Origin: Caenorhabditis elegans | Lineage: Eukaryota > Nematoda > Chromadorea > Rhabditida > Rhabditidae | DNA length: 64,000 nucleotides | Assembly: GCF_000002985.6 (NCBI RefSeq) | Contig: NC_003284.9 | Location: 5,518,001-5,582,000, forward strand | Direction: 5' to 3' | Shown here: piece by piece, positions 1-64,000 of the stretch | Position numbering within the stretch: the stretch's first letter is position 1 | Layout: each line of letters starts with the position of its first letter | Notes under the pieces: model-generated | The model's database searches: none | Told to the model about the DNA's origin: nothing | What the model saw: the letters and a program-made list of their open reading frames with translations, nothing else | Made by a program: the position numbers and the translations under genes

Positions 1-2183
1 GCAAAAGAGGGGGTGCTTGACATTGAAAATTTGACCTTCTTGCCGTTTTGCAGCGGGTTTTCAAAAAAATCTAAGAAAGGGAAAGATATTTTTTGACATA
101 ATAAGAGTCAAACCGAAAAGTCACCTGATACGTGATTAACAAGCTTTCCGAGCGGAAGAAAATTTATTTTGGGAGCTGAGAAACTGAAGTTTAGACTTAC
201 AATATTATGAAATAGCTAGCGCGGTGGAAACAGACTTAATCAGAATATAGAAATTGATTTCGTCTTTCTGCCTCGCTAAACAATTTGAAAAGGAGATTTA
301 AACTATTGCAACTAGATTAAGCACTAAAGGAAATTGAAAACCAGAGCGTTGCAATGTGAAGTGTCAGAAAAACTGCATAAGACCAAACAAAACTAGAAAA
401 TGGAGTACATCTGTCACTTGCATACTAATGAGAAATGTAGAAAACAAAAAAGTGGCGGATCAGCAGGTGCAAAGGGCAACTGAATGAGGAATGCGCGTTC
501 GCTTTTATAGTGCCTCAGAGACCGAGCAGGGGGGGGGGGGGCACACACAACGTAGGTCATTTTGGCGGGCATCGTGTGGTCCCCCGCCTGTATCCAAAGA
601 TCAAATGTTTTTTGAAAGTAATCCTGTGGGAAACCGCAAGAGAGAGGGAAGAGGGGGATGAGAGAGGGAGAGATACTTGTTGTTGTCTCTTCACCCAAAT
701 GGTGCACATCTTTGTGGTGCGTTGAGGGGAATCTGATCATCTCTAAGACATCAAAGATTGAATAAAAAAAACATTCACTTTCGAAAATTGTTGCTGAGGA
801 GAAGACAAGGAAAGAACACTGGAATGACGTACAGTTAGTCATATTAAACGGTTCCGGAAAACATTTAAAAGTGCTTTGGAATTTATTTGTTTAGGTAATT
901 TTTGTAGTTATTTGTGTAGTTACTGTTGTCCACTATTTTTTTGCTTTTCTATGATTCACCAGAGACGTTACAAGCAAAGCATTTCGGCTCATTTGTAGAC
1001 TTCCGAAAGAACTCTATATCAGTTGTGTCATTTCAAAGAAGATTCTTTAAATAAGTCCTTACCAAATTTTTATGAGCGGAAAATAACTTTGACCTAGAAA
1101 AAAGTCAATCTGAAATTATTTCAGTGAATATTTTCACTACTTGCAAAAGTAGAAAATTTTGTTCAGAATAAAATTTGAGGATGTCTGATAATCTAAATTT
1201 TACTATATAGTGACCGCTACGCATTCTCAACGCTTATTTGAAAAATCATTGAAACATTTTGGCCAAAGCTATAAAAAAGTTTTGCAGTAAGCCAATTCTG
1301 GAATGGAACGAAATAAATAAATGTTCCTTTCTATGTCAAAATTTGGTTATTTTAATCAAACGTGACATGTTTTTTCCCTATTTACGCTGATAGTAAGAAA
1401 TAGTTACACCCTAAGGCTGCAAATACAAAAAAACTCGGCACGGTTTTATTTTTCATACCTTTAATAATGTTAATAATGATGTAATTTTAAACTCAGTTCT
1501 GATAATACAAAAGTACGAAAGATTCTGAGAAAGACTCGCTCATTTCGTTAGTTTTTGATAAAAATCCACCCTTTGGCATTATCCTAATGCATTCGACAAA
1601 TAATTTGGCCCACAATTCAATTTTCCATCTGTCATTCTCAAAAGAGAATCCTTGTAAATAGACAACGTAAGCATGTGAACTCAATTAGTATGGAATTACG
1701 GACCCCACTACATGAGCCAGTATTACACATGTACATATAATGTATATTTTACTGTGAAATTCTATATTTGCGGGAACGACTTAATTTATTTATTACATTG
1801 TCCCCAGTGTGTACATTATACAAAACGGCTCATGCTTCAAATTGAGTTACGAAATTGGGTCAATGACAGCGGAATAGCAATTGGTTAGACCAAAGGCTAC
1901 TCATGATTGATTCTGTCAACTTTCTATTTATATCATTTTTTCAATAGAAAAACAAGTCATAACATTTTTTTCATTGCAAATGCAAATATTGGAAACAAGT
2001 CAAAACGAATGTAATGTACAAAAAATCATCAGAAAGTGCATGTTGTGTACTAACACTAAAACATACTTAAGATGAAGAAAACAATAAAATTAATAACTTT
2101 AGCCAATAAAAGGTACCGGTCAACAAAAAAGCAGTTGCTAGAACCCTGAAACCCAGCATCACAAATAACACACAAATTATGAT
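1..2183. other. Intergenic, no gene supported
   Basis: I find no coding exon with family support here. The stretch at about 480-840 is richer in G+C and is open on the minus strand for 142 codons. That reading frame is low in complexity and resembles no family I know, so it looks more like a promoter or 5' UTR than a gene. A run of 13 G residues lies at 529-541. The rest is AT-rich filler. On the minus strand an AATAAA lies near 1788-1793 and could serve mboa-3 if its 3' UTR is long. Confidence 0.5.
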
Positions 2184-4811
2184 TTATTCAGCCTTGATCG
2201 GCTTCTCGTGAGTGACCTCAATCTCGACAGTAGTTGGCTGTGGCTTTTTGAGTGGCTTGAAGAACTTTGGCAAGGCAAAGATGACGGCAAATGCGACAAT
2301 GTGTGGAATAAAATAGACTCTCTTCAAAACGTCGTAAGCTGGATACATGTGCATAGTGACAAAGGAGTAGGTGGCGTAGGCAAGAGCGATTTTACTGATG
2401 ATGAACGAGAAAATATCGTAGGCAAACTTCTTATTGTGATCGTCCAGGAATCTCCAGCGCATTGAGCGACGGAACTGAAAAAAATACAGTAAGACTTAAA
2501 AGATTTAGGTGGTTTAACAGATATTGCCAAATATCCTTTGGCTACTTGGCCCAAATCTGGCGCAAAACTATTTACTTGGACCAGAAGTTGGCAATATTGG
2601 ATCCAACTGGAGCCAAAACAAGTCTTGCCCAAGTTTTGCCCAACTCTTACCAAACTGTTGCCATCTTTCAGTCCAGGCTAATAACTTTTCACCAAATTTG
2701 GGCAAGTGGCTAGTGCCAGCAGTAAAAATGCTGAAACTTACGGTTTGAGCAGCCACCGTAAAGAGCCCGCATGTGAAGAAGGCCATGTAGTAACCGATCG
2801 AAACTCCGTGCCAAACAGCAGATAAGGTGTAGGTTGCAACGGTACGAATTGATTTGGGAGCACGTTCGTATCCAACTTTTCGGAGCCAGAAACCAGTTTG
2901 AATGTTCCACCCGTCAAGTGTTTCCTTCAAGCTTTGAGCCATCTCGACTTGATATGGAAGTACATTGGTGCAGAGCTTCCATTCAGCATTTCCTTCCTTA
3001 TCATAACCACTGAATCCAAAACCGGACATATTGCAAATAGCATCAGCTGAAAAGTTGGTCAACATTTTCGATCAAAAAATAAAAACTATAACTTACCAAA
3101 CACCCATGCAAAGTAATATGCACAACGGATGAAAAAGATTGTGATAAACCACCAGAAGAACCACTGGAAGAATGGAAGAGCAAAGTACGGTTGTGTTCCA
3201 ACATCTTCAACCTTATACTTGCCACCAAGAGTAACGACAATCGCCAGGAAAAACAGAGACTGATAGAATTTCTTCATAGCGGCGCCTGTTGGAGATGGAA
3301 GTTTTCCGTGTTTATCTGCGACAAGGTGCTTCTCATCCAAAAATTTGATGTAGTCATAGTAGTTGTTAGCAGGCCCAGTGAGTACTGTCTGTAAATCTAG
3401 TTTAAAAAATATTGTTTTTTTTTCTGAAATTTCACCTGGAAATTGAACATAAATGACATGAATTCGAGAAGTGACGGGATTTCCTTCAATGATTCTCTTT
3501 TCTGCTCCTCCGTAAGTTTTGACTGATCCTTTGCTTTTCCATCTTTCAAGTTGAACGCCATCATGGTGGCCTTCTCAACAGCAACCATAATAGGTCCAGT
3601 GACATCTAGACTGTATGATTCGAGAATAGCCCATCGATAGCAGTGAATGAAGAACAAATATCCCATGGAGAAGAGAAGAACAATCCTAAAAATTATGGTG
3701 TAAACGAAAGTAGTGGGCATGCTTGTATTAATTTCTCTATTAAAGCCCTTTAATCCTTAATTTTTAATCCTTTATAATATGTATTTAATTTTCCACAAAT
3801 TCTGTAAAGTTTTTCTACCACACTTATGTAAAACAACAATTTCAAAATACAGTGTCGGCTAAAAGTGTATATGTTTTTGATTACTCAGTGTATTTTTTCA
3901 AACTTTCAATTAAATATAACTTTAAAACTAATAAAACATTGCCTACAGGCTGTAGGTTGTAAAGTTGTCCACAAAACTACACAGCTTTCCTTTTTTCACA
4001 AAACTCATGTCACTAGATACAGCTCCCGACATCTCACAAGCCTATTTTAAACAATTTTTCTTTAAACGCCTATAATTCTAAAACGAGCCGTTTTCATGAA
4101 AAAACTTTTTGTATTGAAATGAACCGCATTAATAATCTATCTTCGGCATATAAGAATTCGGTTTTCAAGCAACCAGCGATTCAGAAATTATCATTTAAAT
4201 TAGCGTCTCTGAAGTACATATTTTGCACAGGTGTTGAAAAAGCGGGATATGTTTTTCAAAAACTATTTTTTGAACATGCATTTTTAGAAACTAATGTAGC
4301 AAGTACTTCGAGTTTATACTCTAGCTGAAAAAAAAACACAACGGGAACATTTGTTTGTATACAGTATCTTTGCAAAGGTCTTACTTGTGAACTTGGGTTG
4401 GTGGGGCAAAATACATGATCGCATAACTTCCCAGTGCATTTGCAAGTAGATGTTTGATAGCCCTGAAAAATAATGCATTTTTAGTCAATTTCATAATAAG
4501 TGCTTGCTCATAATTATTTGCTATGACTAACCTTCCAAAACAGAAAAACACAATTCCAATTCCAACAACTGCAGGAACTACTGTCCTCACTTGTCGATTC
4601 ACCTGCTTTAGGGAACATGTTTTTCGATAAACATATGATATTCCAAAACATGCAAACAAACTCAACACAAAGTTGACCTGAAATACAAAAACTTTTATAA
4701 ACAGAACCCCTCTGATTATAATAAACTCACTCTGTCTGCCTCAATGCCAATTGTTTCAGCCAGCGGTTCCAGTATCTTGGAACCATCGTAAAATGTGTGA
4801 ATTCCCGGCAT
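2184..4811 (-). CDS. mboa-3: MBOAT-family lysophospholipid acyltransferase (MBOAT1/2 type)
   Basis: Membrane-bound O-acyltransferase that transfers acyl chains to lysophospholipids, by homology to MBOAT1/2, and acts in ER-type membranes. I model seven coding exons: 4731-4811, 4532-4677, 4385-4462, 3436-3685, 3097-3388, 2742-3046 and 2184-2474. They total 1443 nt, or 480 aa, close to the usual 490-520. The two MBOAT hallmark residues are visible: Asn330 in DGWNIQTGFW and His362 in LSAVWHGVSIGYY. Other shared blocks are RAIKHLLANALGSYAIM, SLLEFMSFMFNFQ and FADAICNMSGFGFSGYD. Hydrophobic segments recur along its length. The chosen ATG (4809-4811) follows a TTTTAG acceptor at about 4818, which suits spliced-leader addition. 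An AATAAA overlaps the stop codon; another lies near 1790. The 267-bp intron 2475-2741 holds an inverted repeat. The family call is firm; the exact worm paralogue (mboa-3) rests on remembered gene order. Confidence 0.9.
2540..2712. repeat. Inverted-repeat (MITE-like) insertion in an mboa-3 intron
   Basis: The last mboa-3 intron contains ggctacttggcccaaatctg at 2540-2559. Near its other end (2692-2712) lies the imperfect reverse complement, with about four mismatches over 21 bp. The sequence between them is unusually rich in short TTGGCAA, CCAAA and GCCCAA words that pair with one another. This looks like a decayed palindromic DNA-transposon derivative. No transposase is present. I cannot name the repeat family. 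Confidence 0.55.
3686..4384 (-). other. mboa-3: Long intron of mboa-3
   Basis: This 699-bp intron separates the exon ending ...PPTQVH from the one beginning IVLLFSMGYL. It is much larger than the other introns of the gene (47-267 bp). It is AT-rich with no supported coding sequence. I see no structured RNA. Confidence 0.6.
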
Positions 4812-7341
4812 TGGGTAACCTAAAACGAGTGGCCATGAGATAACTATTTCGTCGAATACACTCTAGTCAAAGGTGTAAGCTACAATACAAAGTTCAAGGA
4901 TAGAATCTCGAGAAAATAAACAATATATCTGATCAAACTTTTTTGAGAAGAGGGGAGAAAGAAGAAATTGATTGATGCTGATAGTAGAATAATTTATCGG
5001 AAATCAGTGTGAAATTCGTGCAAGAAAGAGCTACTTACGATAAGAGAACCACGGAAAGTGCCCCGAGAAAGAGTGGAGAAAAAGAAAGAAAAGACAATTG
5101 CCTGGCCAGGGGTATCACGCCACCAAACGCGTATGTGTCGTGCCTTTCAAAAAGTGCCGGTCAAGGTCTAATTTGAAATCATCATCCCGGACGACGCACA
5201 TGCGCTCTATTTTCGAGTGTGCTTGTGCGTGCCTAACAGTTGCCAACTGCCGGAAATCCAAAGAGTTTATTGTTGTTGGTTTTTTTCGTTCATGGAAAAA
5301 AAATAAGATCAAGACACTGAACAGTTAAAGTGGATAAATAAATAATTGAGAAGAATAGACTAGTCAAACGAACAAAACTTTGGGGCTGGTGTGTTTACTC
5401 ACTTTCTGTGTCACGTGGAAAAAACTTTATTTCAAAACTGTGTCACCGGGACTGATGACTTTTCCTTTTTATATAAACATTTGTATAGCAATACTTGCGT
5501 TCGTACAAAAACATGATAAGAAACTTTTCCAAATTTGTAGAAATGGTAAAAAATTTAAAAACTGATCTGAAAAGCTTTACGTTTTTTAAAATTTTTTCTA
5601 AATACACGAAACCTATGTCAGTTGAAGAAAGAACATTTGAAAAGTTCACCAAAACAAAAACTGTATACGGGGGCTTTGAACTAGAAAACCAATCTTGTTT
5701 CAAATCCTTATTCTATAGAAGAATCAGGAAACGAAAACTCTCATTAAATTTTTTTTTGAGTATAATGTGGTTTTGATGAGGTTTACACAGAAGGAGACAA
5801 TTTAAGACGCTTTTAAAATTATCAGATTTTTTTGAAAACCTTTTTTTTTGTCCCAAATTTTCCCTTGATTGCAAAACATTATAAAAACAACATAATACTT
5901 GAAAAAACTTTAAAAACAAATTTTCGATCACTAATTTTGCAAAAAAAAAAAGACCCGAAACCAGATCAAATTTTATTTGATTCAGAGTGATCGTTTGTAG
6001 CTACTTTTTTTCCTTGGTGAACATTTAAAAAGGTTTTTTTCAAAGTACATTAGCTATATTTGAGAGTGCGAGTAAATAAAAAAGAACTGGATTTTGAAAT
6101 GGAAAAATTAAAAAATTTCGTTAAAAGTTTCATTGAAAATATTTTTCTCATTTTAAATTACTCAAAGACCCACCCTCTGTGATAACCTGCAAGGGTCTAG
6201 TATTTCACAAAAACAAACATAAAAACAGAAAACAAGAGGGCCAGAAATCAATGACACAACAAAAGACAACGTCATTGCTCAATAAAACGCCTGTGCATAC
6301 CGTCAGTGACCCCTGATATTAGAGCGAATTTGCATCCCACATTGTCTTCGGGGAAAGCAGTTTGCAATCTTTTTCAGCCTGATCACGTTCTCGCACACTC
6401 AAAAACGCGCCAAAACTACTTTTTTTAATCGGAAGGCCGTTCATCTATCATTTTTGCGTGAATATTTGTTAAATGCGTGGCTGATAAGGAGTGAAGGCCG
6501 ATCAAGGGTCGAGCGGGCGGTAATGAGGGGAAAGTACATTCTCGTAATGATTCTTATCAAATGGAATACTTGGGTTTTCCTTTCATTAACTGCAGAAAAT
6601 TGAAACTAGAAAATGGTTAGAAAGCAAAAAAAAACGTTGCATATTTCCATGACATATATTTTGTATGATGATCAAGCTCATTCTGTGATGGGAAAGTAAA
6701 AGCTTATACAGTGTCGGCGATTTTTTTAAAAACTGCGGCTTTTGAGTAATTTCGTAAATTATTAAAGATGGAGTAGCGTGGTTAGAAATTTCGTTTTAAA
6801 ATGATGAAATTGACTTAAATTCAGAAAAACCACAAAAGAAAACAGTCAATTAAAAAAACGATTTTTCAATTGTTTGAATTCCCTCTAAAATAAAATCCTC
6901 AATATTAAAGTGACAAAATTAAAAATTTCACCTAAATTAAGCTCTTTTCCTTGAACTTTAAAACCGGGATTACACTTTTTAGTTCTTTTTGAGAAGTCTC
7001 CTTATAAAATGCATTTACTGGGGAATTTTGAGTATATTAGCCAAAAACTGTACTCCTCTTTTGACTTGTATTATTTTTCACATGATTTTTTCCAGTATGA
7101 AGAATTTTTAAATATTCAAAAGTTAAACAAAATTAATTTATTAAAATTATAAAAACAACTAAATTAGAATCTCAGAGGTTTGAAAGCTACTTTTCATTAA
7201 GTAGATGAAGGGGGTTGAATTCCAGTAAATACATACACGTGAAAGACATGGGTAACATGATATTTAGAAAAAAAGTGAATAAATAAGAGAAATATTTGGA
7301 AAATACGAAAATAATATTAATAGTAATAATAATAATATGAG
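4812..7341. other. Region between mboa-3 and the lgx-1 3' end
   Basis: Both flanking genes lie on the minus strand, so this holds the mboa-3 promoter and the lgx-1 3' UTR. A G+C-richer block at about 5030-5280, upstream of the mboa-3 start, is the best promoter candidate. A minus-strand AATAAA at 7137-7142 lies about 200 nt past the lgx-1 stop and is a plausible poly(A) signal. The 5450-6900 stretch is A/T-tract DNA, and its short reading frames look like chance. Confidence 0.5.
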
Positions 7342-9183
7342 TTAGACTATACCACCGGCTGGGTTTTCCAGCCACGGATACATAGTTGGGCATGGCAAGC
7401 ATGTCAAGAACTGATGCTCCTGGCTGGATAACGACGGCGTACTGTAAAGGCATTTGTTAGGTATGTCGCAGGTCGATAGTGACGGGTTCCGGTTGAAAGA
7501 CAAGGTAATTGGGCAGCCAACTGCTTTGGACTGAAAAAAAAAACATTTAGAATTTTTTTGGTTGAAATATGACATTAAAAACTTTTCCACGTACACTTTT
7601 CATCTCGCTAATTGGCACCGGCCGCTTCATCCAGTCGATCAACTGTTTGATGGTAACAATGTAGACGTCTTTCTGAGCTGACATTCTATTCAAGAACTTC
7701 TGCACCGCCTTCATTCCCTTATTATGTCCACCAAGTTGAAGGAAGTCAGCGTTCAACGATAATACATATGGCGCTCGGTTTGCTGAGTAGCTTCGTTCGA
7801 AATTTCGCGTTATAATCTCTTCCTAAAATAGTTTATGTCTTTAGAAATGAAAGTTACTAAAATTGGCGGGAAAGTTTCTAAAGTTTTCTAATAGTAAACA
7901 TGACTTAAGAAGTTGCTGAAGCCACCGAAGAGGTTGCGGCAACTTGCCGATATCATATTCTCACCAATTCATCAACAGTATTGTTCAAATCAACAGCCGC
8001 TCGGAGCATACTCGATCTTCTGAAGCTGTCGATTTGGCTCATATAGGAACCGTAGAACTGGTTCAACGGAACTGACCAAACTCCTGGGAATGAACTTTTT
8101 GGACACGATGCTTCATTACAATCCCAAGCCACTTGGTAATCCATGGTCTGTGGCCAGAACGGCTCCCCATGAATGCCAGGATTGGCTGACATTGAGTTGT
8201 CCCATAAGAATTCGGCTCCAATCATCATCTGAAAATCATTGTTTTGAAATTGTATTAAGTATTTTGAAACTCACTTCAAATTGATTATCACCTCCTAGTG
8301 CAAGTTGGGGCGACCGAATTCCAACAATTTCCTCTTCAGGAGCTCCACCGAACTTTGCCAAGATTCTTCGTTGCCCATCCATTTCGTTTAACCACCGGTT
8401 TGTGTTTGCATTTTCTAGGGATTCATGTCTAAAATGTTTGTTTAAAAGAAATATCGGGTGAGATGTAATATTTACGAGATGGAGTTGGAGGCGATTTCCA
8501 TATTTTTCTGAACAAGCCAGTTGACAGCATCATAGTTGGTCCACTCGTGGGAAATGAAGAACGTTGCTTTCACATCACATCCATTGGGGTTTCTGGAAAT
8601 TATTGATACCAAAAATTATTTATATTCATAACTAACATTGTATTTTTCAGCGATAAAGTGTTTGGAATCACTTTTTTGAAATTTTTTATTTTAAATTTAA
8701 AGCTTCTTCAAGATCGAACATGTATAACTGTGAAAAAGTATCCAAAGGTTAAAATTTCGAGAAATATTGGTAGTTTACCAAAGCTTTCACCTGAAACTTA
8801 TAAACATCTTAGATATGTTTCACTGTTTTGTTGTGATATTTGGTTTTGATATATGTTTAATTAAAACTTACTTCAAAACGTCATTTTCAAAAAGTTTCTT
8901 ATAATCTGAGAACGTTTTTCCGTTTACAGCATCGTCAAATGTCAAAACAACAAATTGTGGTGTTTCATCTGGGCGGAGACCACCCGGAGCTCGTCTTCCT
9001 GAAATTCGTACATTTTATAGACATTGAAAATGATTTCCCTTGTACCGTTCTCAGTGCAGAAGCAGTTTGGAAGTTTACACTCGGCTTCATTACACGCTTG
9101 AGCTCGTTGTCTATTCGGTACTTGCATAGACGAGAACCTCAATCCGGCTCCATTCACGAACTGCACTTTTGAACTGCGCGCTT
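7342..9183 (-). other. lgx-1: Chitin-deacetylase-like (NodB) domain of LGX-1, likely inactive
   Basis: Exons 9046-9183, 8872-8998, 8476-8592, 8275-8428, 7965-8228, 7595-7822 and 7342-7530 encode the C-terminal domain, about residues 2592-2997. Motif 1 is intact: LTFDDAVN with Asp2660 and Asp2661. Motif 2 reads NSISHES, where active relatives have HSxTH, so the first zinc histidine is Asn2717 and His2721 remains. Motif 3 reads RSPQ (2758-2761) instead of RAPY. The late motif, usually LxFHAxWL, reads LSLNADFL with Asn2883 in the histidine place. The flanking scaffold aligns closely with insect chitin deacetylases ([40 protein letters not shown]). The motif comparison is from remembered family sequences. 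Chitin binding without hydrolysis is my inference. Confidence 0.8.
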
Positions 9184-12100
9184 CTGTAAACATGACTATT
9201 TTTAGAAATATGATGTCATAAACTGTGGCTCACCAATTGGTCTACAATAGCCATCCTCAGCGAAGTGATGATCATCACAAGTGCACATTCCTTCGAAGCA
9301 GGTAGCACCTCCAGTACACTTTTCACGCATACTACAAGTATCTCCAGGCGCGGCAAATGCTGGCGCGGCTGAAAATCAATCACATAAAATTATGAATTTT
9401 TAAAAAATTAGTGATGTCGTTTACATTTCTGTTTGCAAATTCCTCTGATAGCAACATGTTGGGCTGCACAAATACACCGTTTTCTGTCATAATCACAAAT
9501 TGAGCCACCAGCGCATATTTCTCCATTTTTGCAAGTCTCTCCAACTTTTGCTACTTTATGTTTGCACTCTTCTGAAATAATCAAATGAGTTTCGCTGTAA
9601 AGTTTAAATCTCACTGGAAATACATTGCCCGTTTTGTCGGATGTAATTCTCAGGGCAATGGCAGAATCCATTTGTGCACACGCTTTCGCCAAGGCAAATA
9701 TCTATCGGCCGGCAAGCTGATCCAACAGCTGCAACCTTTGGCACAATTTTGGTTGTTCTCCTGTCAGGGAATCCGAAAATATTCGATGGAGGGGTTGGGA
9801 AATCCTTTGGAACAATTCTGGGTTTTTGAGTTGGAGCTGGCGAAGTGGTTGTAGATGAAATAGTAGATGATGTAGTATACACTAAAAGCAAGAAAGCATA
9901 CAATAAAATACAGAAGATGTGTTAATTAAACCTTGTTGCATCTTAGTCTGAATAACGCGATTGGCTTTAACTGGCGGTGTTGTTCCAATAGATTGCTTAT
10001 TAATCTCAATAGCCTGAAAATCAAGGTTTTTAATCTACACAACCGAGCTTCCATCAACCTTAGCCAAGTCAAATCCTTCACACCAGCCATTTGGTGCTAG
10101 TAGGAATCCTGGAGCACACTTGCAGATTTTATCAATGCATTTTGCTCCGTTGATACATTTGTCTTGATAACGATCACAAGCCTGTCCGTATCTCAATGAC
10201 CTTCCACGGATACCTTTGAACGTTTATTTAGAAATTTGCAAAAAATACATAATCCACACGTGTAATACAATTAGTATTGTGGGGATGTGGGAGAAAGATT
10301 TCAAGATGGGAGAGAAAGGCAAAACGGGAAATTGGGTAACATTTCAGAGACACAAAAAAATTGAATCAGATTACAGTTATTTGTTTATCACCAGTGAGAT
10401 TTTTTGAATGAAAACGTATGTGTGTGTGTGTGTAATGATGTAATTGTGATAAGGGAAGAGAAAGATATTCATAGATCCAGAATATTGGATCAATAAATTA
10501 GTTACACTCTGGCACTCTTGTGTATAAGGATGGGGATTGAGAAACTTGATAAATATTTAATATCTGAGCTCAACATTTCTATTACCAGAATACATATTGC
10601 TCGATGTGAACTCAAAAAATAGAAATTTGGTCATGTTACAGAAAACTATACAATTGTAATGTCTACCACGACTTGCAGCAGTTGTACTCTTCTGTGGCGA
10701 AACCACCAGAAGTAATGTAGCAGTAGGACCTAGGCGGGCAATTGGGCTCTAGTCCATTACACAAGATTAGTTTTCCACTGCCATCGGTAGTCGCTTCATT
10801 TCCAGGTGGGCAGTTTCCATTTCCATTTCCAGTTTTGTAGGCTCGCGATCCTCCGCTGCCTCCACTGCCACCAGATCCACCTCCACTGTTCTTGTTCTTC
10901 GGGCGAGGTCGCCTAATTGGTGGTCCGACGATTCGCGGCTTTTGTGTTTGAGATTCTTGTCGTGCTGGAGTGACAAATGAGACTGGTTCCACGTTAGAGA
11001 GTTCAATTTGTTCTCTAGGCATCATTCTTTCAGACAACGTTGCCACCTTATGCTTAGCGTAGGACACGGGAATCGGTCTTTCAATGACGTCGATATCTGA
11101 AATGTTTAGTTAGTGCACACGGGAGGATAACAACAAAACCAACAACTCGTCACTCCAAAAAACGTGGTTGGTTTTTAAGGTAATTCTGAATCTGGGAAAT
11201 AAGAAAACTATCAAACCACACAAGTTGCTAGGTTTAGGTTCAGGATCAGTGATTGGATTTTGAACGTACCTTCAAGCGGCTCACATGTTCCAGAGTTATC
11301 AACAAATCCCGGTTTGCACTTGCATTTTCCAGACACACAAATCTTGTTCTCTCCACAATTAGCATCTATTTCACAGTCAGCTGCAAGAAAATAAATTTAA
11401 TTTGGATATATTCTGATATGGTAATTTAAAAACTCACTAGAATGGATTGGCTTCGGTGTGACCACTGGCGCTGCCTTTACTGGTGTTGTGACTCTAGTGG
11501 TGATTTGTGGTTGAGTCGGTGGTGGCATACATTGAACGTTGAACACAATCTGGCCAGGTGGGCACATGCATATGCCAGTATCATAATCGCAGTTTGATCC
11601 ACCTTCACAAGTTTCGCCATTTTCACAGCTTTCAAGTGGTTTGGCGATAACCCTCATCTTGGGGGTAGTTGACATTGGCAAAGCCACACAGTTACCAGAA
11701 ACAGCAATATAACCTGGCTGGCAACGACAAAGACCGCTTTCACAACTGAATCATTGTATAATTGATATACATAAAGCTTAAACTAGTTCTTACGTGCTTC
11801 CCTTGGTGCAAACCGTGTTGGCGTTGCAGGATGCACCTGGAACAACTTCCAACTTTCTTGGAGTCACACATTGTCCTTGTGAGATTTCTGACTTGTCTTG
11901 TGGGCACTCGCAAAGCTGAAATGATTCACTTAACATCTATATTGCCCTTTTTTTGATTACCTTTCTGAATGAGCAAGCACTTCCTCCGACGCAAGTCTGT
12001 CCTTGTGTGCAGCTCTCTCCTGGTTTTGAGTACAATCTTGCGGTGGTAGCTAAAAATGGAATGTCTTTGTTCGTTTTCTCTCTTGTTTTTGAAAAGGCAT

Positions 12101-15100
12101 ATAAAGCTCGTGAACTAGTGTTTCGTCAATGTGAACAAACAGTTGCTGAGTGCGTGCCGAGTACTACTGTAAGCAGAGTGAGATTTGTAAACTCTATATT
12201 TTGTGATCGAAGTGGACTATGAGAACTCTGAGAACTCTGAGGTGAGAAATAGAACACTGCAAAGCAAAACACTTGCAAACACGCCAAGCAATTATGAATT
12301 TCATTCAATTCGCAAACTTTCAAACCTTCATGTCGAGCTTTTCCACGAGCTTTTCTGCGTGCAGCCTCTTCCGGTGACACACATCCGTCGTGATGGAGAA
12401 CGTAGGTTTCGGGACACTGGCAGGATTTGTTACGACAAACGGTATTTCCCTTGCAGATCAAACCAATCGCCGTGCACTCATCGTCAGTCTGTATAGCTGT
12501 GGTGGTTAGAGGAACATGCGTTGGAATTTCGATAAAAGCGGGCTGTCGCCGAGTGCTTAGCAAATCGGCTATGGTAAACGAGAACACACTGGTTGTTGGT
12601 GGTGGTGCGGTTGTGGTGGTCGTGGTACCTTGAGTTGTGGTAGTCGACGGCAAAGTGGTTTGTCTTGAGGTGGTTGTGAACTTTTCACAACGCCCGCTAT
12701 TGCTAGGCTGCTGACCTGCTGGACAGAGACAGAACCCTTCAATGCAGTTACTCCCACCCACACACACATCAATAGGTCCTAGAACAAAGGAAAGTTAATG
12801 ATAGAACAGAGAAGAGACACTTCAAACCGCATCTTCCTCCTGGCACAATTTTCTTGCCTTGTGGAGCTAGTGGAGCTTCCGTGATGAATGGCTGAGCTTT
12901 TGTAATGGTCACTTGTGGCACATGAACAGAAATTGGTAGTTGTGGTGGCAATGGAACTTGTGGGATTGGCGTCTGTAATTATTAGAAGTGTGGGTGTTGA
13001 AAATTTAGAAATTAGTATTCTAACTCTAGGTGGCAATGTTGGTTTGGGTCCCGATTGGATGCAAATTCCACGGTTGACAATCATAGACGGATCTGGGCAA
13101 ATGCACCATCCTAAAACGAAAATTTTATAGAACGAATAGGCATAAAAATATAAATCCTACCTTCTCTACAAACTGATCCACCGGTACATTCACGAAGGTT
13201 TGAGCAGGAACCTCCTGGTGGAGATGTTACTGGCTCACTTGCTGAAAAAGAAGATTAAAACGTTAATTGTGAATTTTAGGTTGGTACATGAACAATACCA
13301 AAAACTTCTAAGATCATGCAAAATTATTAGTTCGTAGGATAGCAGTAGGAAAGATAACAGTAGGAAAATTATAACTTACGGTCACATTTCACATCACCAA
13401 ACTTGCACATGCAAACTCCACCAAGACATGTTAAATCTTCACGACATCTAGTAACAGTACTACACTGAAACCCTAATCCAATATGCCAGTCACGAGACAC
13501 ACACTGATCGTTTTCGGGAAGGTCTTCGTAGCTGCACACGCAGTAGTCCTTGTAACAAATGGAGTCGCCTCCGCATTTCCGCGTTTCACTACAACCACTG
13601 CCCGGTGGAACAGAAACTTTCAGATCAACAATTGATTTCAGACAATTTTCAGTACTATTATCACAAACACATACATACTCTTGACATTTGAAGTTTGGCT
13701 GGCACTCTTGATCATTTGCACAGTCAATCGAAGCAAGCTCTCGGCGAACTAAACTTCTCGAGTTTTCTTCATTATCGTTATTTTCGCTCAATGATTCGCT
13801 ATCCTTCTCATCGCTATCCTGGCCTACTTCTTGGCGCAAAATCAGGGATTCGTCCAATTTAATATCAACACAGTTTCCATTATGGTTGTAGGTATTTTCA
13901 GTGCATTCACAATTTGAATCACCACAAACAGACCCATTGATACATACTTCACCATTCTCACAAGATGTTTCCGGTAATGCGATAAATACACAAATACCAA
14001 GGATCAAACGTTTTCCATCGCTACATAAGCATTTTCCGTCTACACATTCACTTCCAGACAGACACATTGAATCTTCGTCGCAGTTTCCGTCAATTGGAGT
14101 AAGATCATAGGAATCTTCGACTATCACACAATTTCCATTCCATAAAACCGTGTTCTCTACACACTGGCAAATCCTGCCAAGACCAAGAATGCTCTGACAA
14201 GTTGAATTGTTCTCACAAACTTCTTCATTCTGACAGTTTTCAAGAGGAAGAGAAGATGTTCTTCTCATTTCGATTTTCTTCCCTTCGCTAAATCGAAATT
14301 CTTTTCCAAGAGGCTGTAGTCCCAAAACTCTCAGATTATCAACCTGTGGAGGACAAATTCCATTTTCTGCTGCTACATCTTGGAGGCATCGGCAAAATTG
14401 ATTTTCACAGACAGAATTACCGAGGCACACCTGGCCAGTGCCACAGTACTCGCCGGGAAAAGCAATTTTATATTTCATAGTACTATTATTCTCTTCCTCT
14501 GCGACAGTTTTTGCACCATATACAATGGGGAAACTTGAGAAGACTTGAGGTAAATTGGAGTTAGGAAGGTTAGTATCGGGTGGAGGAGGTATCATGGTAA
14601 AAGATAGGATTTCAGGCCATTTAGTTGATGTATGAAACAAGCCGTCGTTGCTTATTTCTTGAAGACCTCGAAACTCATTTTTCAAAGTATTCTGTAGCGG
14701 TGTGTTTTGCCCGATATTTTTATCAAATGGGAGAATGCTGAAACTTTTGTATTCCGATGGGCTGTTGAAACACATATTTTCCCCGATTTTGTGTCCATTC
14801 TTGCAGACACAATATCCATTATCACAGTAACTAGACTTTTGGCAATTTCGTGATGTAACACAATCCTTTCCAATTGACTCGAATGTGTTCTCACATTTAG
14901 TTCCTTTCGTTGCCATTCCAGACGGGCATTCGCAGACACTACTCATCAAACTGCAGTAACTGTTGTAACTACAGACAGTCTTGAGAGAAGTACAATCTTC
15001 ACCAGGATGTGCCATCTTCGTGTCTTTACAATTTGGACCAGTGCACGTGCAAATTCCGAATACACATTCCGACTCATCAAAACATTGATTGGAAGTCACA

Positions 15101-18100
15101 CATGGTTCTCCAACTGCAATCGCAGGTTCACATATTCCAGACGTGGCGCGGAATCCTGCCATACAGTTACACGAGTTTGAGAAGCAGAATGAAAATGATG
15201 GGCATTCCGAGTTGTGTGTACATTGGTGCCCTGCTAGAATTGATGTGGACGGCCTGTGAACAACTGGAGGTTCAATTTCCGTTGGAATCGAGTTCTTGAA
15301 CTCCATTTCCATTTTCTCAAGCTCATCAATTTTTCTTTGTACATAAAAGTTATCCAAAGTTGTTGTGATGGTGAACATGGTCGTAGTTGTTGAAGGAGCT
15401 GACGTCGTAGCAATTGGTTTGATTTTATTGAAAACTGAGATAACGGAGTTTTTCTTCACACATTTTTTATTAACATCCGCCACTTCATCGTTTGGACATC
15501 TACATATCCCGTCTTTGGCACAGTATGATCCTCCTCCGCAAGGTTCTCCGCTGGCACAAGATTTGCCGGGAATCACCATCAGTGCCAAATGAATTGGGAC
15601 ACATTTCTGTCCGTCACTGACGAGTCTACGTTTACATTTACACACCCCGTACTGGCATATTGACTCTCCAACACAGTCATAACCGTTCGATGGATCGCAT
15701 GTCAAACCTGGAAGCACATGGTGAATGGCCGATCTGCACGTTGAATCAATGATGGTTTCTCCTTTTTTGCAGCGACACACACCTTCTGAACATTTTGTGC
15801 GGAACGAACACTCCGAAGATGTCGTGCATTGACTACCAGGAGTTGCTTTTCCAGGATGGGAAGAAAATGACATTTTTTCCTTTTCACAAACTTCTCCGTT
15901 TAATTTGAACCCAGGCAAACATAAACACATTCCATTAACACATTTTCCATTCACTGGGCAGACATCATCAGATTTACAATCGGTTTCTTCCAGAGCATCA
16001 TCGATTTCATTTTTTGTGGAGGACGTTTCTTGAGTTGTGGGTAAAACACATTTGTCATTATCTTGTATCCAGTCGTCATCACACAGACAGAAGCCATCCT
16101 GGCAATTTGATCCTCCCAGACAAAAATCTTGTAGGCTACACGGTATTCCTGGGTTTTTGTTTTCTCCAACTTTGTTATTGATCACTTGCGTCACACTTGT
16201 TGCCACTGCGGCCTCTCCACTAACACATCTGCCAAGAACAGCGACAGTCTTCGATACACACATGCACATCCCAAACCGACAAGCGGCCCCGTTCACGCAT
16301 TGCTGTCCTCTACGACAAGTTGATCCGATTGACACCGCTGTTTGCACGCATCGCTGGTTGTCCAGTGTACGCGAGGGATCACACCGGCATTTGCCAAGAT
16401 AGCAGCTACTGCCACCGGAACACATCTCGCCGTTTGAACAATGACCGCCAGGAAACTGTTTGCATTTTCCAGTGAGCTCGACAGCTCCGTCGACACACTG
16501 GCAGAGCGCGTCTTTGCACTTTGATCCACCGGCACATCTATCTTTGGAGGAACACTGGTTGTTGATATTTTTAAATGCGCCATAAAATTGAATTGGCTGG
16601 CAGTTTCCTTTCTGAAATAATATACCTAATTATTTCAAGTTACATATAATATAATAAACTCACAATATTAAATTCTTCAGATTCGCATCGGCACTTTTCA
16701 TTCTCACATATGAAATGAATGGGACACAAAGCTTGGCTTGAGCAGGTTGAGCTTCTAGTCATGGAATTATAACTTTTTGGTACACATATTCCATTTTTCT
16801 CACGAAAATCAGGTGCACACTGGCATATGTCATGAAAACAAATGGAATTTCTACTTTTACATATATCCGGATTCTGTTTACACCCCTCCGTTTGTCGCTT
16901 TGAACGAATTTCAGATTGAAGCGAGTGAAGTGAACAGTCGACGTTATCAGGGCAGATACAGATATTGTTAACACAAGTACGAGGGTAAAAGCATGCTTTA
17001 GAGCACTCGGTATGCTCAGGAAAAATTACGTCACAGGATTGGGTAGACAAGTTATGGAAGTAACGATCAGGACAAATACATAGGTTTTGGAAGCACACAC
17101 TTTGATTGGAGCACGGATTAGACGAGGAGAATCCACAAGGTTGGTTAGGGAATGAGGTACCTGTTTGTGAGAAATGGGTAATGTTAGATTATAGGATGAG
17201 ATTGAAAAATGAATAAGAAGTAACCTGAGACACAAGTCTGATCAACCGCTCTCTGTCCCTCCGGGCACACACAAATCCGATCGATACAATGGGTGCCGCT
17301 ATGGGCAGCGTGGCATTGCAAGTCACTACGACAACCAACTTGTCCCGGATAGATAACTAGAAGGAGAAGAAACCAGAAAATAGATGATGAAGAAGTCCCA
17401 AATACAAACCTTTTTCGCATCTTCCTTCGATATTCACATGAGTTGACAAGCATTGGCATGATGGTGGATTGGTGTTTCCATTGCAGTAGGCTCCGATCAT
17501 ACAATCAGTGTTCAAAGAGCAGCGGACACCAACTCCAGCTTGCTTACTACCGCCAATCTTCATTTGGTTAATTTTAATGGAGTTCTTTGGCATTTGTGGA
17601 GGTGTAGTGTAAATTTGCTTTGGAATAAACTGAGTTGTAGCCGGCGTGGTAGCGTAGGTTGGCATCGGTGGGCGAGTTGTTTGGAAGAAAATTGGTTGTA
17701 CCGGAGTTTGAATTGGAGGCTGAAAATTTGTTATATAGGGAAATACAAAGAAAACACTGAGCACCTGAGTAATTTGGACTGGTGGAAGCTGTGGAGGCCT
17801 TGTTTGTGGTGGCAAAGTTTGAATTGGAACTTGAACTGGTGGCAGAGTTGGTGGTGGGGTCATTACTTGCACTGTAATTTTTTAGGTTGAAATGTTGGAA
17901 AATGATTAAAAGTCATTTTTTATTATGCTAAACTGACTAAACATGGCAATTCAGATTTTATGAAAGCTGAGTTTGTGCCACTTGTTCAAACATAGAACCT
18001 GACCAATATTCTTTGAAAAGTTTTAAAGTGATTTAAAGAAAGCCATTTTTTCACCATATAAATGCGTTTCAATATTTTAAATATCAGGTTAAAATATTTA

Positions 18101-20461
18101 AAATGAAGTTTTGAGTAAGCGTTCAATTTAAATTGTAGTTTTTACTTGCGAAGCTTATAATTTTAAAGCATGAAGTTCTCATTTAGATATGTTAAAAACA
18201 TTCTCGTGTGAAAATTAAATAGGATAAAAAGTTTTAATACGTTTTTTAATGAAATTTTAAAAAATTACGAACCAGGTTGTGATGTTGGGGCGGGCACAGA
18301 AATGCATTCTCCATTACTCAAATCAGTTTGAGCTGGGCACACACAAACGGGTATCACACTGTCACAAATACTTCCTTTTCCACATGTTTCTCCACTGTCG
18401 CACAACTCGCCGGGACCTTAAAGTGTTAAAGAGATTTTAAATGCATTCCGAGAAGCACAACAAAAAGCAGTGAAGGAAATGGAAACATTCGAACTTACCG
18501 ACGATCTTTTGTTGCTGACGGAGCACACATTTTCCTTCATGCTGGACAAGTGGGGAAACACAAGTACATCTTCCCATAACACAGGTACTTCCATGATCGC
18601 ACTCAGCAAGATCAGAGCACAGTGCACCAATTCCAACTGGAAAATCAAATTGTCACATACATAGGCAGTAGGAAAAAAGGAGAACTGAGTGTGGTTCAAA
18701 AAATTAAATTTTAAAACATAATTTTAAAACTGATAACGGAGTTCCAAAACTAATAAATAAAAAAGAATAAAAAAGAAACCCTTTTGAACAGAAATAGTCG
18801 AAGCAGCAGGCAAAACACATTCTCCTTCACGAGCTTCCAAATCACCAGGGCAGAGACAAATTCCAATAGGAAGAGTACAAATCGAACCACCCACACAAAT
18901 CTCGTTGGATTTACACGAAGCACCAGGAATCGCTAGAAAAAGGAGAAAACCAAAAAGTACAGAAAACCGAAGATTAAAAAATAAAATAGACGTGCAGGAA
19001 ATAAATTGGGAAGTGAACACTTACCAAGAGTGGCAACCTTAGGTTTACTCTCTAGAACTGGGATGTTTTGATTATGGTTGTTGTTATTCACATGGTTGTT
19101 CTGGTTGTTTTGTCCTCCTTGATTTTTGTTGAAGTTGAACACAAACTGCTGATTTGGATTTGGCTGGAATGGGTTGAAATCTGGTGTAGTAGTGGCTCCA
19201 ACTCCAGCATTATTCATCGGAGCTTGCTTATTCGGCGCGTTATTGTTGTTGTTATTTTGATTATTGTTCCAGTTGAAGTTCGGGTTCCAGTTGAAGTCAT
19301 TGTTGTTGTTATTAGAGTTTTGATTTTGTCCAAAGTTATTTCCATATTTGAAATTATTGTTTGGTTGGAAATCTGGAAGCTCGGATGGTTGGCCGAATGG
19401 CATAAATCCATTGTTTTGGTTGTTTCTCTGAAAATAATCGTATTGAGGTGGGAACCCCTTAACCACAAACATTTCCATTTCCGCCTGAGAATGAGTTGAA
19501 AAATTGAGCTGGTCCATCAACGGTGGCGGAGACAAATGGTGGCTGCGAAGATTCACAAGACAGAGTGTCCAGTTTTGGTGTTGTTCCATATGGACACATG
19601 CACCGGAGGGTGTCCAAATCGCACACAGAACCTCCGATACAAGTTTCTCCGTTTGCGCAACTATTGTTGAGAATGGCTGGAAATGAATGGTATTGAAAAA
19701 CAAAAATAGCGTAACCAGAAGCTAACCGATACTCAGGTTTTGTTGTTTACGCGCTTTTTTCTTCTGTTCCTTGCAATGTTGGTTGATGAAGTCAAATACC
19801 ATATTGTTCGGGCAGAGTTTCCGTTCCCAGAAACCAATTGTTCTGAAGGAAATCAAAAGATCCGTTTTAATGGACTAAGGAGAATCATTTTTATTTTTAA
19901 TATTGGATGAAGTTTTAAAATTTCAGAAAATTACGTCAGAAAGATGTTTGAAAACAAATTTTATCGGAGAAACCTACCTTATTGTATATGTTATACATTT
20001 ATTTTTTGCTTATAGTTTCAGAAAAAGTTAATGAAAACAAACAATGAAAAATTATATAAAAATGAATTCACTTTCACAAACTGTTCTAATTTTTGAGTTA
20101 TATTCATTTGAAAATATGACAAAATCAAAAGGGGGTTCCATTTTGGGTAGCACTGTATTGTTGTGTAAATATTACTTTTAATCACACTTTTCAGAAATTT
20201 CCAGACTAATTTAAAATTTCAGTTTTCATACAATTTAATTCGTTATGCTAACTTACCCAACTCCCACCCCCTGGCAACTCATGAATGCACGCTCGTCTCC
20301 ATCTGGATCCGCTGTGAGAAGTCCATCTAACTCTTTATTACATGGAACATTAATTCCCACTTGTTGAGCTAAAAATTTAATGTGCATTGTTAAAATAAAT
20401 TACTACAAAACTCACCTATAGTTATGTGATAGATAACTGAAATAGCGAGAAGCACTCGCAT
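7342..20461 (-). CDS. lgx-1: LGX-1, long form: chitin-binding, ~40 EB modules, chitin-deacetylase-like domain
   Basis: A predicted secreted protein of 2997 aa, probably acting in chitin-containing matrix (eggshell or cuticle). I model 33 coding exons; every junction keeps frame. Exon 1 (20416-20461) is a signal peptide beginning [15 protein letters not shown]. Exons 2-3 (20257-20368, 19727-19842) form a peritrophin-type chitin-binding domain with cysteines in CNKELDG, MSCQG, RKLCPN and INQHC. Next come about 40 EB modules (six-cysteine units such as [13 protein letters not shown]) with an Asn-rich linker (19025-19427) and Pro/Thr-rich linkers (17410-17871, 12326-12778). The long form skips the exon at 10663-11096 and joins 11270-11380 to 10059-10213. 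It ends with a NodB/chitin-deacetylase domain (7342-9183). A TTTCAG acceptor near 20514 precedes the start. The family is certain; the symbol rests on this domain architecture and remembered gene order. Confidence 0.9.
10059..10213 (-). other. lgx-1: lgx-1 exon that joins the EB array to the deacetylase block
   Basis: This 155-nt exon begins (G)GT ATC CGT after a CAAAG acceptor and encodes one EB-like unit ([14 protein letters not shown]...CKC). It ends at AAG before a 45-bp intron to exon 9932-10013. Its phase-1 acceptor matches the donor at 11270, so it competes with the terminal exon 10663-11096. The 449 bp between the two (10214-10662) hold a short GT repeat at 10419-10432 and must carry the short form's 3' UTR; I see no strong AATAAA there except close to 10223. 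Confidence 0.75.
10663..20461 (-). CDS. lgx-1: LGX-1, short form ending in an alternative terminal exon
   Basis: The same 21 upstream exons as the long form can splice from 11270 (ending GAA G) to an exon at 10663-11096. That exon begins AT ATC GAC GTC and ends ...EEYNCCKSW followed by a stop. The summed coding length is 7425 nt, or 2474 aa. The product keeps the signal peptide, chitin-binding domain and about 36 EB modules but lacks the deacetylase domain. Its own tail holds a basic Pro/Arg stretch, a Gly/Ser spacer ([13 protein letters not shown]) and a final [11 protein letters not shown]...YNCC motif resembling lustrin-type cysteine repeats. Acceptors at 11096 and 10213 share phase 1, so the two ends look like alternative last-exon choices. 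Two separate genes is the other possibility, but the downstream block lacks its own signal peptide. Confidence 0.7.
13380..16611 (-). other. lgx-1: 3.2-kb lgx-1 exon encoding 19 EB modules in a row
   Basis: One uninterrupted exon of 3232 nt encodes EB modules about 11-29 of LGX-1. A typical unit has spacing like [20 protein letters not shown]. Elsewhere in the gene one module occupies one exon, or is split across two, with phase-1 introns between them. Linkers in this exon include a Thr-rich stretch at about 15340-15440 and an acidic Ser/Glu/Asp stretch near 13740-13850. The acceptor is TATTATTTCAG and the donor GTAAG. Confidence 0.88.
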
Positions 20462-23400
20462 CGTTATGTTGTTGAAGCTGATTGTTCCCGCTAGATCTTC
20501 TGTCGTTGGCGAGCCTGAAATTTTTTAATAGGGTATTGCAGTTTACAATAAATCTATAAAAATAATAATAAGGAGTAATTCTACTTCTGAGCACAATTTC
20601 AAATACGGAAGTGAGATGTTGTGGTCAAGTCACAACGAATTGAAAAAGGGAAGCAAGTGCATGAGTATCAAGTACTATTGAAGTCATTTTACGGTGCGCA
20701 TACTCAACATGTTTACAAATCTCGGCTGTGCCTCAAGATGACTTGTACTTGTGCAATAGGGCGGATCACATTAAAAAGAGCACCGGTCAAATGAGTGGTA
20801 ACCGATAAGTCAGATAGTTTGAATGGGGAGTCTTTAAGGTTTTCGCCAAGTGTATTGAGAAAAACTATGCATTATTCCAAAATAATAATATGTCAAGAAG
20901 CTCAAATCTTAAAACTTGACAATTTTTTTCAGAGACAAGGGTAAATTTGGTTTGCATACGAACGGGTGTCATTACTTGTTTACAGTCTGGCGCAGACCCC
21001 ACCGAGAGGTATCAATAGAGATAGTCGAGACGGCTGGCGGATAAGATGAACGCGGTGAGAGCGCACTAGCGAGAGGTGTTCTTAGTTTTTGCGCGAGGAG
21101 TCACCGCAGTCCACAGCCCACAGTTATTCTCTATTCTTCTCGGATTTTAACACCCTCGTCGTTTGGGGTTGGTCAACTCGATATTGACTCAATAAGTGGG
21201 AGAAAGAGGGGTCTCCCGAATGTGGTGACCATATACCGGCGACAAAAGTTGGGATGAGAGAGAGATGGTGAGGAGAAAAGAGGGTGCGTGATGTTATGAC
21301 AAGGAGATGGAGTTTAGATCATACGAGAATGGGAATGAAAGCTCAGTTTCGGGAGTTTTTTTTTTATTTGGAAGCAGTCGACAACAAGTGTTGAACTAAC
21401 GGCTTAGAAACCTACAGGTGTTGGTTTTTGTGAAACGAGGTGTGAATTGGGAACAATAGAGAAGACATGATTCCAAAATACATCCGGGATGTTCCATAGG
21501 AATTCACCCTACAAAATGAATGAAGATTGATAGCTATGCAACTAGAGACAGGGACCGTGGTGGACTTTTTTTTATTCCACAGATCAATGAGACAACGAGA
21601 TTTCAGGTCTACGAAATATGAAACTATTGGCGCTTGTCCGAGCCAAACAATGGCGACGAATAGAAACGTAGGAGAGGTAAAAACTACTAACGCCGGGAAT
21701 TAGAACGTCTTGTACAAAACGTTCCCATCTCAATTACAGGAAAGAGTCGACCACAGACAAACCGGTGGTCAAACACAACATACAATTGAACCAGTTAGCT
21801 CAATTTTTCTGAGAAAGGACAACGAGCGGAAACCGCTAGGCAAAATGCTCGAGTCTCGAATTTCAATACCAGCGAACAGGAGTCAATTCACGCGCCTGCC
21901 TTAAGCTGCTTTGATGACCGCACGGCGCGTAATATTAATCACTATAATTCGCACGATTGATAGAGAAAACAGTGTGCTTTTTTTTGTAGATGTGCTCAGT
22001 TAAAATCGGATAGACGAGGAAAATTTGGAAACTAGAAACTTGGCATCGTGACTTTATATAGAATGAGAAATAAAGAGCTGCGATCCATATGAGATAAAAG
22101 AATAATACACTGAGAGGGGAGGCAATCTTCAGCACTCGGCAGATCGCAACCCTTCTGAGCCCACAAATAAAAACACAGACCGTTTGGGAGGCATGGGCTC
22201 TCCAGTCACTTTCGAAATGCCTTGTTTGATTGTGTATATACCCGAAAATTCTTTATCTCATCCACCTCTTGGCTGACCAGCCTTCGCCGAGAGCCCTGCC
22301 TCCCCCTCCCCCCACTTGGGGGAGGAAAGCCTGTATTGGCCAACAAGCATGGATTAAAAAAACCATGACTGAATTTAGTGATTCTTTGGTATCTCTTAGA
22401 CTTTATCGCATAGGATATTCAACAATTACTATATGTTTGCCATTATTGCTGAGGGTCAATAGTGCCAAAAAGGGATAGTCTCAAAGGTGAAAAGGAGGGA
22501 GTAATTGACACTGTACAAACAAGACAATGCCCATATTTTGACACATGTCAAAAAGTAGCTGGAGAGAGAGCAAAGGGCAAAGACAATACCGGATATAATT
22601 TTCTTGTAGAACAAAATTCGAATGAGAAAGGGCCGGATCAATGAGATCAATATGCTAGGAATCTTAAGTAGTCATAGGAATTTTATGAGAAATAAGGAAA
22701 CATACTTTCATTTTGGTGACAGCTTATAGCTCGGTTGTATTAAGTTTTATCAACAAATGTTTCACTAATAATTTGGCAGTTGACAATTTTTTATACAATT
22801 TTTTTATCTCTCCAGATACTTTTTGCTGCCAAAATGAAGCAAGGAACAGCAAGTCTTATAGGGAAAATACGGTATGTACAACTACTGTCAAAAATTTAAA
22901 GCGTTAGGCTACATCCTAGATATTCGATTTTTCACATGTTGATCACTACTATATACCCTGTTGTTGCTCTTTATTGGAACTGGTCAAGACTGGTCCACTC
23001 TAGGACACGGAAAAATCTCAATCTTTTCACTTTTTTGACAAAACCTTTTGTCAAGAAGACACTTGAAATAATCATGTATTCGTCTTTTCTCCTCTTGTCT
23101 TCCGCTTATTCACTTCTTGACCGCTTGTACTTTCTACCATCCCGACGTTTCCAGTTTTTTTGCTGGTCAAGCCAAAATACAAGCGTGATAAGCATACAAG
23201 TGGATGTGGCGGAGTGGTGAGAGTGGAAGAGAGCCCCCACTCGGCGGCTCGTTGCTGAAGAGAAGTAGTGTGCGGAAGATCTAGATAGACATATGTTGAA
23301 TAGTCGTGAGCGCGCAGCACTTGTTGCTGAACACACCGTGTGCTCGAGCCTACTGCTGCTGCAGCAAGCTAATGTTGTGTTTTCGAAACAAGAACAGTGT

Positions 23401-23847
23401 AAGCTTGCGGTGTGCAAGAAGGATAGATTTCGAAAATAAGATTGTCACATACAATATCCGACGGGGGGAGAGGGGCACGATTTTGGCTGTGAAAATAGAA
23501 ACGAACGCACACTTGAGTGGCAAAACTCGGGTTTCAAAATTGAACTGTTGGCTTTGCAAATATAGGATTCCAGGATGTGAATGCTAGCTATGACGAATTT
23601 TTGAATCAAGTATTGCTGACGAAAAATGTTTTAACCTGGAAAAGAAAATAGGAAAAAGAAAATATACATTAACAATGCGAAGACTAATTTTTCCACGTAA
23701 TGTACCATAGAAAATTAATTGGGCTACTCTAAAAAATTGTTCTGGCATGTTCTCAATCAACTAGAAGTTGCAAACTGAATGATTGATTGGACACTATGTT
23801 GCTGAATAGTGGTGCTATAAACACTTGGTAAATCGACGCCATTTCGC
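20462..23847. other. Upstream region of lgx-1
   Basis: No coding exon is supported. Several blocks (20640-22170, 23180-23590) have higher G+C than normal worm intergenic DNA and could be promoter, enhancer or untranslated exons of lgx-1. A 7-bp G/C hairpin lies at 22306-22324 (ctccccc, loop of 5, gggggag). Confidence 0.45.
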
Positions 23848-24071
23848 AACCAACTTTAGCCAATTTCTAACTGCCATTCACAAAAGTGGCGAAAGTTGGT
23901 TGAATGAGGCAGAGTTTTTACGCTTTAAACGCTTTAATTTTACGCTGGAAAAAATGTGTGGAAGTTGGCGAAAGTTGGTTGAGAAGTGGGTAAAGTTGGT
24001 CAGAAAGCAGATAAAATTGGTTGGAAAGTGGTTCATATCTAATGGCAGTTAGAAAGTGGCCAAAGTTGGTT
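23848..24071. repeat. Non-autonomous inverted-repeat element
   Basis: The left end at 23848-23878 begins aaccaactttagccaatttc. The right end at 24041-24071 is its reverse complement with two mismatches in 31 bp. The 162 bp between them are built of degenerate copies of AAAGTTGGT and AAGTGG words. This is a foldback or MITE-like element of about 224 bp. There is no coding capacity and no clear target-site duplication that I can define. Confidence 0.7.
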
Positions 24072-24215
24072 TAAAAGTATGTAGTCTTACTGTACCAAGA
24101 CAGTTATCAGTCTAGAACATTGGCATAAAGCCAGCGACAGCGCCAGCATCTGGGACTCACGCGGTGTCTCACAACTAGAGTTGTCATTTAGGACGTCCTA
24201 CGTTGCCCTCCTCAG

Positions 24216-24449
24216 GTGACTCTGGCCGTTCACCATGAATAGTGACTCTGGCCGTTCACTATAATTAGTGACTCTGGCCGTTCACCATAAATAGTGACTC
24301 TGGCCGTTCACCAAGATTAGTGACTCTGGCCGTTCACCAAAAATAGTGACTCTGGCCGTTCACCAAATATAGTGACTCTGGCCGTTCACCAAGATTAGTG
24401 ACTCTGACCGTTCACCATAAATAGTGACTCTGGCCGTTCGCCATCTTGG
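24216..24449. repeat. Nine-copy 26-bp tandem repeat (minisatellite)
   Basis: Nine units begin at exactly 26-bp spacing from 24216 to 24424. Each starts gtgactctggccgttcacca or close to it, followed by a 6-bp variable tail (for example taaata, agatta, aaaata, aatata). The head is nearly invariant and the tail varies, so the units share a conserved core. The last unit diverges at its end (gccatcttgg). Confidence 0.95.
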
Positions 24450-25953
24450 GAAGTGTGCCTTTTTTTGTCACCACCCCTCAATGATTTAAACCAATCAACA
24501 ATTGCAGTTAATCAAGGTGTACGCAGCTCTAGTTGCAGTTGCCGAAGTCGCTTTTTTGGGTTTTTTGAAATGAATAGCGTAGTTACAAAGAATGTTGTAC
24601 AATGACCTAAAAGAACAAAACATTTGCTATGTTTTCAGGTAGGACACTTTTTTGCTACTCTTAAAATAATTTCCAAACGTTGTGATGGTTGTAGAATTAA
24701 AAAAACAGTTTTTTTTGTTGGTTTTTTTTTGAAATGTACATCGTAGTCACAAAGACGGTAATCAGGATTAAAAAATGACAAATTAAAACAATAAAAATTC
24801 AAAGAAAAATCATATATGCAATCTTTTAGAGAATTGTCAAAGTATTTTTTCTATGTAAATGATATAAAAAGTGAATACAGTCATTTTTCATTATAGTTGT
24901 TCAGAACCGCCGCTTGCTATTATTTAATTGGATGAATTTCGTTTAAATTTCACAACGAGTGATGTAATTGCTTCAATCATTTCTTGTTGTGCTCTTTTGC
25001 AACAACAACAAATGGAACTCTTCTACTTTCCACTTTATATCCGGCCACATTTCGTCGGCTTCCTGTTCTTAGCTCCTTCACTATTTATCTTCAAAACCTT
25101 GACCACGCAATTAATTTGAATATTCAACCCGTTTTTCCGGGAAGCAGCGAAGACATCGTGAGTGAGTGACAGGGCCGACCCGAAAACTCGACTAATTTTA
25201 CTTTCTTCTACGATGTTCTGTGCCTCACCTTCAAGCTGGGACCACGGGCCATTTCTCCTTCTTCTCACTCACACACCCTTCCCATCTTTCGTCCTCATTC
25301 ATTTTTTGCGTTAGAGCACTCACCACCACCACCAACACCAGCTCCCTTCAATTGCATGCTTTCAACTTTTCGGAGGTCCGACCTACCCGACTTCAGCGTC
25401 TAGTGTGATAAATTATCAACATTTCTCTATTTTCCGGATTGCTGACCAGGCCCCCAGAACCGGCAAATACAATTTATGGTTACTTTTTTGGAGAGCACCC
25501 GCCATTCATCTGTGTATTTGTGCGGTGCTTCAAATTTTTTTTCCCAGCGTCCCCACTACTCGTCCTAACCCGGGAGGCTCGACCCTTTGCGCATGCTCCC
25601 TAAAACTTCAAGTTCCCGCTAATTGTTCCCCTGAGCATCAGATTCAATTGTGCTCCTCATGCTTATTCACAACATTCTTTTTTCTTTATTTTTGTTGCTT
25701 CTACTTTGCGCGTTCTGATTTCATAGTTCATAACGCGCTTATTTTTCAATTTGTTTTTTGAAGCTTCGTGTAAGTAGGGGGAGTGGGACCTAAATAAAAC
25801 TGATCAACAAACCTATTAACTTTATTACTTCCATTTATCGCGACTAAAATGTGTAGCTTAAGAAAACACATCACTATGAGGAACACTTTTTCATTGGTTT
25901 TTTGTAATGTTTTGAATATGCTGTTAAATTCAATTTCCATGAAACATTACAGA
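24450..25953. other. Upstream region of the small secreted gene
   Basis: No exon is supported. The DNA at 25200-25740 is pyrimidine-rich on the plus strand (runs of CTTC, CACC and TTTC), as is common upstream of worm genes. The reading frames there are low in complexity. Confidence 0.45.
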
Positions 25954-27529
25954 ATGCGGCTGAACTTAGCAATTCTCATAGTGAGCTTATGCCATAGTGA
26001 AGAGCTTCAGGAACCATGTTTTCTCAAATGTAAAGATAATTATGTAAGTGATAACAACTGTTTTATTAATACTTTCATCAAAAATTCAGATGAACGGAAT
26101 GCAGTTTGATATGGGAGATTTTCATGAATGGTCGATTGATATGGTCACTCCAATGAACAGCTTGCTAAAGTAATAATACTAAATACGAATTTATTATTCA
26201 TTTATTACCTATGTTTTTTTTTGTTGTTCAGCAACTTTATTGTTTTGTTGTTTTAGATTTGGACAAGGCAAAATGGCGCTCAGATTGAATCGGGCGTGCA
26301 GGAGAAATGACGAGTATCACAGTTGTTTGCAGAGATGCCCAAATGTGCCCGCTAAAGAGATACTAATCAAAGGACAAAACGTTTGGATGATTTTATGCCA
26401 CGATTTTAGAAATGATACAGGTAATTTATAGAGATTTGTTAAAATTTGAAATATGATACAAAAATTTGATTAAGGTACATTTAAAGCAAATAAATAACCA
26501 TAAATCACAGAAATTGGTTACTTAACGGCTATACAGGTCTTTTAAATAAAAATAAAAACGTAACATAGACGATCCAAATATGCAATAAAGGATGATAATT
26601 AGATAAAAGTTAATTTCCAACAGCCGGGACACTGAAAAATTGACAAAATTTAATTAGCTGAACTTTTCGAAATTTTGAAGTTCCTGAAGTCAAAACTTTT
26701 GATTTTTTTTGAGAATCTTTATTACGAAATTCGATTGTTTGAGCACAAATTTCAATCAATACCTTCAAAACACTTCGAACCTTCAGTCCACCTTTAAATA
26801 TAAAGTTCAATACTGAAATATAATTTTAACGGTTTGTTACATTTTTGCACCGCTTAAAAATGTTCCAGGTAATAGTTTTGTGTCAATCGGACCAGCAAAA
26901 AACAGGTAACTGAATATTTAAAAAAACAAATTTGACATTTTTTAATAATACCTTGTCATGTGGACCGATTTTTTCAGATTTCCGTGTCAATATAGTCCCG
27001 TGTTGGTCCGACTATGGTCACCAAATTTCTGAACGATGTGAATCACTAGCCACGTTTCTACAGGCGGAAGTAATGCAACTTCTTCAAGGTGGTCCCACAG
27101 GAATACAGGAGTCACTGGAAAGTTTGTGCAAGTAAGCCAGAAATCCATTGACGCGACGTTATTTTTGCATATTCCCATATTTCAGAAGCGTTTATGAGTA
27201 CGACAAATGCTTTGTCAATGAGAACTATGACTTTTGTGGGTCTTCGGCGGCTAGGTTTCTTGTCAAACTAAATCATCAAACATCACAGTGAGTTTTGGGC
27301 TAAAAAAGATTCTAAACTTTCTATTTAAACGTGTTCCAGCACAATTTTGGAGCTGCTCGATCAAACAAATACAATCGGAAAATTGCCAAGGAGTTGTAAG
27401 GACTGGCTCAATCAAAAAGGAATGACAGGATGGCAAAAAACAAAAACCATTCAAAGAAAATTACGAAATTCGGCTCAACTCCCTTTTGTTGCCTTCTCAC
27501 TTATTGCGGTGTTCTTTGTGAAAAACTAA
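25954..27529 (+). CDS. Small Cys-rich secreted, probably GPI-anchored protein
   Basis: Six exons (25954-26043, 26090-26169, 26257-26420, 26978-27131, 27186-27287, 27340-27529) give 780 nt, or 259 aa. The N terminus MRLNLAILIVSLCHS is a signal peptide. The ATG follows attacag directly, which suits spliced-leader addition; an upstream in-frame ATG at 25939 would add five residues. About a dozen cysteines follow (EPCFLKC, RACRRN, HSCLQRCP, VPCWSDYG, ERCESL, ESLCK, DKCFV, YDFCGS, RSCKDW). The C terminus is hydrophobic (LPFVAFSLIAVFFVKN), which suggests a GPI-anchor signal. The spacing resembles nematode CPG4-like or DUF19-like secreted domains, but I cannot decide between them. The 557-bp intron 26421-26977 may hide another exon. 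Confidence 0.75.
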
Positions 27530-27603
27530 ATTTTTCTTGCTTTTTTTTGAGAGTTTTCAATCTGTGCTCCCTATACGTGTATTGATTTTTCTTAAATGCT
27601 GTT

Positions 27604-27619
27604 TTTATTTCAAATTAAA
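27604..27619. promoter_or_regulatory. Facing poly(A) signals of two convergent genes
   Basis: On the minus strand AATAAA reads at 27604-27609, 78 nt past the ifta-1 stop codon. On the plus strand ATTAAA lies at 27614-27619, about 85 nt past the stop of the small secreted gene. Cleavage 10-20 nt beyond each signal would make the two 3' UTRs overlap. Confidence 0.5.
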
Positions 27620-27686
27620 GTTTTTGTGTTTAATATTTTTTTATATTTCGTTTAACCAAATAACTGTCAAAACAACAACATCAATA

Positions 27687-30600
27687 TCAAGGAACTCTGA
27701 AAGATTCCATATCGTGACACAGCGGGCAGCAATTGTACTTAGGTATTTCATGTTGATGAGCACGATGCTTACATCTTGGACACAGCCAGAAAATATTGTC
27801 CAGGATTAATCTTCCAGATGCAATGCACACGGGAAACTGAATACGTTTTTTAATGAACAAGTTCAAGCTCATTTTTAAAGTTACCTTTGTTTGACATTCG
27901 CTGCACTGTAAGTCATACGGATCGATCTTAGCATCACATACGGAGCAAGCTACTTTAGCCGAGTTGGGGTTCACTGGAGGATTTCTAAATGTATATATAA
28001 TTACCAAACTCATTTATCTAACTAACTCTGAGAACAATCGAAACGACAAGTTTCTCATCTCCTCTTTTTCAGCATCGTCAAACTCCTCAAACGCTTCCAA
28101 GCGCATCATTGCTTTGGAACAAATTCCGAATTGATTGACATTTGCTGCTGCGAGAGCTAAAAATTTATTTAAAACCTTAAAGAAATTACTCGTTGTTACC
28201 GATCATAGAGTGAACTTCCGCCGGATCAAGAAATTCTTCGTAATCAGATAAAATCAGGGAAGTTTGAAGAGCATCTTTGATTCTGTCTGAAACATTATTT
28301 GAAATAAAATTTTATGGGAGTGTTTCATAATTCGAATGCCCTTTTTCTCTTACCCATAAGTGCGTTCCAATTGTTGATAGACAATTAAATATTAGGCAGA
28401 TTCGGAAATTTTTGGCAAAGATTTGAAAACACCGACAGAGTAAAATTTCAAAAACGGTATTTTGGTAATAAAAACAATACGCGGTAAACAGAAATCTTGG
28501 AATATAATCGATAATTTTTAAAATTTTCAAAGTACAGTCAAGTTCAGAAACAAGCAAATGCCAAAATTGTCGTTTTCAAAAAAAAATCAAACTATTATAC
28601 AAATAGACACGTAAATTGCGATTTTTGAAAATAACTACAAATGTTCGTATCAAATTTAATTAGAAAGATTTACTTATTACTTATGATTCGATTTCAAAAA
28701 ACATTTCCCTACTTTCAAACCGTGTCACAGTATTATCTTTAAATCTAAAACATTCTTACTCTCGAAAAAGTGTTGTTGTGCCATTATCATAAAATGAAAA
28801 GCTTCTGCTCCTCTCCAGGTATTCTCCAAAATTCTTGACTGCTCAGCACTCAACCCGGATTCATCATCTAACGCATCCTCCAGAAAATTGTGCTTCTGAA
28901 ATAAATCAATTATTTATGTATTTCAATTCTCAAAATCAGCTACATCAATTTTCCTCAACTCCTTGATAGTTTGCCTGTGATTTTCTACGAGAACTGCACC
29001 GAGCACGTAGCACTGCTTCAACTCTTCATATGGGACATACTTTGACTTTCTGTCTTTTGCAATCTGAAAGGAAATTGTGGGGTTCACATAAAAAACAAGA
29101 GACGGAAACTTGCATCAAACGCTATTTTGGCGGCGTCAAGATGTCTTCCTGCTCGCATATAAAGTGCAAGAGCAGATAATGATTTCTCGTCGCTTTCTGA
29201 ATAATGACAAAAATTAGAATTTAACATAAAAATTTAAAAAATAAACAAACCTCCTCGCATTTCAACCGCGAATTTTCCCAATAGTCCTTCCACATTTTCC
29301 ATATGATTTGCATCAGCGATGAATTGTGCTTTCTGCCACTGATTCAGCTCTTTACACGCGTGCAATGCTTTCTGTGGCAGGCTCCGTCTTAAATAGCATT
29401 CAACAGCTTGGTCACACATTCCGCGAGATGTGAATGCATCGCCCATTACCTAAAACAAGAACATGTAAAGCAACATCTTTCTAAAAAAAAATCGTACCTC
29501 CATAAATTCACTGTCATCTGAGAGAGTTCTAGCAAGAACTTCCAACTCTCCAAAAAGATTTCCTCTTATCAAACAATCAATCTGATTTGCGGTGTCTCCA
29601 CAATAGGAGTAAGCCTTGGCGGCTTCTTCCCTGAAAATATAGGATAAATGTATGCTTCTCAGCGTCCGACACTTTTTGGGTTGCGCGCCGCACGCCGGAT
29701 AGCAGGCGTTTGCGTGGAAGCCATATTTATAATTTTTAAAAAAATTAGAAAGATATTACCATTCCATCATTTCGTAGTGTGTTTCAGCCATGTTTCTGAA
29801 TGCATCACATTTCCCTTCATCATCGTCATCATTTCGAATCAAATCATATACAGATGCGTAATCACCAACCTTTTTGTACATTTCAACAGCTAGGTCTCTG
29901 AAATTTCAACTTTATAAATTTAAAGTTTCAATTTTTAGTAATCATTCAGTATTCAACTATTTTAAATTTGGAAAACTAAATATCAATATACATTTGGAGT
30001 CCTGAAAGGATCCACACTCAAAACCTTTCAGTACTTCATTAGACGAGTAACTGATTTCGTGGTCCGACATCTACTGGGTTCCGCACGGCACTATATTTAC
30101 CTTACTGAGGGCGTGGATCGTTACTGCAAAGTGAACATTGTGCGACGCTGAGTTAGTAAGTAGGGACCGTTTAATTTTGAGGTTTTCTTGACAAAGAACA
30201 ACAAAGTTTTTTAGATTTTGGATTTTGTACATTCACGCTTTATATGCATCGATTGACTTGCCGTCTATCAGCTTGCAAAAATGCAGTTTTTGCTTCTTCA
30301 AGTGTATCACGGTATGCGTATATTTCGGCATTCCTCAAATCATTTGACTGGATATTCCTTAATTTTTTGACCAACTGAACCCCTGCGTAATCTCCAAGTT
30401 TTACAAACGCGTGTTCTGCGCAATCGAACGCATGTTTAAAAACTGCATAGTTCGCAATCATGCTCCAAAGCTCCGAGTGAGGACTTCGCTCCGCGTAATC
30501 TATGGCTTCTTCGAGTTTCATCGCATTGACAAGGTTCATGACGTCTTGTTTTGCTTTTATCATAACCTCCACTATGCATGTTTTCGTTGGGTTTTCGGGA

Positions 30601-33600
30601 GTCAGTAAAATTTTCTCAATGTTGACGGCGGTAACAACCAAATTTTGAAACAGCAGAATGCTTCCATTCACAGATGACTGCTCCAGTATTGAATTTCCGT
30701 CACAAATCAATATTTTCTGCTTATCCTTGAGGGCAAGCATGTTGCTATTGTTCTTGAAATATTTTCAGGTAATAAATTGTTCAAAAATAAAATAATGTAA
30801 CAAACCTGATCCCATTCATAATCCCAGACGTCTCTCTTATCACTTGTGTAAATCAGCTTCAATTCATCACCGTCGAACTCATACAACAAAAATTGAAATG
30901 GAACTTCTGAAAGTTATCTACGACTTATTCGACTTTCACGCCCTGTTCCAATAAATGATTTAAACAATAAATAAGCACAAATGACTTACGTTCAACCAAT
31001 TTGATAACTGCCAGGCGGGTAAAAGTACAATTCAACTTAATGGAATTGATAGATGGGGAAACTGGATAGCTGTTAGTGATAACTCCGTCATTTAGTGATA
31101 CTCTATAGATTCCACCGCTTAACAACGCCTGAAAGTTTTCTTAGTGAAAAAGATGGCAGAAAAAATTACCGCCCGAAATATTTAAAAAAAAGGAGTTCCG
31201 ATTTTTAATATTTTTCAATCATTTTCATTTTGTGGTTTACAAAATTTTTCAGGTTTCTTTCTAAGTAAGTAGGGAAACCAGTTTTACATTTTCAGTGAAT
31301 TTCTACTTTTCAGATTAAAAATCAATTTAGCCGCCTTGACACAGAAAAGTTTGTCGAAATTTCAGATTATAGGTAAAAGTTATTTTTCAAAACTTGAACT
31401 TTTTTTAAAATCTTGTCATAAAGTGTTGGGAAATTTTGAATTCAAAATTTGAAATTTAAGAGCGAACTTTCAGTAAAAGTGAATAAGTCAAAATTAATTA
31501 TTAATATAAGTCAAAATTTAGACAATTTTTAAGTTTCGTCGGACAAAATGTGCAAAATCACTACTGGCACTACACTATTTTCAATTTTTATTTAACAAAC
31601 TTACCATCATAAAGAAAGTATCACCAATGCAAAGAGCACAAATTTCATCCTTGCTCCCAAGCTGAAAAAATCAGTTTTTGTGTTCAATTTGTTAAAAATT
31701 GGATGAACTCACTAAACGTTTAGTGCCATACTCAATTGTTCTTTGTTGTTCTTCCAAAACGTAATCACCTATAAGAATACTGATAATATTATATGTTACC
31801 GTTTTTCGCAAATACCAGATTTTCCAGGGACATGAATTCCTGCTTGCACGGAGTTAAACTTTGGAAGTACAAAATGCCAGATAAAATATCTATCCTCAGA
31901 AGCAATCACCGCACAAATTCCATTAACACATGCAAACTTTGGACGAACCGTTGTCACGTTGTAGTCTAGTGATGTTCCGATGCTATTACAGAGTTGACAG
32001 AAGTACTGAAACATAATTTACATTTTGCCTCGGAATTGTGTAGCAAGTGTAGATGGTGTATAACCTAATTCCCCATATGGAAAACTTTCTAAATCAGCTA
32101 TCAGCATCCCGTCACTTGCTTGGTACTTACATGTGGTATGACTCCGTCATCCTGTCGATTTATCAAAACACAATGTTCCCGATAAAAGGCCATATTTTCG
32201 AAATGAGTCACAGTTTTGACAGTTTTTTCATCAGTCTGTGAAATTCTTAAAATTTTGTATGCAAATCAAGTTTTTGATTACCTTGTAGTCATAAAACATT
32301 ATGCCGTATTGGTAGAGCTCCTCTTTTTGGTAAACGTAGACTATTGTTTCTTCAATTGATCCCCACTGTGAAAAAAGGACTTATGAAAATATATTATGAA
32401 TGTCATACCTTAAACTCTGGGCGAATTTGTCCAATGAGAAGAGTTCCGGCAGCTGCAATCGCCATTCGAAGACCTGTTGACTCCCAACAAATTCCTGTTA
32501 TACAAGAGTCGTTTGTTTGAAAATATCCAACGATCTAAAAAACCAATTTTGTGTGCACACGGCAAAACTATAAAAATTCTTACATGTCCGTAAGCAGATA
32601 GAAAATGAATTTTTGAAAAAGTTGGTTCGTCCTTGTCTGAATCATTTCCACAGACTGCTAAAAAAGCTCCATTGGGCGACCATTTGGCTCCAGTGATTTT
32701 GAAATTCGGAATAGAAACAACGACTGGTTCTGAAAATGCAAAAATGTATGAAAGGGAGTTTCAATGTTTATAATTATTGAAATTACATGTTTTGATTTTT
32801 TTTTAGTAAAACTTTCCAGGAAAATTAAATGAAGAAGCAGTTAAGTCTCAAAAATTTCAAACGTGTCAGCCAAATTGAAACCTATGATATTTTCAAATTA
32901 GGCAAGTATTTTCCTTCTTTCTGACATTACTTGTCAAGAATAAAACTTGGAATGCCATGATGCAATAGGTAATTTTTGTACAATTTCATAACTTAAGTCA
33001 CCTCTGATTTCTAGTGTTGTCCAGTGTTTTTAATTGAATTAGTATACTAATATATAGCTATTTTTCAATAGTGCACTTAAATTTAACTTTTGACCCTTTC
33101 GTCAAATTTCAAAATTTAAAATTGTTGACCTGTCTAAAACTCAACGACACTTACCTGGATCATTTAAAGATCTCATCAGTTGCATCATTCCTCTCGCATA
33201 GGCAACCACAAATCGGGGACGATCTGGAGGAACTGGTTGATAGGGCTCCGTGTTCTTTTCATGTTCCGGCAACTCTTTTGGTGGTGGTTTTGTTGGGAAA
33301 TTAGTGAAGATCGCCGTTCCAGTTACCTCACGATCCTTCTCTAATTTTCTTTCAAAATCTCTCTCCATTTCATCCAAAATAGTTTTTGATTTCAACGTTG
33401 GACTCCAGTATTTCAAGCAGACGATTTCCTCCTTTTGATGCTCTTCTAAAAAATAATATATGTAAAGAATTATGTGACTGCTATAACTAACTCTTTGCTA
33501 ATGCTTGCTCCAGATCCTCCGCTTCTAGACAGTGCATGGGAATATCCAACTACAAAATTAATTAATTTGCTGAATAGTCTTAAAATATTGTTAAATAAAC

Positions 33601-34636
33601 TTACAAAATGTGATCCACTGTCATCAAAAACCGAAACTTTTCCGTCAGCAGTTCCAAAAATCAGCATGTCTCCATCAGGCGCCCACTTAACTTGTATGGT
33701 TCAATTAATATTACTTTTATGCCGCTTACCTCGCACGCAGCCAATTGTATTTCCAACTCTTTATTCCATATTCGATTTCCTTCCAACGTCCCGACAATCA
33801 CGTTTCCATCAGCATATGCTATGGCAATTTTAGTTCCTTCTAAATTCCAGCAGATTGAAACAACCACACTTTTGTTTCTGAATTAATAAATTTATGTTAA
33901 TGGAATATACTATTAATACCCAGACATTACACAGTACTGTAATTTCAAAATCTTGTCGCTGCGGAGTTTTTATTGAATGTTTATAGTTTCTTTTGCGATT
34001 TGTTGAATTTTATGTTGTTGCATTGTTATATTTTATCAAACTGCTTAAAAAATATACCAAAAACTATGGGAAATCGTTTAAAAAGTTTGAAGTTAATTGC
34101 CTTTTAAAGACGTATACTCTTTTTGCAATTAACAAAATGTGAAAAACAAAAACTTGTCGCGTCGAGACCAGGTCCCACATGTTTGTTGAAAAATCATATG
34201 TTACCTATTATTAATCATTTCCTCACACCATTGTTCGTTGAACATTCCCCATACAATAATTAATCCAGACGTGTCGCTCGTTGTCAGTTTTTGATTATTT
34301 TCATTCCACGTAGCATTCATCACAGTTGCTGCAAATATTAAATTGTTGTTAAATTAAATTACAAAGTTTCAGTTACCATTATGCCCCTCCAAAGCTTGGT
34401 TCACCACAAGAGTTGCAGCATTTGGGGATTTATTCAAATCAGTGGCATCCGTTCCTATCTTGACGACTTTCAGCTTGCCTAGTGCACCACCGCATGCAAT
34501 ATAATTACTGTTGTAGTTCCACTCGGCAAAATGGAGCTGTCCGTGTTCGGGAAGTCCCAAATTGAACTAAAGTTTTCAGTGAAATCATAAGTTTTTTAAA
34601 ATTGAAGAATTAATTTACCTTTCGGAACACGGACAT
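27687..34636 (-). CDS. ifta-1: IFTA-1, IFT-A complex subunit (IFT121/WDR35 homologue)
   Basis: A subunit of intraflagellar transport complex A, needed for retrograde transport in cilia. My 27-exon model runs from 34619-34636 to 27687-27836 and totals 3681 nt, or 1226 aa; human WDR35 is about 1170-1180. WD40 repeats fill roughly the first half ([84 protein letters not shown]). TPR-like helical repeats follow ([50 protein letters not shown]). The end carries CxxC pairs ([27 protein letters not shown]). The start [15 protein letters not shown] aligns in length with the human N terminus. Two introns appear to be GC-AG. Exon 33155-33445 contains a charged insertion. An X-box lies upstream at 34796-34809. 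The gene converges on the small secreted gene. Confidence 0.95.
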
Positions 34637-34795
34637 TGTCAATTTTCCAATTGTTTTCTCATTGTAATTTGCCATAACATTCAACATCGGCGGCATATTG
34701 TTCGATAAAAAGTAATCACAACAATATTTTAAAACGGCGACGGAAGACAAAGAATTGGAACGCAATTGCTGACAGCCTCCTCTTTGGCAAGCGTT

Positions 34796-34809
34796 ATTGC
34801 CATGGCAAC
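34796..34809 (-). promoter_or_regulatory. X-box (DAF-19/RFX site) of ifta-1
   Basis: The minus strand reads GTTGCCATGGCAAT, matching 13 of 14 positions of the imperfect palindrome GTTNCCATGGNAAC. It lies 160-173 nt upstream of the ifta-1 start codon, inside the range typical of ciliary genes controlled by the RFX factor DAF-19. Target gene, orientation and distance all agree. Confidence 0.9.
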
Positions 34810-37800
34810 GCGCAGTTAACGACACTCACGGCAAAAGAGATGTGGGACAGGTGCAGTGCACACTGTGTTTTAAGCGGAGGAAAATTTAATTGGCATAAAA
34901 TATTTAGTTTGGCCTAGAGAAAAAATGTTGCACAAAAATACTCGAATTCACAACAAAAAAAACCACATATAAAATTTGAAGCAATAAAAATTTGGCAATT
35001 AATTTCTAAAACCGTCGAATAGCACTGAAATAGGTTCATGAAACAAAAAAATCAAAACAGTTTCCGATAGAAATGGTTATAATTTGTATTTCTCTAAAAC
35101 TCAACATTTTCAAAAAGGTAGAAGCTCACAGTTTTGAAAACGCAAACAATAAAGTATGGTCAGTAAATAAATTCTTTAAAGCCACTCACTTGTTAAAAAA
35201 AACCACATACCATAGTAGAAAGTTTCGAAAATCGATTGAAATTTTTTTCAAAAAGTGGTCGCAGTGAGTTAGTCAGTGGAACACATTCAATTTTCACCTA
35301 CTACAACTCTGAAAATCGACAAAAATTGTTTTTCCTTTTTTTTTCTAGTTTTTTTCGCATTTCAATTGCTTGTGTTTGAACACTGTAGGCTCTCTTAAAA
35401 ATTCCTAAATTTTGGAAAATGTGGCAATTTACCGCAGCTGAAAGTTAAAAAATTTTCTAGAGTGTTTTATCATGATATTCGGTCATGTTCCAATATTTCA
35501 AATACTTATAGATCAAATCCACACAGACTCAATCGTAAAGTAAAAACCTATTCTTGCTTTTTAAATTAAATGTTTGAGCCGGAAGTGTTATTTTCAATAC
35601 TATTCAAAGAGTCCCGGCATATTTATGGAACTGATTAATTGAGTGCTTACAGCGTTACAATCTTAATTGTTTGGAAGAAAAATTCATACAACCACTATAA
35701 AATATTGCACAACAATAATTTCTTATTCCAACTACAAAAATTATATTGTTCAAAAAATAAGGAGTTACATTTTTGGATTTTCCAGATGTTTGAATAGTTG
35801 TTTTTCTATCTAATTTCATTTTTCAGCAAACTTTAAAATAGCGTACTGCTTAAAAACCCGCTTACAAATAATGAATTTTCCCAGTGGAGGAGTGAACGAT
35901 TTCATTTGGACGAAGAACTTAAACAAAGAAAATAGTGGTGAACAAATCTCGGTTGAAACAAAAATGGTGTTGGTCCCTTTTTCATTTTGTCCCTCTAGTT
36001 TCCTCTTTTTGACTCAAACAACTTTTTTCCAATTTTGATATTAGTAGTTTTTTATAGTATGAAGTTAATTCCACGGAAGTTTGTCAAGGTTGTTTACACT
36101 GTGTGTTCAAATTTAGAAAAAAAAACTACATCTGGTAAAAATAAATTATACAGATTATCAGCTTTTTTCATTCAGGAATACAAATTTCAAAATTATTTGG
36201 CTCTACGGATTTTTAGTTTTTGTGAGTCGAGAAATGCCAATGAGTTTTATTTTAATAAAACAAATTTTTGTTTGAGTTTTTCAAAAGTTTGGACTGTAAA
36301 ATGTTTGATTAAAGTTTATCGAATAAGAAAAAAGATTTTTACAGTTTTACAAATCTAGAAAAATTGACTGAATTATATTTAATTTCCCGCGTAAATGAAA
36401 GGCATAGTCTCATCTTTTTAGAGCTTTCTGGCTAAGATTATTGGTCGATCATTCTTCCACAAACAATCTCAACAAAATGTGAATATTTTTTCTTTTTTCA
36501 GATTAATCTTTTCTGTGTGTATTTTTCGATTGTCCATTTGGATGTTGAATAGCTCAATTTCGAGTTAAAGTCTTTCATACTTCCGAGAAGCTTCGATAAG
36601 GGTCACATTCATATCCGTTGAAATAAAATACCGGAAATTGGAATAGAAATCACAACATAGTGCGGTCTAATATTTTTCTGCTCCTTTCGTGCAGCATTTT
36701 TAATTCCAACTGCAAAAATGACGAACAATTGCAAACTTATTTTCTATTGTTCCAATGTCTCCGCCAATCCATTCATACAACTCATGAACCTAATGCATTT
36801 GGCAAAGTTGCTCCGCATGTGCCGCAGATGTTGCACTTTTTGTCGGCGGCAGATTGCCCAAAACACACGTTTCTCCTCAATCGGGGAGATAAATGCACAC
36901 CGCAATTTGTTTGAGCTCTTCTTTTCGACAATTTGAAAGAGAAGATTTGAGCGGCAAAATCTCCATGAAACAAAACACATTCCACTTTGACAACTACAGG
37001 ATTAATTTAGGCTAGATAATTCATTCGGAATTTATTGTTCTCCTCCCTATAATCTGACATCAGTAACTCTTATCTTTCCTGATCATCTGCTTTTATCAAA
37101 CCATAAAATTCTAGCACGAGATTTGTGCTCATGAAAATTTTCGCATCCAATCGCTACGAGCAGACTCTAACGATTTCCATTATGATATTTCAATATTCTA
37201 GGAATCAACTAATTTTTTGTATTGTTATTCTGATTAGCTTCCAGGAAATTAAATATGGGTTTCTTGTTTTCCTATAGCCCAGACTTCTATGGAAAAATCT
37301 AAAAATAAAATTTCATCAAATTTGAAGCCACAATTTTTAAGAAATACATTTTTTGATAAAAGTATAAACTTTCGCAAGATTATTCTTTTGAATTGTGAAT
37401 CAGATAAATCCCTTTGCTTATCCGCGCGAGAAGTGTCGACACCCTTACATCGCTTATCATCCAACAACTCGCTAAAGCCTTTTCCATATTTATAATCATG
37501 AGATTACAGAGAAAAAGCAATTTCCGATAGGATGGGGGATACAAATCCCATTTTTGGTATTTGTAGTTTTTTTTAATGACGTTTATAAAGTATGAAGTAC
37601 GTACGTGAGTCAAATAGTTGAAATTTGAGAAACATTTGACCATTGGTTGAACATACATGACGAAAGTTTTCTTTTGGTTTTTGTATTATATTGCAACAAT
37701 TCTCTGTTACACGTAAGAAGTATGGAATCTTTCCCCCCATCCCTCCTTTTTTTCCAATCCGCTACAAATTTCTGATTGTCATGCAATCTCTGTCAAACCT

Positions 37801-38138
37801 AACGCTCAAATGAATAGTGATTTGTTAATTGAAAATCAGCGACTATTCAGAAAAAGTTTGGCGCCTTCTTTTTAATTTTTTTTTGCCTTCTTCCTATATT
37901 AAATCCGGAACTTGCGTGATTTCCCGTTTTGCGTGTCAAAAAAACACCGTCCTTTCAGATTGAAGGCACACTTTTGTCTCTAACTTTGCCGTACCTGCAT
38001 ATTTTTTGATTTTCTTATTTTCAAAACATGTGAAAATATTTGCTCTATTTTATTATCTAAATGGTTATGTGATTTGTTCTTGCCTTTTAGGAGAAATTTT
38101 GGGTAAATAAGTGAATAAGTTTTTAAAGTTTTAAATTA
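34810..38138. other. Intergenic, no gene supported
   Basis: AT-rich DNA between two divergent genes. A block at about 36690-36985 has higher G+C and is open in several frames on both strands. Its minus-strand frame contains CNICGTCGATLPN, which looks superficially like a zinc ribbon, but I see no splice partners and no family match. It could be a decayed coding fragment or a regulatory element. Confidence 0.4.
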
Positions 38139-38430
38139 CAAACAACTCCTTAGTATGTTTCTTTCTTTCAGAAACTTTGAAAATTCAACGCCAAAGGCGC
38201 TGATAACTTTTAAGAATTTTTGAATTTGAAACAACTGCTTAGAATATTTTTCTAATCTTAGAGAAAATTCAACTCAGCGCCGCTGGCGCTAAATAATTTT
38301 TAAGAATATTTCAATGTGAAACAACTCCTTAGAATGTTTCTTCAATCTTAGAGAAACTGAAAACTCAGCGCCGGAGCCGCAAAATAATTTTTAAAATTTA
38401 GAAAAGAAGCAAATCCTTAGAATATATTAT
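38139..38430. repeat. Three-copy ~90-bp tandem repeat with GC-rich palindrome
   Basis: Units begin near 38140 (aacaactccttagtatg), 38229 and 38319, each followed by a TTTCTT/CTTAGAGAAA tract, a GCGCC-loop-GGCGC palindrome and taattttt-aagaatttt. A short fourth fragment (atccttagaatat) follows near 38412. The second copy has a perfect agcgcc-gct-ggcgct hairpin; the third is diverged (agcgccggagccgc). Confidence 0.75.
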
Positions 38431-38514
38431 GAATTTCAAGGTGAACACACTTAACCCCAACACAGGTTTGAGGAGAAGCCGAGAACCTACGCCAGCTACC
38501 TTGATGATACCTTA

Positions 38515-38760
38515 GAGCAAACTAACCCTATCCCCACTCCCGAAGGGATAGCGCACGTTGTGCGCTAGTCTAAGTCTGATAAAGTTATGCCAATCCCAAC
38601 ATTTCCTTCCGAAAGAAATTAGCGAGTTCTTCTTGTGGGCACGACGACGATGTACACGGATTAATATCACTTGAAATCGATTGGCCGCTGGAGAGCATCC
38701 TCTGACCACATTTCCGAAAACGCCTACCTTCCACTTACTTCTAAAAGTTTTTTTTTGCAT
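38515..38760. other. G+C-rich block with overlapping hairpins
   Basis: This block stands out from its surroundings in G+C content. It has two overlapping stems: ctatccc (38528-38534) with gggatag (38545-38551), and a perfect 8-bp stem tagcgcac/gtgcgcta with a 3-nt loop (38549-38567). They share three bases, so only one can form fully at a time. The minus strand is open for 82 codons (Arg/Lys-rich, no family seen). It may be a structured RNA, a repeat remnant or an unrecognised exon. Confidence 0.35.
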
Positions 38761-40057
38761 TTTTCTTCGCTTAAAATACTGGTTAAGTTTTTGATGGTAG
38801 TGATTTTGGTAATATTTTTCATATAAGTTTTTCTTTTGATTTCAGTAAAAAACTTTAAAGTTTGCTTTGATGAGTTTAAATTAAAATTTACAAATTTATA
38901 TTTTAAAATTTATATGAAATTTGAAAATCCTGTTTAAACGAAATCTGTATACAATTCTTCAAATGCTCTAAACGTGGATAACGGCATGGGAAATGATTCA
39001 AAACACTATTGTCGTGCTAAAAAAATAGTTTTCATATATTTTTTGGGAATCGTGGATCAAAAAATTTGTTCTCCCAGTTTCATGTTCAAATTATGTTTAA
39101 AATATTCACACCCCAACATTATAAGGGTTTGAACATACGACAGTACTTTAGATTCTTTGAAAAATGGCGGGGCCAACTCAGTTTTCAGCACTTTCATATA
39201 ATAATTTTCCCATTACTCCTTTACCTTACCATACTCTCTTTAAAGTTTACTCAGATAAATATTAATTGAAACTTACAATTTATTTTAAAAATTTATACAT
39301 AATTTGTAAACATTGAAACAGAGATTAAAACACATTAAGTAGATGCTCGGTTTGAAAATATTTTGAATAATATTAGTTTTATCAAAAATGTAGTTCGAAT
39401 AATAAACTAAAATACAAAAAAAAAGCCATTAGTACAAAAAATTGGTTAAAGAAAACACCGACAAGCCAAGATATGGGTGGAGTCCGTTTATCGTGTATTA
39501 ACACTTAAAAAAATTAAAATTTGAATTTTTGTTACGCGGTTCAAATTTGAATTCTACAAAGCCTAACACGAAAATTTCAAATTAGTCTAGTCTCCGCCCT
39601 CAACTTGGATCATAATGCTGTTTTTGCTCACCTTTTTGTCATTATTTCCAAGTGAGCATTGGGCCCATTGCGACCGAAGATCGGACATAATACGGGCATA
39701 CGTAATAAATGTACCGTTCGGAACTCATGCATAATGCATGTATTATACATAATTTTTTTCTTCTTGAAGTCATGATAAATTATCTGTGAGAAAACTCAAC
39801 CGAATCAAACTTTTAACAAAAAAAGTTAAAAGAATTCAATCAAACAATTTCAGCATGAACTCACATGAACTCACTACTGTTCACATCTTGAATGGGGCTA
39901 AGAAACACACCCTCATTCCACCCATTCACTCTCCTTCTCCTCTACATCATTCATTCACTCTTTTTTTTTGTTCTTCTTTATTTTGTTCTTCAATTTTACT
40001 TTCCCATACCCACCGCTTCCGAATTTTTGTCAACGAAAACCAAATTGAAATCCCAGA
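38761..40057. other. Upstream region of the right-hand gene
   Basis: AT-rich with no supported exon. The stretch at about 39890-40050 is pyrimidine-rich on the plus strand and directly precedes the first coding exon at 40058, with a cccag acceptor-like site at 40052-40056. It is the likely promoter and 5' UTR of cassette A. Confidence 0.45.
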
Positions 40058-41089
40058 ATGACTTCACCACCGAGTTCACCGTCTCATTTGCATGTCCGAA
40101 AACTGAGCACCACGAATGAAGATGAGGCAAAAACGACTTCGGGTGGCCCGCGAAAGCCCGGCAGAAAGGTATTGTTGAAGTCGTTTGAAAAGAATTCATT
40201 TTTTTTGTAAAGTGGTTTCGTTTGTAATTTGTGTGTAAATGTGTGAGTATATGTGTGTATGTGTACCCATTTATTTTTCCTGATATCTTTCTATGACGTC
40301 CACTCTTTCACTCGCATTATTCTCCATCTCAATCTATTCTTTTATATACCAATAATCCTTTTTTGCGGTCTTCACTGATATCAACGGGTTCTGATTTTGT
40401 GCACTTATTGATGAAGACATAAACATTTTTCGTTTTGTCAGGTTTTAATTTTAAGAAAATAGTTTTTGTCCAAAAATATTAAGGTATTTTATCTTTAGTA
40501 GAAAATCTATCAAAACTGCTTTTAAAAACCTAAGATGTCATCATAGTACTTTTAAGGAAAATATGGAAATTTTATTTCTTAGAGTCTAAATATGGTGAAA
40601 ATCATCATCATTTTGATGATTTTTCACCAAATTGCCACAAAAAAGTCTTCAATTTTTTAATTTTACTTTTCAACTGTTCGTAATTAAACATTCTAGATAA
40701 CCTGCAGCAACTTAAACTTTGACTGAGAAATTTTTTAATCTGAAGGGTGTGTTTGGACCAAATTCATACTGAATTCCCCTTTCGCACTAAAACATAACAG
40801 GTGTATATATCAAGTGCTTAAAACAGTCGGGTTTACTGTTCTAATACCTTATTCAATTGTGAACTGATCTCACCGAAACCAACCCAATTATATTTTTTAA
40901 ACTTTTAAACAATTACAGCTTGTGGCACTATCAGGCGAGGAAGACATTATGAGTGGTGGACCCCCTCCAGTTCAACAACCCAAACGGTTCCGAAATGGTC
41001 ATGCCTCGTTCCGCTTGAGGATGCTCCAAGAGCAGCATGGCCCTGCTGGCGGAACTCCTACTACTGGTTCCGGATCTGGTTTTGAGCCG
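40058..41089 (+). CDS. Cassette A: alternative 5' exons of a large plus-strand gene
   Basis: Two exons, 40058-40168 (starting MTSPPSSPSHLHVRKL and ending GPRKPGRK) and 40919-41089, keep frame across a 750-bp intron. The second exon is Pro/Gly-rich and holds RNGHASFRLRMLQEQHG, ending GSGFEP. Its donor is phase 0 and fits the shared exon at 43199-43322. The encoded 94 residues are basic, Ser/Pro-rich and probably disordered. No known domain is visible. I do not recognise the gene. The C. elegans X-linked RasGAP gene gap-2 is known for many alternative promoters, but nothing in this window tests that idea. Confidence 0.75.
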
Positions 41090-42190
41090 GTAAGGTTTTT
41101 TTTAACTTTTTAAGAAGTTTTTTTTTATTTATTTTATTTTCGACTATCCATTATTACGCTTATTAATGACTGTTTTTCCTTGATTTCTATATATTTTTCA
41201 AGTTGACCACTACTACAATTGTATCGCAACGACTCGCACATTAATTTGTAATTTCGACCACCATTATGTTGTCGTTTCATTCGAGTTGTGTGTGAGAATT
41301 TGAACAATTCCCTTCACTTCATTAACGAGTACAAACACAACGCTATTTCAGTCTCGCTTTTGTATCGCTTTCTTTGTCTTTCAGGTACATTTTCCGTGTT
41401 TTTTTCTATGTAGTCTTTTTCCACACGTCTTCGTCTTTTTCTAGCCGAATTTCCAGTGTTTTCGAGTATTTGAAATCCGTGCTGTCCGGAAATGAAAAAT
41501 CAATGTCGAGACTGAAGACGTCGTAGAAGTGTGATTCTTATCACGCGTCGCGTCTTAATGGCGGATTAACACTTTTCTACTCTGACAGCAGCGGGGAGAG
41601 AGAGAGAGAGTGCTGCGAGCTTGTATCGAATCTGGATTATCACTCCGTATGAATCCAAGATAATAGAACAGAGATGCTGTAGCAGACATTTCTTCCGGCG
41701 ACCGATAATCTTCGACATGCGCACACATAGTTTAATTCGTCTCTACGTGCTCATTGATGCTTAAGCTGCGGTGAATTAATTCTAGTTATTGATTTTTTTA
41801 AAATTAAATTAAAGTTCAATGCATCCTAATTCTATTCCTATTTTGAAAACCTCCGGAAATGCACATAATTTCCGATATAATGCACTATGGTGCAGCTGTA
41901 ACAAATCCCCCTTTGCAATTTTATCAGTTCGAGACTAGAAATTTCTGGCAACACAAACTAATCCCTTTATGGTTTCGTAGCAGGCGATTTCGATTTGCGG
42001 GATATCACCCGGGCGGCCTTCTATCTAAATTAAGTCCGTATTGTTTGCGATCATATTGCACTAGCCCCCACCGTTGTAATCCGACTAAATCCAGAAAAGT
42101 GGAGCCAATTTCAAATCTTCATTTTCTCCCTATTTCGTCTTGTCAACACACTTTTTTCAAACGTCAATACACTTATTGTTTAATTTAGCA
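41090..42190 (+). other. Promoter region of cassette B
   Basis: Between the cassette A donor and the cassette B start. It contains a (GA)n tract at 41598-41610 and a G+C-richer stretch at 41880-42180 that looks like promoter or 5' UTR. The 109-codon open frame at 41859-42188 is not supported as coding. Confidence 0.45.
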
Positions 42191-42812
42191 ATGTCTTGGA
42201 CAGCGGCTGGAGACGGCTCGTCATGGGTTTCATCGAAAGTAAAGGATAAGGTAACATTTTTTGAATAGTGGCTAATTGATTTGATTCATGTAACAAGTTA
42301 CGTAAATATTTTTAAAAATATTTAGACGGAAAAGCATAAGCTCAAACCTCAGTCTGTCCCAACCTCTCCGGCGGCTTCCGGGCGAGGGGAATCATCTTTA
42401 TCACCGCTTGATTCTGCACTTCAAAGGTTTGAGATTTTTCGTCTTTAAATGGAAATTTTTTTTGAGATTTCTAGCCTGAAAATGAAAAAGCCTTCCACAT
42501 CAAAAAGCTCATCACCTCCTGGAACCCCTGTCTCCAAAGACCACCGTGACTCATTTCGGGATTCATTTAAAAAGACACTATTTCGGTACGATTCAGTCAT
42601 TAAACCGTAACGAATTTTAACATATCAGCTCGTTCAGTTCAAGTTCGGACAAAAGGAAACCAACGACTTCAACGGCATCGGACATCGAACTGGCACATGG
42701 TCATCTCGGAGAGCACGCCGACAATCCAGCATCTCGAGTCGTTCGGCAGTTCAAATCCGCGCACGAATCCTTCCGCCTCCGCATGTTTCAGGAGCAGCAT
42801 GGATTTGAGCCG
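42191..42812 (+). CDS. Cassette B: second alternative 5' module of the same gene
   Basis: Four exons (42191-42250, 42326-42426, 42475-42585, 42629-42812) begin MSWTAAGDGSSWVSSK. They run through Ser/Pro/Lys-rich sequence (KSSSPPGTPVSKDHRDSF, SSSSDKRKPTTSTASDIE) to KSAHESFRLRMFQEQHGFEP. The ATG follows tttagca, a good trans-splice context. The last donor is phase 0, so this module and cassette A are interchangeable in front of exon 43199-43322. The C-terminal block is a diverged copy of that in cassette A. Ser-Pro and basic-Ser sites suggest regulation by phosphorylation, which is inference. Confidence 0.8.
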
Positions 42813-43198
42813 GTAGTATGTGCCTGATGCAAACTATCCTTTATACAAACTTCTCACACTAATACATTAGACACCAATATTTTTCCACACATTTCATCTC
42901 TAACACGGAGCACACTTTCGATGATGTTTATTTGTAAATCACATATTTAAGCACTAATTGGAAATTTCAATTGTTGTACTCATAAATCATTAAACTTGTA
43001 AAAAGATTGATTTGACAAAATACGAAGACATGCTTATTGGTACTTGTGAATAATAACCCTACTTTTAAAAGATAGTTTTGATATTAATACGCGAGGATTA
43101 TTTTTGAATTTTTAGAGTTAAGAAACTGTCATTCAAAATGAGGCGTTATAATACACAAGTTTCTCATTTTTTGAATGTTTCTAACTTTCAACTTTCAG

Positions 43199-43322
43199 GT
43201 ATTCATGACAAAGAAACGAACCCGGGACAACAAATCGGTCATGAGTGAGTTCAAAGGGGGCGATTTGAACAAGTACACAGCAAAGACATATGCCATACAA
43301 AATGGGAACGAAGTTTTTGGAG
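43199..43322 (+). CDS. Exon shared by cassettes A and B
   Basis: The acceptor ACTTTCAG precedes GTA TTC ATG ACA AAG. The exon encodes VFMTKKRTRDNKSVMSEF and then a segment ending NGNEVFG, and stops one base into a codon before GTAAGTG. Phase 0 in and phase 1 out let it link cassettes A or B to the same downstream exon used by the later cassettes. The next exon lies outside the window or far downstream. Confidence 0.8.
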
Positions 43323-46300
43323 GTAAGTGAGACTTCTTGTCATGTTTTAGAGGTAAAACTTGGAAAGTATGAATTTGAAAAGAAAAACAATAAGCTAAAT
43401 AAATAAATAAATGTTTAAACTGAAAATATCAAAAAATCAATCAATTTGAATATTTTAATATGTTACCATGTAATTATTGACTTCGTCGAGTGTCGTTCGA
43501 AAAACAAAACCTCAACTGGGAAGTTCTTATTCAAAAAATATCCAATAGTTAGTTACAAGTAGTTATTTTTCAAAACTTTGGAACCAACTCTGCAAATCCC
43601 TTCAGAAAAATGCCAATGTGTATTTTCTTTCCAAAAAATATTGAATTATAACGGTCAATTTCATGCAAAACAGGAAAGTACTTATGTGCACCACCAGAAT
43701 TGAGTGCATTGATCATTTGTACTTACGTTCTAGGTACTCAAAATGGAATACTAATAGACACTGTTCTGAAAAATCGGGAAAAAATTTTAGTTTTTTTTTC
43801 TTTTTTTTCTAAAATGAAGCTAGTTATTTTAATACTTAAATATATAAATTAGGCACGCAAATATGCGCTCCCAAAGGATATTCACAAAATGAAAAAAAAA
43901 GAAAGAAAAACAATTCAATAACATAGTTGTTTTTTAGAATTCCTTTTTATATTTTTTATATTCTACTGTTTTGTATTTCCGCCATCCAATGTTATGATAT
44001 ACTCTGAAAGAGTCTTTTTCCGAGTTTCATCATTTTTTATGGTTATAGAATTACAAACAATAGACATGACACCACCCTCTTTGTTTTCTCATATGTGTGC
44101 AAACTCTCGTCAGGTCTAGTATTTCTGAAATGAATTATTTAGAACGATCCAATCAGATTTAACATCGTCTTGGTGTAGATTTTTTGTTTTGGATGTATAG
44201 ACCATGGGTGGAATATATTGCGAAATTGGATAGTCACTGAACGGAAATCTTGTTTTCCGTAGGCACTTCTTAGGTCTTATTTGCTCTGTTGACATTGGTT
44301 TTATTACATTAATTCCGATTCATTCCTTTGTTCAGTTACGTGTAACCTAAATTTTGTTTTGTATAATATCCGTTTTGAGTTTAAATTTTTTTTCTGAATT
44401 TTTTGAATGTACTTCTTCTGCTCTATCAAAAGTTCTATCAACCGAACTTTTATTCTTTCTTAACCACACATTGATGGATAAGCCCGCCAAATATGACAAC
44501 CCATGTCAAAAGTCGGACATCCAAAAAAAAATTGTTCACAAATTGTTGCCATTTTTATATGCGGGTTAAAAAGTGTGAGAAGTGTGAGAAGAGTCAAAAA
44601 CGACAAAAACGAGGGGCCTGATTAGATTTGGTGTATGTGAAGGGGCGCCCTGTTGAAACTGAATCACAAAAGGGTCACACATCCCGAAAAATGTTTCCAC
44701 TTCCATGTTATGGATTGACTCCTCTTCTATCCCAGCGTTTTCCAGTTCTCACCCCTCCCCTCCTCCGGTTCGGTTTCCCAACAAATATTCATATTTCTGA
44801 CTCCCATTTGTACCTTGTTATTGGATTGTCGGCGTCCCTATGTTGTACGTTGGCATCGAGCTGCTGCCTGTCAGTCAGCAGTCATCAACTCAAGTAGCTG
44901 TTTTACGATTCCTAAGATCTCATTTTTCTATTTCATAATGATTTGGTTTATTCGTTATTTAATATTAGTAGTGTCAGAAACTGCTCGACGTTCTTCCTCT
45001 CAATTCCCCCGTTTGTGAAGTGTCCACCCACCTTACCTTGTGTTGAGAAAATGGCAGGAAATAGATAAGTGTGCACCAGTGACCAACAAAGCTCAATCTG
45101 TGCAAAGGTGTGCATGTACTTTAATGTCAGATTCCATAGTTTTTTGTTTCGAGCTTGAAAGTGTGGTGGAGAAATAGGAACAATTGCCCTTTTTGCAATT
45201 TTCTCAAGGTTAAGCTTATTAGTTTTAAAAGTGAATTTTTAGTATTTTTCATAGGATTTATTTTTTAGTTGATAAAAACCACTTAAAATTTGCAGTCAAA
45301 CACTGACGATTATGTTTCATCCACTTAAACTTAGAATTAGTCCAGAGTGAACTTTTAATTAGGCTTTCATTTTTTGTAGCAAATAAAAGGAGATATTCGT
45401 TTGCCGAAATTGCTCCGAATTTCTCAAAAAAAACCAAAATGTTTTAGAAATTTGACATTTGGTTGGATTGATCCGCCACTTTGGATTATTCAAAACGTAT
45501 TTAAAGGCTTCCACAAGGGCGCCGAAACGCCTGCCTCACCCGCCTTGAGTCGCAAAAGCACGACAGGTGTCAGGCAGGCATCTGACCCTAAAACAGCGCG
45601 TGCCTTCCGTGGATGAGTATTTAGACAGAATTCTGACTAAATCCATTTCAAAACTAAAATAACATATATATTAAGTTACATACTTTCTAAAATCAAAAAA
45701 AATTGCAAGTTTGTATTTTTAATTTTATAAACCAATTCCTCTACTATGTATATGGGACATTTAATACTGCTACTAAACGAGTAAGCAACATCAAAATGTG
45801 TTGGGATTCTCAGCAGAACAAGAATAACCGAGTGTTCCCCCCACTTTGGATTGCCGAAGCGTGAAAGATTTGATCGTTGTCTTTTCCTGGCCTCTCGCAT
45901 CATCCTTCAACTTATTCCGTCCTTTTCTGAGTATTTGTGTTTTTTTTGCTCTGTTTCGCCTCAACCATTGTAGTTGAGTCCTAGTTTTAAGTTTTATCGT
46001 CGAGTTCGAATATTTTTGAGCCCAGTTTTTTCAAGTTTTCAAGACAGGAGTTTCATTTGAGAGGATGGATGCTTTTTCCTCCATTTTCAACTTCTACTTT
46101 GCTGCTTCCACCACCAGGAAAAGCATAACCAAATTAAGTCAGTGTACAGATTCGATTACTTTCCTTTTCCACAACACAAGCCTCATTCCACAAACCAAAC
46201 ACAAATCCACTTCATTCTTCCTTTTTCTCAGCTTGCAATTTGTTCCCGCGTGTGTCCAGTGAAATGGACATCATGGAACTTTCTGATTCGTGACTACTTA

Positions 46301-48016
46301 CTCATAATCTTTGTTTCTTCCGCGTTTGTTTTCCGACAAAAAGAGAGCTTCCTCTTTTCAACATGTGCTCTTTTTTTTTAAATGACTGCGGATTTAGGGT
46401 GCTCAGCAGTGTCAGTACCACCAAATATGGAAAATAATGCTCTTTCGATGTTCCATTTTTGTGTGAACTAATATTTTTCTTAACATTACTGTCATTGACC
46501 TTAAAGATAAAATATCATCAATGAAGTTGTAGTCTATACTTTATAATTGAAAATGACCAAATGTCATAACGAAACGCAAATTTCAGATTTTTTTTAAATT
46601 TGAACTTTTTCAGTTATTTAGAGCATTCTTGCAGATTTTAACACACAGAATGTTTAAATGCAAACAATTAAAATCCCAATTTCAGCTGAAAACTCAGAGA
46701 AATGTATTTTTTGGTTGACTTCCAGAATTATCGTACTACTTTTTTGAAAACATCACGCACGAAAAAAATTTTCTTAAAAACTTAAATAAAGTACTAAAAA
46801 TAAGCCTAACCTTGTTTTGTTATCTCCGAAAAGCTTTGTTAATTGTTTTCAACTAGCTGCCGTGAACAAAATTTTTTTCCTTCACTGTAGTCAAAAAACT
46901 TCCATTTTATTATTGATGTTTTCTTTTATACATTTTTTAAAATTTTACCCTGTGATATTAAGGTCATATGAAATTAGTGATGAAAAATGTGTGAAAAATG
47001 TGTGAAAACAACAAGGTGCACATTTTTTTTAAATGAATTTTAACCAGTCTATGTGAGAACAATTTCTTCGATTTTCATGAAACTGGGTAATAGATGCTTG
47101 CTAGTCTTTACCACACACTGACCCCACCTTATCGTGAAGTCGTTTAAAGTTTAAATGTAAGTTTAATATTTTAATAGCACATTCTGTTTTTTGAGTGGGT
47201 CTCACCACGACAGTTCCAGTGATCGCTCTAAGCTTCAAATTTCACATAATTATTCATTTAAACGTTAAAAACACGTTTTCGAAATTCCGTTTTCTAAACT
47301 GCTCACAGAAGGAGAGAATTTACCATAGAACATTAAGAACCTAGTTTATAATAAGTTTTTGCAAATAGATACCCCTGCGCATATCGATTTCAAATTTTAG
47401 CGGCATACTTTGAAGAGATGAGATTCCTGTTGACAAGAAGCCAACTATTTTTCATTTCACCCTCCAGAAAGTGCAATCTGCTCATAAATATGTAAATTCT
47501 TTCATTTCCGGTGAAGGAAAAAATGAGGAAAAAGCAGGAGGCGAGCAAAAAAAAAACCAGTGGCTATCGAAGAGACACAGCAGCGCTGTGTCTTCTGTGG
47601 TGAACTGTGATTCTCTGTGGCGTACATATTTAAAGACGACACCACCGCCATGTGTTTCGAGACTCATCAGTCGCTTCAAAATGTGCTGATTTATGTCGAA
47701 TTAATTTGTTTTGTGTATGCTCTTCCGGTGCTCTAGACTGCTACAGATGTGTGTTTGCCGGTCTGCTAATCCATTTTCCAAACTCTACATTCTTCCAGAA
47801 CGGCTCACTTATAGCAATTATGTAGGAAGATAATCCCAAGAGCTCATGATTTATTCAATCACAACCACCCTTCCTAGCGTGTAAGAAAAAACCAAAACTG
47901 ATGAGCAGTAGTGTCTTCCAACATTTATCCTTTATTTCATCGATGATTTATTTGCTCGGCACAATTTGTCGTAAGGAGGGAACACCTCTTCATAGATACT
48001 TCATTTGAAATAATTA
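43323..48016 (+). other. Long intron of the right-hand gene
   Basis: No convincing exon. At 45480-45620 lies a G+C-rich patch with gcctgcctcacccgcc and caggcaggcatctgac in inverted relation, the look of a dispersed worm repeat remnant. Open frames at 44628, 45401, 46065 and 47471 are low in complexity or lack splice partners. Confidence 0.5.
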
Positions 48017-48080
48017 ATGTCTAAGAAGATCAAATTTCCGGATAGCGTTTTCGAAGGCGAAAGAGCCGTCGGAATCATGT
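48017..48080 (+). CDS. Possible short alternative first exon
   Basis: An ATG in aattaATGTCT opens MSKKIKFPDSVFEGERAVGI and reaches a GTAAAG donor after the first base of a codon, the same phase 1 as the shared exon and cassettes D-G. The sequence looks like a protein N terminus, but it is short and has no family support. A chance ORF with a chance donor is possible. Confidence 0.3.
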
Positions 48081-48639
48081 GTAAAGTAACAAGGACTTCA
48101 TCCCCTTTTTATCAGGTTAACTCATCAAACATTTTTGCGGTGTGTGAGCCAGGCCAGATTTGCTTTTATGCTTGTTCATATTTTACGATTTGCTCATGGT
48201 GCCCATTTTCAAAGTTTATTAAATTATCTTTTGGCTAGATGCGAGTGTAATTTGAATAATTTGAAATCGGCCACAGAAATATAGAAAACGAAAACAGACA
48301 CAGCCACATTAACAAATTTTCCATTGTTTTTCTTTACTGAAATTTCACAAAATATTAGGATTTTTTCGCTTCACAAAATCCAGTTGTTGTTTAAAATTTA
48401 AGTTCAAAAGTTAGCTTTCGAATTTTATTCTAGTCTTGAAATTATGTCGCCAAATATTTCATAATAAAATTATTTAAAATTTTGTTATAATGAGAATAAA
48501 TTAAATAATATCCTCTACAATTCGATTGTAAAATTTTTTTTGAAACATTATTTTTAAACCTACCAGGTAGACTGAACACAAAAAGAAACAGGGGACGGTA
48601 ATCGAAACTTGGAAATCCCACTTTTTTCAAAATGGTTGA

Positions 48640-48905
48640 AAACTAGAACTTTCGGCAAATATCGGTTTTTTAATTTTTTGATATTTCGGTTTTTTCCGGC
48701 ATTTGTAATTGCCCAAAATCAAATTGGCAAACGGCACATGCAATTTCAGCAATTTTGGTTGTTTCCACAAACGCCAAAATTACCGAAAATTTTATAAACC
48801 AGCAATTGCTAAAATTTCCAGAATATTGAAAACTAGAAGTTTCCGAAAAAGCTTAAAATTTGGCATACATGCGCCCACCCCCAATACCGTCCACCGGGTA
48901 GGTCC
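48640..48905. repeat. Probable dispersed repeat (TTTGCCG/CGGCAAA-rich)
   Basis: The stretch is dense in words such as ttcggcaaat, atttcggttttt, ccggcatttg, attgcccaaaat and accgaaaatttt. It ends in a G+C-rich tail (gcgcccacccccaataccgt). Such mixed sense and antisense CGGCAAATT words are typical of dispersed worm repeats. I cannot name the family. Confidence 0.45.
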
Positions 48906-49009
48906 AAAATAAATGTTGGTCTAAAAAGTTTTTTCTCAATGATAAAATAGATTTATTTCCCGCTAGGCGTGTAAATTGCACTTCATGATCTGTCCTTATT
49001 TAGTTTGAG

Positions 49010-49377
49010 TGGATGAGGGGGGTGTCGAGTTTTGTCAATGTGGCAGAAGAGGGTAGCTGCTCTCTTAGAGCCTTACTGAGAGCAGAGACAAGATTGTTTC
49101 GTTTTTCTTGGCTCTTTCGCGCCCCACGACGGCGTGATAGTGACTGTGAGCCCTCTCTCCTCTTCACAAGAGAGGGCCGCTCCCGGGGGAGAATCCGGAA
49201 ATAAGCGCAAGCGATGTGTCAATTCTTTTCTTTCATGCCATACCAGAAAAAGGCTCGGGCTCTTCATCTCGGTGCCACATTCTCACAGAACGTGCCCTAA
49301 GTGGCAATCAGACCTTATTCAATATTCTAACTATCCTTTATTCGAACACCTGATAAGCTAGAAATAAGATAGAAACC
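49010..49377 (+). promoter_or_regulatory. Likely promoter/5' UTR of cassette D
   Basis: A clear rise in G+C (about 49010-49300) directly precedes the ATG at 49378. It includes gagggccgctcccgggggag at 49163-49182. Open frames on both strands here reflect base composition rather than coding. Confidence 0.4.
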
Positions 49378-49829
49378 ATGAGGCAGCTCAACGAGCCAAG
49401 TGTTTCGGCGGCCCGAAGACCTTCATCTTTCGATCCAGAAACCTTGGCACATCATAACTCACCTCCACATTGGGGACCGAGTAGTAGTGTTCCTGGCGAA
49501 CAGACAACGACTTCGGCTTCTGCCACCACAGGCCAGAGAACATCCTTCTCCGGACCATCTCCGTTTTCCTCACTGTGTCTTTCCGTATTAGCGGCCACTC
49601 CACAACCGCGGATGGTATGTTTATGTTTTTAATTCTGCTTTGTGTCGTCGTCCTCATCATTGTCAAAAAACTTTACTCTTTTGTTCTCCTCTTTCTCTCC
49701 GTTCCATTATTTCAAAAAAATCTTGAATCAATCAGATCAATGCGAGAATTGCGATGACGGTAGATGCCCCCAGTATTCGAACAGAGAATATCAGATATTT
49801 TCCGAAAAAGGGGAAAACGCCAAAGAAAC
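49378..49829 (+). CDS. Cassette D: alternative 5' exons
   Basis: Exon 49378-49614 encodes MRQLNEPSVSAARRPSSFD and continues Ser/Thr/Pro-rich to ATPQPRM. It splices in phase 0 to 49736-49829, which encodes INARIAMTVDAPSIRTENIR and ends KKGKTPKK plus one base before GTGAGT. The phase-1 donor matches the exon 43199-43322 and the other cassettes. The product is probably disordered and basic. The family is not recognised. Confidence 0.7.
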
Positions 49830-52800
49830 GTGAGTTTTTTGTTAATATCCCTCTAATTTTAAATGTTAACCCGAAATATCCATTTTGACACTCCACTGAA
49901 TCAAGTGGTAATTTTTCAACGGTAAGTGGTCGGCATTAATCACTGAGTAAGAGAGTGCCCACAATAAATGCGGGCTACAAATGAAAAATGTGATTTCACA
50001 AGGAATATTGTTTCGTAGAGAGCAAGAAAACATGGGTAACATTAAATAAATATTGCATATCTTGAACGACAACCTGGAAAACTGGACAACAAAAAAATAA
50101 TAATAAAATCCTAAAATGCATTGCTCATTCATTCAACCTTTTAAACAACTTCCGTCATTTAAAAATGATGGTCTCAAAGTGAGAATTCGTTTCGTAAATG
50201 CATATTTGTGTGTGTTTTTTTTGTTTTTCACAAACCACTTCCGTTTCATTTTACTATGTCACTATTTTTGTTGTTTTTGACGCGCGGCGCTCAAGAACGC
50301 ACTTGTTGTGCAATGTGATAAACTTCAGAAAACCAAAGATAAAGCAAAAAAAAAAAGATGTTCTAAGGGTGTATTGGGAGTTGGGGATATCATAAACATG
50401 CCATTTACCTCAAGTAGAAATTTACAAAAAAAATCAGTTGCCATTTGTTAATGAGTATTTTCGGTTCTCATGGACTTCGATTTTTTTTAACATAAAAAAT
50501 TGGTTTTAAAAAAATTGGTTAATTACCAATTATAATTACTAAAAAATCTATAATTTTGTACAAGTTTTTTTGTGGATTTTTCAACTTTGCAAGTTTTTTT
50601 GCCGACTTTTGTTAGTTTTCTGTTGTAGCCCAATTTTTACTGGCTCTTCTCAGTATTTTTTTTGTAGATGTATTTTAAAACATCATAAAAAAGAATATAG
50701 AAAAACCAGTTAAATTCATCGGAACACTCCAAACGCCGACAGGACCAAATAAGTTAGTAAGGAAGTTAACCGAAACTTTCAAAAAATTATTGAAAAACTT
50801 AGATGATTTTTATAGATTTTTTACAGTTCACAATAACAACATTGCCATCTGTTTTTGATATAAATTTTGCTCTAAAATCAATTTTTTCCAATCGAACAAT
50901 CGAATATGTTTTTAATTATTATTTCAAATTAATACGATTATCAACAAAAAATATGTAGTATTGTGTTCTAAAATAAAATAACTAAATTTTTGAATTGTAT
51001 GAAAAACGTATGATTTTTCAGATCTGGGAAGCTCTAAAACAAGCCTTTGAGTCATTTATGTAGTGTTTCGCATACATATTATGTTTTGTTTGACTAAATT
51101 TAACATTTAATTTTCCCATTGTGGCACTTCCTTCGAAAAAAACGCTTTTTTTAGCCAAATAATAGCATTAAATTAGTTGATAAAATTGTGGTTTCTTCCA
51201 TTACTAGTTTAGAACTTCAAGTTTTTCTGTTCGACATGATTGCTTCCTGTTTGTGGGTAATTTTCAATAAAAAATATTTGCAAATCTTTCAATTTACCCC
51301 ATTTTTATCGGTCCTGGACAACAAACTTGGCTTTTCACACCTATTTTAAAGCTTACAACTTTCTGCTTCGTAGTGATCCTTTAGAATATGTACCCACACC
51401 TAATACAAAGTTTCACCTGCAGTGAGAAAAATAGTACGGAAAAAGCAGAGTTTTTTAGTAGTTGACAAAAGACAAAAAATAGAAAATAAGAAAAGCGTAC
51501 ATGTTTCACAAGTCACTTCATCTTTTTGATGGAATAATTGGAATGTAATAGCAGGTTGCAAATACCCGTACTTGCTTTCCGGTAAAAAGTGGTTCGTTCG
51601 CTTTGAAACATAACTTTTTTGCAGAAGAACTCTTTCTGAACTTCTCTTCTTTTTGGTTCTTCAGTTCATAAAGTAGTCTTAAATATTCTTTGGGCCGTCT
51701 TTTTTCCTGAGAAGTTCGCCAGGGAGCCGTGAATTATTGCTCCATCGCTTTCAGTTTATTGTTTTACCACAAGACACTGCTGTTTGGTAGAACACTATTT
51801 AACGCCTTTATTGATTTTTTTTAAATTAAAGGTGGAGTATCGTCAGTGTGGAAAATTAAAAAACATACAGTGCTAAAATGTTCAATTATTCGAGTAAAAC
51901 ACGCAGCAATGCTAGAAACTTGTCAACTGATCTATATTTTTGGAGAATTTTGCAATTCATCAAATCTTTGACGTTAAAAGTTTTGTAAAATCTGAAATTT
52001 TTTAGATTGTTTAAATAAATTACAATAAATGTACTTAGACGTCTTCACTGACAATGCTCCGTCTTTAATAATTTTCCTGATTCATGTAAACACGAAAGAA
52101 GAAACACTTCCGAAGTCAGTGCCAAACAGTGACGAGTTTTTTGCTCTCAATGCGTTGCCTAAAGTGACAATTTGTAAACTAATTCCGCTAGTCCGCATAA
52201 GTTTCCTACATTGTAAATAAAATAGAAAACACATGTCAAGTTCTTGTTTAATTTTTTTCTTTGTGCCGAATCACATAGTTTCACTTTTTGTAAAAAATTT
52301 AAACTCGGAAAATGATTAAATTTATGTACCGTTTTTTATACAACGAGCCAAAGAAGCATAAACTTTTAGATAATTAAACAAAAATTTTTTTCTCGTTTTC
52401 ATGTCAAATTTTTTTCGCCGGATAACGTTTTTCTAGACTTGGAAATTGTTTTTTCCGACCCTTTTGTGTATATCTTTTGTCTTTTGTCCAACTATTTGAG
52501 CAATTTCAATTCTTTTCTCTCTTGCTGCCAAATGTCTCCAAGAGTTCTCCACTCATTTTGGTAACCCAATTGTGCAAAACTAGACGGATGGTTCATGTGA
52601 TTTAGTCAATTTCCGGTGCATTTTGAACAGACATTTTGAGTTCAGTCTATGATGTCAATGTGTTTAGATTCCAATTTTTCTCCTAACTTAAAATTTTTAA
52701 TTAAATTATTTTGTTGATAATACTTGTGTACATTTTTGCTATTAAGAATAATAATTACAACGTGAATATTAATGCTAAGAAATTTAGTTTTAAAATAAAA

Positions 52801-55031
52801 TATATATCCAAAAACTGGGTCGAAGCAGTGTCTGTGGCTGTGCGCCAACTGTCTAGTTCGGTGATTGTCCAAAAAATTTTAAATTGCATTAATGATACAA
52901 TTTCCAAATTCCTATAGATTTCTATAATAATTTTTCAAACTTTCGGATTTTAAATAATAGTTAAATTTGAAAATTGCGGAAATTTTCGTCACTTTCCGAA
53001 AGTTTTCCATCACATCGCTTGATGATTCAAAAATAAATAATTTTGAGGTAACCCTCCTACACGGGTTGGCAATTTTTGAAGAAGAAAAACAAGGAGATTT
53101 GAGAATGCAAGTTAGACATTTGAGATCTTAACATAAGCCAGAAATGGGTCCGATTTCCATTTGGAATGTCTTTTTGTGCGCATCCGATGCTCCACATTCC
53201 CGCAACCAAAATATGTTTGATCTGAAAGAAGGAATGAGAGAACATTGAACAAAAAAAGCAATTCAAAAACGACCGGCTCCTTGATTTCCATTTGCAACAC
53301 CAAGGTCTTAAATGTGTTTTTTTCTGCTTTCAGTTTACTTCTACGCTATGTACAAAACCTTTCAAGATTTCCACAAATTGTTGGCGATTGAATTTTAAAT
53401 CAGTACATATATATTTCGAATTATTTCACTCGTGTCATGCTGTCCCTCCACGCGTGGAGGTGTAGAAGTGAATTTTTAATTTCAGTGAGAACATGTTTGA
53501 GAATATTTTGCGTGTGTACTGCAATATAAAATAAAAGTAGTTCGGTCTGTACAGCGGCTAGGAAACATCAGAGAAAAAGACCAGGAAACACTCCATTTCG
53601 ATGATTAGAATCTAGTATCAATCAGTTTTAAGTTCAAATGGGAAGGCTTGAAATGATGAAGCCTAGCAGGTGATTCTCGGTGGTTATTATGAATGAACAC
53701 TGATGGAAGAGAGAAGAAGCCCAACTACAGCTTAAGCTCATTTCCTGAGGACGCACTTTTTTAGATTCATATCAAATATTGTTTAGTATGATTAATTTTT
53801 ATCCAACGATTGCGCTTGGTTTGGACCATTATTTAAAAGAAATGCATAAATTTCAATAATTTCGGACAGCACATTGTGACTCTTTAATTCCATGAAAAAA
53901 GGACCAGAGGCTGTTTACTATTTGAGGACGGCTGGCTCCAAAACGGCTGCTTTTTGACCATCTGGTGCAGCTCAATATTCCTAATATAGGATTTGTTTTA
54001 AGAGTCCTAATTGCTAGAATTTTGAAAACTTATTGTCACTTGCGTGGTATATGTATTCCTAAAACGTTTTAAAACAAAAAACTCAATTTTATTCAACACT
54101 TGAAATTTGTTTTTTGCTGCGCCCGAAGTACCAACATTTTGTTAAATTTATAAAAATCAAAAGGTGAATTCTTTTTGTATTTTTGGTTCAGAAATAATAA
54201 TTTGAGTACTTTAAATTGAAAATAGTATGTATTACGTAAAACAAGTATTTAGTAGTTTATTATTATAAAGATTAATATTTTCCAGCTTTTTAGGTACAGC
54301 TTCTACACAATTACTTATTATACTTTTTTCATCATTTCTAGGCTTAGAAAAATCATTTGATACATTTTTGGCTACAGTCTACACAAATACTATCAAAAGT
54401 TTATGTGCTCCAAAAAAATTTGCAAATCTAGAAATCCTCGTTTTGATCTGCTTACTTCATTTATTCCACATTGCTCATGAACTCCCAAAGGATCATATCG
54501 TTTTGTTTATTTTTTACTTTCAAAACAGATGATGTTCCTCCTCAAATTTTCCCCCAAAAATAGGCGTTCCTCACTTTTCCTACGCGTTTTTTTCTCAAAA
54601 AAGGCCACCCACCTCGCGTCTCAAACGACAAAATAGTGAGAGATGCGTCGCCGCCGAAAAATTCAACAAATTAATTAATTGGTCCGGGAGAGATGAGGAG
54701 GCTCAAGTCAGTCAACGGCGCGCGCCCCGAAAAACAGCTTCCTATACATCCGTTCTTGTCTTTGCGGCAATGCACCAATTGCTCTCGGGGTGCGAATTGA
54801 GCCATTAGCCGATTCGGCTCCACCCCTCAGCGCTAAGAAACGTGTGCTCGGGCGCGCGAGAGTGTGACACAGCGCAGGCGGAGCCTCAATAACTCATCTT
54901 TGGACACCTTCTGTCCTACAACTCCCGCTAACTACCATCTCCGTAGTTGTGCAATTTCCAATCCCAGTTATCTATATTTATCTATTATTCGCATCTTCCC
55001 TCATTTTATCTTGAATTAACTTTGTATAATT
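49830..55031 (+). other. Long intron and promoter region before cassette E
   Basis: Mostly AT-rich DNA with no supported exon. The last 450 bp (about 54580-55030) rise sharply in G+C and CpG (for example cggcgcgcgccccg at about 54716-54729), which marks a probable promoter for the exon at 55032. Open frames at 52029 and 52711 look like chance. Confidence 0.5.
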
Positions 55032-55296
55032 ATGGAGTCGAATCTTGACGTGGGCAGTTGCCTACTGGACGAGTGCTCGAGCGCCGGATCGCATCGCAAA
55101 CTATCAGCATTATCAGCAGCGTCCAGTCTCCACGCCCCATCAGAATCCTCGATGAGCCGGAAGCGAAGCATTCGGGAGCGAATGGCCGAAATGGCAGATA
55201 GCAGGAGGAATCCGAAAAAGCCAACTCCACCTAGTATTTTCGAAGCTGCACAGTTGATCGGCAAATTTTCCGGGCAACGCATTGATTTGTTATCAG
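55032..55296 (+). CDS. Cassette E: alternative first exon
   Basis: A single 265-nt exon starts MESNLDVGSCLLDECSSAGS. It has a basic Ser/Arg block (SMSRKRSIRERMAEMADSRR) and ends IFEAAQLIGKFSGQRIDLLS plus one base before GTAAGTG (phase 1). The ATG lies just after the G+C-rich upstream block. RKRSIRER and RRNPKKPTP resemble basophilic-kinase or nuclear-import signals, which is inference. The helical tail could be a short interaction motif. Confidence 0.75.
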
Positions 55297-57968
55297 GTAA
55301 GTGATATTTCTGTATCTTGTTTTTCGCATTTCACTCTGTTATTTAAATTAAACTAATCTAAATAATATTATAAATGTAATGTGGTTTGATACTATGATCA
55401 GACCCTATAATCAAATTTCCAAATTATATACGAATTCCGATCTGCAGTAACATTTGTTTGAACAGTCAAAAGAAAACAAAATGTTTAGTTCATATAATGT
55501 TGATTAAGCCAATTTTTGAAGACATCCCTTCCCTTCGTAATTGCTTATTTTGAGAACTTTTGGGAAAACAAAATCTAACCAGTCATTACCCATCCAAATT
55601 GGCAGCTCGTTAACCAAATCTTTTCTTAGCCACTCCTTCCGTCTCTAAAATCCCATGAATCATATTCTATGGAATTTGGAAGTGGGTTCTGAGTAACTTT
55701 TGCTGCAAAGCTCCGTGTTCGGTGATGGGAAACACATAAGAGAAAGGGGAAGAAAAGTTTAAAAGAAAGCCCCTCTTTGAGAATTCTGATTATAAATTCG
55801 GCATATCCACTTATTCTTCTTATCCTTTCCGCCGCGAACATTTTCGAAAAAAATGCGAGCAGAACATAAAAAACGAGTAAAGTTAGGCTGTCAAGAAGAA
55901 AGTCTGTTTTATTCATCAAATCCTCGCTCGACATTCACTTACACTCTTACTTTTAATGCAGAGTAAGCTTCTGCTATTCTTGATTGCGTGATGGCCATAG
56001 AAGTCGCTTTCGAGGCAAAGTCGGAAATCTGTGTGTTGAGAAGAAAAGGAAGAATGAGTTAATGAGGGCTAGGAAAAGTGAGACGAGAGCTCGAAATTCC
56101 TGAGAGCACCTAAAAGCGTCCACCCAAAGAGTGTTAACGTTATGTTTCCCATTTTGCAAAATTGTCAGATACTTCAAGTACTTTCAACTTTTTCAATAAG
56201 CCCCCGCAACGACAAGGTTGATTCAATTGGTGTGCATCCTTTTTTCATAACACATACACACATGAAATACATCTTCCATACGTTATGTGTATTTGCAAAA
56301 AAAACGCTTCACACCGGAATGACACGTTTCCGCACTCTCAGTTAGCAACAACTGGAGTGTGTTCAAAACAAAAAAAAACGAGAATTCGCAACCAATCTGA
56401 AGATGAAAACGGCTAGTTCAAATGGCTTTGTGCATTCGTCATAGTTGTTTCTCAAAACACTCCCAATGGTTTTATGATACTTAAAAATATAATGAAAAAA
56501 TCTCAAGTTTCACATAATCCATCTTTGTGTCTTTTTTCGAAAGTTATTCTTGACGATGGCGTGGGAAACATATAAACAATACAACAAGAAGTCAGAAGGA
56601 GGAGGATATAGTCAGGAGGAGGAGGAGTGAAAAAGAGCATTTAATGAAAATGCAGTGAATCGTAAAGGACTAGATGTTGTAAATTGTGTGTCTAGTTTAA
56701 TTTTTTACACGAGGAATTCATGAATAAGAAATATAATACAAAGTAAGAAATATGGAAAATTCGAACTAACAAAAAAGGGTATACTGACAATTTTGATAAC
56801 AGTTGTCAAAAAAGGACCATATGCAAAAAAATACGTTTCGTAAATAGTTGTTTGTTTTGAAAATAGGGGTTATTAAAATGTTATGGCTAAATATCATAGT
56901 AAAACAAACTTATACTCTAAAATTAAAACAAAACATTTCTTCGATACATTTTATTTCTATCTTTATTTTGAATTGAGTTTTGGAAATTGTGGAAATTAAG
57001 CTGTATGTTTATTTTTGGGTTTTTTAAACTTTAAAATTTATTTTCCATTTTCCGCCTTCAATCCAATCATACATTTATATTTTAGAACACATTTTTAAAA
57101 GTAGGTCGTATCATCCAAAAATGTATCAAATTTTTTAAAACCATTTTTTGTTGCAAATTTAAAAATCATAAAGAATTTGGATAATTGCATAATCATTTTT
57201 TAAAGAGTTTTTTACAGCACTCTGTCCCTTTGACCCATTTTCTTTAATTTCATACAACCTAAAATTATCATAGTTTTCCCCAAGAGGTAACATTGAAAGT
57301 TAGGAATTTTCATAAACAAATTGCGTTAACGTGAGGAATCTGATAAGAAACGTGGACTACTTTTAATTACAAATTTAGAGAGTGTTGAGAGTTTCAGAAG
57401 AGTTACAGAAGAGTTATTTCAGCCACCATTATGTATCTCATGATTAAATGTATTTCTAATAATAGTTATTTAAAACTATATCATTTGAAATTAATTTACG
57501 GCTTCGAAGCGTTTCGATTTTCAAGAAAATTTTCAGCTTCCCAGGTTTCCCGTTCACTGTTTCCATTCGCCTTTTCCCGCCTGACCTTTTTCCCAAGAAA
57601 CTACTATTCTAAAGTCCGACCTAACATATGCATATAAGTCCTACTATTCAAGTTTCTGGCAACTTCAAGATCCCAAAACGAAAATGTTCTCGAAACTCTT
57701 GCATTACAATGGACAAGTCACGCCAGAGACAATAGGCTAGTAGCAAGTTCTTCGCTGCACTGTTACCCCTAACTGTTTTCTTTGCATTTGTAATCAGGGA
57801 CGTCATATACCAATTGGAGCAGAGTCGTCTTCTTTTTGGGGTGTGAGCCCGGCTTGCTCAACGAAATCCATACATTCGAGAGTACATCCCACTATTCGCC
57901 GAGTGTTTATGTGTCATTCGTGAATCGTGTCCCAGTAGTCTGTGACTGAATGCCCACACATTCAATCT
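55297..57968 (+). other. Intron and promoter region before cassette F
   Basis: No exon supported. A purine tract ggaggaggatatagtcaggaggaggagg sits near 56600-56627. Moderately G+C-rich DNA at 57720-57960 precedes the cassette F start. The frames at 55626-55934 (minus) and 56142 (plus) have no family support. Confidence 0.45.
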
Positions 57969-58346
57969 ATGAGCGCCACAATGTCATCAGCTCGCAATTC
58001 GGTCGTTTCACTATCTTCAAACGGCTCTGTCAAGGTCGAGACTCGATTGGTTAGCAACGAACGGAGCTCTAGTATTCAACAGGAGGGCGCCATGCTCCCA
58101 TCATCCAGCTCCAAAGACGATGATCTCTTATCAACGTCATCGGACGAAGTTGAGAATATGGCGACCAGGACTTTACAGCAACTTGAAGAGGTGTGTGTCT
58201 ATTAAATTTTTTGGTTTCCGGATTATCGTATTTGTTTCCGCTGTAGAGTACATCAATCATCTCGGCCAACAGCGACGATGACTCGGTGAAAAAAGAAAAG
58301 CAAGCTGAAAAGGATGTGGAGAAAGGAAATGGAAAAGAGGAAAAAG
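57969..58346 (+). CDS. Cassette F: alternative 5' exons
   Basis: Exon 57969-58190 starts MSATMSSARNSVVSLSSNGS. It is Ser-rich and acidic (SSSSKDDDLLSTSSDEVENM) and ends QQLEE before GTGTGT. It joins in phase 0 to 58247-58346, which encodes STSIISANSDDDSVKKEKQ and a Lys/Glu tail, ending one base into a codon before a GTAG donor (phase 1). The Ser/Asp/Glu pattern suggests casein-kinase-type phosphorylation sites, which is inference. The frame is also open upstream, but the first real ATG is at 57969. Confidence 0.7.
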
Positions 58347-61300
58347 GTAGAAACTACAATCTTTGTCACTTATTTGATTGAATTAGTCATACATATGTAG
58401 AAACTCGTGCTTTCATTTGTTAAGTGACAACTTTAAGGTTCAAAATGCTGCTTTACTCTAAAAAAATGTTCGAAATTGTTTAAAATTGTGACACGCTGTT
58501 GTTAAAGCTTTAACAACTTATTCAATTATTTAAATTTCTGAAAACTGATGTAAAATACAGTATTTTATTGGGTCATATCTTAGTTGTCCTTTGTTATATC
58601 TTTGAAAAAAAGTCAAATGACGAATGCTGTGTTGTTTCTATTTTCATTGTTCTGTAGTTAATCATTTAGTGGTATTCTCACAATGAACCTAAATTTAATT
58701 TTTCAAAATAAAACAGTGAAGTGCAATACAAATAGAGGAAATGCGGTTAGCCGACAAGTAATGCTTAAATGTAATTCGAGTTAACCTTGGTACCGATTTG
58801 TCTCACAAGTTTCTGGTTATATATACTTCGGTAATATTCTTTATCATTTAAACGTTTGAATGCGCCAGTGGAATTGTGAAATACTACTGGTAAATAAAAA
58901 CCAACCAAATATAATAATAAAACGTTTCAGTTTTTGAAAATGTTTTATAGACAGTCAAAAAGTGGCGATTTCTGAGTTCATGCTACATTTTGAAAATGCT
59001 AAAAATCCCTTGTTTGGCGAGACCCAAGCGCCTACATAGAATACGGCAAAGTTTCTCACCTTTCGACTTCTACATAATATGAAAATTCATTATTTTTAAC
59101 AGTCAAGTTCAACACAGGCTGGCTCATAATTTTCAATGATCCTGTTTTTTTCTGATCTCTATTTCTTGTCGTATACATGTCGTCGTGCTTCGCCAATTCT
59201 CATGATGAAATTCAATAACAAATTCTGATTACTAGTTGTAACACCTCCAATTCTGGTTTTCCTTTGTTTTTTTTCTTGTAGCAAGTTGAGTTGTTTGATA
59301 TAACTGAGTTCTTAAATCTTATAAACGAAAATTAAGAAATCAGTACTAATAACTAGAAACTATATATTGAAGAAATTGGAGATGTTGTAACATTACGCGT
59401 TTGTCGTTCCTACAAAACAAAAAAAATAGCAACAGACTTTCTTAAGCTTAAGGCTTAAGGTGAATTAACAATTAACTACGTTGAACTCAACGATTCTCGA
59501 ATCTGGTTGAAAACAGCAAATTTACCGACTCATTAATAGTAATTGAATATCAGTACGATTGTTTACTACTTATAAAAAATGGCAGCACCGGTTAGACGTT
59601 CCTTTTAAGTGTCATTCTTTCAAATTATCGTGAACTTCCCTTTTATTATCCTGCTCGCACCGGTGTTTTCCACATATTTTCGCAGTTTTCAGTTTTTAGT
59701 ATTTCCCAGCGTTCCAGCTCACCACGAGGTACCCGACTGACGACAAAAATAATAGACATATTTAGCAGATAAGCAGTCGCTAAGTAAATGAGAATTCTAC
59801 TTGTTTGTTTCGTCTTCTGTCTGTTCCCGAACCCCTCCCTGTCAGGAGTTTATGTCTGAAAGTAGTTTACGCACCTCATTTTTCTTTCTCGCTTTCATAA
59901 GCCAGATGTATATTGCCTCTGGAAAATAGCCTCTCTTTCGGGCCTCGGTTATTTGTATGTTTTTCAACTTAGTCGGTTTTTGTCGCGGGACTCTTTTTTT
60001 CCTGTTCCCTTTTTCTGAAAGTTTGGGTGTTGTTTGAAGAAAAAATATAAATAAAAAACAAACGGTGTTCTTGACATATCATTTTGAATATTATGCACGT
60101 TCTCGGTCTGCCTTTATTTTTAAAATATTTTTGGCGGCTGTTTTGTAACAAAATTCAGTTTTTATTTTCTTTAGCACAAAATTAAAAAATAACCCGTTCA
60201 AAAAGATTGACTTTAAGAATTCTGAGAAAAGACAAATTATTTTTAAGTTTTTTATTGTTCCTGTCGTCGAAGTAAGGCATAACAAAAATCTCATTTTAGA
60301 AACGATGTTTTTCACATTTTTTGTTTTGTTAAAGTTTTCTACAAGAAAAGTAATTTGGAAGAGTGAAAGAGTTTATCACAGTAGAGAACACTGCAACCAA
60401 AAAAAGCAACAAAAACATAGTCAGAAGAAGTTAGTCACACTATGAGCTTCGTCTTCTTAAACAAAAATTTTCGGTTCGAAGAATTTAAGCATTCCCTCTT
60501 AAATTTTTACGCTTTCTCTAGTTGTTCAATGTTTACTCTGAGTGCAATCATCGAGAAAACGTAATTTTCTCTCTTTTTTGGCCTTTATGTCTGAAAAATC
60601 TTTAATTAAACATAAAAGTGCTTTCGTCCTATTCTTTCTTGATTCCACACAATGGAATTAGGCATGAAGCAGATATGCAACATTGGTGTGGTTTTAAAGT
60701 CTACCTGCTCTTTTTTCGTTTTCTCAACACAACCAATTTAGGCCATTCGTTATAAATGCAAATCTCTAAATTTCGAAATTTCAGTAAAAAAGCAATGCTT
60801 TCTCAGAAAACGTTTGTTTCTCAAAATGGAAAATGGCTTCACAGTTAACCCCATAAGTTGCCAATAGTTTTCCTCATATATTTTCCTAAACTTTTTTTTT
60901 CAGTAGTTCCTCAAAATAAGCATACATCAAATTATCAAAACACGATTAAAACATTTTATGTAGAAAAAATTTTTCTGGTCAACTTCCAAACATTATGGTG
61001 ATTTTTCACCATTTTTCGACTGCAAAATGTTAAAAAATGTTTTTAAAAAATTTTACCACGATATTTGGTAATTTTAGCATAGTTTAAGTGATTTTAAATA
61101 GTTTTCCCTCTGACTAGTGTTTTTCGACAGGAAAACAAGTTATAAATCAGTCAATCTTGTTTTATTAGTTGTAGTTTAAGGAAAGGATCAAATGGATCAT
61201 TTGTTTACACAATTCAGATCTCATCTGGATAAAAATTTATTTTGCTTATTTTCGTGAAGTTTAGATTGGAGAGAGAGAATAAATCTCAAAAATCACAATG

Positions 61301-61593
61301 AGATTCTAATATATACACACCATTAGTGCCCACTATCACTGACACTATTTGGTGTATTGTTTTTTGTATGATTGTTATTAGGTTTTTTTTTTCGAATGAG
61401 GATGCTTGTCTTTCTCGTTTTATTTAGTCGTTTTTTTCTTTTTGTTGAGCTCATTCTTCATATTTCTCAGTTTGTTTTTATATTTATGCAACGATCCTCG
61501 CTAACCCTTCTCAAGACTTAATATAGCTCATTTCATTCCGTGTACATGGATTCTGGAACACCGTCCTCAACGATTCAATACTTGTAAAAAATA
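58347..61593 (+). other. Intron before cassette G
   Basis: AT-rich with many T-tracts and no supported exon. An ATG at 59579 reads only a few codons to a stop. No repeat or RNA structure stands out. Confidence 0.45.
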
Positions 61594-61714
61594 ATGTATG
61601 ACGATCCGGCCGAACGAAAGTTTTCCGTTCCACCACCTCGCGAATTCAAATTCTCCCCGTATATCCCACGTATTCACACTGATGTGAAAAGACCACCGAC
61701 CGAGCCACTGGGAG
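61594..61714 (+). CDS. Cassette G: alternative first exon
   Basis: A 121-nt exon encodes MYDDPAERKFSVPPPREFKF and continues Pro-rich to EPLG plus one base before GTAAGAG (phase 1). The Pro/basic composition and the phase match make it a good seventh entry point into the same gene. It is the last convincing coding exon in the window. Confidence 0.7.
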
Positions 61715-64000
61715 GTAAGAGAAGATTTTCCTTCCACCCACACGAGAAAATAAAACAAAATAATAGTCTATTGTTTCAAGTTGCCCTTTGCCCAATTTAA
61801 AAAGACGTTGACAAGTCCCAAAGGTCCAGGAGTTTCCCCATCTCTTACGTTGTGTCTAACTCCCAGCTAACCCATTTTTCAATAACTTTGTTTTGTTTTC
61901 AATTTGATTTCCTCTACACATTTTCTACATCATTAGAACAAAATTTCAAACTTTTTCCAAAATGCTCTACCAAGAGATTTTCTTTACACCTATTATCCAT
62001 ATGCGACGCAGAGACGATCCGGCGAATGGGAAAAAATCTGGTACTGGTTAGGCTTCACCCCCAGGATTCTTAGAAATGAAAAAAAAAAACTAAATTCAAA
62101 CAAAACCAAAACATGTGTGAATCTTGTAAATGATTGCTATGTATCGTTGTATGCCAAGTAAATTTTTGTTTTATTGTTTTTCTGAATAGTTCAAGCTATG
62201 CAAAAAGGTGAGTGATAAGCAATGCATTCAAAAATAAAAATGTAAATGTAAAAAATAACCCATGATCAGTATATTTCCGCCATAAGGTGGCTATCGTATA
62301 TCATTTTTTAAATTCAGTTTGTTAGTAACAAGCTTGAAATACATCACTATAATACATTCCGTGTTGTCGGGGCGACACAAGGGCGCCTTTTCTACGCCTC
62401 TTCATTCGCCCTCCTCGCACCTTATTGGCTATCTACACTGTGTACAATGTGCACATTGTGCACACTGTGTGCAATTTTTGGCCATAGTGTTAAGACGGTT
62501 CACATACGCTACTAAACGTTTGTTTCTTGTATTATCCAGTCCGTATTGTCTTTTGACAAGCCTTTATTGTTAAATGCAAAAAAGTGTGTGCCTTAAAAAA
62601 AACACATCATCTTAACAAACCGCAAAAAATACGGCAGAAAATTTATTTAAAAAGGTTACGCAGACACAAGCTCTTGGATGTACAGTATACAATTTGAATG
62701 CTCACACTTTTTGCGGGTACCAAACCGAATTTTTTACGCAAAAATTGTAAAATATCGTGTTCACATCACATTTCATTTTTTCACTGCTGTCCATAGGTCC
62801 ACAATAAATATCTACGTCTTATCGAAATCCCTTAATAATCTCCACTTTACCTAGTTTCTTGCTGTTTCCTGCCAACATGTAAATATAGAAAAAGAAACTA
62901 AGATACTACTATTTTTGAAGTCAAACATCTTCTAGTCATCCGCAACTAATGTTACTCATCTGGATAATCTCTTGCCTCATTTTCAAGATGTTTTTGTTTT
63001 TGTGCATTCCTTTATTGAAATGGAATCCGCTAATCTTCAATATCACCTTGACGAGAACAAGATTTTCACCCTCGTTTTTGAACCAATGTTCTTTGATTCT
63101 TGCCTTTTTGCAGCAAAAATGTGATTGTTAAAAACTTTCTCAGTTTTTTCTAAATTTTGTTAACAAACCCCCCCCCCCCCACATATGCAAAAAAAAAATA
63201 CTTAGGCATTCATCCACTGAATCCAAAACTTTTTTCTGCCCGCCTACTAATAATCCATTCTTTTTCTCATGAGTACCCAAACAACGGCCGGCAACGAACC
63301 TATAAAAAAGCCAGGAAATCCGCACCAGAATAACTTTTTCACTTCAATTTTTCAAAAACCTCTTTTCTTTTTTATAGCAACAGCTCAAAGTGAATTTATT
63401 TTCGGAGCTATTTCGATACAAAAGTGTTCGAATTTTCGAAAAAAAGTGGTTTCACCGAACCTGCCTTTACTTGAGAAATAAAGTGAAGAAAAAACGCGGT
63501 TTCTTCATAAACTTCTCAACAAAACGTTCATATTTATACCAGTCAACTCAATTCAGCCAGTCCGCCATTCATACTCATAAAAGCTCCCGAAATTGCTTCT
63601 CTGAAGTCATCCAGTGAAGCGTGGATGAAATTTTTAATTTTAGTTCATGAAATAATGCCAGGCCCCTCTTGGCCTACTCTTCTGCTCCATTTTTCCAGTT
63701 TTTAACTTAGAATGTTCTTTACATTCAACTTTTTGTTTAAAAAATGATTGAATATAAAAATTTTTTATGTACCGAAAATGCCATTTTATTTCCATAAATA
63801 AAAATGATGTTCAAAAACATTTACCACTTCTTGTTCTTTTGCACAGCTCTCATGTTCCATGTCAGCTGCTGTTTGGAAAAAAAAAACCAAACTAACCCTA
63901 AGAAAAACCTCATACTACTTGTTTTTGGTTAGGAAATTGTAATTCGTTAAAATTGCATTGTAAATTTTTACTTTATTTCTATCATCAAAGAACAGCTCAC
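61715..64000 (+). other. Intron to the right edge
   Basis: No strong exon. An ATG at 63269 (MSTQTTAGNEPIKKPGNPHQ) reaches a GTGAAT donor in phase 1 at 63390. The encoded tail is Phe-rich and crosses a polypyrimidine-TATAG stretch, so I do not call it a CDS. A near-perfect palindrome lies at 62444-62459 and a run of 13 C at 63168-63180. Confidence 0.4.

Follow-up and report, generated by a model that had tools for sequence, protein, structure and literature searches.

We propose that the CE4/NodB domain of Caenorhabditis elegans LGX-1 is probably dead as a catalyst, or nearly so, and serves in the pharyngeal cuticle by binding chitin. The gene lies on the minus strand of the window (the whole stretch of 64,000 nucleotides that was analysed), with its stop codon at 7342. 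Heustis et al. 2012 (PMC3396651) gave two such genes in C. elegans, both on X, and took 23 residues out of one of them, C54G7.3, as a false exon. The first 22 of these residues can be read from the minus strand at 8704-8639, which identifies the gene as lgx-1/C54G7.3; the 23rd would sit at the predicted splice.

The predicted span of the domain, 7342-9183, was confirmed and is divided into 7 exons. All six introns have GT..AG ends and an AG acceptor is found at 9183, giving a spliced C-terminal model of 404 residues. This model scored 35.7 bits with PF01522 (NodB homology domain), compared to a curated cut-off of 23.1. Its best solved relatives are the silkworm proteins BmCDA1 (E 1.2e-61, 36% identity over 334 aligned residues) and BmCDA8 (E 3.3e-49, 34% over 331). 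LGX-1 aligns with the insect-type chitin deacetylase fold over its full length, including the loop insertion and the C-terminal loops, the alignment covering residues 4-355 of 358 with BmCDA1 and 3-355 with BmCDA8.

Table 1. Exons of the LGX-1 deacetylase domain and the upstream EB-module exon, in window coordinates.
Feature	Position	Strand	Remarks
lgx-1 exon directly upstream of the NodB barrel	9046..9183	-	GT donor, AG acceptor, open frame
NodB exon, motif 1 TFDD (8931-8942)	8872..8998	-	Base Asp codon 8936-8934 and metal Asp codon 8933-8931, both kept
NodB exon, NSIS	8476..8592	-	Asn codon 8486-8484 replaces the first zinc His (BmCDA1 His261)
NodB exon, second zinc His and motif 3 RSPQ	8275..8428	-	His 8427-8425, Arg 8316-8314, Gln 8307-8305 for Tyr/Phe
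NodB exon, loop insertion and motif 4	7965..8228	-	Probable Asp 7991-7989; alternative register Arg 8003-8001
NodB exon, motif 5 LSLNADFL	7595..7822	-	Asn codon 7753-7751 replaces the general-acid His
Last exon, with the stop codon and the C-terminal loops of the insect-type deacetylase fold	7342..7530	-	
Giant exon upstream in lgx-1, EB modules	13380..16611	-	Boundaries inferred from AG and GT signals

The domain was aligned with 17 bacterial relatives, the two insect proteins and a second worm protein (21 sequences in total); the bacterial rows are related to each other and hence are not independent. The counts exclude rows L016-L018, which coincide in position with L011-L013, and L019-L020, whose matches were partial and weak; for L025, which has one stop within its match, the open piece alone was used. 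The search patterns of L011-L015 included the first motif-1 Asp and neither the motif-2 nor the motif-5 His. The alignment was numbered by BmCDA1 and BmCDA8, and the residues named in the structure paper (PMC6463723) land on the right letters. Relatives of the animal type of chitin deacetylase exist in bacteria (L011-L013, L021-L032) and are uncommon across the sampled phyla: at E up to 1e-25 and counting the query's own genome, at least 2 of 395, 10 of 387 and 2 of 82 bacterial genomes gave a match. No viral relative was found among 44 pattern-matching stretches.

Motif 1 (TFDD) had been predicted to be intact, and LGX-1 indeed has Asp at both BmCDA1 Asp205 and Asp206, the catalytic base and a metal ligand, which are Asp in 18/19 and 17/19 of the non-worm sequences, respectively. 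In the HSxxH motif, LGX-1 reads NSISH: the first zinc histidine (His261) is replaced by Asn and the second (His265) is kept, so that the Asp-His-His metal triad becomes Asp-Asn-His. An active Asp-Asn-His triad may occur in PdaC, a case on which our argument does not rely. The motif-3 Arg that tethers the base (Arg306) is present in LGX-1, and the motif-5 histidine, the general acid, is replaced by Asn. All 19 of the 19 non-worm relatives (2 insect, 17 bacterial) have His261, His265, Arg306, Pro308, an Asp at motif 4 and a His at motif 5. Both asparagines were part of the original prediction, as Asn2717 and Asn2883; their spacing of 166 equals that of residues 124 and 290 in the 404-residue model, the absolute numbering being unchecked, and both recurred in 6/6 MAFFT settings. 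One bacterial sequence, L022, has Gly in place of the catalytic-base Asp and keeps both zinc histidines and the acid His; it is perhaps a pseudo-enzyme with a loss opposite to that of LGX-1.

The motif-4 position was sensitive to the register. In the alignment of 21 sequences, the Asp of LGX-1 indicated in Table 1 aligned with the BmCDA1 Asp in 5/6 settings and with the Asp of the bacterial L011 in 6/6, whereas an alignment of four sequences placed an Arg there instead. A change of the motif-4 Asp to Arg, as in BA0330, was considered on the basis of these four sequences and dropped, as the 17 bacterial relatives favour the Asp four residues on; the alignment points to a motif-4 Asp that is probably kept. 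The change of RAPY to RSPQ, which the original prediction listed among the catalytic losses, was borne out in its letters and discarded as a loss: the relatives vary at position 309 (Y in 7, F in 10, E in 1 and C in 1 of 19), and RSPQ is therefore not diagnostic. The active BmCDA8 itself has Phe at the BmCDA1 Tyr309 position, where LGX-1 has Gln. The statement that the domain lacks most other catalytic residues was thus too strong, the base, the metal Asp, the second zinc His and the Arg being kept, as is, probably, the motif-4 Asp.

Fourteen columns are invariant in the 19 relatives, and LGX-1 departs at three of them (11/14 kept), two of which are the histidine positions. The losses of LGX-1 are not significantly enriched at catalytic columns (Fisher p = 0.51, five catalytic versus nine other columns). 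BmCDA1 and BmCDA8 agree at 128 columns; LGX-1 could be aligned at 127 of these and retains 77. Apart from the two histidines, the scaffold is thus well conserved. The cysteine pair that flanks motif 4 in BmCDA1 and BmCDA8 (C391 and C397 of BmCDA1) is missing from LGX-1 and from its worm paralogue; seven other cysteine columns are common to the four proteins.

We then looked at the paralogue. A genome search with the LGX-1 query gave eight matches, six at lgx-1 and two at a second C. elegans locus (near 7,508 kb on C6, the contig on which the window spans 5518001-5582000). With BmCDA1, a query whose motifs are intact, 8/8 genome matches at E up to 10 fell at these two loci, each of the 7 first-look candidates being scored, and no third CE4 relative was found in the C. 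elegans genome with this query, exons being read separately and the best candidates scored. A Pfam family search and a stretch of bacterial deacetylase gave no genome match, lgx-1 itself included; since both miss even lgx-1, the insect-type query alone is informative. The second locus was named F48E3.8 by elimination, because PMC3396651 gives two such genes in C. elegans. F48E3.8 is presumably the CHTS-1 of PMC9629831, which cites PMC3396651 for that protein.

The motifs of F48E3.8 read SFDD, NSITR and RAPE, with Asp at motif 5. The first zinc His is replaced by Asn and the second by Arg, and motif 4 has Lys in the 21-sequence alignment and Thr or Arg by other alignments, Asp appearing in none of three. 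F48E3.8 departs at 5 of the 14 invariant columns (9/14 kept), four of them catalytic (Fisher p = 0.023), and keeps 71 of the 125 aligned columns in which the two silkworm proteins are identical. It resembles LGX-1 in 37% identity, in the Asn for the first zinc His and in a Gly that has become Asn immediately ahead of motif 2, and differs from it in that the second zinc His and the motif-4 Asp are also lost and motif 5 has Asp rather than Asn. The pseudo-enzyme reading is firmer for F48E3.8 than for LGX-1.

In an unrooted maximum-likelihood tree, the worm pair was split from the other 19 sequences with an ultrafast bootstrap of 99. As the worm proteins group together, the first zinc His was probably lost once, before they split, and the NSI(T/S)X printed for nematodes in 2012 suggests that this loss occurred early in the nematode phylum. 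We put forward tentatively, at a little less than even chances, the wider view that catalytic chitin deacetylation was lost early in nematodes and the proteins were retained as structural chitin binders.

The cleft residues were compared with those described for the silkworm proteins. In the cleft of BmCDA1 a single hydrophobic residue, Tyr242, is described as exposed (PMC6463723); both worm proteins have Trp at this position, which would be compatible with a kept chitin contact. Five cleft aromatics are named in BmCDA8 (PMC6463723); LGX-1 is aromatic at one of these positions (Phe238) and F48E3.8 and BmCDA1 at none, and the four non-aromatic positions of LGX-1 would speak against chitin binding.

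Upstream of the domain, lgx-1 has an open frame of 1086 codons (13372-16629, minus strand) with 17 EB-module matches (E = 5.8e-90). The signals of a giant exon are an AG at 16612 and a GT at 13379, enclosing one frame of 1077 codons without a stop. This exon may lie inside the intron of about 4 kb of the 1876-residue model of 2012. Going by the residue numbers 2717 and 2883, the whole protein would have about 2997 residues, a length in keeping with the inclusion of the giant exon. No chitin-binding domain was listed in the ten lgx-1 frames scanned, which cover part of the gene; a weak one was reported in lgx-1 by Pfam (PMC3396651). A short Cys-rich stretch of lgx-1 at 10666-11109 on the minus strand resembled the lustrin Cys-rich domain weakly, scoring below the cut-off (E 0.001).

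Known CE4 proteins offer several points of comparison. With BmCDA1 (5ZNS/5ZNT) and BmCDA8 (5Z34), LGX-1 shares the alignment of the whole domain, the TFDD motif, the second zinc His and the Arg; it is unlike them in its two asparagines, in the absence of the motif-4 Cys pair and in its upstream array of EB modules. BmCDA8 is active, and BmCDA1, whose site is intact, is inactive alone and active only with molting fluid or CPAP3-A1, so that an absence of activity can be conditional. BA0330 and BA0331 of Bacillus anthracis have the CE4 fold, but no deacetylase activity could be measured for them; they bind peptidoglycan and so stabilise the cell wall, as proposed here for LGX-1 and chitin. They keep the zinc triad (PMC4505593) and have another CE4 topology (PMC10967932). 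These two proteins set a precedent for a non-catalytic role of a CE4 domain. ECU11_0510 (2VYO) and BA0150 (4M1B), like LGX-1, have lost metal-site residues within a NodB fold and are described as inactive (PMC5855634, PMC10967932). ECU11_0510 lost the base Asp and the Arg, both kept in LGX-1 (PMC10967932), and BA0150 retains the catalytic His, which LGX-1 has lost (PMC5855634).

In the CE4 mechanism, the metal holds the acetyl carbonyl, an Asp-Arg pair activates the water and a His-Asp pair protonates the leaving nitrogen (PMC5855634 section 5.1). LGX-1 retains the water-activating half, with an altered metal site and the acid lost, and F48E3.8 is without both metal histidines and the acid pair. 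With its metal triad altered and the acid gone, the barrel might still hold a chitin chain in its long open cleft and leave the N-acetyl group uncleaved. The EB-module array, with any upstream chitin-binding domain, could tie this grip on chitin into the matrix, where LGX-1 may space, cap or cross-link the chitin made by CHS-2. The expression peak of lgx-1 coincides with the interval of chs-2 and putative chitin binders (PMC9629831), and the worm pharyngeal cuticle is treated as a chitin-chitosan matrix in PMC9629831 and PMC10653525, both of which refer to Heustis et al. 2012 for it. A modular, presumably secreted, chitin-gripping protein expressed when the pharyngeal cuticle is built would fit a matrix organiser, judging from the fold, the gene architecture and precedent. 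A pseudo-deacetylase, as first suggested, is the best reading, the triad being altered and the acid His gone; half of the machinery is still present, and the remaining base Asp, metal Asp, zinc His and Arg, with the probable motif-4 Asp, speak against it.

This remaining machinery bears on the possibility that LGX-1 is a weak or conditional deacetylase, in which Asn, Asp and His hold the metal, Asp-Arg activates the water and the proton comes from water or a nearby residue, a partner being perhaps required. Counting the motif-4 Asp, LGX-1 retains five of the seven canonical metal and catalytic residues, BmCDA1 shows that an accessory protein can be needed, and in deacetylases of the poly-beta-1,6-GlcNAc type a water replaces the motif-4 Asp (PMC5855634 section 5.1). 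Soluble worm extracts deacetylated glycol chitin in gels, with bands of 104 to 178 kDa, and the pharynx stained with Eosin Y, the evidence given for chitosan there (PMC3396651); our genome search, run exon by exon on the best candidates, gave no other CE4 gene to account for these observations, and they also weigh against a dead enzyme. On the other side, strict conservation of the general-acid His across CE4 is reported in PMC5855634 (section 5.1) and the residue is His in all 19 of our relatives, the relevant parts of PMC3396651 show no knockdown that links the extract activity to one gene or the other, and chitosan was below detection in the reacetylation assay of that paper. We consider a weak or conditional activity unlikely.

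It is more doubtful still, to the point of being quite improbable, that the pocket of LGX-1 carries out another chemistry. The precedent is SwsB: in this CE4 protein a catalytic residue is mutated, and the enzyme acts as a lactam cyclase instead of a deacetylase (PMC12444981). The base Asp and its Arg, kept in LGX-1, would be available for such a reaction, but the pocket of the paralogue diverged differently (Arg, Lys, Asp) and does not suggest a shared one. We know of no candidate reaction or substrate in chitin for chemistry of the SwsB kind. As to whether the substitutions merely reflect a faulty exon model or misalignment, the motif-4 assignment shifted with the alignment, and one predicted exon of the domain proved wrong in 2012 (PMC3396651). 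Against this, both asparagines lie within exons with clean splice ends and are found in every alignment setting, the paralogue also has Asn at the first position, and NSI(T/S)X was printed for nematodes (PMC3396651). An artefact is scarcely believable, and the claim that these are substitutions and not misalignment stands. The alignment with chitin deacetylases, proposed at the outset as a check and made here with insect and bacterial relatives, favoured a catalytically dead or nearly dead LGX-1.

The substitutions themselves are not new. The nematode NSI(T/S)X and R(S/A)PX and the replaced motif-5 His were already printed by Heustis et al. 2012, where all five motifs were called conserved and activity was inferred (PMC3396651). 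In the same paper, lgx-1 RNAi delayed development in a sensitised strain, and the motif-1 Thr to Ser change was ascribed in the text to C54G7.3. Here, C54G7.3 reads TFDD and the paralogue (L009) SFDD, and the text may have exchanged the two genes. LGX-1 and CHTS-1 were later termed putative chitosan synthases (PMC9629831), PMC9605236 cites a Tufts thesis of 2010 about lgx-1, and PMC10853968 bases the design of a nematicide on the catalytic pocket in a model of one C. elegans chitin deacetylase. In the open-licence literature, no nematode chitin deacetylase described as inactive was found among the titles and starts of abstracts listed. What is already known is that inactive CE4 proteins exist as a kind and that the nematode proteins carry these substitutions, interpreted in the opposite way in 2012. 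What appears to be new, from the residues aligned here, is the absence of catalytic residues from both of the C. elegans members found, proteins that are treated as active in print.

LGX-1, described as making chitosan from chitin, is thus more likely to bind or organise chitin than to modify it. Should both worm proteins be dead enzymes, then either the worm has little chitosan or it has an unknown source of it, and a drug directed against the catalysis of C. elegans chitin deacetylase would find none to block. Whether the worm makes chitosan with LGX-1 and F48E3.8 at all becomes a question that can be tested.
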